NCBI RefSeq assembly: GCF_000337355.1
Contig: NZ_AOJH01000086.1
Span: 1-35,294, forward strand
Source of the DNA: Halorubrum kocurii JCM 14978
GTDB taxonomy: Archaea > Halobacteriota > Halobacteria > Halobacteriales > Haloferacaceae
Direction: 5' to 3'
DNA length: 35,294 nucleotides
Below the pieces are notes generated by a model. It was not told where the DNA came from. It saw only the letters and a list, made by a program, of their open reading frames with translations, and searched no databases. The translations under genes were made by a program, and so were the position numbers. The stretch's first letter is position 1. Every line of letters begins with the position of its first letter. Positions 1 through 35,294 of this stretch are shown piece by piece.

Positions 1-43
1 CAATCCACGCGATACCATCGTTGAGGCGGTCGAATTCTGCCAT
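1..43 (-). CDS. N-terminal fragment of an unidentified protein
   Basis: An ATG at 43 on the minus strand opens a frame reading MAEFDRLNDGIAWI before the window ends. It begins six bases after the stop codon of the small Cys-containing gene upstream, so the two are probably one operon. Only 14 residues are visible, which is too few to assign a family. Confidence 0.5.
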   Translation of the reverse strand, partial: MAEFDRLNDGIAWI

Positions 44-49
44 AGACAC

Positions 50-361
50 TCAGAACTCGTCCGCCTCATCCTCTAACTTAACGCGACCGTACTCCCACCG
101 CTCGGCTATTTCCTCACCGACTGGCGAGTCCATCAGCGCAGCGGTCTCGACGACGAGCCCGTCGGAGTCGATGAGGTTCCGTTCGTCAAGTTCGCGTTCG
201 TATGCTGCATACCCTGCTGTCAAGTCGCGGGCAGTGAGACAGGTCGGACACTTCTCCGATGGGTGAACGACACATGATACCGACGACTGTGACGTGCCCG
301 TTTGCGATCGAGACACGGGACATCCGGACGGCACACCCAAGCGGAGACGTCGGGGTTCCAC
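50..361 (-). CDS. Small hypothetical protein with a CxxC-type motif
   Basis: A 103-residue frame from a GTG at 361, one base beyond the stop of the permease gene on the same strand. The centre carries C-x7-C-x2-C (CVVHPSEKCPTC) with a nearby His, which could bind zinc. The C-terminal two thirds are acidic and haloarchaea-like. The first 28 or so residues are rich in Arg/Ser/Pro and less convincing, so translation may begin at an internal GTG near 316. No family is recognised. Tight spacing with the permease upstream and the cut-off gene downstream suggests co-transcription. Confidence 0.5.
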   Translation of the reverse strand: MEPRRLRLGVPSGCPVSRSQTGTSQSSVSCVVHPSEKCPTCLTARDLTAGYAAYERELDERNLIDSDGLVVETAALMDSPVGEEIAERWEYGRVKLEDEADEF

Positions 362-2662
362 TTATCTGTTGAACATCCGGTCGATGATGGCTCGCTGGAT
401 GAGGCCGGACTGCCGCTTGTCAGGCGGCTGCACCATCACGGCACTGCAGTCGACACTATCGACGAGTCGATCCCCGGGACGGCCGAACACTGCACCCTGT
501 AGCCCGCGCCGCTGAGTCGTCGTGACGAGGAGGTCAGCCGACTCCGCGAACCGCGAGAGACCCTCGACCCGGTCGTCGGTCTCTAGGACCCGCGAGTCCG
601 CATCCACAGTGAGTATCCGGCGAAGGTTATCGTGATACTCCTGCACGACGGCGCGACGCTCGTCCGAGGCGTCTGCCGGGACGGTCTGCAGTAAGGTCAG
701 CGTCGCACCGGTTCCCTCGGCGATCTCGTTGGCGACAAGCAGCTTCACCGGATCGTACGTCCCGCTATTTGTCGCCACTGCGATCTCGTCCGCTCCGTCG
801 AAGCCGCGGTCCTCGACGAGCAACACGGCACACGGCGCGTTCTTCAGCACGTATTTGTTGAGTCCCCTGCGGTACGGTTCGTAGAGCTCTTCGACCCGCC
901 GTTCGAGCATGATGAAGTCCTCCTCATGGAAGGAGGCGTACTCTACGACCGCGCGACCAGGATCCTCGGTTTCGGTCTCACGGAAAGTGACGTTCGACAG
1001 CGCCCCGGCGCCCTCCTGAACGCCACCGTCAGAACGGCTGTCGTCGTCTATGCCGACGGGGCTGGTCGTCGCGTTCACCGCCCACTCGGGAGGGTCGATG
1101 CGTGGTGATGTGGTGTCGCCTGCGGTGAAGGTCCGGGGCGGGACTCGTTTGAATGTCCCGACGGTTATGTCACCCCCACGGGAATCGGAAATCTCGACTG
1201 CGAGACGGAGCATCTGTGCGCTCGTCTCCGGTGGGGTGTCGTCGGTCACCGCAACCAGCGTGTCGTACCGCCGTCGTTCGTCGAACAGGTCCGTCGTTCG
1301 CTTGAGTGCGGTTTCGCCAACGTTCTTGCGGACGCCGGTTCGGGCCGCGCCCTCGCGGTCGGTGCGCGGCCGGACGTAGAGGTAGAAGTACGCGATCGAC
1401 ACTGCGGTAATAAACGCCGCACCCGCGAATGGGACCAATCCAACCTGCGTGAGGACGAGGAGCCCACTCACTATCCCGAATGTTTGCATCCACGGGTACA
1501 GCGGCGAAGTGAACACGGGGTCGTACTCGTCGATCGCGCCCTCGCGGAACCCGATGAGTGCGAGGTTCACCAGGATGAAGACGATGATCTGGAACGCGCT
1601 TCCGAACTTCGCCACCTGGTCGATCGGGAGGAAGATAATCATCAGTGCGACAACTCCGCCCGACACTGCGACAGAGAGCACGGGCGTACTGAACCGGTCG
1701 CTGACCCGTTCGAATGAGGGGGGCGCGAGTCCGTCACGCGCCATTGCGAACGGGAACCGCGAGGCGGACAACAGGCCTGCGTTCGCGGTCGATGCGAGCG
1801 CCAACAGTGCCGCGGCGACGATCACGGCAGTCCCGATTGGACCGAGCACCTGTTCTGCGGCAAGCGCCATAATCGGACCCTCGCCGTCCGACTGGAGGTC
1901 ACCCGCTTCGATTGCGGCCGGGATATCGATGACACCGACCGCGACGTAAACAACCGCGACGTACAGAGCGGTGGTGAGCACGAGCGACCCAATCATCGCT
2001 CGGGGAATCGTCTTGCCGGGGTCTTTCACCTCCTCGGCGACGGCGGATATCTTGATGACTCCAGCATACGAGATGAACACGAGCGCGGTTGCCGCGAGCA
2101 GGCCGCCGCTCCCGAAGTTCCACGCTCCCGCAGTCTGTTCTGGAACGATACTGGGAACACCGCCCACGATGAAGTAACCGAGCGCGACGATCATCACGCC
2201 GACAATTGCGAACTGGAGGCTGCCGGCGCTTTTAGCACTCACGATATTTATAACGGTAAAGAAAATCGCCAGCGCCACCGCGAGCGGAATGATATACTCG
2301 GCGATCCCCGGTGCAATGAATACGAGATACGGAACGCCACCGACGAGTGCCAGCGCGCCCTTAAACGAGAGCATGAACCAATTGCCAACGCCGGCGATAG
2401 TGCCCAGAAGCGGGCCCATTCCCCGCTCGACGAACACGTACGAGCCACCGTCCTCCGGCATTGCCGTCGCCATTTCGGAGGCGCTGAACGCGGCAGGGAG
2501 GATCAGTATGCCGGCCAGCAGGAAGGCCAAAACGACCGCCGGCCCGTTGACGGCCATGTACGCTACGCCCGGTAAAATGAATATACCCGCTCCGACCATC
2601 GCCCCGATGGCAATCGCCATCGTCGGGAGCAACCCTAAGTCACGCTTGAGTCCTGATTTCAC
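362..2662 (-). CDS. APC-family amino-acid permease fused to UspA-like domains
   Basis: This 766-residue protein is a membrane transporter with a long cytoplasmic tail. Residues 1 to about 435 form roughly 12 hydrophobic helices and start with the APC signature region (AIGAMVGAGIFILPG), as in cationic amino-acid transporters. The remainder is soluble and looks like two universal-stress-protein domains: the first begins near RRYDTLVAVTDD, and the second contains the nucleotide-binding-like run RRGLQGAVFGRPGDRL. Such fusions are common in haloarchaea, where the tail is thought to regulate uptake. The substrate cannot be read from sequence. The start is a GTG at 2662. A perfect 15-base palindrome lies 11-25 bases upstream. 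Sampled GC is lower here (about 55% in one line counted) than further right. Confidence 0.9.
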   Translation of the reverse strand: MKSGLKRDLGLLPTMAIAIGAMVGAGIFILPGVAYMAVNGPAVVLAFLLAGILILPAAFSASEMATAMPEDGGSYVFVERGMGPLLGTIAGVGNWFMLSFKGALALVGGVPYLVFIAPGIAEYIIPLAVALAIFFTVINIVSAKSAGSLQFAIVGVMIVALGYFIVGGVPSIVPEQTAGAWNFGSGGLLAATALVFISYAGVIKISAVAEEVKDPGKTIPRAMIGSLVLTTALYVAVVYVAVGVIDIPAAIEAGDLQSDGEGPIMALAAEQVLGPIGTAVIVAAALLALASTANAGLLSASRFPFAMARDGLAPPSFERVSDRFSTPVLSVAVSGGVVALMIIFLPIDQVAKFGSAFQIIVFILVNLALIGFREGAIDEYDPVFTSPLYPWMQTFGIVSGLLVLTQVGLVPFAGAAFITAVSIAYFYLYVRPRTDREGAARTGVRKNVGETALKRTTDLFDERRRYDTLVAVTDDTPPETSAQMLRLAVEISDSRGGDITVGTFKRVPPRTFTAGDTTSPRIDPPEWAVNATTSPVGIDDDSRSDGGVQEGAGALSNVTFRETETEDPGRAVVEYASFHEEDFIMLERRVEELYEPYRRGLNKYVLKNAPCAVLLVEDRGFDGADEIAVATNSGTYDPVKLLVANEIAEGTGATLTLLQTVPADASDERRAVVQEYHDNLRRILTVDADSRVLETDDRVEGLSRFAESADLLVTTTQRRGLQGAVFGRPGDRLVDSVDCSAVMVQPPDKRQSGLIQRAIIDRMFNR

Positions 2663-2672
2663 GAGATCACGC

Positions 2673-2687
2673 TTGTCTACTAGACAA
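2673..2687. promoter_or_regulatory. Perfect palindrome, probable operator of the permease
   Basis: TTGTCTACTAGACAA has 7-base arms (TTGTCTA/TAGACAA) around a single C. It sits between a weak TATA-like CATACA (minus strand, about 2692-2697) and the GTG start at 2662, where a bound repressor would block transcription. It resembles, but is spaced differently from, the GTTGTC-N4-GACAAC sites near 19.2 and 21.2 kb. Confidence 0.5.
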
Positions 2688-2722
2688 CTACTGTATGCGT
2701 CCCGTATTAGTGAGGGTATCGT

Positions 2723-3130
2723 TTAGCTGAAGTCGTACGTCTCCTCGTAGATCGCGTTTCCGCTCGGGTTGTGAATTATCCGGACTACGGCCTCTCCGGA
2801 GGGCATCGTGGTCACGTTTGCGCTCCTCTGTTCACCGCTCTCCCAGGGACCGGTCCCGAATTCCCCGCCCCTCTCACCGTCGACTGAAACCGTGAGATCG
2901 GACCCCTCTATCGATTGCCCGCCCGTTTTTGTAACATTGATATCCGTCGTGTTGTTGCCGTCAATTGTAAACGATGCTTGCGGCGCGGTATCCCCGAGTT
3001 GATCGCCGAGTCCGAGGACGAACGTCCCGATCACGGCCGCGAGGATGACAGTGATCGCGACCATGAGGATGACGCCGATGACGGGACTCACTGCCCGTTC
3101 GTCCGCGTTGGACTGGTTGCCTGGTTTCAT
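2723..3130 (-). CDS. Archaeal type IV pilin (SPVIG-type)
   Basis: A 135-residue protein beginning MKPGNQSNADERAVSPVIG. The short charged leader, the SPVIG motif and the following hydrophobic stretch (VILMVAITVILAAVIGTFVLG) are the class III signal of archaeal type IV pilins. Prepilin peptidase PibD should cut just before the hydrophobic stretch, and the helix then packs into the pilus core. The remaining domain is a polar beta-rich ectodomain with Asn-x-Thr sites that could be glycosylated. The frame extends upstream to 3229, but that extension lacks pilin features, so the ATG at 3130 is preferred. No other pilin gene is nearby. TATA-like sequence (GATATTTATG on the minus strand) lies around 3230-3240. 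Confidence 0.9.
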   Translation of the reverse strand: MKPGNQSNADERAVSPVIGVILMVAITVILAAVIGTFVLGLGDQLGDTAPQASFTIDGNNTTDINVTKTGGQSIEGSDLTVSVDGERGGEFGTGPWESGEQRSANVTTMPSGEAVVRIIHNPSGNAIYEETYDFS

Positions 3131-3322
3131 AGTTGGAACCCAGCGGTTCACCGAGGAACGGGTACTCCGTTCCGATCGGTTGCTGGCTGGGTGCCGCGAA
3201 GGAACGGTCGTATATGTACTTATTGGCATAAATATCAGCGATGAAATTTGCGCGAGCTGAGTCGTATCCGATGACGTGTACCGTCGGCTTATGTACTCCG
3301 CGGCGCGGGCCCGCTCTCGGAC

Positions 3323-3582
3323 CTACAGCGATCGCAGGTATCCGGACTCGAGGAGAAGGTCCTCGATCACCGGCGGGCGCTCGATTACGCCGCCGCGCGC
3401 CCCACCACTGGGCGGGTGCGCGTCGGTCGGGCGCGCGACCGGCCCGCCGAACGCGGCCGCGATACCGGTTCGGTCCGTGCAGCCTCGCTCTGTCGGGTTC
3501 CTCCAGCGGCCGTAACGGCGGCTTCGGTGATCGACGCTCCGCACAGCAGGACGGTCAACGCGCCTCGATCGAGTACCCCCAT
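3323..3582 (-). pseudogene. Possible frameshifted small ORF in a 490-base gap
   Basis: Between the pilin start (3130) and the methyltransferase stop (3618) no intact gene is evident. On the minus strand an ATG at 3582 opens MGVLDRGALTVLLCGASITEA, which runs into Arg-rich out-of-frame sequence. An overlapping frame ends at 3323 with a protein-like tail (VIERPPVIEDLLLESGYL) using high-GC third positions. Joining the two halves by one indel near 3430-3480 would give a protein of about 85 residues. It could be a decayed gene, a sequencing error or chance; I do not recognise the family. Confidence 0.3.
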
Positions 3583-3617
3583 CGCGGCACAGCGCTCCGG
3601 CCTACTGCGAGCGGCAG

Positions 3618-4256
3618 TTAGTCGATCGCGCGAAACGTCCGCGTGGTGTCCCTGTCGCCGTGGACGACGTCGACCTCGACGAGACCCAGCGAGGTGAAAA
3701 TTCGGCTCCAGTCTCGGTAGTACAGCGGCGTGTCGTTATCGACGTAGTTCACGTCGGGGTCGGACGACGGCGACTCGTGGGCCGGTTCCTCGATCTCCGC
3801 CGTGACGAGGATCTCGCCGGTGATTCGAGCCACCTCCTCGAAGACCCACTCGACGTCTGGATGGAGGTGCTGGAGCGTTTCGACCGAATACACCGCGTCG
3901 AACTGGCCGTCGTCGAACCCCTCGATGAGCTCCTCTATCGCGCCGCAGTGAAACGTTCCGGCGGCGGCGAGCGCGGGATACGTCTCGCGCATCGTGTCGA
4001 ACGCCTCGGCGTTGATGTCGACGCCCGAGAGGTTCTCGAAGCCGTGGTCGGCGAGATGTTCGAGGTGACGGCCGGACCCACACCCGAGCTCGAGAACGGT
4101 CGCGTCGCGAGGGAGGTGTCCGCTGAGGATATCGCGAATAACCGCACTCGTGTCATTGGGGCCGTGATGCGCGTAGTACGCCGGTGAGTATTCCCCCGCC
4201 CGGTCTGTCCACGTGTTTCGGACGGTGTCAGGATCCACGTGTGTCGGCGTCGGCAC
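3618..4256 (-). CDS. Class I SAM-dependent methyltransferase
   Basis: A 212-residue protein with the Rossmann methyltransferase core. Motif I is VLELGCGSGRHLEHL (about residues 54-68), an acidic residue for the SAM ribose lies in the SGVDIN stretch, and motif IV is near FDAVYSVETLQHLHPD. This pattern matches the Methyltransf_11/25 groups, which act on small molecules or lipids; the substrate is unknown. It starts with an ATG at 4256 and stands alone, divergent from the FAD oxidoreductase at 4398. The 141 bases between them hold promoters for both. Confidence 0.85.
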   Translation of the reverse strand: MPTPTHVDPDTVRNTWTDRAGEYSPAYYAHHGPNDTSAVIRDILSGHLPRDATVLELGCGSGRHLEHLADHGFENLSGVDINAEAFDTMRETYPALAAAGTFHCGAIEELIEGFDDGQFDAVYSVETLQHLHPDVEWVFEEVARITGEILVTAEIEEPAHESPSSDPDVNYVDNDTPLYYRDWSRIFTSLGLVEVDVVHGDRDTTRTFRAID

Positions 4257-4368
4257 CGACGTAAAACCCCGTCGAACGGTGTCTGATCCTCACATCGGAG
4301 TCGCTGTCGGGAGAAGCGCGATCGAGCGGGTGAGCGGGACGCGCCGAGCCGGCAGATCGGCATCGCAC

Positions 4369-4376
4369 GTTTATGT
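4369..4376 (+). promoter_or_regulatory. TATA box of the FAD oxidoreductase gene
   Basis: GTTTATGT is centred about 26 bases before the ATG at 4398. This is the spacing expected for a leaderless archaeal transcript and supports that start. Confidence 0.5.
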
Positions 4377-4397
4377 GCTGCGGAGCGATCGAGGGGC

Positions 4398-5567
4398 ATG
4401 GACGTACTCGTGGTCGGTGGGGGAGCGGTCGGGCTGTCAACCGCGTACTCGTTGGCCGACCGGGGGGCGAACGTGACCCTCGCTGAGAAGGGTTCGCTCG
4501 GGAACGGCAGTACCGCTCGGTCGGCCGGCGGAATCCGGGCGCAGTTCTCCTCGCGCGTGAACGTCGAGCTCTCGCTCGCCAGCAAGGAGGTGTGGGACAC
4601 CTTCGAAGACCGGTTCGGCGTGGACATCGGGCTACGAAAGACCGGCTACCTGTTCCTCGCGCGGACCGACGAGACCGCCGAGCGGTTCCGCGAGGAGGTC
4701 GAGATGCAACGCGGGCTGGGCGCGCAAAGCGAACTGCTCGCGCCCGCCGAGGCGGCCGAGCGCTGTCCGGGACTCGACCCGGAGCCGTTCGTCGCGGCGA
4801 CGTACAACCCCGACGACGGGATCGCCGACCCGAACCTCGCCGTCCAGGGGTACGCCGCGGGCGCCCGCGATCTGGGCGTCGACGTCCGAGCGAAGACGGC
4901 CGTCACAGACCTCCACCGGGAGGGGGATCGCGTCGTCGGCGCGGACCTCCGAGGGGGCGACACGGGACGCACCGAGCGTTACGAGGTCGACTGCGTCGTC
5001 AACGCGGCGGGCGCGTGGGCTGCCGCGATCGGCGCGATGGCGGGCGTCGACCTCCCGATCGCGCCCCGCCGCCGCCAGATCGCCGTGGTCGACCCGACGC
5101 CGCCGGTCCCCGAGTCGGTCCCACTGACGATCGACCTCGAGACGGGGTCGTACTTCCGGCCCGAGCGAGACGGGGCTGCGCTCATCGGCGGTCACTTCGG
5201 CGAGGACGGGGACCCCGACCGGGACCCCGACGCCTACGACGAGGGGATGGACCTCGAGTGGGCGGCGCGCGCGGTCGAGAACGCCGCGGACTACGCCGAG
5301 TACTTCGGGCCCGACACCCGGATCAAACGCGGCTGGGCCGGCCTGTACGCGGTCACGCCCGACCGACACCCGATCGTCGAGGAGACGGTCCCCGGCCTCG
5401 CCACCGTCGCCGGGTTCTCCGGGCACGGGTTCCAGCACGCGCCCGCCTCCGGACGGATCGCCGCCGACCTCGTCCTCGACGGGGACACGGGGCTCCTCGA
5501 CGTCTCACCGCTTACGGGCGACCGGTTCGAGCGCGGCGAAACGCTTTCGGAGCGGAGCGTCGCCTGA
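4398..5567 (+). CDS. FAD-dependent oxidoreductase, DAO family
   Basis: A 389-residue protein of the D-amino-acid/sarcosine/glycine oxidase superfamily. It opens with the dinucleotide-binding fold (VVGGGAVGLSTAYSLADRG, ending in an acidic residue in LAEKG), followed by the RSAGGIRAQF segment typical of sarcosine-oxidase beta-like enzymes. Near the C-terminus, GWAGLYAVTPDRHPIV and GFSGHGFQHAPASG match the second FAD-binding region of this group. Family members oxidise the C-N bond of secondary or amino-acid amines; the exact substrate is not clear. Length is normal. It stands alone, with a leaderless-type promoter and a strong GC hairpin directly after its stop. Confidence 0.88.
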   Translation: MDVLVVGGGAVGLSTAYSLADRGANVTLAEKGSLGNGSTARSAGGIRAQFSSRVNVELSLASKEVWDTFEDRFGVDIGLRKTGYLFLARTDETAERFREEVEMQRGLGAQSELLAPAEAAERCPGLDPEPFVAATYNPDDGIADPNLAVQGYAAGARDLGVDVRAKTAVTDLHREGDRVVGADLRGGDTGRTERYEVDCVVNAAGAWAAAIGAMAGVDLPIAPRRRQIAVVDPTPPVPESVPLTIDLETGSYFRPERDGAALIGGHFGEDGDPDRDPDAYDEGMDLEWAARAVENAADYAEYFGPDTRIKRGWAGLYAVTPDRHPIVEETVPGLATVAGFSGHGFQHAPASGRIAADLVLDGDTGLLDVSPLTGDRFERGETLSERSVA

Positions 5568-5568
5568 C

Positions 5569-5586
5569 CGCGGCCGGACGGCCGCG
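5569..5586. terminator. GC-rich hairpin after the FAD oxidoreductase
   Basis: CGCGGCCGGACGGCCGCG forms 8-base arms around a two-base loop, beginning two bases after the stop codon. No T-run follows, so termination is inferred from position only. It lies between convergent genes. Confidence 0.4.
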
Positions 5587-5632
5587 CGGCGACGGGCGTT
5601 CCACCCGGTCGAAGCGGTCCGCTCCTGGGTTC

Positions 5633-6427
5633 TCACCGGTCGAACGCTGTCGGATCGAACGGCGTCGCTCGCTCCCAACAGTCCGAGAACCGCTCCGTGG
5701 CCCACTCGTGAACGACCGGGTCGTCAGTGTCGATCGACGCGCGGAGGATCCCGCCCTCGTCCCGGACCAGTAGGTACACGGTCCCGTCGGCGACGGTGAC
5801 CGACAGCGGGACCTCCTCGCGGGAGACCCTGATCGCCGCGTCGTCGTGGTCGGCGAGCGCTCGCAGCTGCGTCCAGAGCTGGCCGTCCGTCGTCAGGGCC
5901 TCGATAGCGCTCGTCGAGAGCACCGCTTCGAACGTTTGCTTGCCCGCGGTGACGCGCTCGCGGGCCGTCGCGAGGCTCTGCTCGTTGAGCGTATGCGAGA
6001 ACGCGCGCAGCGTCGTCGCGCGCTCCATGCCGTCGAGGACGCGTTGAAGCGGGGCACTCGGGCGGGGCCGGCTCGGAACGGTCACCGTCGCGTCGGCGAG
6101 CCGACGGAGGTCGAAGCCGAGCTCCGCCGTCGGGAGGTACGCGACCACGTCGCGAAGCTTCGCCTCCGTTTCCAACACGGCGACGAGGTCATCGATACCG
6201 TCCGCTACCAACGCCCCGGTCGCGGTCGCGACGTGTTTGCCGCCCTCACGCCTGACCCACGACCGCTCGGCGAAGTCCTCGAGGATCCGTCCGAGCGTCG
6301 CCTGCGACGCCCCGGTGGCCGCCGCGAGTTCACCCCGGGTGTGCGGTCGCGTCGCCAACAGCTGCAGTATCTCGACGCGGTTCGTCGAGCGCGCGAGAAA
6401 CTCGATCTCTTCGAGCGGCGCCTCCAT
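5633..6427 (-). CDS. Winged-helix transcriptional regulator (MarR/ArsR-like N-terminus)
   Basis: A 264-residue regulator. Residues 1-70 form a winged helix (LEEIEFLARSTNRVEILQLL, then TRGELAAATGASQATLGRIL as the helix-turn-helix). The remainder is an alpha/beta sensor-like domain resembling the C-terminal part of large haloarchaeal and methanogen HTH regulators, including VAYLPTAELGFDLRRLADA and a beta-rich tail. The frame extends to 6445, but the ATG at 6427 is preferred because a minus-strand TATA box (GGTTTATC, 6449-6456) lies at leaderless distance. The gene diverges from the DMT transporter, which it may control. No ligand can be named. Confidence 0.8.
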   Translation of the reverse strand: MEAPLEEIEFLARSTNRVEILQLLATRPHTRGELAAATGASQATLGRILEDFAERSWVRREGGKHVATATGALVADGIDDLVAVLETEAKLRDVVAYLPTAELGFDLRRLADATVTVPSRPRPSAPLQRVLDGMERATTLRAFSHTLNEQSLATARERVTAGKQTFEAVLSTSAIEALTTDGQLWTQLRALADHDDAAIRVSREEVPLSVTVADGTVYLLVRDEGGILRASIDTDDPVVHEWATERFSDCWERATPFDPTAFDR

Positions 6428-6429
6428 AC

Positions 6430-6456
6430 GTGGTTCTGAACCCACTGAGATAAACC
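6430..6456. promoter_or_regulatory. Promoter and possible operator of the winged-helix regulator
   Basis: On the minus strand, TATA-like GGTTTATC (6449-6456) precedes the ATG at 6427. The inverted repeat GGTTCTGAACC (6432-6442, 5-base arms) lies between them, where a repressor could act. Autoregulation is inferred from position. Confidence 0.4.
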
Positions 6457-6540
6457 GGCTTCGCTCCCTGCGTGCGTTTCACGGGGTGAAATCGTATCGT
6501 ACTGGTCGAATGTTTCTCGACGTCGAATATTTTCTGAATT

Positions 6541-6550
6541 TCGTTATATA
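6541..6550 (+). promoter_or_regulatory. TATA box of the DMT transporter
   Basis: TCGTTATATA is a strong archaeal TATA element. The predicted transcription start is near 6572, where ATG (6571) is immediately followed by TGA. Translation therefore probably starts further downstream. Confidence 0.5.
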
Positions 6551-6636
6551 GCTCCGACTCTTCTATCGTAATGTGATTGATTCGTGCCGTTCGACTGACT
6601 GTTCGCGTGATATCGGTACCGGGGTGTTCCGATAGC

Positions 6637-7584
6637 GTGTTCGCCCGACGGACTGCCGTCCTGTTTTCCGTTTCGGCCTTGCTCTTCGGCGGGACATTCG
6701 TCGCGGCGAAGACGGGCCTCGCGCACATTCCCCCGTTGTTCTTCGTGGCCGTCCGCTTCGATATCGGTGCGGTCGTTCTCGCGGCGTTCGCGGTGACACA
6801 CCTCTCTCGCGCGGAGCTCCGCCCGCGGACGATGGGCGACGTCGCCGGGATCCTCGCGACCGGCGTGTTGGTGATCGGACTGACGAACGCGCTGCTGTTC
6901 GTCGGCCAGCAGTACGTGACGAGCGGGGTCGCGGCCGTCATCTTCAGTCTGAACCCGATACTGACACCGGTGTTCGCCGGGCTCCTGCTCGCGGACAGCC
7001 GCCTCTCCGGCCGCGCCGTCGTCGGGATGGGGCTCGGGCTCCTGGGCGTCGTCCTGGTGGCCGACCCGTCGCCGTCGGCGCTTCTCGGCGGTGGGCTCGG
7101 GGTTCCGCTGCTGTTCGCGGCCGCCGTGACGAGCGCGTTCGGTGCGGTGGCGATTCGTCGCGCCGACGCCACGCTGTCGAGCACGGCCCGTACCGTCTGG
7201 GGCGTTCCGCTAGCCGCGGTCCTCTCGCACGCCCTGAGCGTCGGCGCCGGCGAGTCCGTCGCCTCGCTGTCGGTGCCGCCCGTCGCTCTCGGCGCGTTGC
7301 TGTACGTGGGCGTCTTCTCGGGCGCGGTCGCGTACCTCGCCTACTTCGCGTTGATCGACGAGACCGACGCGACGCGGGCGAACCTGCTGTTCTACTTCGT
7401 GCCGATCGTCTCCGCCGTCGGCGGGTGGGCGCTCCTCGGCGAGACCCTCTCGATGCTGTCCGTGGGCGGTTTCGGCGTCATCGTCGTCGGCTTCGTGCTC
7501 GCGAGCGGGCTCTCGGTGGACCCGTCGCGGGTCCGTCAGTGGGTCGTCCCGGCGCGGTTCCTCGAGGACAACCCGACGCGGTGA
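6637..7584 (+). CDS. EamA/DMT-superfamily transporter
   Basis: About 315 residues forming ten predicted helices as two EamA repeats. The first begins LFGGTFVAAKTGL and the second follows PLLFAAAVTSAFGAVAIRRAD; ANLLFYFVPIVSAVGGWALLGE is the typical conserved late segment. Members export or import small metabolites; the substrate is unknown. The start is uncertain: the frame is open from a TTG at 6577, with GTGs at 6607 and 6637. GTG 6637 is chosen because GGGGTG lies 10 bases before it and the first helix begins soon after. In the same frame, an ATG at 6571 is followed directly by TGA, which may be a lost original start. Confidence 0.85.
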   Translation: MFARRTAVLFSVSALLFGGTFVAAKTGLAHIPPLFFVAVRFDIGAVVLAAFAVTHLSRAELRPRTMGDVAGILATGVLVIGLTNALLFVGQQYVTSGVAAVIFSLNPILTPVFAGLLLADSRLSGRAVVGMGLGLLGVVLVADPSPSALLGGGLGVPLLFAAAVTSAFGAVAIRRADATLSSTARTVWGVPLAAVLSHALSVGAGESVASLSVPPVALGALLYVGVFSGAVAYLAYFALIDETDATRANLLFYFVPIVSAVGGWALLGETLSMLSVGGFGVIVVGFVLASGLSVDPSRVRQWVVPARFLEDNPTR

Positions 7585-7812
7585 GACCCTTCACGACCCG
7601 CGGGGCGAGGCGGGCGCCTGCGGTCGGCGATGTCGATCAGTTCGAGTCCGCCGTCTGGGCCGCGCCGACAGCAGTCGCTCGCCGGCGACCCACGTCCCCC
7701 GACGCAAGTGTGGTTGCCGTGGACAGGCACCTTCGGACGGGCCGCTACACGCCGACGGAGATCCCCGAGGGCGTCGAGCCGCCGCCGATCGGCCGGACGA
7801 ATTGCGGAGGGG

Positions 7813-8520
7813 TCACTCGGCGTCCGCCGCGGCGGTTCGAGCCAGTTCGAGCGCGACGCCGAGGGCGAGTGCGCCGACGAACAGCAGGACGGTACTCGCG
7901 ACCACGGCCGCCCCGCTACTCCGCGGAACCTGCTCGGTGACCGAGACGAAGACGCGCACGTCGAGCGCGACGACGACGACGGCGCCGATCCCGTTGAACA
8001 CCATGTCCAGGACCGTGTCGCGGAGCCCGTAGTACTCCAACACCGGCGGTCTGTCGATGTACTCGCTGAGCTCGCGGGCGGCCAGCTCCACGAACTCCCA
8101 GAAGACGCCGGCGCCGAGCGTGAACAGGACGGTGAACAGCGCCGCGTAGGCGTCCGTGACCTGCGAACCGAGTGCAGCGGGGGACAGGACGCTCGCGTAG
8201 ACGAGCGCCGCGAGGAGGGCCGCGGAGACGGTGTGCGTGACGTGGTCCCACCACGAAACGGTGTCGTACCACCCCAGCATCCCCAGCATGTGCAGGAATC
8301 CCGCGGCGGCGATCCACGCTGAGAGTGCGGGGTCGAACGCGACGTCGGCCCCGCTTCTGACGGCGATCGCGAATTCGGTGAGCGTCGGCACGGCGGCCAC
8401 CGCGAGGGACGCGACCGCGTTCACGACCGCTTGGAGGTTCCGGGACAGCACGCCGATAACGAGCGTTCCGAAGGTCCCGGCGAAGAAGACGAGGAACGCG
8501 GCTTGCAGTGCGTTTGTCAT
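7813..8520 (-). CDS. YjdF/DUF2238-like membrane protein
   Basis: A 235-residue integral membrane protein with about seven hydrophobic segments. Three motifs match the DUF2238 (YjdF) family: WWDHVTHTVSAALL, GVFWEFVEL and RDTVLDMVFNGIGAVVVV. These conserved Asp/His/Glu residues inside helices suggest metal binding or catalysis, but no function is established for the family. The ATG at 8520 is chosen because the longer frame to 8709 runs through Arg/Ser-rich non-haloarchaeal sequence overlapping the DHH gene. It lies 61 bases downstream of the DHH gene on the same strand. The 228 bases downstream (7585-7812) contain nothing I recognise. Confidence 0.8.
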   Translation of the reverse strand: MTNALQAAFLVFFAGTFGTLVIGVLSRNLQAVVNAVASLAVAAVPTLTEFAIAVRSGADVAFDPALSAWIAAAGFLHMLGMLGWYDTVSWWDHVTHTVSAALLAALVYASVLSPAALGSQVTDAYAALFTVLFTLGAGVFWEFVELAARELSEYIDRPPVLEYYGLRDTVLDMVFNGIGAVVVVALDVRVFVSVTEQVPRSSGAAVVASTVLLFVGALALGVALELARTAAADAE

Positions 8521-8581
8521 TGGAGGGAGGTCGCGGGTCCGACAGATCGGGTGACGCGCTCGCGGGCCCCTCGCCGTTCCG

Positions 8582-9601
8582 TCACTTCTCTTTCTCGTCG
8601 GAGAGGTTGAGTTCAGACACGAGGCGCGCGGTGATGGTCTCTTCGACGATGTCGAGCAACTGGACGTCGTCAGACGTGTAGTCCGCGAAGATACCGAGGG
8701 GGATCTCACCGCCCGCGACGTCGTGGTGCCCGCCGCCGCTTCCGACGTCGTCGAACGCCTCGTGCAGTACCGTCCCGACGTTGACGCGCGCGTCCGGAGA
8801 CCGGGCGCTGACGTGGATCGCGTCGTCGACGAGGCCGAACACGATCGCGGTTTGAACCCCCTCCAGTCGGACGAGGTAATCGACCGCCTGGGGGAGCGCG
8901 TCCCGCTCGCCCGTCCGGCCGACGTGGGAGATGAGGACCGCTTGGGTTACCTTTCGGTTGTCGATCGCGGTCGAGATCGCGTCGAGGGTCCCCCCGGAGA
9001 CGGACGGCGTCGAGAGCTGCCGGAGCATCTCCTGATCCGCGTACTCGTGGAGGTGCCCCGCGGCCTCGTACTCCCCGTGAGTCGCTCCCCGGAGGAAGTC
9101 GAGCGTGTCCGACCGGATGGCGAACAGGAGCGCCGTCGCGAGGTCGGTGTCCAACTCGACATCGAGCGCGCGCACGTACTCCGTGAGGATCGTCGCCGCC
9201 GCGCCCAGCTCCTCGCGGTGGTCGACGAAGCGGGCGTCGATGCCCTCGGCGGGGTGATGGTCGATCACGATGTCGACGGCCGTGTCCGGAGGGACCGTGT
9301 TGTTCTCGCTCGGAACGGAGTGGTCGACGAACGCGAGCAGCGAGTCCGGCTGTCGGTCCTGGACGGACCCGGGTTCGAACGGCTTGAGGTCGATGTCGAG
9401 CAGGTTCACGAACGCCCGGTTCTGCTGGTGGGAGATGTCGCCGCTGTAGAGGATCTGCCGCTCGTCGATACCGACCGCGGCCGCGATACGACCCAGTGCG
9501 AGCGCGCTCGCGAGACAGTCCGGGTCGGGGTTGTTGTGACAGACGATGTTGAGCTCGCTGCCCTCTTCGAGGAGGTCCTGGAGCTGTTCCGCTTGGCTCA
9601 T
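8582..9601 (-). CDS. DHH-family phosphoesterase (RecJ/NrnA-like)
   Basis: A 339-residue protein with the DHH phosphoesterase signatures. Motif I is CHNNPDPDC (residues 21-29), the name motif is IVIDHHPAEG (DHH at 114-116), and the C-terminal DHHA1 domain has GSGGGHHDVAGGEIP. These residues bind two Mn ions and hydrolyse phosphodiester bonds. Relatives are nanoRNases/pAp phosphatases (NrnA) and archaeal RecJ-like exonucleases; its size and layout fit the NrnA-like group better than full-length RecJ. It acts in the cytoplasm, in nucleic-acid or nucleotide turnover. ATG start at 9601, divergent from the LOV kinase. Confidence 0.88.
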   Translation of the reverse strand: MSQAEQLQDLLEEGSELNIVCHNNPDPDCLASALALGRIAAAVGIDERQILYSGDISHQQNRAFVNLLDIDLKPFEPGSVQDRQPDSLLAFVDHSVPSENNTVPPDTAVDIVIDHHPAEGIDARFVDHREELGAAATILTEYVRALDVELDTDLATALLFAIRSDTLDFLRGATHGEYEAAGHLHEYADQEMLRQLSTPSVSGGTLDAISTAIDNRKVTQAVLISHVGRTGERDALPQAVDYLVRLEGVQTAIVFGLVDDAIHVSARSPDARVNVGTVLHEAFDDVGSGGGHHDVAGGEIPLGIFADYTSDDVQLLDIVEETITARLVSELNLSDEKEK

Positions 9602-9696
9602 GTTCCGGTGTCTACGTTCTCGAGACAGTTACAGTCCGGGGTGCCGTCGGAATCCGCTGTCGTCGGTGCTCGTCCAGCGCTCGTGGTCCGGCGGGG

Positions 9697-9742
9697 ACGT
9701 GTCCGGCGCACCGATAAGAACGTGTCCGGCGTACCAACAAGA
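9697..9742. repeat. Tandem 23-base repeat in a divergent promoter region
   Basis: Two adjacent 23-base copies (9697-9719 and 9720-9742) share the core ACGTGTCCGGCG and end in AAGA, with three mismatches. The second copy runs into GACAGTTAAC, the likely promoter of the kinase gene at 9772. The period is about two helical turns, so it could present two sites for one regulator. Confidence 0.6.
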
Positions 9743-9771
9743 CAGTTAACGCGCGCCCACAAGTGGCGGGT

Positions 9772-11934
9772 ATGCACGGCGACGACGACGGTAACGTCCG
9801 GTCGGGCTCGACGGTGCTCCCGAAGTCGAAGTCCACCGAGATCCTCCACGTCGACGACGACCTCGGGTTCGCCGACCTCGTCTCCACCTTCTTGGAACGC
9901 GAACGCGACGCCTTCCGCGTCCGCACCGAGACGGACCCCCGCGACGTGCTCGACGCGCTCGACGAGGAGGGATCGACGATCGACTGCGTCGTCAGCGACT
10001 ACGACATGCCGGGGCTCGACGGTCTAGAGCTGTTGGCGCGGGTGCGCGACGCCCGCCCGGACCTCCCGTTCATCCTCTTCACCGGGAAGGGGAGCGAGGA
10101 GATCGCAAGCGAGGCCATCACGGCGGGCGTCACGGACTACCTCCAGAAGGCGGGCGGCACCGAGCAGTACGGCGTCCTCGCCAACCGCGTCCAGAACGCC
10201 GTCGAGGGGTACTGGGCCGAGCGGTACATGAACCGCGGGCTCGAAGCGATCGAGACCGCGCGAGACGGGATCAGCATCCTCGGCGACGACGGGCGCATCG
10301 AGTACGCGAACACCGCCTACGCGGAGATCCTTGGCTACGACCGCGACGCGCTCGTCGGCCGCCACTGGGAGATGCTCTACGAGGACGAGGACGTCGAACA
10401 CGTCTACGACGTCGTCCTCCCGGAGGCGCGCGGTGGGGGGTGGCGCGGCACCACGTCGTTCGTCCGCGCGGACGGCGAGACGGTCGAGGTCGAGCACGCG
10501 CTGTCGTACACCGACGACGACTCTTTGATCTGCACGCTCACCGCCTCCGGCGCGACCGCCCCGTCGGGCTCGACCGCCGCGGCGAAGCTGCGGGCGATGG
10601 ACGAGGCGCCGATCGGGATCACGCTCGCGGACCCGGAGCAGGAGGATAACCCGATCGTCTACGCGAACGACGAGTTCACCGCGCTCACCGGCTACGAGCG
10701 ACCCGAGGTCCTCGGGCGGAACTGCCGGTTCCTCCAAGGCGAGGGGACCGACGACGAGCAGGTCGCGGCCCTCCGGGAGGCCATCGACGACCGGGAGCCG
10801 GTGGCGGTCGAACTGCGGAACTACCGGAAGGACGGCACGGAGTTCTGGAACCGCGTCCGCGTCGCCCCGATGTTCGACGCCGACGGCGACCTCGATCTGT
10901 TCGTCGGGTTCCAGGACGACGTCACGGAGCGCAAGCGGTACGAGCAGCGGTTGGAGTCGAGCTCCGCGCGCCTCGAAGCGCTCTTCGAACACTCGCCGGA
11001 CATGTTCGCTGTCCACGACATCGACGGCACGATCCGGGACGTCAACCGGCGGCTGTGCGAGGAACTGGGGTACGCGGAGTCGGAGCTCCTCGGCCGAAAG
11101 GTCTGGGAGATCGACCCGACGGCCGACCCGGACCGCGCGTCGTCGTTCTGGGAGACGCTCCCCCCGAACACCCCCTACCGCTTCGAGACCGAATTCGAGC
11201 GGAAGGACGGCTCCGCGTTCCCCATTGAGGTCCACCTCATCCGGCTGGACCTCGACGGCGAGGACCGGTTCGTGGCGATGGACCGAGACGTGAGCGACCA
11301 GAAGCGGCGCGAGCGCGCGCTCGTCCAGCAGAACGAGCGGTTGGACCGGTTCACGAGCGTCGTGAGCCACGACCTGCGGAGCCCGTTGCGGGTCGCCGAA
11401 GGGAACCTCGAACTGCTGAGCGAGGAGTGCGAGAGCGACCGCGTCGACGTGATCGGCGACGCGTTGGCGCGCATGGACGCCCTGATCGAGGACCTGCTGG
11501 CGTTCGCGCAGGCCGGCGAGGCGGCGATGGACCTCGAAGCGGTCTCGGTGCCGGACCTCGCCCGGTCGAGCTGGGAGTCGCTGCCGACGGAGAACGCGAC
11601 GCTCGCCGTCGAGACGGGGCGCACCGTCGAGGCCGACCGCGACCAGCTCCGACAGCTCGTCTCGAACCTGCTCCAGAACGCCGTCGCCCACGGCGGGCCG
11701 GACGTGACGGTGACGGTCGGCGACACCGACGGCGGCTTTTACGTCGCCGACGACGGGGCCGGACTCCCCGAGTCGAACCGCGCGGACGTGTTCGAGGCGG
11801 GCTTCACGACCGCCCCGGACGGCACCGGGTTCGGACTGGGGATCGTCAGCGAGATCGTCGACCGACACGGCTGGGCGATCACGGCGACGAACGGCCCAGA
11901 CGGCGGCGCCCGCTTCGAGATCGCGACCGAGTGA
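9772..11934 (+). CDS. Hybrid sensor histidine kinase with REC, PAS, LOV and PAS domains
   Basis: A 720-residue cytoplasmic kinase with no membrane segments. Domains in order: receiver (residues 20-140, acceptor Asp76 in SDYDMPGLDG); PAS1 (about 155-260); PAS2 (about 270-390); PAS3 (about 400-510); HisKA with His533 in SVVSHDLRSPL; and HATPase with LLQNAVAHGG, DDGAGLP and TGFGLGI. PAS2 carries the LOV signature GRNCRFLQG, with the flavin-reactive cysteine at 318, followed by NYRKDGTEFWNR and GFQDDVTE, so blue-light sensing through FMN is likely. The ATG at 9772 is preferred to the GTG at 9763 because of the TATA-like GTTAAC 22-27 bases upstream. No partner regulator gene is adjacent. Confidence 0.92.
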   Translation: MHGDDDGNVRSGSTVLPKSKSTEILHVDDDLGFADLVSTFLERERDAFRVRTETDPRDVLDALDEEGSTIDCVVSDYDMPGLDGLELLARVRDARPDLPFILFTGKGSEEIASEAITAGVTDYLQKAGGTEQYGVLANRVQNAVEGYWAERYMNRGLEAIETARDGISILGDDGRIEYANTAYAEILGYDRDALVGRHWEMLYEDEDVEHVYDVVLPEARGGGWRGTTSFVRADGETVEVEHALSYTDDDSLICTLTASGATAPSGSTAAAKLRAMDEAPIGITLADPEQEDNPIVYANDEFTALTGYERPEVLGRNCRFLQGEGTDDEQVAALREAIDDREPVAVELRNYRKDGTEFWNRVRVAPMFDADGDLDLFVGFQDDVTERKRYEQRLESSSARLEALFEHSPDMFAVHDIDGTIRDVNRRLCEELGYAESELLGRKVWEIDPTADPDRASSFWETLPPNTPYRFETEFERKDGSAFPIEVHLIRLDLDGEDRFVAMDRDVSDQKRRERALVQQNERLDRFTSVVSHDLRSPLRVAEGNLELLSEECESDRVDVIGDALARMDALIEDLLAFAQAGEAAMDLEAVSVPDLARSSWESLPTENATLAVETGRTVEADRDQLRQLVSNLLQNAVAHGGPDVTVTVGDTDGGFYVADDGAGLPESNRADVFEAGFTTAPDGTGFGLGIVSEIVDRHGWAITATNGPDGGARFEIATE

Positions 11935-11950
11935 CCGCGCGCACGTCTCG

Positions 11951-12000
11951 CGCACGCCGTTCGCCTGACCGCACGCCGTTCGCCTGACCGCACGCCGTTC
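11951..12000. repeat. Tandem 19-base repeat after the LOV kinase gene
   Basis: CGCACGCCGTTCGCCTGAC occurs perfectly at 11951-11969 and 11970-11988, followed by a partial third copy to 12000. It lies in the 167-base gap after the kinase stop. It could be slippage-generated; no function is evident. Confidence 0.7.
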
Positions 12001-12067
12001 CAGTACGCGGGGGTACTCGCGGGTTCGGACTCGCCTCCGTCGTCTCGTCCCCCCAGGTAAATCGCAT

Positions 12068-12077
12068 CATATTTTTA
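12068..12077 (+). promoter_or_regulatory. TATA box of the bactofilin-like gene
   Basis: AT-rich sequence including TATTTTTAAG lies about 25-33 bases before the ATG at 12102, consistent with a leaderless transcript. Confidence 0.55.
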
Positions 12078-12101
12078 AGCAATAGAGTTGATACGAACCG
12101 C

Positions 12102-13241
12102 ATGAACATATCCTTCGGGACGGCCGAGCGTCGGGGCGTCGCGGTCGCTCTCGTCGCGCTGCTCCTCCTCTCGACGGTGACGGGCGTCGCGGCGGCGCAG
12201 TCAGTTCGGGGAGCCTCGGGAACGGTTGTCGTCGAGGAGGGCGAGACGGTCTCCAGCGTCGACGCACTCGCCGGGAGCATCGTGGTCCGGGGGACCGTCA
12301 CGGGTGACGTCTCCGGGGTCGCCGGGACGATTCACGTCGTCGAGGACGGGCGGGTCGAGGGATCGATCTCCGGCGCGGCCGGTGACGTCCGCATCGACGG
12401 CGACGTCGGCGGCGACGTCAGCGCCGGCAGCGGAAACGTCCGGGTGGCCGAGACCGCCGCGATCGGCGGCGACGTCAGCGTCGGCGCGGGATACGTCCGC
12501 ATCGACGGCCGGATCGACGGCGACGTCCGCGTCGGCGCCGAGACGGTCGTCCTGGGACCGAACGCGGATATCGGTGGCGAGTTCCGCTACGACGCCGTCA
12601 GGTTCACGCAAGACCCCGCGGCGACGGTCGCAGGCGGCGTCGTCGAGGATTCGAGCCTCCGGGGCGAGGTCGGGAGCTTTACCGTCCCCGACTGGGTGGC
12701 GACCGGGTACGGCCTCCTCGCGAACCTGCTCCTCGGGGCGCTCCTGCTCGCCGTCTTTCCGGCCTTCTCGGCGAGGATCGCGGGGCGCGTGTCCGACGAG
12801 CCGGCGAAAAACGGCGGGGCCGGACTGCTGACGCTCGTCGGCGGACCGATCCTCTTGACGCTGGTCGCGATCACGGTCATCGGCATTCCACTTGCGGTCC
12901 TCGGCGCGGTCACGTTCGGCCTCGCGGTCTGGGTCGGAGCCGTCTACGGGCAGTACGCCGTCGGTGCGTGGGTCCTCCGGCGGGCCGAACGAGACGACCG
13001 GTGGTTGTCGCTCGTGGCGGGCCTCCTCGGATTCGCAATTCTGGGGCTGGTCCCGATCGTCGGCGGGCTCTTCGTATTCGGTGCGCTCCTGCTGGGACTG
13101 GGAGCGCTCGCGTCGGAGCTCCGGGACTCGTTCCGCGCTCGGCGACGCCCGGGCCCCAGCGATCGACAGACGACGTTCGACGAGTCGTTCGGGGATTCGA
13201 ACGCCGGCTCTCCCCCCGAACGGACGACCGGCGGTCGGTGA
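12102..13241 (+). CDS. Secreted bactofilin-like protein with C-terminal membrane helices
   Basis: A 379-residue protein. Residues 1-33 form a Sec-type signal peptide (VALVALLLLSTVTGVAAAQS). Residues 40-185 consist of short repeats of the type IDGDVGGDVSAGSGNV and VRIDGRIDGDVRVG, the right-handed beta-helix pattern of bactofilins and polymer-forming cytoskeletal proteins. Residues 210-350 contain four or five hydrophobic helices, with a charged tail after 350. Bactofilins polymerise in the cytoplasm, but here the signal peptide places the beta-helix outside the membrane with the helices as an anchor. This arrangement occurs in several archaeal and bacterial homologues of unknown role. A part in cell-surface scaffolding is inferred only. 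Confidence 0.8.
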   Translation: MNISFGTAERRGVAVALVALLLLSTVTGVAAAQSVRGASGTVVVEEGETVSSVDALAGSIVVRGTVTGDVSGVAGTIHVVEDGRVEGSISGAAGDVRIDGDVGGDVSAGSGNVRVAETAAIGGDVSVGAGYVRIDGRIDGDVRVGAETVVLGPNADIGGEFRYDAVRFTQDPAATVAGGVVEDSSLRGEVGSFTVPDWVATGYGLLANLLLGALLLAVFPAFSARIAGRVSDEPAKNGGAGLLTLVGGPILLTLVAITVIGIPLAVLGAVTFGLAVWVGAVYGQYAVGAWVLRRAERDDRWLSLVAGLLGFAILGLVPIVGGLFVFGALLLGLGALASELRDSFRARRRPGPSDRQTTFDESFGDSNAGSPPERTTGGR

Positions 13242-13309
13242 GCGCGGTCGGACGCTGGGCCTCGCTCCCGGGGCTCGACGCGGCCAAGGGCGACGACCGC
13301 CTCCGCGCG

Positions 13310-14413
13310 TCAGTCCGCCGCGTCCGGCGCGCCGTCGGCTCTCCCCGTCCCGCCGCCGAGCGTCGGCGGCAACGCCCCGTCGTACCCGTCCGGCACGTAC
13401 GGACACAGGGGGTCGCTCTCCAGCGGGTCTCCCGTCGTCGCGTACGCTCGCGACCGGCTCCCGCCGCAGACCCGTCGGAACTCGCAGGCGCCGCACTTCC
13501 CCTTCAGGCGGTCCGGCTCGCGGAGCGACTCGAAAAGGTCCGCGTCCCGGTAGATGTCGACGATCGACCGGTCCCGGACGTTGCCGGCGGACTCCGGGAG
13601 GAACCCCGACGGATACGCCTCGCCCGTGTGGCTCACGAACGCGAACCCGCGTCCGGCGGTGATCCCGCCCCGCCGCCGGGCCGCCCCCTCGTCGCCGTCG
13701 GACTGGAGCCCGACCCGACGGTAGAAGGGCGCCTCGGTCGTCTTGACGCCGAACGGCTCCGACTCGGCGACGCCGTGGAGCCACTCCATCACGCCCTCCG
13801 CGCGCTCGGGCGGAATCGGATCGAGGATCCGCCCTCGACCGATCGGGACGAGGAAGAACACGCTCCAGAGGACGGCGCCGAGGTCCCGGACGCGGTCGCG
13901 GATCGCGGGCAGCTCGTCGGCCGTCTCCGCGCAGACGGTCGTGTTGACCTGCAGCGGCAGCCCCGCGTCGGCCGCCGCCTCCGCCGCCGCAAGCGTGCTC
14001 TCGAAGCTCTCCTCGCCGCGGAACCGGTCGTGGCTCGCGCGCGTCGCGCCGTCGAGGCTGAGCGCCATCCGCCGGATCCCGGCGTCGGCGAGGGCCTCGA
14101 CCCGGCCGGGCGTCAGCGACCCCGTCCCGCTCGGCGTGATCGTCATGCGGAGGCCCCGGTCGTCGCCGTGCGAGACCAGCTCCAACAGGTCGTCCCTGGC
14201 GAGGGGGTCGCCGCCGGAGAGCACGACGAGCTGGCCGTCCCCGAACGCCGCCGCGTCGTCGAGGAGCCGCTTCCCCTCCGCGGTCGTCAGCTCGTCGGGG
14301 TGCCGAGCCGGCTTCGCGTCGGCGCGGCAGTGCCGGCAGGCGAGCCCGCACGCCTGCGTCACCTCCCAGATGAGAACCAGCGGCCGCCGGTCGGTGTCGA
14401 GGTCGTCGAACAT
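13310..14413 (-). CDS. Radical SAM/SPASM protein (TIGR04053-like)
   Basis: A 367-residue radical SAM enzyme. The cluster-binding motif C-x3-C-x2-C is CGLACRHC (Cys22, 26, 29) after VLIWEVTQA. SAM-binding glycine-rich VLSGGDPL and the MALSLDGATRASHDRFRG segment follow. The C-terminal SPASM region has CGACEFRRVCGG and a further Cys in ESDPLC for auxiliary Fe-S clusters. The WEVTQAC..CRHCRADA pattern is like the TIGR04053 group and the heme-pathway enzymes AhbC/AhbD and peptide-modifying relatives; the substrate is not known. The ATG at 14413 is chosen because the longer frame upstream runs antisense through the UspA gene. Confidence 0.85.
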   Translation of the reverse strand: MFDDLDTDRRPLVLIWEVTQACGLACRHCRADAKPARHPDELTTAEGKRLLDDAAAFGDGQLVVLSGGDPLARDDLLELVSHGDDRGLRMTITPSGTGSLTPGRVEALADAGIRRMALSLDGATRASHDRFRGEESFESTLAAAEAAADAGLPLQVNTTVCAETADELPAIRDRVRDLGAVLWSVFFLVPIGRGRILDPIPPERAEGVMEWLHGVAESEPFGVKTTEAPFYRRVGLQSDGDEGAARRRGGITAGRGFAFVSHTGEAYPSGFLPESAGNVRDRSIVDIYRDADLFESLREPDRLKGKCGACEFRRVCGGSRSRAYATTGDPLESDPLCPYVPDGYDGALPPTLGGGTGRADGAPDAAD

Positions 14414-14503
14414 CGGCTTCCCGAGTGTTGTCGTCCCATCCGCTTGGGTCCTCTCCCGAACGTGTTCACGCGCGGTCGAGCGCCCGTTCGACCGATCCAC
14501 CGG

Positions 14504-14510
14504 TTTGATA
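14504..14510 (+). promoter_or_regulatory. TATA-like box of the UspA gene
   Basis: TTTGATA is about 27 bases before the ATG at 14534, the usual spacing for a leaderless haloarchaeal gene. Confidence 0.45.
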
Positions 14511-14533
14511 CTGTCACCCGTCGAAGGCGACGT

Positions 14534-14962
14534 ATGACCGATTCCGTGCTCGTCGCGATGGACGACTCGCCCCTGAGCCGCGAGGCGCTCGCGTTCGCCC
14601 TCGACACGTTCCCGGACGCGGCGGTCACCGTCGTCCACGTGGCGTATCCCGAACTCGATATGCTCCCCGAGGACACCGAAGAGGTCTACGGCGCCTCGGT
14701 CGACGAACTCGACGGCGTGGGCGACGAGACCGCCGCGTCGGTGTTCGAGACCGTCCGCGAGGTCGCCGGCGACCGCGACGTGGCCGTCACCTTCCTCACC
14801 GGAGAGACGGACCGCCGCATCGTCGAGTACGCCGACGACGGCGGGTTCGGCCACGTCGTCCTCGGCACGCACGGTCGCTCGGGGATCTCGCGGGTCCTGA
14901 TCGGGAGCGTCGCCGAGGCCGTCCTCCGAGAGACCACGGTGCCGACGACGCTCGTAAAGTGA
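14534..14962 (+). CDS. Universal stress protein (UspA family)
   Basis: A 142-residue single-domain UspA protein. It starts with the strand VLVAMDDSPLSREALAFAL and ends with the ATP-binding pattern G-x2-G-x9-G-S (GTHGRSGISRVLIGSVAE) and VPTTLV. The intact glycine motif suggests an ATP-binding member that may act as a dimer. It is divergent from the radical SAM gene and convergent with the DUF1641 gene; no functional link to either can be read. Confidence 0.92.
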   Translation: MTDSVLVAMDDSPLSREALAFALDTFPDAAVTVVHVAYPELDMLPEDTEEVYGASVDELDGVGDETAASVFETVREVAGDRDVAVTFLTGETDRRIVEYADDGGFGHVVLGTHGRSGISRVLIGSVAEAVLRETTVPTTLVK

Positions 14963-14992
14963 CGTCACCGCCGAGAGAGGGACCGACGGCTG

Positions 14993-15919
14993 TCACCGTG
15001 ACCGACCGGTGTCCCGTGTTTGACCCACGCGCTCGGCCGCTTCGATGAGCGTGCCGAGCGTCCGTTGGACGTCGTCGTTGCGCAGCGCCGACACGAGTCC
15101 CAACACGCCGACCCGTCGGTCGGCCGTCTCGTCGGTAAACGCGCTCGCACCGGCGTCGAGCGTCTCGACGATCTGCGGGTCGCTCGCCCGCTCGGCCAGG
15201 TCGGTGGCCTGTCCCAGCTGCGTGCCGAGCCGGTAGTACTCCTCGGTGCTGCGGTCGGCGGCATCGCCGAACCCCTCCACGAGCGCGAGGAGCCCGCGGA
15301 CGGTCTCCATGTTCTCGCCGAGCGCGACGAGTGCGTCGACGGACTCCGCACGGTCGAATGCCGTCGCGAGTCGGCGGACGTCTTCTCGCGCAGCCGCGGC
15401 GGCCGCCTCGTCCTCGGGGGCAACGTCCGCCAGCGCGTCGCTCGCGACTTCGAGCGTCGACAGCAGGTCGAGGAACGTGTCGGTGTTGTGGCCGATCCGG
15501 CGCAACAGGACCAGCGTCTCCTCGCGTTCGAACGCCACGCGGAGCTGCGCGATCTCCCCGCGGTTCTCGGCGGCCACGGTACGCAGTTCGGGGACGAGCT
15601 CCGCCGAGAGGTCCTGTGCGACGACCACCAGATCGAGGAGATCGGCCAGCGAATCGGCGTTGTCGCCCACTTGCTCGATCAGCCGCCTCGTCTCCTCGTT
15701 CTCGAGGGACGACCGCAGGTCGGCCAACGGCTCGCGGTTCTCCGCCGCGGCCGTCCGCAGCTCCGGGACGAGGTCCTCGCTCAGGCCGCGCACGACGGCG
15801 AGCAAGTCCAACAGCGCGATCAGGTCGTCGGCCTGCGCGTTTACGCGCGCGACCAGTTCGTCCACGTCGGCGCCGTCGCCGGTCGCGAACGCGTCCACGT
15901 CTGCTGATGTCTCACTCAT
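14993..15919 (-). CDS. DUF1641 protein with internal duplication
   Basis: A 308-residue acidic, mainly alpha-helical soluble protein, last gene of the tusA-SQR operon. Two near-identical blocks (LVPELRTAAAENREPLADLR and LVPELRTVAAENRGEIAQLR) show an internal duplication. The C-terminal part (residues about 200-300, ending VGVLGLVSALRNDDVQRTLG) matches the end of the shorter DUF1641 protein at 17119 (IGLLSALRDPEVKAGMGYLV), which identifies the family. DUF1641 proteins often neighbour SQR-like flavoproteins and formate dehydrogenases, and their role is not established. The ATG at 15919 lies four bases after the stop of the flavoprotein gene upstream. Confidence 0.82.
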   Translation of the reverse strand: MSETSADVDAFATGDGADVDELVARVNAQADDLIALLDLLAVVRGLSEDLVPELRTAAAENREPLADLRSSLENEETRRLIEQVGDNADSLADLLDLVVVAQDLSAELVPELRTVAAENRGEIAQLRVAFEREETLVLLRRIGHNTDTFLDLLSTLEVASDALADVAPEDEAAAAAAREDVRRLATAFDRAESVDALVALGENMETVRGLLALVEGFGDAADRSTEEYYRLGTQLGQATDLAERASDPQIVETLDAGASAFTDETADRRVGVLGLVSALRNDDVQRTLGTLIEAAERVGQTRDTGRSR

Positions 15920-15923
15920 GGGG

Positions 15924-17099
15924 TTATGGGACCGGGTCGTAGCCACGCATCCAGACGTTCCAGTACAGCGACGGGATCACGTTGATGTCGAGGATCCAGT
16001 TGAGTCGGCTCACAACCGGTGCGGAGATGGGACTCTCGTAGTCGAACTCCGCGATCATCGCCTTCCCCTTCTCGACGAGAATCGGACAGGCGGTGTACCC
16101 GTCGTAGTCGGAGGCGAGCGACCGATCGTCGAGGTACCGCTCGACGTTGTCCACGACGACATGCGACTGTTTGCGCGCGGCCGAGGCGGTCCGCGAGGTC
16201 GGTACGTCGGCGTTGTCGCCGAGCGCGAACACGGTCGGATACGCCTCGTGTTGGAGCGTGTTGTCGTCGACCGAGACGTACTCGCCACCGTCGGTCAACG
16301 GAGAATTCTCGACGACGAACTCGTGTCCGTACTGCGGCGGAACGGGCGCGTACAGGTCGTACTCCAAGGCGTCGCCCTCCGCCGAGCGGACCGTCTGGTG
16401 TTCGTAGTCGACCTCGGAGACGGTGAACTCCGGCACGAACGTGATGTCGCGGTCGTCCCAGATCTCCTCGATCCGCTCTTGATACGGCGCCTTCGGCCCC
16501 GTACCGAACACCTCCGACCCGGGCTTCGTCATCACGATCTCGGCGTCCTCGCGAACACCGCGTTTACGGAGGTACTCCTCCATCAGCATCGTGAGCTTCA
16601 GCGGTGCGCCGCCGCACTTGATCGGCGTGTCCGGGACCGTCACGAGGAAGCGCCCCCCGTCGAACTCGTCGACCGCGTCGCCCAGCGCTCGCGCCGCGGA
16701 GGCGTGATAGAACGGATACACCGAATCCGTCTGGTTCCAGCCCTCGATCATCCCCGGGACCGCATCCGGACGGAGGTCGTTCCCGACCGCGGAGATGAGG
16801 ATGTCGTACTCGTAGGTGCCATCCTCGCCGGAGACGGTCCGTTCGTCCGGGTCGACCCCGACAATTTCGTCTTGAACGAACCCGATGTCGTCGTGGAGCA
16901 ACTCCCGCGTGTCTCGCTGCTGCTCGTCGAGGTCCATGTACCCGAACGGGATCAGGTAGTAGGCCGGCTGGTAGCTGTGCGTCCGGCGCTTGTCGATCAC
17001 GGTCACGTCGGCGTCGATGCGACGACGGAGCGCGTTTGCCGTCATCGTCCCCGCGGCACCGCCGCCGAGAATGAGGACGGTTGGTCGTGTTGCAGTCAT
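15924..17099 (-). CDS. Sulfide:quinone oxidoreductase-like flavoprotein (second copy)
   Basis: A 391-residue NAD(P)/FAD-dependent oxidoreductase of the SQR/type II NADH dehydrogenase fold. FAD-binding GGGAAG lies at residues 12-17 and the second FAD site is VFALGDNADVP. Two cysteines sit where SQR carries its redox pair, Cys162 (PIKCGGAPLK) and Cys338 (YTACPILVEKGK). This supports sulfide or persulfide oxidation with transfer of electrons to membrane quinone. A hydrophobic C-terminal stretch (LNWILDINVIPSLYWNVWM) could attach it to the membrane. Its nearest visible relative is the flavoprotein at 17787; the two probably arose by duplication and may have different substrates. Confidence 0.88.
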   Translation of the reverse strand: MTATRPTVLILGGGAAGTMTANALRRRIDADVTVIDKRRTHSYQPAYYLIPFGYMDLDEQQRDTRELLHDDIGFVQDEIVGVDPDERTVSGEDGTYEYDILISAVGNDLRPDAVPGMIEGWNQTDSVYPFYHASAARALGDAVDEFDGGRFLVTVPDTPIKCGGAPLKLTMLMEEYLRKRGVREDAEIVMTKPGSEVFGTGPKAPYQERIEEIWDDRDITFVPEFTVSEVDYEHQTVRSAEGDALEYDLYAPVPPQYGHEFVVENSPLTDGGEYVSVDDNTLQHEAYPTVFALGDNADVPTSRTASAARKQSHVVVDNVERYLDDRSLASDYDGYTACPILVEKGKAMIAEFDYESPISAPVVSRLNWILDINVIPSLYWNVWMRGYDPVP

Positions 17100-17118
17100 C
17101 GTGAGTGTAATTTGATCG

Positions 17119-17787
17119 TCATGAGTCGTTCAGTTCGCTCAGGTCCGGCCCCGTAGCGCCGATTCCGCGGGCCACGGCGACGAGATATCCCATCCCCGCT
17201 TTGACCTCGGGGTCGCGCAGGGCACTGAGCAGGCCAATTGGTCCGACCGGCTCGGCTTCGCCGGAACCGGCTTCGCCGACGCCGTCCAACATGCGAACGA
17301 GCCCGTGGCTCACCTCCTCTTCGGTGGCCGTGTCGGCGAGCTCGCCCAGAGCGGTGCCGGTCGCAGCGACGGTTTCCACCATCTCGTCGTCCATCGCGTC
17401 GGTCAGGAGTGCGACCGCGTCGGCGAGCTCCGTGAGGCGGTCGAGGGTACCGGTCCGCTGGAGCACAGCGATCTGCCGGACGGCCGCGGCGAGCTCCTCA
17501 CCGCTCTCCCCGACGGCCGCACCGAGTTCGACCGTCTCCCGGTCGGCGAGCTCCGTCGCGGCCAGACCGAGCGTCGTCGCGTCGCTCGCGAGCGACTCGA
17601 CCATCTCGTCGTCGAGGCCGTCCTCGACGAGCGCGAGCGCGTCGAGCGTCGCCGACAGCTGCCCCGACTGTTCCAGCAGTGCGGCCACGGTCTCGGGATT
17701 GTCCGCGATCGCCTCGCGGACCTCCGGCGGGAGCGACTCCGCGTCGGCACTAGCAGTGTCGACCGATCCGTCGTCAGTCGCGCCCAT
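17119..17787 (-). CDS. DUF1641 protein
   Basis: A 222-residue acidic helical protein with the DUF1641 C-terminal pattern (VGPIGLLSALRDPEVKAGMGY). It lacks the duplicated N-terminal blocks of the larger paralogue at 14993. The ATG at 17787 shares bases with the TGA of the upstream flavoprotein gene, which implies translational coupling and a tight stoichiometric partnership; a GTG at 17790 is the only alternative. Each flavoprotein in this operon is followed directly by a DUF1641 gene, so a complex between the two is a reasonable inference. A role as electron-transfer or membrane-docking partner is unproven. Confidence 0.85.
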   Translation of the reverse strand: MGATDDGSVDTASADAESLPPEVREAIADNPETVAALLEQSGQLSATLDALALVEDGLDDEMVESLASDATTLGLAATELADRETVELGAAVGESGEELAAAVRQIAVLQRTGTLDRLTELADAVALLTDAMDDEMVETVAATGTALGELADTATEEEVSHGLVRMLDGVGEAGSGEAEPVGPIGLLSALRDPEVKAGMGYLVAVARGIGATGPDLSELNDS

Positions 17788-18932
17788 CACAACACCCCGC
17801 GGGCGGTCAACCAGTACGACTGGTTGTACCCGAGCTTCGACCAGTGGATGAGCGTGGAGGGCGGCTTCGGCGTCGGCTCCTCCTCGTAGTCGAAGGCGAT
17901 GTACGTCGCCTCGTCCTCGCCGCTCTCGATGAAGCAGACTGTCTTACCGTCGTACTCGGCGGTGGGACGCTCCCCTCGGACGACGCTCGATAACCGGTCG
18001 GCCAGGGACGTGGCCGCGTAGTGGGCCGCACTCCCGGCCTTGCTCGTCGGGAGGTCTGCGATGTCACCGAGGGCGTACACGTTCTCGGCGGCGGTCGCCT
18101 CGAGCGTCGCCGGGTCGACATCGACCCAGCCGTCGTCGCCGAGTCCGGCGTCCCGGACGACGTCGCTCCCGTCGTGCGGCGGGATAGACACCAGCAGATC
18201 GTACGACAGCTCCCGCCCTTCGACCGTGTGGACGACCGTATCGTCCGGATCGACCCGCTCGGGGTTGAAGAACGTCTCCACGGTGATGTCCCGCGCTTCC
18301 ATCAGCGGCCCGACCCACTCGGCCACGGACTCGATCCCGTGAGCGCGGTTGATCGGGTAGGTGTACGTGATCTCGACGTCCTCGCGCAGCCCCCGCTCGC
18401 GCAGCCACGTATCGGCCATGAGCGGGAACTCCAGCGGTGCGACCGGACACATGTGTGGCACGCCGATGACCGACATCACGAGGTGGCCCTCGGTGAACTC
18501 CGCGAGCGCCTCGCGGAGCGCCGCCGTCGCCTCGGGCCCGTAGAAGTGGTGACCGCCCTCGACCAGTCCCGGCGTCTTCTCCGGGGTCACCTGTGCGCCC
18601 ATCGCGAGCACGAGGTGGTCGTACGCGAGGTCGTCCCGGCCCCCGTCGAACGAGACCGTCTCGGCGTCGGTGTCGACGGCGCTGACCCGATCGATCATCA
18701 ACTCTACGCGTCCGTCGATCAGGTCGTTGAGCGGTCGCTTCGCGTCTTCGGGCGTCTTCTCGCCGAAGGGGACGTACAGCCACGTCGGCTTGTAGACGTG
18801 TTCCTCGCTGTCGTTGATGAGGACGACCTCGACATCGCCCGCGTCGATCTCCGCGGCGACCTCATCTGCGAGGCTGTTCGCCAAGACGGATCCGGCCGTC
18901 CCACCGCCGACGATGACGACCCGTTCAGTCAT
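17787..18932 (-). CDS. Sulfide:quinone oxidoreductase-like flavoprotein (first copy)
   Basis: A 381-residue FAD protein of the SQR group. GGGTAG (residues 9-14) binds FAD, NVYALGDIADLPTSKAG is the second FAD site, and the putative redox cysteines are Cys162 (PHMCPVAPLE) and Cys333 (KTVCFIESG). The C-terminus (STLIHWSKLGYNQSYWLTARG) is amphipathic and may sit on the membrane. It overlaps the tusA gene by eight bases and the following DUF1641 gene by one. It likely oxidises sulfide or a protein persulfide and reduces quinone. The first Cys context differs from that of the second copy (MCPVAP versus KCGGAP), consistent with a different sulfur acceptor. Confidence 0.88.
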   Translation of the reverse strand: MTERVVIVGGGTAGSVLANSLADEVAAEIDAGDVEVVLINDSEEHVYKPTWLYVPFGEKTPEDAKRPLNDLIDGRVELMIDRVSAVDTDAETVSFDGGRDDLAYDHLVLAMGAQVTPEKTPGLVEGGHHFYGPEATAALREALAEFTEGHLVMSVIGVPHMCPVAPLEFPLMADTWLRERGLREDVEITYTYPINRAHGIESVAEWVGPLMEARDITVETFFNPERVDPDDTVVHTVEGRELSYDLLVSIPPHDGSDVVRDAGLGDDGWVDVDPATLEATAAENVYALGDIADLPTSKAGSAAHYAATSLADRLSSVVRGERPTAEYDGKTVCFIESGEDEATYIAFDYEEEPTPKPPSTLIHWSKLGYNQSYWLTARGVL

Positions 18933-19170
18933 TGATCTGGACGTACAATTCCCAGTGGTCGCCGCGATCGAGCACCTCCAGCAGCTCGTTTCCCGACTCC
19001 TCGGCCCACTCCGCGACGTCCGGTTCTGTGCCCTCGTTGGAACTCTGCAGTCGGATCACGGTTCCCGGATCGACGTCTTTCGCTTTCCCGATCAGATCCA
19101 TCATCGGACCGGGACACGACGATCCGACCGCGTTCACCGTCACGTCAGCCTCGAGTTGTGTGTCGCTCAT
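18925..19170 (-). CDS. TusA-family sulfur carrier protein
   Basis: An 81-residue protein with the TusA CPxP motif (SSCPGPMMDL, active Cys19), close to the usual family length. TusA carries sulfane sulfur as a cysteine persulfide between sulfurtransferases and oxidising enzymes. Here it is first in the operon with two SQR-like flavoproteins, so it is likely a sulfur donor or acceptor in reduced-sulfur oxidation rather than only in tRNA thiolation. The ATG at 19170 is preceded by GGGGTGA. A perfect palindrome lies 50-67 bases upstream. Confidence 0.9.
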   Translation of the reverse strand: MSDTQLEADVTVNAVGSSCPGPMMDLIGKAKDVDPGTVIRLQSSNEGTEPDVAEWAEESGNELLEVLDRGDHWELYVQIND

Positions 19171-19219
19171 TCTGTGTCACCCCACAACAGATCGTCATGA
19201 ATGATGCACATCTACATTC

Positions 19220-19237
19220 AGTTGTCGCACGACAACT
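19220..19237. promoter_or_regulatory. Palindromic operator upstream of tusA
   Basis: AGTTGTCGCACGACAACT has perfect 8-base arms around CA. On the minus strand it directly precedes TATA-like GAATGTAGATG (about 19209-19219), so a bound factor would sit at the BRE/TATA edge of the tusA operon. The inner form GTTGTC-N4-GACAAC recurs at 21223-21238. The rest of the 341-base gap (19171-19511) holds only a weak TATA-like TGTAAATAC near 19367 on the plus strand. Confidence 0.6.
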
Positions 19238-19511
19238 TCTGAGTCCGCATCGGGGAGGCGATTCCGCCACCCCCGGCGAGGAGTGCGACGACCGTCGAGA
19301 TCAGCAAGGGCGTCGGAGCGCACCCGGTATCTTGCGGGGCGAATGGGAGAGCCTCACACGGGACGATGTAAATACGTCGAACCCGTACCGCACATGTCGC
19401 CCAGAGCCGCCCGAATCGGACACCGACACACGACGATGCACATCCGCTCCGCCATCGATATTCCAGCCGCCCGGAACCCAGGCCGCTCTCACCAACCGAG
19501 TTCACCGCCAG

Positions 19512-20231
19512 ATGTACGACTTCACCTTTGAGATAACGTACGACGCCGGCGCCGACGAGTACGTCGACCTGTTCATCGATCGCGAGTCCCTCCGATCGGA
19601 GGCACTCTTCTCGTGTTTCGACCCGACGGAGCTGTGGGCGCTCGAGTCGGTGACAGGCGATCCGACGGACCTCGCGGCCGTCGACGAGCTGCTCTTGGAC
19701 GAGGCCGTCGACCGGGAGTCGATCAGCGCCCGAGCGTGTAACTCGACCCGAACGGCGAGTCTGCTGACCGAGGAGCAGCGACGGAGAGTCGCGTACACGT
19801 ACATCTCCGACGTAGACTTCTGTGAGTCCGTCCCGCTCATCGCGGCGAAGTACGTCGACGGTGGGATGCTTCTGGAGCAGACTCGGACCGATGACAGGGT
19901 TCGATGGCGCGTGTTGGTGCAGGACGATTCGAAGATCGGGCACCTGTATGACACGCTGTCTGCAAAGCTCGGCGAGGGGCTCTCGTTCTCTTTCAAGCAC
20001 CTGACGGAGGTGGACCACTGGGAAAGCGGGCTCCTCTCGCGAGCAGACATCCGCGCGGAACAGCGTGAGACGTTGAACGTGGCAGTCGAGCGCGGTTACT
20101 TCGAGACGCCGCGAGAAGTGACGCTCGACGAACTCGCTGACGAACTCGAGTTACCGCGGTCGACCGTGTCGTATCGACTCCGACGAGCGACCGCAGAACT
20201 GGCTACACGATTCGCAGAGCAGCAACTATGA
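19512..20231 (+). CDS. Bat-type HTH transcriptional regulator
   Basis: A 239-residue regulator. The C-terminus has the bacterio-opsin-activator HTH pattern (VAVERGYFETPREVTLDELA, ELELPRSTVSYRLRRA). The N-terminal 170 residues are a Bat-associated sensor-like region without transmembrane segments or an obvious ligand motif; Cys residues occur in LFSCFDPTE, ARACNSTR and DFCESVP. The ATG at 19512 is chosen although the frame is open to 19158, because the extension overlaps the tusA region and is low-quality. It overlaps the rhodanese gene by four bases and diverges from the tusA-SQR operon, so control of sulfur oxidation is the likely job. Confidence 0.88.
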   Translation: MYDFTFEITYDAGADEYVDLFIDRESLRSEALFSCFDPTELWALESVTGDPTDLAAVDELLLDEAVDRESISARACNSTRTASLLTEEQRRRVAYTYISDVDFCESVPLIAAKYVDGGMLLEQTRTDDRVRWRVLVQDDSKIGHLYDTLSAKLGEGLSFSFKHLTEVDHWESGLLSRADIRAEQRETLNVAVERGYFETPREVTLDELADELELPRSTVSYRLRRATAELATRFAEQQL

Positions 20232-21148
20232 CCGGCGAGAACCCACCAGAGAACGGCACGCGGACAGACCCCGACGCATCGGCAGAAACGGAGTACCCAA
20301 CAGACGTGCTCGTCAGCCCCAACTGGGTCGACGCGCGGCTCGATCGGTTTGCCACCGCCGAGCCGGACCTCCGGCTGCTCGAAGTCGACGTCAACACCGC
20401 GTTCTACGACACGGGTCACGTGCCGGGTGCCGCCGGCGTCGACTGGCAGACCGACCTCCGATCGGCGGATTCACATGACATCCTCGGTGCCGACGAGATG
20501 GCGTCGTTCCTCGGAGCGCGTGGAATCACCGAGGAGACGACCGTCGTCGTCTACGGTGACAACTCGAACTGGTTCGCAACACATCTGTACTGGCAGCTCA
20601 CCTACTACGGCCACCCCGACGTCCGTATTATGGACGGCGGTCGCGAGTACTGGATGGACTACGACTATCCGACCACGACAGAGCCGGTCGATCCACCCAC
20701 CGTAGAGTACGAGGGCACGTTCGGTCCGCCGGCCAAGCCGGAGGTTCGAGCCCATCGCGAAGACGTGCGAGACGCCCTCGACACCGAGACGGTGTTCATC
20801 GACGTGCGCCTGCCCGAGGAGTTCCGCGGCGATATCACGAAACCGCCCGGAAGTAACGAGGGGGCGATGCGTGGCGGCCATCTCCCCGGGGCAAGAAACG
20901 TCTTCTGGGCCGAGAACGTCCGCCCCGACGGCCGGTTCAAGTCGGTCGACGAGCTCAGAGACGTCTACGAGTCGCACGGGATCACTCCCGATGACGACGT
21001 GATCGTCTACTGTCGGATCGGCGAGCGCTCGTCGGTCACGTGGTTCGTCCTGCAAGAGCTACTCGGGTACGAACGCGTGCGGAACTACGACGGCTCGTGG
21101 ACCGAGTGGGGGAATATGATCGGCGTCCCGATCGAAATCGACGAGTAG
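20228..21148 (+). CDS. Two-domain rhodanese sulfurtransferase
   Basis: A 306-residue thiosulfate/3-mercaptopyruvate sulfurtransferase. The inactive N-terminal rhodanese domain spans about 25-155 (VLVSPNWVDARLD, YDTGHVPGAAGVDW). The catalytic C-terminal domain spans about 170-300, with Cys262 in the active-site loop YCRIGERSS. The CRIGERS loop is the form typical of thiosulfate sulfurtransferases. It transfers sulfane sulfur to a thiol acceptor, here plausibly TusA across the divergent promoter. The ATG overlaps the Bat-type regulator stop (ATGA). No signal peptide is seen, so it should act in the cytoplasm. Confidence 0.92.
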   Translation: MTGENPPENGTRTDPDASAETEYPTDVLVSPNWVDARLDRFATAEPDLRLLEVDVNTAFYDTGHVPGAAGVDWQTDLRSADSHDILGADEMASFLGARGITEETTVVVYGDNSNWFATHLYWQLTYYGHPDVRIMDGGREYWMDYDYPTTTEPVDPPTVEYEGTFGPPAKPEVRAHREDVRDALDTETVFIDVRLPEEFRGDITKPPGSNEGAMRGGHLPGARNVFWAENVRPDGRFKSVDELRDVYESHGITPDDDVIVYCRIGERSSVTWFVLQELLGYERVRNYDGSWTEWGNMIGVPIEIDE

Positions 21149-21222
21149 TCTCCAGCCGGTGCCCCACGGCTGACGTCGTTGGCTTCCGTGGTTCCCGTCC
21201 GTGACCGATCCAGGTTGCGTCT

Positions 21223-21238
21223 GTTGTCCTACGACAAC
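21223..21238. promoter_or_regulatory. Second GTTGTC-N4-GACAAC palindrome
   Basis: GTTGTCCTACGACAAC repeats the arm sequence and four-base spacing of the tusA-operon site at 19221-19236. It lies 75 bases after the rhodanese stop and 128 bases before the winged-helix gene at 21366. The shared site suggests one regulator for both units. Confidence 0.55.
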
Positions 21239-21365
21239 CGGACACACTAGCGTTCAGATTCGGAACATACGTCGATGAGGGGTTCCCTGTGCCGAGCCAA
21301 TCACAAGACAGGCGGAGAACCGAGAGTTGGGCCGAAGAATCGCACACGTGTGCTGTCCGTCCGTA

Positions 21366-21731
21366 ATGAGTAGCCTCAACGCTGAGTCTGAGAACTCGCC
21401 GCCTGCGGAGCCGCTTCTCAACGCGCTCGGCGTTGAAGCGAACCGGGACATCCTGTCGGCACTCGATGAGCCGATGACGGCCGCCGAATTAGTGACGACA
21501 TGCGATGTGTCGACTTCGACGGTGTACCGGAAGCTAAACATGCTCAACAGGATCGGACTGGTGAAAGAACACCTCGTGGTCGACTCCAAGGGCGGACGGT
21601 GTAGCCTGTACGAACGGAACGTCGAACGCATCTCGGTCTCGGTTGACGACGACGGCGGACTCGAAGTTCAACTCGAACGGCCGAGAGGCAATGTCGACGG
21701 AGAGAACGCGTGGGGAATGATCAACAGGTGA
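21366..21731 (+). CDS. Small winged-helix (ArsR-like) regulator
   Basis: A 121-residue protein with a single winged helix: LLNALGVEANRDILSALDEP, then the recognition part MTAAELVTTCDVSTSTVYRKL and a wing ending CSLYERN. This is the ArsR/HTH_20-like form used by many haloarchaeal repressors. Cys residues in TTCDVS (before the recognition helix) and GRCSLY (wing) could sense redox or sulfur, which is inference. It lies after the rhodanese gene on the same strand but has its own upstream region carrying the GTTGTC palindrome, so it may be autoregulated and may be the factor that binds both palindromes. Confidence 0.82.
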   Translation: MSSLNAESENSPPAEPLLNALGVEANRDILSALDEPMTAAELVTTCDVSTSTVYRKLNMLNRIGLVKEHLVVDSKGGRCSLYERNVERISVSVDDDGGLEVQLERPRGNVDGENAWGMINR

Positions 21732-21793
21732 CGGAGCGTTGATCTGTCGAGCTCCCGTTCGATCTCGTCCTCAAGTCACGGGTGTCGAATTAC

Positions 21794-24700
21794 TCATTCC
21801 GCAGACGGAAGCGCGAGCGTCACCGCCGTCCCGTCGCCGTCGAGACCGGGACCGAAGCGGATCTCTCCGCCGTACGCTGCTACGACCCACGCGACGATCC
21901 ACAGCCCGACACCGGTGTTGTGGCGAAGCTGCGTCACCTCTCGCTCTCCGGTGATCACCTCGCGAACCGAGACGGGGATTCCCGGCCCGTCGTCTGCGAC
22001 CGTCACTCGCACGACTCCGGCGTCCGAGTCGTGATCGGCGGTCACCTCGACCCGCGGGGCGTCGCCGCCGTAGTCGACGGCGTTCTCTACGAGGTGATCG
22101 AGCGCTGTCTCGAGGCGGTCGTCGCCGCGGACGACGACCCCGTCGGGGACACGGGTCCGGATCTCGGCGCCCGGGGCCCGCGCCACGTGCCGCTCGACGA
22201 CCTCCTCGACCACAGCGCGGACACCGATCGGCGCCGGCTCGGTCACGTACCCCTCCTCGACCACGCGTCGGATCGTCGCAGCGCCCTCGGCCACGTCGAC
22301 CAGCCGCTTCCCGGTCGCCTCGATCCGCCGGGCGTGATCGCGGACCGTCTCCTCGTCCGTCAGTGCGGCGATCTCGCCAGCGAAGCCGAACACGACGTTC
22401 AGCTCGTTCCGGAGGTTGTGCCGGAGGATCCGGTTGACGATCTGGACGTACTGCTCGCGGCGCTTCCGCTCGGTGATGTCAGTGTAGATGCCGAACGCGC
22501 GTCGCGTCCCGCCCGCTTCGTAGCTGAACCCCCGGAAGAGAAAGTCGCGCGGTCCGTCGACGGTTCGCCGCCGCACTTCTCGGGTGACGAACCCCCGTTC
22601 GCGGACCAGCGTATCGAGTGAGTCCTCGCCGGGGTCGCTGCGACTCTCGTCGGCTTCCAGCCGCTCCTCGTGGATCCCGAGGGCGCCGATCGTCTGTCCC
22701 CGGAGCGCGGTCGCGTCGGCGCCGAACCGCTCCTCGAACGCCGGGTTGAGCCCGTCGATAACCGTCTCGTCGTCACTGAGGACGACGTCTATCACCGGAT
22801 CCGGAATCCGGTCGAACAGGCGCTGGAAGCGGTCGCGCTCCGTCGACAGTTCGGTCCGAGTCCGGTGAAGATCGGTGACATCCGACAGCGACGCGACGAC
22901 TCCGTCGGTGTGCCTCGACAGCGCCAACAGCCGCAACTCGCCGTGTCGTGCCCGGGTATCCCCCTCGCCTCGGACCGTCAGATCGACCGTTCGCGTCGCG
23001 TCGCCCCGGCCGCTGTCGACCTCCGCACCCGACAGGGAGGCGATCGCGTCGGCGATTTCCTTGCCGTCGCTCTCGGAGACGAGCGCGTCGAGACGGCGTC
23101 CCGCGATGCCGTCCTCGGCGCTCGTTTCGGACCTGTCACCCAGACCACCGCTCCGGTCGTCGATCGCCGGGCCTCCGGCGCCGAACCACGCCGCGAACGA
23201 CGTCGTCGCGTACGTGACGACACCGTCGTCGTCGAGGACGCACACCATGTCGTCGACGTTCTTCAGCGCGTCCTCGTACGTGTGAAGCCGGCGGCGGCGC
23301 TCGTTGGCGTCCATCGTGGCGACCGCGTTCGTCGCCAACAGCTCGAGGACGGTGACGTCGCTCTCGTCGAAGGCGTTCGGCTCGACGGACCCGACGATGA
23401 ACACGCCGTGAGTTCCGAGCGGGACCGCGACCAGCGATCGCATCCCGTGGTACTCGCGGTTCTCGTCTCCCGGCGCCAGTTCGTCTCCCACCGCGAGGTC
23501 GCTGTATACACGCGTCTCTCCCTGCTCGAACACCCGCCCGGTGATCCCCTCACCGGGCGGTCGCGGCCGTCGACTGGCCGCGAATCGATCGCCAAGACCC
23601 TCGCTCGTGCCGGCGAGCCGGAGCAGACCGGCGTCCCGGTCGAACAGGCGAACGCCGCTGATCTGATGGCCGAGGACCTCGGCGGCGGCCTCGATCAGCC
23701 GCTCTGTGACCCCTTCGGCGTCGCCTTCGCGCTGGACGCGCTCGACGATCATCAGCAGGTGTTCGAGCGTTCGCTCGCGGCGCTTCCGCTCCGAGGCGTC
23801 GGCGAAGAACACCGACAACCCGTCCGGCGACGGGTACGCGGCCACCTCTGTCCAGAGGTCCAAGGGCTCGTAGTGCGCCTCGAAGGAGACCGACTCTTGA
23901 GTCTCCATCGCCCGCCGGTAGCTCTCCTCGTACTCCTGTCCGAGCGCCGCCGGGAACTCCTCCCAAACGGTCTCGCCGAGCAGCGCGTCGGGATCCCGAC
24001 CGAGCAGCGCGGCGGCCTTCTCGTTGACGTACGTGAACCGCCAGTCGGAATCGAGGGCGAAGAACGCGTCGTCGATCCGCTCTAAGGTGTCCTCGAATCG
24101 CTTGACTGCGGCCTCCCGTTCTTCACGAGCGATCTCCCGTTCGATCGCGCGGCCGAGCCACGCGGCGAGCAGCTCGACAAACGTCTGCTCGGACTCGTCG
24201 AACGGCCGAGCGCGGCGGTCCGGGTCGAGGAAGCACAGCGTTCCGAACAGCTCGCCGTTGACGACGACGCGGCCGCCGACGTAGCTCCCGAACCCGAACT
24301 GCTCGTAGGCCGGATCACCGTCCAGCCCCGCCGCTTCGGGATCGGTGAACGCGAACACGTCGTCGCCCCGGTCGCCACCGCCGGCGTCGGCGGTGCCGTT
24401 GTCGACGTCGCTGTCCCCGCGCTCATCGCCCCCGTCCTTGCGGTTCCCCCGTACCGTCCGTCTGCAGTACGTCATCTCCAGCGGGACCGACCCGTCGCCG
24501 TCGAGGCCGGCCGACGCGAGCGAATCCAGGATTCCGGTATCATCTCGGTACTGCCGGACGCGGAGTCGGTCCGAATCGACCCGAGACGAGTAGCCCATCG
24601 ACAGCCCGAGGTGGTCGCGGCCCAGGTCGAGCAGCGCGTCGACCTTCTCTTCGAGGTCGGTAGCCCCGTCCGAGACGATCCGGACGAACGGCTCGAGGAA

Positions 24701-25144
24701 CCCTCCGTCGTGGCCGGCGCCCCGGGAACGCGCGCTTCGTCCCGCCGCCTCGATTCGATCAGCGAGGGTCTCGCCGTCGGCGGCGAGCCGCCGGCCGGAG
24801 ACGTACTCGATGCCCAGTCGGCTCGCGTCGATTGCGGCGTCGGGGTCGTCGCAAACGGAGTACGCGATGATCCGCACGTCCGGGTAGCGCCCTCGAATCG
24901 TCTCAACCCTGACGGGCGCGGTCGCTCGGTCGGAGTCCCGTTCGTCGCCGTCGCTGCGAATGGGTTCGGTTCTTCCGTTCGATTCGGCCTCTCCCCTCAG
25001 CCGAACGACGACCACGCTCGGCTCCGACCCGCCGTCGACTCCCCGCTCGGTCAACTCTCGGGTCGTCCGCGTCCCGTCGGGGAGAGTACCCCACGCGGCG
25101 TCGACGGGCTCGCCGACGTGGAGCGGCGTTTCCTCAGGTGTCAT
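21794..25144 (-). CDS. Large multi-sensor histidine kinase (GAF/PAS)
   Basis: A 1116-residue soluble sensor kinase. Visible in order: a degenerate receiver-like N-terminus (RGRYPDVRIIAYSVCDDPD); a GAF domain (about 160-370) interrupted by a low-complexity Asp/Gly insertion near 260-290; a PAS domain (about 375-490); a second GAF domain (about 500-660, ending near VLELLATNAVATMDANERR); two further PAS domains (about 665-895); the H-box ILRHNLRNELNVV with His909; and HATPase with LVENAVDYGG, VADDGPGIP and TGVGLWIV. No membrane helices are present. The ATG at 25144 is preferred over the frame's earlier start at 25201 because the family-like sequence begins there. No partner response regulator is adjacent. 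Confidence 0.88.
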   Translation of the reverse strand: MTPEETPLHVGEPVDAAWGTLPDGTRTTRELTERGVDGGSEPSVVVVRLRGEAESNGRTEPIRSDGDERDSDRATAPVRVETIRGRYPDVRIIAYSVCDDPDAAIDASRLGIEYVSGRRLAADGETLADRIEAAGRSARSRGAGHDGGFLEPFVRIVSDGATDLEEKVDALLDLGRDHLGLSMGYSSRVDSDRLRVRQYRDDTGILDSLASAGLDGDGSVPLEMTYCRRTVRGNRKDGGDERGDSDVDNGTADAGGGDRGDDVFAFTDPEAAGLDGDPAYEQFGFGSYVGGRVVVNGELFGTLCFLDPDRRARPFDESEQTFVELLAAWLGRAIEREIAREEREAAVKRFEDTLERIDDAFFALDSDWRFTYVNEKAAALLGRDPDALLGETVWEEFPAALGQEYEESYRRAMETQESVSFEAHYEPLDLWTEVAAYPSPDGLSVFFADASERKRRERTLEHLLMIVERVQREGDAEGVTERLIEAAAEVLGHQISGVRLFDRDAGLLRLAGTSEGLGDRFAASRRPRPPGEGITGRVFEQGETRVYSDLAVGDELAPGDENREYHGMRSLVAVPLGTHGVFIVGSVEPNAFDESDVTVLELLATNAVATMDANERRRRLHTYEDALKNVDDMVCVLDDDGVVTYATTSFAAWFGAGGPAIDDRSGGLGDRSETSAEDGIAGRRLDALVSESDGKEIADAIASLSGAEVDSGRGDATRTVDLTVRGEGDTRARHGELRLLALSRHTDGVVASLSDVTDLHRTRTELSTERDRFQRLFDRIPDPVIDVVLSDDETVIDGLNPAFEERFGADATALRGQTIGALGIHEERLEADESRSDPGEDSLDTLVRERGFVTREVRRRTVDGPRDFLFRGFSYEAGGTRRAFGIYTDITERKRREQYVQIVNRILRHNLRNELNVVFGFAGEIAALTDEETVRDHARRIEATGKRLVDVAEGAATIRRVVEEGYVTEPAPIGVRAVVEEVVERHVARAPGAEIRTRVPDGVVVRGDDRLETALDHLVENAVDYGGDAPRVEVTADHDSDAGVVRVTVADDGPGIPVSVREVITGEREVTQLRHNTGVGLWIVAWVVAAYGGEIRFGPGLDGDGTAVTLALPSAE

Positions 25145-25269
25145 CCCTCTCGCGCGCAGCGTGGTGCGTACGAGCGGTCGGCCGTCTGCGGCAGGTCTCA
25201 CGCACCGAACGCACCAGATACCTCGAACACTCGATCGACATCGTCACTACAACGATCACGGATGCGAGA

Positions 25270-25280
25270 ATAATAATATC
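25270..25280 (+). promoter_or_regulatory. AT-rich TATA region before the broken small ORF
   Basis: ATAATAATATC is centred about 30 bases before the ATG at 25307, the leaderless spacing seen elsewhere in the window. It suggests that the following small reading frame was once, or still is, expressed. Confidence 0.4.
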
Positions 25281-25306
25281 AACCTATTTGTCGAGCGGTT
25301 TCCCGA

Positions 25307-25494
25307 ATGTATCGGCGGGCGATCCGGAAACTCACCGACCCGGTCGCAGAGACAGCGGAGTCCTTCCGGCGAGGCCGCCGGGACGAAGGGGAACCGGCGA
25401 GGACGCCTACCAGTGGGCGACCGTCCGGCTGGCCGGCAACGCCGTCTCGATGTGTGACCGCTCCATTCCAAGAATTAGATATAGCGGTATGTGA
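25307..25494 (+). pseudogene. Frameshifted small haloarchaeal ORF
   Basis: From the ATG at 25307 the frame reads MYRRAIRKLTDPVAETAESF and an acidic stretch, then degrades at about 25397. The neighbouring frame continues protein-like as GEDAYQWATVRLAGNAVSMC and stops at 25494. One missing C in the CCGG after GGGGAA (about 25390-25397) would join them into a protein of about 62 residues. It may be a true frameshift or a sequencing error. I do not recognise the family. The rest of the gap up to 25576 shows nothing further. Confidence 0.45.
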
Positions 25495-25576
25495 TTTATA
25501 TGGCCGCTATCGGACAGCCATTCCGTCCTATGTATCTCGACAAATTTCGCTGGAGGTCGGTTCGCGACCCGGGTCG

Positions 25577-26611
25577 CTATCGCAACAACCGGTACACGTT
25601 CGATTCGTACGTCTCGCGAACCTGGTCGCCCCAGTTGTGGGTGTACGTGTCGATCACGTCGTCGGCGACGTCCCCGCGGAGATACTTGACGACGCCACGG
25701 TCGCCGGTCCGGTCCCGAAGATGCGTCGTGAAGAAGTGCCGGAAGTAGTGCGGCGTGACGTTCTCGGCGGCGCCCCCGCCGGTGCGGTACCACCCCGCGT
25801 CGCGGGCGTGGCGCTCGACGACGTGCCTGACCGCCTGCGGGTCGAGCCGCTCGCCCCACCCCTCCGCGGTGCCGACGAACAGGGGTTCCGCGGCGGACGC
25901 GCCGTCCGGCCGCAGGGCGAGCCACCGTTTCAGCGTCCGCGCCAGCTCGTCGTCGACCGGGATCACGGTGGCGCGCTTCCGCTTGTTCGACGCCGTGCGC
26001 ACCTCGCCGTTCAGCTCCTCGCCCACCGTCGCGTCCGGGGTGACGTACAGCGAGTTCGGCCGGTCGGCGAGGGCCGGCCGCGTCCCCAGCGTGAAGGCCG
26101 TGCTGACCTCCTCGTCGTCGATCGCGAGGTCGCGGAGGTCGAGGTTGCACAGCTCTCCCACCCGCATCCCGGTCTTCAACAGCGTGACGACGAGCGCGCG
26201 GTGGAGCGGATGGCGGACGCCGGCGACGAACTCGCGCATAGCCGGGATTGACACGTCCCGCCGCGCCGGGTCCTTGTCGACCGTCTCGTCCATCTCCTCC
26301 ATCACGAGCGTCATCGGGTTCCCCTCGAAGACGCCGACCTCCGTCATGTACCCGTAGAACCGGTGGAGGTAGGCGGCGTACGTCGCCACCGTGCTGTCGG
26401 CGACGTCGCCGCGCAGCGAGTGGACGAACGCCATGCAGTCGCGGTGGGTGGCCGATCCGGGCGTCGTTTCGCCGTCGAGAAACGACTCGAACCGACGCAG
26501 GACGCGTTCGTAGGCGTCGCGCGTCCGCTCAGTCTTCCCGTGATAAGTGAGGTCCTCGATGAAGTACGCGACCGGATCGTCGACCTCGGCTGGCGCTCGC
26601 GTGCTACTCAT
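25577..26611 (-). CDS. Tyrosine recombinase (XerC/D-like integrase)
   Basis: A 344-residue site-specific recombinase. An N-terminal SAM-like core-binding domain (about 10-105) precedes the catalytic domain with Arg150 (TGMRVGELCNL), Lys210 (NKRKRATVIPV), His288 and Arg291 (TPHYFRHFFTTHL) and the nucleophile Tyr323 (DTYTHNW). At the position where Xer proteins have Gly-His or Gly-Trp, this one reads LRGDVADD, so Asp314 replaces the usual residue. It overlaps the DUF5805 gene by eight bases. No other phage or plasmid genes and no flanking att repeats are visible, so it is probably a resident chromosomal recombinase rather than part of a mobile element. Confidence 0.9.
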   Translation of the reverse strand: MSSTRAPAEVDDPVAYFIEDLTYHGKTERTRDAYERVLRRFESFLDGETTPGSATHRDCMAFVHSLRGDVADSTVATYAAYLHRFYGYMTEVGVFEGNPMTLVMEEMDETVDKDPARRDVSIPAMREFVAGVRHPLHRALVVTLLKTGMRVGELCNLDLRDLAIDDEEVSTAFTLGTRPALADRPNSLYVTPDATVGEELNGEVRTASNKRKRATVIPVDDELARTLKRWLALRPDGASAAEPLFVGTAEGWGERLDPQAVRHVVERHARDAGWYRTGGGAAENVTPHYFRHFFTTHLRDRTGDRGVVKYLRGDVADDVIDTYTHNWGDQVRETYESNVYRLLR

Positions 26612-26984
26612 TGATCAGCGTGTACCCGCCTTCCCGCCCGTTGTAGCGAACGCGGTTCCGATCCTGGAGCGAATCGAGCGCGTCCTCCAGGCGCCCCTCG
26701 AAGTCGTCGAACACCGCGTCGACCAGCTCCTCCCACGAGAGCACCCCGTCGGCGAGCGCCGCTTCGACCCGCCTTTCGAGGTCGTCACCCCTGGGGTCAG
26801 ACCCCGACGGATCGGGTTCGACGGGGTTCTCGGCGCCGTCGATCGAAAACCCGCGTCTCCCGGCCTGTACCATCGTTCTGACGAACTCGCTTTGCGACAT
26901 CCCCAACTCGTCGGCGTGCTCCTGCCAGATCGCCTTCTGCTCGTCGGGAACGTACGTCTTCACGGAGCGGCGGTCGTCGCTCAT
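26604..26984 (-). CDS. DUF5805 protein, possible ribbon-helix-helix DNA-binding
   Basis: A 126-residue acidic protein. The N-terminus (RRSVKTYVPDEQKAIWQEHA, then LGMSQSEFVRTMVQAG) resembles a ribbon-helix-helix repressor: one strand and two helices. The C-terminus (LSWEELVDAVFDDFEGRLED) resembles a small helical domain ending in a wing-like RVRYNGREGGYTL. It matches my memory of the haloarchaeal DUF5805 family, which commonly sits just upstream of this type of integrase. Overlap with the integrase gene implies coupled translation. It may regulate or assist the recombinase. An inverted repeat lies in its promoter. Confidence 0.8.
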   Translation of the reverse strand: MSDDRRSVKTYVPDEQKAIWQEHADELGMSQSEFVRTMVQAGRRGFSIDGAENPVEPDPSGSDPRGDDLERRVEAALADGVLSWEELVDAVFDDFEGRLEDALDSLQDRNRVRYNGREGGYTLINE

Positions 26985-27021
26985 CTCTCGTCCGAGGCTT
27001 CTCCGGCCGCCGTCTTCAATC

Positions 27022-27040
27022 TATCCCACAATTCGGGATA
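27022..27040. promoter_or_regulatory. Inverted repeat in the DUF5805-integrase promoter
   Basis: TATCCC-N7-GGGATA lies 38-56 bases before the ATG at 26984. A minus-strand TATA-like TGTATAAGG (about 27046-27054) lies just upstream, so the repeat covers the predicted transcription start. DUF5805 itself is the obvious candidate binder. Confidence 0.45.
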
Positions 27041-27061
27041 AGTGACCTTATACAGTAGAGA

Positions 27062-27495
27062 AGGACCATCAAGCCGCGGGTCGAGACTGTATATCTGTCT
27101 TTCTGGGACTACAAAATACGTCTGTGGCCCTAGAAAACTGGATATATATTTGACGGTCGGTCCGGCCCGTTTCGTCTGTCCAGCGGCTGATCGGTGATGC
27201 GGCCTCTTCGGTATCCGGGGAATGTCATCGGTACGCGAGCCGAAGGCCGGCGGTCGCGCTCGGCGCCCGTTCGACGTAGCTGCCGGGGCTGGCTCGCCGT
27301 GGGTCCGTCGGGCGCTGAAAGGCGCTCAGCGGTCGCTGACGGAGCCTTTCTCGGGAGTTGGATTGGACTGGGAGCAAGGACAGGACGTCTCGGCAGACCG
27401 CGGGAGCGACGGCGCCCTGGAGCGCGGTCGATCGCGGCCGATCGCGATCCAAAGAGACCCGTGTTGACCGATCAGCCGCCAACACGTACACTGTA
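27062..27495. other. Gene-free stretch of about 430 bases
   Basis: No convincing coding frame is seen. The left part is AT-rich, with a TATA-like GGATATATATTTGAC near 27133-27147, but no gene follows on the plus strand. The right part is GC-rich with only Arg-rich frames. No tRNA-like cloverleaf is evident. It separates the integrase operon from the HisG-like gene. Confidence 0.5.
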
Positions 27496-27497
27496 TA

Positions 27498-27512
27498 TCG
27501 CTATAAAAAGTG
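27498..27512 (-). terminator. T-run terminator after the HisG-like gene
   Basis: Read on the minus strand, CACTTTTTATAGCG begins about seven bases after the stop at 27519. A T-run of five followed by AT-rich sequence is the usual archaeal terminator form. Confidence 0.5.
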
Positions 27513-27518
27513 CGGGTG

Positions 27519-28424
27519 TCAGACGCGGATCTCGGAGGACGGCGATTCGACCGCGATCGCGTCGAGGGCGCGTTCGACGCGCGGGTCGCGTTCGGCCGCG
27601 TTGCGCATCAGCACGGTCTCGCTGGGGAAGAGGTGCTCGCCCACCGCGAGCTCGTGTTCGCGCGCCGTCGACCCGGTGACCGTGAGGTAGACGCCGAGTC
27701 CGGTTCTGGCGATAGCGGCCTCCTCCTCCTCGTCCGCGTTCGGATAGACGAACTCGACGCCCTCGAGCGCGTCCGTCCCCAACACGGCGGTGACGAGCCG
27801 CTCGTAGCGGGGCGAGATGCAAAGCGGCCCCTCGTACCCGGTGACGAACCCCCGATCGAGGTCGGTCCCCGGCTCGAACCCTTCGGGCCGGCCCATCAGC
27901 GTGTGATAGACGGTGTCGCCGAGGCCGTTGACCACGCGCACGTCGGTGTCGACGGGGTCGATCCGCTCGTTGATGTCGGCGATCTGGCCCAGACCGCCCG
28001 GTCGGATGCCGACGACCTCCTCTAAGACGAGGTCGGCGGAGTCGAACCCGAGCGCGAACTCGTGGGTCCGAAGCGCTCGAAACGGCTCCTCGCGGCCGAC
28101 GAGCTTCAGCGTTACCTCACCGAGGTCGACGGTGGCCGCGTCGAAGACGATCCGCCGGGGCTTGCCGTCGCGGTCGTCACGAAGCAGCGTGAACTCAGGG
28201 TTGCGCGGGTCGTTGGGGTCCGAGTACTCAGCCAGTCGATCGTACGGGCCGTCCTCGGCGTCGACGCGCCCCTTCGTGACGGCCTTCTCGTACCGGAGGG
28301 TGTTGCTCACGCGGTCCGCGAGGCCGTCGAGCCGGTCCTCCGGGCCGACGGCCGCGATCCGTTCGAGGACCGCTTCGAGGGGCCGGCCTTTCCGCGGCAC
28401 GGCGACCGGTACCGGTTCGCTCAT
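27519..28424 (-). CDS. Divergent HisG-like (ATP phosphoribosyltransferase-like) protein
   Basis: A 301-residue soluble protein. The N-terminus VPVAVPRKGRPLEAVLERI (residues 5-23) resembles the first strand of HisG (Ala-x-Pro-Lys-Gly-Arg). Residues 220-275 run EGVEFVYPNADEEEEAAIAR, then TGLGVYLTVTGSTAREHEL and LFPSETVLMRN. This matches the HisG end pattern: an acidic stretch, a GLADAIVDIV-like strand, a TGSTLRxNGL PRPP-binding loop and a final SxxxLIxN strand. The PRPP loop is altered (TGSTAREHEL), so catalysis of the first histidine-biosynthesis step is doubtful. It could bind a nucleotide or phosphosugar instead. A TATA-like GTTTTACC (about 28448-28455, minus) gives a leaderless start at 28424. 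No his genes are nearby. Confidence 0.55.
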   Translation of the reverse strand: MSEPVPVAVPRKGRPLEAVLERIAAVGPEDRLDGLADRVSNTLRYEKAVTKGRVDAEDGPYDRLAEYSDPNDPRNPEFTLLRDDRDGKPRRIVFDAATVDLGEVTLKLVGREEPFRALRTHEFALGFDSADLVLEEVVGIRPGGLGQIADINERIDPVDTDVRVVNGLGDTVYHTLMGRPEGFEPGTDLDRGFVTGYEGPLCISPRYERLVTAVLGTDALEGVEFVYPNADEEEEAAIARTGLGVYLTVTGSTAREHELAVGEHLFPSETVLMRNAAERDPRVERALDAIAVESPSSEIRV

Positions 28425-28493
28425 TACCGGACGTGCGCCGCCGCGGGTAAAACGGGTTGCGCTTTCCGCTCGGTACCGCCATCGGCTCCGCGA

Positions 28494-30227
28494 TTACGGA
28501 CCGAACGCCTCGTTGAGCCGCTTCCTGAACGCTTCGAGCTCTTCGAGGTGGTCGTTGATCGCGTCTAGTTCCGCCTCCACGTCGTCGAGGTCCTCGCCGA
28601 GCCGCTCCTCGATGTCGGTCAGGCGCGTGTCGACCTCCGCCAGGTCGTCCCAGAGGTCGTCGAACTCCTCGTCGAACCGCCCCATCCGGGCCTCCACGTC
28701 GTCCACCCGGTCCTCGGTCGCCTCCAGCCCCGCGGCGGCGTCGTCGACCTCCTCGTACAGCGTTTCGACGTCGTCGTTGAGGTCGTCGACCGCCTCGTCG
28801 AGGCCGGTCGTCTCGTCGTCGAGCCGCGACACGTCGTCTGTGACGCCGTCGACGGTCTCCTCGACGCCCGCGACCGTGTCGCCGAGGTCCGCGACGGTTC
28901 CCTCGACCGCCGTGACCGACTCCTCCACGCCGGACACCTCAGATTCAACGTCCGCGACCCGGTCGTCGACGCCGTCGACCCGCTCGGTGACGTCGTCGAT
29001 CTCGGCGGTCGCGGCCGAGACGGAGTCGTCGACCCGCGAGAGGTCCTCGCGGAGGTCGTTCCGGTCCGCGTCCGCCGACGCGAGCCGGTCGTCGATCGCG
29101 GCCATCTCGGACTCGACGGCGTCGACCTTCTCGTCGAGGTCGTCGAGGATCTCGCGGGCGGTCCCCTCGCCGTCGATGAACTCCGCGAGTGCGTCCGCGT
29201 ACGCCTCGATGTCGGCGACGCTCGACTGCAGACGGGCGATCCGCACGTCGACGCTGCGGGGAACGCCCACGTCCAGCTCGGACCGGAGGGTTTCGAGGTC
29301 GTCGTCGTCCACGTCGCCGGCGCGTATCTCCGAGGCGAGCGCCGCGGCGAGGCCGTCGTCCGGAGCCGCGGCTGGCGGCTCTCCCGTCTCTCCGGAGTCC
29401 CCGGCGTCGGCGGCGTCGGTCACTTCCGGTTCGACGTCGGCGGCCTCGGGTTCCGGCTCTTCGGCGTCGACCGGAGCGGACTCCGCCGCCGCGGCGTCGT
29501 CAACCCCTTCGGCCGTCACCTCTACCGTTTCCTCGTCCGCGTCGTCTGTCAGCGGTTCGTCCGCGTCCGGCTCGTCCGCGTCCGGCTCGTCCGCGTCCGG
29601 CTCTCCGGTGTGAGAGGTGACCGCGGCGGTTCCCGCGTCGACGTCCCGCGGTTCGGGGGCCTCCATCTCGTCGGGGGCGTCGTCGGTCTCGGCGGCCGCT
29701 GGCGCCTCCTCGTCCGGGTCTGCCAGGGGGTCAGTCGGGGGATCCGATGCCTCGCCCTCCGCCTCGTGCGGCTCCTCCATCCCCGGGAGCGTCGCGCGGT
29801 CGCCGGAGAGCACTTCCCTGACGGCGTCGGTGTCGCCCGCTCCGAGGACGTCTTCGATCTCCTCGCCGACCGGGACGTGCTCGATCACGGGCGTCCCGAG
29901 GAAGCCGTCGAGGTCGGGGTCGTCGTCGCGGATGCCGAACACCGTCTCGATCGCTTCGTCGGGCTCGACCACGCGCTCGAACTCGACGCGGTGGTCCTTG
30001 TAGGCGGTCCAGTTGTCGCTCTCGTACTCCGGGTGGAACCCGATCCGGTCCATCGGGAACGACTCGGGGATCCGGTCGACGATGCGCACGCGCACGGGGT
30101 CCTCGCGTGTCGAGGAGAGCTCGTACATCACCGCGGGCACGGGGAACGCGTCGTCCGTGAAGGACTTCTCGACGCGGATACCGTCCTCGTCGACGGTCGT
30201 CGTCGCTTCTGCCGTCCGTTCGCTCAT
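28494..30227 (-). CDS. Long acidic coiled-coil protein
   Basis: A 577-residue acidic protein of unknown function. Residues 1-130 form a beta-rich domain (DEDGIRVEKSFTDDAFPVPA, VIDRIPESFP-like segments, DHRVEFERVVEPDEAIETVF). Residues 140-330 are a disordered acidic linker containing three PDADE repeats. Residues 340-577 are a long heptad-patterned coiled coil rich in Val, Asp and Glu (for example VDGVDDRVADVESEVSGVEE), with no membrane segment. It looks like a cytoplasmic scaffold or tether. The ATG at 30227 is preceded by GGGAGGG, a strong ribosome site, which favours it over the frame start at 30290. It precedes the HisG-like gene by 69 bases on the same strand. Confidence 0.75.
   Translation of the reverse strand: MSERTAEATTTVDEDGIRVEKSFTDDAFPVPAVMYELSSTREDPVRVRIVDRIPESFPMDRIGFHPEYESDNWTAYKDHRVEFERVVEPDEAIETVFGIRDDDPDLDGFLGTPVIEHVPVGEEIEDVLGAGDTDAVREVLSGDRATLPGMEEPHEAEGEASDPPTDPLADPDEEAPAAAETDDAPDEMEAPEPRDVDAGTAAVTSHTGEPDADEPDADEPDADEPLTDDADEETVEVTAEGVDDAAAAESAPVDAEEPEPEAADVEPEVTDAADAGDSGETGEPPAAAPDDGLAAALASEIRAGDVDDDDLETLRSELDVGVPRSVDVRIARLQSSVADIEAYADALAEFIDGEGTAREILDDLDEKVDAVESEMAAIDDRLASADADRNDLREDLSRVDDSVSAATAEIDDVTERVDGVDDRVADVESEVSGVEESVTAVEGTVADLGDTVAGVEETVDGVTDDVSRLDDETTGLDEAVDDLNDDVETLYEEVDDAAAGLEATEDRVDDVEARMGRFDEEFDDLWDDLAEVDTRLTDIEERLGEDLDDVEAELDAINDHLEELEAFRKRLNEAFGP
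29557..29601. repeat. Three 15-base tandem repeats coding PDADE
   Basis: TCGTCCGCGTCCGGC repeats three times without mismatch inside the coiled-coil gene. It encodes a five-residue acidic unit in frame, so copy-number change would not break the protein. Confidence 0.85.
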
Positions 30228-30335
30228 ACGGAGACCCTCCCGGAGCAGGGGCTTAAATTCCACGGGCCGCGTTTCGGCGTTGATAACCACGCCGCGGTGA
30301 AAAAACGCGATATCGGCCTCGTCGAGCCCGAACGC

Positions 30336-31169
30336 CTACAGATCGATCCGATCGCCAATCTCGACGATCTCCAGCCGGTTCGGGTGCGAGCGGCTCCGGA
30401 CGTGTTCGTGGAGCGCGGTCGGGTCGGCGGTCAGCCCCTTCCACATGTCCCAGTGGGTCGGGACGAGTCGGTCGAGCGCCAGGTCCTCGGCGGCCGCGGC
30501 GATCTGGTTCTCGTCGCTGTACCACTTGGTCTCGACCGGTTCGCCCGTCTCCTTGTCCGGAACTCTCCCGACGGAGCCGAACGCGAGGATTCCGAGGTCG
30601 ATGTCGAACTCCGCCGCGAGCCCCGTGAACGACCCGGAGGGCTTGCTGTCGCCGGCGTGGAACAGCGTCCCCGTCTCGTGCTCGATCACGTAGCCGACCG
30701 GGTGCGTCGCGTCGGCGTCCTGCGTTTCGACGACGTGCACGGTGAACTCGCCGATCCGCAGCTCGTCGCCCTCCGTCACTTCGAGGAACGCCTCCTCGTC
30801 GACGTCCCACTCCTCGGTCCAGCGCTCCTCCTCGCGGGCGACCGCGAGGGAGTCGTCCGGCGCGACGAGATCGGCGCCGGTGTTCGCGAGGATCGGCGCC
30901 TGCGAGGGGCCGTGGACGTGGTCGGTGTGCTCGTGGGTCGCCAGCACGGCGTCCGCCTCCTCGATATCCGCGGGGTCGAACGGCACCGGGACCATCCGGA
31001 CCGTGCGCGGCGGGTCGCCGGTCCCGACGTACGGGTCGATCCAGAGCGTCGTCCCGTCGCTTCCTTTGATCGCGAAGCCGTTGCAGCCGAGGTACCACAG
31101 CGCCACCGTGTCGGGGTCGGCGTCCGCCACCGCGCGCGGCAGCCAGTCGCCCCAGTCGGAATCGGTCAT
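30336..31169 (-). CDS. UlaG-like metallo-beta-lactamase-fold hydrolase
   Basis: A 277-residue protein with the HxHxDH zinc motif THEHTDHVHG (His79, His81, Asp83, His84). It begins with ALWYLGCNGFAIKGSDGTTLWIDPYVG, the pattern of the UlaG (ascorbate-6-phosphate lactonase) group of metallohydrolases. Other ligands are LFHAGDSKPSGSF and LVPTHWDMWKG. Many archaeal members have unknown substrates, and nothing nearby points to ascorbate metabolism. The ATG at 31169 is chosen because the upstream extension to 31217 is short and not family-like. It lies 108 bases upstream of the coiled-coil gene on the same strand and diverges from the PiT transporter. Confidence 0.85.
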   Translation of the reverse strand: MTDSDWGDWLPRAVADADPDTVALWYLGCNGFAIKGSDGTTLWIDPYVGTGDPPRTVRMVPVPFDPADIEEADAVLATHEHTDHVHGPSQAPILANTGADLVAPDDSLAVAREEERWTEEWDVDEEAFLEVTEGDELRIGEFTVHVVETQDADATHPVGYVIEHETGTLFHAGDSKPSGSFTGLAAEFDIDLGILAFGSVGRVPDKETGEPVETKWYSDENQIAAAAEDLALDRLVPTHWDMWKGLTADPTALHEHVRSRSHPNRLEIVEIGDRIDL

Positions 31170-31236
31170 GGCCGACCGTGCGTGTGCGTGCGGGGTAACC
31201 GTTCCGGAGTCTCCCAAAGTTCTGACCTATTGAGGA

Positions 31237-31252
31237 CGACAGTATGCTGTCG
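31237..31252. promoter_or_regulatory. Palindrome in the MBL/PiT divergent region
   Basis: CGACAGTATGCTGTCG has 6-base arms and a 4-base centre, 68 bases before the metallohydrolase start. It could be an operator for either divergent gene; no binding protein is indicated. Confidence 0.35.
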
Positions 31253-31326
31253 CGAATCAGTCGTGTATATGGTATGTCGCTATATCGAATTTCGTCCGAG
31301 CGGTCGCTGACGACTCGCCGGGGAAA

Positions 31327-31334
31327 TGTTTAAT
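31327..31334 (+). promoter_or_regulatory. TATA box of the PiT transporter
   Basis: TGTTTAAT is a good archaeal TATA element and predicts a transcription start near 31357. This makes the ATG at 31326, inside the box, an unlikely translation start. Confidence 0.5.
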
Positions 31335-31394
31335 CACCGGCATCGTCGACCTGGTTCACATGGTTCGACCCCCCGTCAGTGGAGGCCGTTGAGC

Positions 31395-32600
31395 GTGGCG
31401 GGAGTCGTTTTCTGGGCGCTCGTCGTGCTGGCGACGGTCACCAGCCTCGCCACGGCGTGGACGCTCGGAGCGAACAGCAACTCGCCGCCATTCGCTCCGG
31501 CGATCGGAGCCAACGCGATCTCGACGATGCGGGCGGCGTTCCTCATCGGCATCCTCGCCGCGCTCGGCGCGCTCACGCAAGGCGGAGCGATCTCAGAGAC
31601 GGTGGGAGCCGGACTCATCGACGGCGTCCAGATAACGTCGCTGGCGGCGACGGCCGGACTGCTGACCGCGACCGGGTTCATGGCCTTCGGCGTCTACAGC
31701 GGCTATCCGGTGCCCGCGGCGTTCGCGACGACGGGGGCGATGGTCGGCGTCGGGCTCTCGCTCGGCGGCGACCCCGCCGTCGACACCTACCGCCGGATCG
31801 TGCTCTTCTGGATGCTCGTTCCCCCGGTCTCGGGCGGACTCGCGTACCTCACCGCCACCGTCCTGCGACGCGACGACATCCCGGAGACGGTCGGCGTCCC
31901 CCTGCTCGCGGCGGTCGTCGGCGGCATCATCGCCAACGTCCAGCTGGGCGTCATCCCCTCACCGCCCGACGCGAGTCAGAGCTCCGTCGCGGGGTTCATC
32001 GCGCGTCGGGTCCAGACGCCGACGGTCGCCGACGTCGATCCCGTGGTGGCGCTCGTGACCCTAGTCGCCGCCGCGGCGTGGTTCCTCGTCATTCGCCGGC
32101 GGACGCAGGCGTCGGTCGAGGGCGGCATCCGGACGTTCCTGATCGTCCTCGGGAGCGTCGTCGCCTTCTCCAGCGGCGGCAGCCAGGTCGGGCTGGCGAC
32201 CGGTCCGCTCGAGAACCTCTACGGGGTCGAACTCGGGCTGCCGGGCATCGTCCTCCTCACGCTGGGCGCGACGGGCATTCTCGCGGGCGCGTGGATGGGG
32301 GCGCCGAAACTGCTCCAGGCGACCTCCCGCGAGTACGCGCAGTTGGGAGTCAGGCGTTCCATCGCCGCGCTGGTCCCCGGGTTCATCATCGCGCAACTGG
32401 CCATCGCCCTCGGGATCCCGATCTCGTTCAACAACATCATCATCTCCGGCGTCATCGGCGGCGGCCTCGCCGGCGGCTCCGCGGGCGTGTCTCGTCGGAA
32501 GATCGGCGTCACCCTCGCGTTCTGGCTCATCACGCTCGTGTTCTCGATCGGGATCGGCTTCGGGCTCTACAAGGTCTTCGCGGCGGTGCTCGGCGGGTGA
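31395..32600 (+). CDS. PiT-family inorganic phosphate transporter
   Basis: About 401 residues with ten or so hydrophobic helices. The two PiT signature repeats are visible: GANSNSPPFAPAIGANAIS near the start and SFNNIIISGVIGGGLAGGSAG near the end. Members carry phosphate (often as metal phosphate) with H+ or Na+. The start is uncertain. The frame is open from the ATG at 31326, which lies in the TATA box. The GTG at 31395 has GGAGG nine bases upstream and is chosen; TTG 31389 is an alternative. A leaderless-position ATG at 31360 is out of frame and stops after ten codons; one extra C in the following six-C run would join it to this frame. Confidence 0.85.
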   Translation: MAGVVFWALVVLATVTSLATAWTLGANSNSPPFAPAIGANAISTMRAAFLIGILAALGALTQGGAISETVGAGLIDGVQITSLAATAGLLTATGFMAFGVYSGYPVPAAFATTGAMVGVGLSLGGDPAVDTYRRIVLFWMLVPPVSGGLAYLTATVLRRDDIPETVGVPLLAAVVGGIIANVQLGVIPSPPDASQSSVAGFIARRVQTPTVADVDPVVALVTLVAAAAWFLVIRRRTQASVEGGIRTFLIVLGSVVAFSSGGSQVGLATGPLENLYGVELGLPGIVLLTLGATGILAGAWMGAPKLLQATSREYAQLGVRRSIAALVPGFIIAQLAIALGIPISFNNIIISGVIGGGLAGGSAGVSRRKIGVTLAFWLITLVFSIGIGFGLYKVFAAVLGG

Positions 32601-32626
32601 ACTGAGACGCGGCGAGGCGGACGGGA

Positions 32627-33058
32627 TCAGCGAACGACGGTCACGGTGACGGAGGCCTCGCCGACGACGGTCGTCGCCACCGTTCCGAGCAGCCGGCGGG
32701 CGAGGCTCCCCCGCTCGCCCCCGTGGCCGCCCATGACCACGTGATCGACGTCGTGGGCGGCGACGTACTCGAGAATGGTCTCGGCCGGGTCGCCGGTTTC
32801 TACCGCGGTTTCGACGTGCCGACCGGTCGCGTCCGTTCGCTTCCTCGCCCGTTCGATGACGCGCTCGGCCCGGTCCCGCGCGTTCGCACGGCGATCGCCG
32901 TCGGGGCCGAGAACGCCGCCCTCGCTCATCCCGGCGTCGATCGGCGTCACCACGTTCAGCACCGTCACCCGACAGTCGAACAGTTCGAGCGCCTGTGCGA
33001 GCGCCTCGTCGGCCAGCGGCGACCCGTCGAGCGGAACCAGGACGTGCGATGGCGCCAT
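32627..33058 (-). CDS. Universal stress protein (UspA family)
   Basis: A 143-residue single UspA domain: first strand HVLVPLDGSPLADEALAQAL, and the ATP-binding pattern GGHGGERGSLARRLLGTVA near the end. It is convergent with the PiT transporter and divergent from mobB. The ATG at 33058 fits the family start, while the frame's extension to 33106 is Arg-rich and unlikely. Minus-strand TATA-like CGATATGTG lies about 25 bases upstream. Confidence 0.9.
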   Translation of the reverse strand: MAPSHVLVPLDGSPLADEALAQALELFDCRVTVLNVVTPIDAGMSEGGVLGPDGDRRANARDRAERVIERARKRTDATGRHVETAVETGDPAETILEYVAAHDVDHVVMGGHGGERGSLARRLLGTVATTVVGEASVTVTVVR

Positions 33059-33171
33059 ACGACGTCTTCGACCCCCCCGCACATATCGACGGCGGTTATC
33101 CGACACCCGAGAGCCGTCGAATAACGCGGCGTGGGTACCGGTCGGGAGCCCGCGTCGCGGCCGGTCCGGCC

Positions 33172-33182
33172 GCTATTTATCA
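33172..33182 (+). promoter_or_regulatory. TATA box of mobB
   Basis: GCTATTTATCA lies about 27 bases before the ATG at 33204. GAGGAG is also present just upstream of the start, so the gene could use either leaderless or SD-led initiation. Confidence 0.55.
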
Positions 33183-33203
33183 ATGGTTGCCCGAGGAGAG
33201 CCC

Positions 33204-33935
33204 ATGAAGGTACTCGGCGTCGCCGGCCCGTCGGACTCCGGGAAGACGACCCTCGTCGCGAGGCTCGCGGGGCGACTCAGCGATCGCGGGGCGGTGGGAA
33301 CCGTCAAGCGGCTCACTCACGAGCCCGACATCGACACCGAAGGGAAGGACACGGCCAGGCATCGGGCGGCCGGAGCGGCGCGCACCGTCGGCCTCACCGA
33401 CGACGGCGGGTGGTTCGGCACCGGCGACGGGTGGGCTCTCCGGGACGTGCTCGACGGCTTCGCCGGCGAGTGCGACTACGCCCTCGTCGAGGGGTTCAGC
33501 GACGGCCGTCTTCCGAAGGTGTCGCTCGGCGACCGACCGGTCGCGGCCCCGATGGTGGCCACGGCGGCCGACGCCGACGGCATCGACCTCGACGAGCTGA
33601 CGGAAACCGTGACGGACCTCCCGTCCTACGAGACTCCGGCGTCCCTGGCGGCGGCGATCCGCGGCTCGGTCAGGACAGGCGTTTCCGGAAGCGTCGCGAC
33701 GAGCACCGTCCCGGAGGCAGAAGTGGCTTCCAGTGACGAGGTGGCGACACAGGTGGAGGCGGCGGATCGTCACCTCCGTTCGATAGGCGGCGTCCGCGGG
33801 GCGCGCGTCCACCGCCAGCCGTCGCTCTTCGACGACCACGACGACCTCGTCTATCTGGTGGTGCTGGCCGACGACTCAGTGAGGGCGAACGAGGCGATCG
33901 GGAGGGCGCTCGATCGCCTCGTCGAGGCGGCCTGA
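33204..33935 (+). CDS. mobB: MobB with a MoaE-like C-terminal tail
   Basis: A 243-residue protein. Residues 1-150 are MobB: the P-loop GPSDSGKTT (8-16), VGTVKRLTHEPDIDTEGKD and YALVEGFSDGRLPKV, which matches the conserved MobB end. MobB is a GTP-binding partner in attaching GMP to molybdopterin. Residues 170-243 (HLRSIGGVRGARVHRQPSLF and VYLVVLADDSVRANEAIGRAL) resemble the C-terminal half of MoaE, the large subunit of molybdopterin synthase, but without its usual Lys-rich end. It may therefore be a remnant or regulatory domain. The neighbouring TorD and NrfD genes support a molybdoenzyme context. Confidence 0.8.
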   Translation: MKVLGVAGPSDSGKTTLVARLAGRLSDRGAVGTVKRLTHEPDIDTEGKDTARHRAAGAARTVGLTDDGGWFGTGDGWALRDVLDGFAGECDYALVEGFSDGRLPKVSLGDRPVAAPMVATAADADGIDLDELTETVTDLPSYETPASLAAAIRGSVRTGVSGSVATSTVPEAEVASSDEVATQVEAADRHLRSIGGVRGARVHRQPSLFDDHDDLVYLVVLADDSVRANEAIGRALDRLVEAA

Positions 33936-33967
33936 CTCCCCTCTGTTTGCGGCGTTCTCAAGAGCCG

Positions 33968-33994
33968 GATCCCTCGCTGAACGATCCCTCGCTG
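33968..33994. repeat. 12-base direct repeat after mobB
   Basis: GATCCCTCGCTG occurs at 33968-33979 and 33983-33994, a 15-base period, in the 139-base gap between mobB and torD. No function is apparent. Confidence 0.6.
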
Positions 33995-34074
33995 CAAAAG
34001 CGACGCGTGCGGGCAGCGAATCGATCGAGTGCACCCGCCGAGACACGGTCAATTTCGCAAGTCGAGTCGTTTCG

Positions 34075-34659
34075 TTATCCGACTACCTCTCGGGTCGTCG
34101 CTGCCAGCGATGCATACAACTGTTCAGACGTCTCGTCCTCAACGCGTCGCGTGAACTCGTCGGTCCAAGCGCGGAGATGTTCCTCACGGAACTGCTCGAG
34201 CCGCTCGTCGAACCCTTCTTCTGCCAGGTACGCGGCGAACTCTAATTCCGTCGCGAGATGGTCTGGAAGGTCCGAGTGGTCCTGCGCGGGCCGGACGCCG
34301 AACTCTCGATACCAGCGCGTGACCGCCATCGTGGCTGGTCCCTTGACCGGGCCGAGTTCGTCAGGGTCGTCGCGATCGCGGTAGACACTCTCGTATGGCG
34401 GACATGGCGGTCCTGCCGGGCCGATAAACAGCCTTGTGTGTTCGGTTCGAAGCTCTCCGAGGTCCACCGGACCGAGGTCACCGAACACCGGTTCTAACGC
34501 ACCGGCTTCGACGGCCTCGACGAGCCGGTGGCTGGGTTCCCGCCAACACTCGGCGAGGACCGCGTACATCGCCGCTGCGTCTGACTGGGGCGCGTCGTTT
34601 TCGGCGGTTCGTTCGGGCGAGCGCTCGCGTTCAATCGGCGTGTCCGTTTGGTTGGTCAT
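34075..34659 (-). CDS. TorD/DmsD-family molybdoenzyme chaperone
   Basis: A 194-residue, mostly helical cytoplasmic protein. TorD-family marks are LRTEHTRLFIGPAG, PCPPYESVYRD and DLPDHLATELEFAAYL. These chaperones bind the twin-arginine signal of a molybdenum reductase and keep it ready for cofactor insertion. The ATG at 34659 overlaps the stop of the NrfD gene (ATGA), so they form one operon whose catalytic subunits must lie beyond the window's right end. The client could be a DMSO/TMAO, nitrate, polysulfide or similar reductase. Confidence 0.88.
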   Translation of the reverse strand: MTNQTDTPIERERSPERTAENDAPQSDAAAMYAVLAECWREPSHRLVEAVEAGALEPVFGDLGPVDLGELRTEHTRLFIGPAGPPCPPYESVYRDRDDPDELGPVKGPATMAVTRWYREFGVRPAQDHSDLPDHLATELEFAAYLAEEGFDERLEQFREEHLRAWTDEFTRRVEDETSEQLYASLAATTREVVG

Positions 34660-35256
34660 TGGTCTCGTGTGCCGCCGTCGGCCGCGTACGATGGCTCTGC
34701 GTCGACTCGCTGAATCGGCACGTACTTCAGGCCGAGCGTGACGATAAGCGCCCCGAAGGCGATGATACCGAGGGTGACGGCGATCTCGACGATCGTCGGG
34801 GTGTACGTCCCCGCAGTCGCCCAGATAGTGGTCGTAATGCCCGTGTACTCGCCGCCGAGCGAGATACCGGGCGCGGAGTCGATGTTGGCGACCTCGTACC
34901 CCGTGAACACGAGGCGGATCCCTTCGAACATCGTCCCGACGACTGCGAGGACGCTCGCCGTGAAGATGACTGACACGCGCTTTCGGAGGGACGGGAGCGC
35001 CAGCATAGCGAGTGGAACCGCGCCGCCGACGACGGTCCACAGCCAGAAGTACACCGAGTCCCCGATGAGGAAGTTACTCATGATGGCCCAGAACTCGAAG
35101 TGATCCGCCCAGGCGTGTGGTAGTCGCTCGGCCGCCAAGAGGTACACCACGTGGAACGCGAGGAAGATTCCGAGGATCTTGCCCAGACTCGTGAGCTCCT
35201 CTCGGTCGACCTCGAAGTTCGTGTACCGGTCCGCGAGGACCGACACGACCAGCAGC
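34656..35256 (-). CDS. NrfD/PsrC-like membrane anchor, 5' end missing
   Basis: About 200 residues of a polytopic membrane protein with at least five helices (IFLAFHVVYLLAAERLPHAW, FLIGDSVYFWLWTVVGGAVP, SVIFTASVLAVVGTMFEGIR, IVEIAVTLGIIAFGALIVTL). This is the NrfD/PsrC/DmsC type, which carries electrons between quinone and the molybdoenzyme on the outer side. The real N-terminus is lost: the frame continues to 35273 as MCIRDR, but those residues are encoded by the adapter starting at 35257 and must be removed. It overlaps torD. Confidence 0.82.
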
Positions 35257-35294
35257 CTGTCTCTTATACACATCTCTGATGGCGCGAGGGAGGC
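35257..35294. other. Sequencing adapter: Tn5 mosaic end plus 454 primer A
   Basis: 35257-35275 reads CTGTCTCTTATACACATCT, the reverse complement of the 19-base Tn5/Nextera mosaic end. 35276-35294 is the exact reverse complement of GCCTCCCTCGCGCCATCAG, the Roche 454 FLX primer A. Together they fill the window's right end without a gap. This is library adapter, not genomic DNA or a natural transposon. It also explains the spurious MCIRDR start of the NrfD frame. Confidence 0.97.

Follow-up and report, generated by a model that had tools for sequence, protein, structure and literature searches.

Two SQR-like flavoproteins, each paired with a DUF1641 protein, in a sulfur gene cluster of Halorubrum kocurii

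The window (the whole stretch of DNA that was analyzed, 35,294 nucleotides) from the salt-loving archaeon Halorubrum kocurii harbored five minus-strand genes in the order tusA-SQRA-DUF1641-SQRB-DUF1641, opposite a paired regulator and rhodanese gene followed by one for a winged-helix protein (Table 1). Gene coordinates and Pfam matches agreed with the first-pass annotation, which had listed TusA followed by a flavoprotein-DUF1641 pair twice, with tight overlaps or gaps. SQRA overlapped tusA by 8 nt and DUF1641-A overlapped SQRA by 1-4 nt, while spacings of 19 nt and 4 nt separated SQRB from DUF1641-A and DUF1641-B, respectively. On the plus strand, the regulator and rhodanese genes overlapped by 4 nt. 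Plasmids from Halobaculum halobium and Halobellus limi also carried the five-gene operon (about 86% DNA identity), though without the facing unit. Promoter and terminator scans, made with bacterial models that are not apt for archaea, displayed nothing above chance.

Table 1. Genes and putative regulatory sites of the H. kocurii locus (positions in the window)
Feature	Coordinates	Strand	Evidence or context
DUF1641-B, long helical form, SQRB partner	14993..15919, likely start 15919	-	PF07849 E 3.1e-8
SQRB, SQR-like flavoprotein, Cys162 + Cys338	15924..17099	-	PDB phmmer vs human SQOR E 1.7e-57
DUF1641-A, SQRA partner	17119..17787/17790	-	PF07849 E 3.7e-13
SQRA, SQR-like flavoprotein, Cys162 + Cys333	17787..18932	-	PDB phmmer vs human SQOR E 1e-44
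TusA-family sulfur carrier	18925..19170	-	Pfam TusA E 1.3e-13; adjoins SQRA in most haloarchaeal loci
Perfect 16-bp palindrome GTTGTCGCACGACAAC, putative operator	19221..19236	.	Upstream of tusA
Transcriptional regulator, HVO_2928_N + HTH_10	19512..20231	+	Pfam E 5.8e-59 (HVO_2928_N), 7.2e-15 (HTH_10); divergent from tusA
Two-domain rhodanese (sulfurtransferase)	20228..21148	+	Pfam rhodanese E 6.6e-32
GTTGTCCTACGACAAC, putative operator	21223..21238	.	Upstream of winged-helix gene
Winged-helix regulator (HTH_20/ArsR-like)	21327 or 21366 to 21731	+	Pfam HTH_20 E 3.6e-9

The initial description of the divergent regulator as Bat-type held for its HTH_10 DNA-binding domain but not for its N-terminus, which was HVO_2928_N rather than a PAS or GAF sensor (neither of the two was matched in Pfam). 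The 16-bp palindrome had exact matches at only the two tabulated sites in the 3.6 Mb genome. It was kept upstream of tusA in three other loci (L074, L101, L174), and homologues of the winged-helix gene lay beside the same palindrome in three Halolamina loci (L182, L183, L200). The palindrome is likely an operator, and the winged-helix regulator is the probable protein that binds it.

Each of the two flavoproteins resembles SQRs in sequence and in fold, and sulfide-dependent quinone reduction is predicted for them. They shared 33% identity, and Pyr_redox_2 was detected in both (E 3e-19 and 4e-13). The cysteines previously placed at SQR-like positions (162/333 in SQRA, 162/338 in SQRB) aligned with the redox cysteines Cys201/Cys379 of human SQOR, and were invariant in type A (118/118 sequences) and type B (17/17). 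Two loci with DUF1641 in frame behind SQRA (L094 and the compact L037) were modelled as one chain by reading through the stop codon as Gly. SQRs were the closest folds to the SQRA homologue of L094 (human SQOR, Z 45.9, rmsd 2.5, 383 residues), a VIA-align comparison that probes the SQR part of the fused model only and says nothing on the DUF1641 fold. The C-terminal cysteine of SQRA was preceded by a branched apolar residue (one Met) and followed by Phe in 118/118 sequences, resembling the quinone-pocket residues Val355-Cys-Phe357 of A. ferrooxidans, and the quinone-pocket flanks in SQRB (Ala-Cys-Pro) were near the human Ser-Cys-Pro. Most SQRs possess two C-terminal amphipathic helices, whereas the SQRA models displayed a single helical segment (residues 361-378 and 358-375); in type VI SQRs, too, there is one helix (PMC9666304). 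Scores of 313 and 334 bits missed the 525-bit cut-off of NF049943 (type III SQR, selenoprotein subtype).

After SQRs, NDH-2 structures were the next-best fold matches. YjlC, a DUF1641-like protein, has been modelled as partner of the NDH-2 YjlD. The flavoproteins could accordingly be read as NDH-2-like NADH:quinone reductases, with sulfide chemistry lost or never present and DUF1641 acting as YjlC does, but this is very unlikely: the SQR cysteines were invariant, the top sequence and structure matches were SQRs and the neighbors were sulfur genes, and the NDH-2 identity was rejected on these grounds. Fold, FAD site and the two redox cysteines are common to SQRA, SQRB, human SQOR and the bacterial and archaeal SQRs of types I-VI. 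In the literature searched, no DUF1641-type partner was described for human SQOR or types I-VI, which sets the present pairs apart.

The pairing of SQR with DUF1641 was close to obligate in haloarchaea, in line with the partnership first proposed. DUF1641 was located directly behind an SQR-like flavoprotein in 133 of 140 haloarchaeal DUF1641 loci (-4 to +11 nt from SQR) and thus was seldom independent of it, the opposite of the pattern named beforehand as refuting; four of the other genes were within formate-dehydrogenase operons, as for ForE, and three were decayed. All 31 named SQRB loci had DUF1641 as the next gene, and five apparent exceptions to pairing (G051, G055, G083, G102, G154) had a degenerate DUF1641 next door. 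Outside haloarchaea, DUF1641 followed such a flavoprotein in 13 of 20 DUF1641 loci; the SQRB scan yielded haloarchaea only among the returned genomes. DUF1641 is also carried by laboratory strains of Haloferax volcanii. Counting against the overall model, intact second SQRB copies at L218 and L219 were without adjacent DUF1641, and some non-haloarchaeal DUF1641 genes had neighbors not readily recognizable as quinone reductases, e.g., acetolactate synthase in L230. In Ignicoccus, a DUF1641/flavoprotein pair goes up together, 10-fold and 5-fold (PMC3149612); no paper on SQR-DUF1641 was found in the literature search. Chance adjacency of the two genes was considered and rejected. DUF1641 as a partner of SQRs only was also rejected, since the family pairs with other enzymes (formate dehydrogenase and others).

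A match between the SQR and DUF1641 phylogenies, proposed earlier as a check, was obtained (distance correlation with SQRA of 0.91), but this value was barely above that of TusA (0.85) and thus reflects linkage, so that congruence proves little. Such near-equal correlations would also be in keeping with adjacency through operon inheritance only, the products not cooperating. This explanation is extremely unlikely given that pairing was shared by two SQR types that diverge from one another and differ in context, and that it extended beyond haloarchaea to at least two other families.

Types A and B were surrounded by distinct gene sets, which fits the two branches suggested in the first-pass annotation. 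Type A surroundings encompassed TusA, DsrE and YeeE, with tusA as the gene directly before SQRA in the majority of haloarchaeal loci, while type B surroundings encompassed rhodanese, peroxiredoxin and MBL-rhodanese, with a rhodanese homologue near SQRB in 28 of the 31 named loci, mostly directly upstream. CydAB genes lay no more than 5 kb away, in many cases as the next genes downstream, at 14/117 SQRA loci, 2/16 SQRB loci and 12/31 named SQRB loci. Cytochrome bd oxidases tolerate sulfide.

These neighborhoods also bear on the electron donor. The position of tusA, the nearby DsrE, YeeE and MBL-rhodanese genes, the frequency of rhodanese near SQRB and the presence of SQRB in Natronorubrum thiooxidans could point to quinone-linked flavoproteins whose donor is not free sulfide but a protein-bound persulfide (TusA-SSH or rhodanese-SSH) or sulfane sulfur derived from thiosulfate; the enzymes might even work backwards and reduce sulfur. 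In their two-cysteine relay and general fold, the flavoproteins nevertheless matched true SQRs, and the neighboring bd oxidases, which tolerate sulfide, hint at its presence, which leaves such alternatives a minor share of the probability.

Both DUF1641 proteins passed the PF07849 gathering threshold of 21 bits (49.5 bits for DUF1641-A, 33.8 for DUF1641-B) and had a C-terminal motif in common. A DUF1641 profile built from 13 sequences retrieved ForE1 (E 2.6e-6) and HucM (E 9.6e-4) when searched with hmmsearch against all PDB sequences, along with individually weak matches to YjlC (E 0.016) and an 'NDH-2 membrane coupling protein' (E 0.039). No relative was retrieved from PDB by phmmer with one DUF1641 sequence. 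The earlier statement that a role is not established for this family is out of date, as ForE, HucM and YjlC tie DUF1641 to quinone coupling (PMC8808070, PMC10017518).

ForE is the menaquinone partner of formate dehydrogenase and is needed for menaquinone reduction (PMC8808070). In the formate:menaquinone oxidoreductase ForCE of Bacillus subtilis (YjgCD/YrhED), a catalytic subunit is likewise accompanied by a DUF1641 partner encoded by the adjacent gene, homologous in sequence to the DUF1641 proteins described here and needed for menaquinone use; the catalytic subunit there is a Mo/Fe-S formate dehydrogenase, here an FAD SQR. HucM of the Huc [NiFe]-hydrogenase of Mycobacterium smegmatis shares the C-terminal motif and shuttles menaquinone between the membrane and the hydrogenase, through a hydrophobic stalk or tube to the membrane (PMC10017518). 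Its partner is a hydrogenase and it works as a tetramer. YjlC-YjlD, for which PDB 9a63 is a crosslinking model, and the PDB entries titled 'NDH-2 membrane coupling protein' combine a DUF1641-like protein with a monotopic FAD quinone reductase from the superfamily to which SQR belongs, although the donor is NADH and not sulfide.

The Huc oligomer requires HucM (PMC10017518) and most ForC activity is gone without ForE (PMC8808070), as would be expected if DUF1641 were a mere assembly or stability factor scaffolding flavoprotein oligomers, with no quinone delivery. Such a limited role is improbable, because ForC lacking ForE is also stripped of its bound menaquinone and of menadione activity (PMC8808070) and HucM forms a tube to the membrane. 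AlphaFold runs on the two fused SQRA-DUF1641 chains (pTM 0.68 and 0.76) left DUF1641 mostly at pLDDT <50 and displayed no confident interface with only about 17 paired alignment rows. Considering this shallow pairing and the tetrameric state of HucM, the result is not evidence against a complex. The best reading is that DUF1641 acts as a plug-in quinone-coupling subunit, here serving SQRs with which it would physically interact.

The five genes appear fairly likely to encode two quinone-linked sulfide/persulfide oxidases, in which a DUF1641 protein is dedicated to each SQR-like flavoprotein, together with TusA as sulfur acceptor. As in known SQRs, FAD would accept electrons from H2S or a persulfide by way of a relay of Cys162/Cys333 in A and Cys162/Cys338 in B, as conserved residues and fold suggest. 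Judging by gene context, TusA would take up the sulfane sulfur in branch A; in branch B the recipients would be rhodanese and, further downstream, enzymes of the persulfide dioxygenase type. The DUF1641 protein, as a homologue of ForE and HucM, may bring menaquinone to the flavin and/or hold the enzyme on the membrane. Terminal oxidases would then reoxidise the menaquinol, a step for which many species may use the cytochrome bd oxidase whose genes adjoin the pair. By way of the DUF1641 helper, sulfide oxidation would thus probably feed into the respiratory chain.

The accepted picture of an SQR is that of a self-sufficient enzyme, monotopic in the membrane. With DUF1641 as a near-universal partner in haloarchaea, and as a partner in some other archaea too, the archaeal SQR would have two subunits. 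Such a two-subunit SQR would tie one family of 'unknown function' to four otherwise unrelated respiratory dehydrogenases, and the idea of quinone delivery would become testable in a genetically tractable archaeon. More tentatively, and with somewhat less than even confidence, DUF1641/HucM/ForE could be a general quinone-delivery module for formate dehydrogenases, hydrogenases, NDH-2, SQRs and perhaps ETF systems, archaeal SQRs being peripheral and receiving menaquinone through an oligomeric DUF1641 conduit rather than through their own C-terminal helices dipping into the membrane. For haloarchaeal sulfide metabolism, the locus further offers a candidate pair of regulator and operator.

The reduced-sulfur module proposed by the first-pass annotation was real: its layout was recovered (see table), and pairs of SQR-like flavoprotein (SQR) and DUF1641 genes were widespread. 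Five tightly packed minus-strand genes, tusA, SQRA, DUF1641-A, SQRB and DUF1641-B, made up a unit also found in three other genomes (G202, G217, G171). Halobaculum halobium and Halobellus limi carry it on plasmids, with DNA about 86% identical and without the facing plus-strand unit (regulator, rhodanese and winged-helix gene). A tyrosine-recombinase/integrase gene close to the module (25577-26611) was consistent with this plasmid location in relatives. The window's genome encoded a third pair, SQRA-DUF1641, in the commoner context on another contig (L143).

Genes of the module and the facing unit
Gene	Position	Strand	Remark
tusA	18925-19170	minus	
flavoprotein A (SQRA)	17787-18932	minus	
DUF1641-A	17119-17787/17790	minus	
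flavoprotein B (SQRB)	15924-17099	minus	
DUF1641-B	14993-15919	minus	
regulator	19512-20231	plus	overlaps rhodanese gene
two-domain rhodanese	20228-21148	plus	
winged-helix gene	end 21731	plus	after rhodanese

The SQR-like nature of both flavoproteins and their two-cysteine positions, as first annotated, were borne out. Sharing 33% identity, both had human SQOR as best PDB match (SQRA, E 1e-44; SQRB, E 1e-57), and the human redox cysteines aligned with Cys162 and Cys333 of SQRA and Cys162 and Cys338 of SQRB, invariant in 118/118 and 17/17 relatives, respectively. In SQRA, the position after Cys333 was always Phe (118/118) and the one before Cys333 Leu, Val or Ile in 117, in agreement with what has been described for the quinone pocket of the A. 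ferrooxidans SQR (PMC9666304). The predicted model of an SQRA homologue matched human SQOR with Z 45.9. Both flavoproteins matched NCBIfam's selenoprotein type III SQR model, but with scores below its cut-off, and so were not assigned to this subtype.

PF07849 (DUF1641) was present in 140 of 242 haloarchaeal genomes. Pairing was checked in 140 haloarchaeal DUF1641 loci, a part of all matches with several from some genomes, using gene calls from a custom script rather than an annotation pipeline. An SQR-like gene preceded DUF1641 by -4 to +11 nt in 133, namely 117 of type A and 16 of type B; of the rest, four lay in formate-dehydrogenase operons (L157, L162, L171, L173) and three were decayed (L068, L119, L152), a deletion in L119 having fused truncated SQRA and DUF1641 into one frame. 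Conversely, DUF1641 came next in 31/31 named SQRB loci. Five genomes with SQRA and no Pfam match (G051, G055, G083, G102, G154) carried an adjoining degenerate DUF1641 (custom profile, E <1e-30); in L205-L209, DUF1641 with a degenerate C-terminal motif, missed by PF07849, lay directly behind SQRA. The intact exceptions came from G182 and G064 (L218, L219): a second SQRB copy in each, with a regulator-like gene and two CydA/CydB-sized genes behind it and a paired SQRB-DUF1641 about 10 kb away.

SQRA loci contained TusA (101/117) as well as DsrE, YeeE and MBL-rhodanese genes, and named SQRB loci rhodanese (28/31), MBL-rhodanese (29/31) and peroxiredoxin (25/31). Of the SQRA loci, 14/117 had CydA and CydB no more than 5 kb away; so did 12/31 of the named SQRB loci, at up to about 6 kb. 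These were often the operon's next genes, which supports an electron route to quinol and then bd oxidase in those species. Genes at the window end (33204-35273; MobB-like, NarJ-like nitrate-reductase delta, NrfD) might make nitrate respiration a partner of sulfide oxidation.

In Halolamina (L182, L183, L200), the regulator, winged-helix and rhodanese genes of the window have homologues beside MBL-rhodanese, SQRB and DUF1641, which suggests that the facing unit belongs to branch B, that of SQRB; L182 and L200 also had peroxiredoxin and CydAB there. The putative operator GTTGTCNNNNGACAAC occurred twice in the 3.6-Mb genome, upstream of tusA (19221) and of the winged-helix gene (21223), with 0.12 occurrences expected in the window at ≤1 mismatch. 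It was conserved upstream of tusA in L074, L101 and L174, where cydAB is divergent. Since it also lay beside the winged-helix homologues of the three Halolamina loci, the winged-helix protein is its likely, putative binder.

Two natural in-frame SQRA-DUF1641 loci, with the stop codon read through, gave AlphaFold models with pTM 0.68 and 0.76, in which pLDDT was mostly >90 for SQR and mostly <50 for DUF1641 (about 80 in its C-terminal motif), so that no confident interface was predicted.

Outside haloarchaea, DUF1641 lay behind an SQR-like gene in 13/20 loci. In the same phylum, pairs from families f13, f16 and f31 (L235-L240) had more distant SQRs (about 140-260 bits for SQRA). The other neighbours, possible further partners in family f15, were EtfAB (L224, L242) and acetolactate synthase IlvBN (L227, L230), each followed by DUF1641, and a divergent amine-dehydrogenase-like cluster (L225, L229, L234).

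A profile built from 13 haloarchaeal DUF1641 sequences matched ForE1 (E 2.6e-6) and HucM (E 9.6e-4) in the PDB and, more weakly, YjlC (E 0.016) and an 'NDH-2 membrane coupling protein' (E 0.039). Without its partner ForE, B. subtilis ForC neither reduced menadione nor retained menaquinone (PMC8808070); the Parageobacillus huc operon contains a DUF1641 gene (PMC12976888); PDB 9a63 is a YjlC-YjlD model built from crosslinking; and in Ignicoccus co-culture a DUF1641 protein (10-fold) and the neighbouring FAD oxidoreductase (5-fold) rose together (PMC3149612). Quinone coupling, known for the family from other enzymes, is thus the best-supported role of DUF1641, and the initial view that the family's role was not established no longer holds. 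A sulfide:quinone complex of SQR and DUF1641 is probable. In the accessible parts of the open literature mentioning DUF1641, no description of it as an SQR partner was found; what is new for the family is the SQR as partner.
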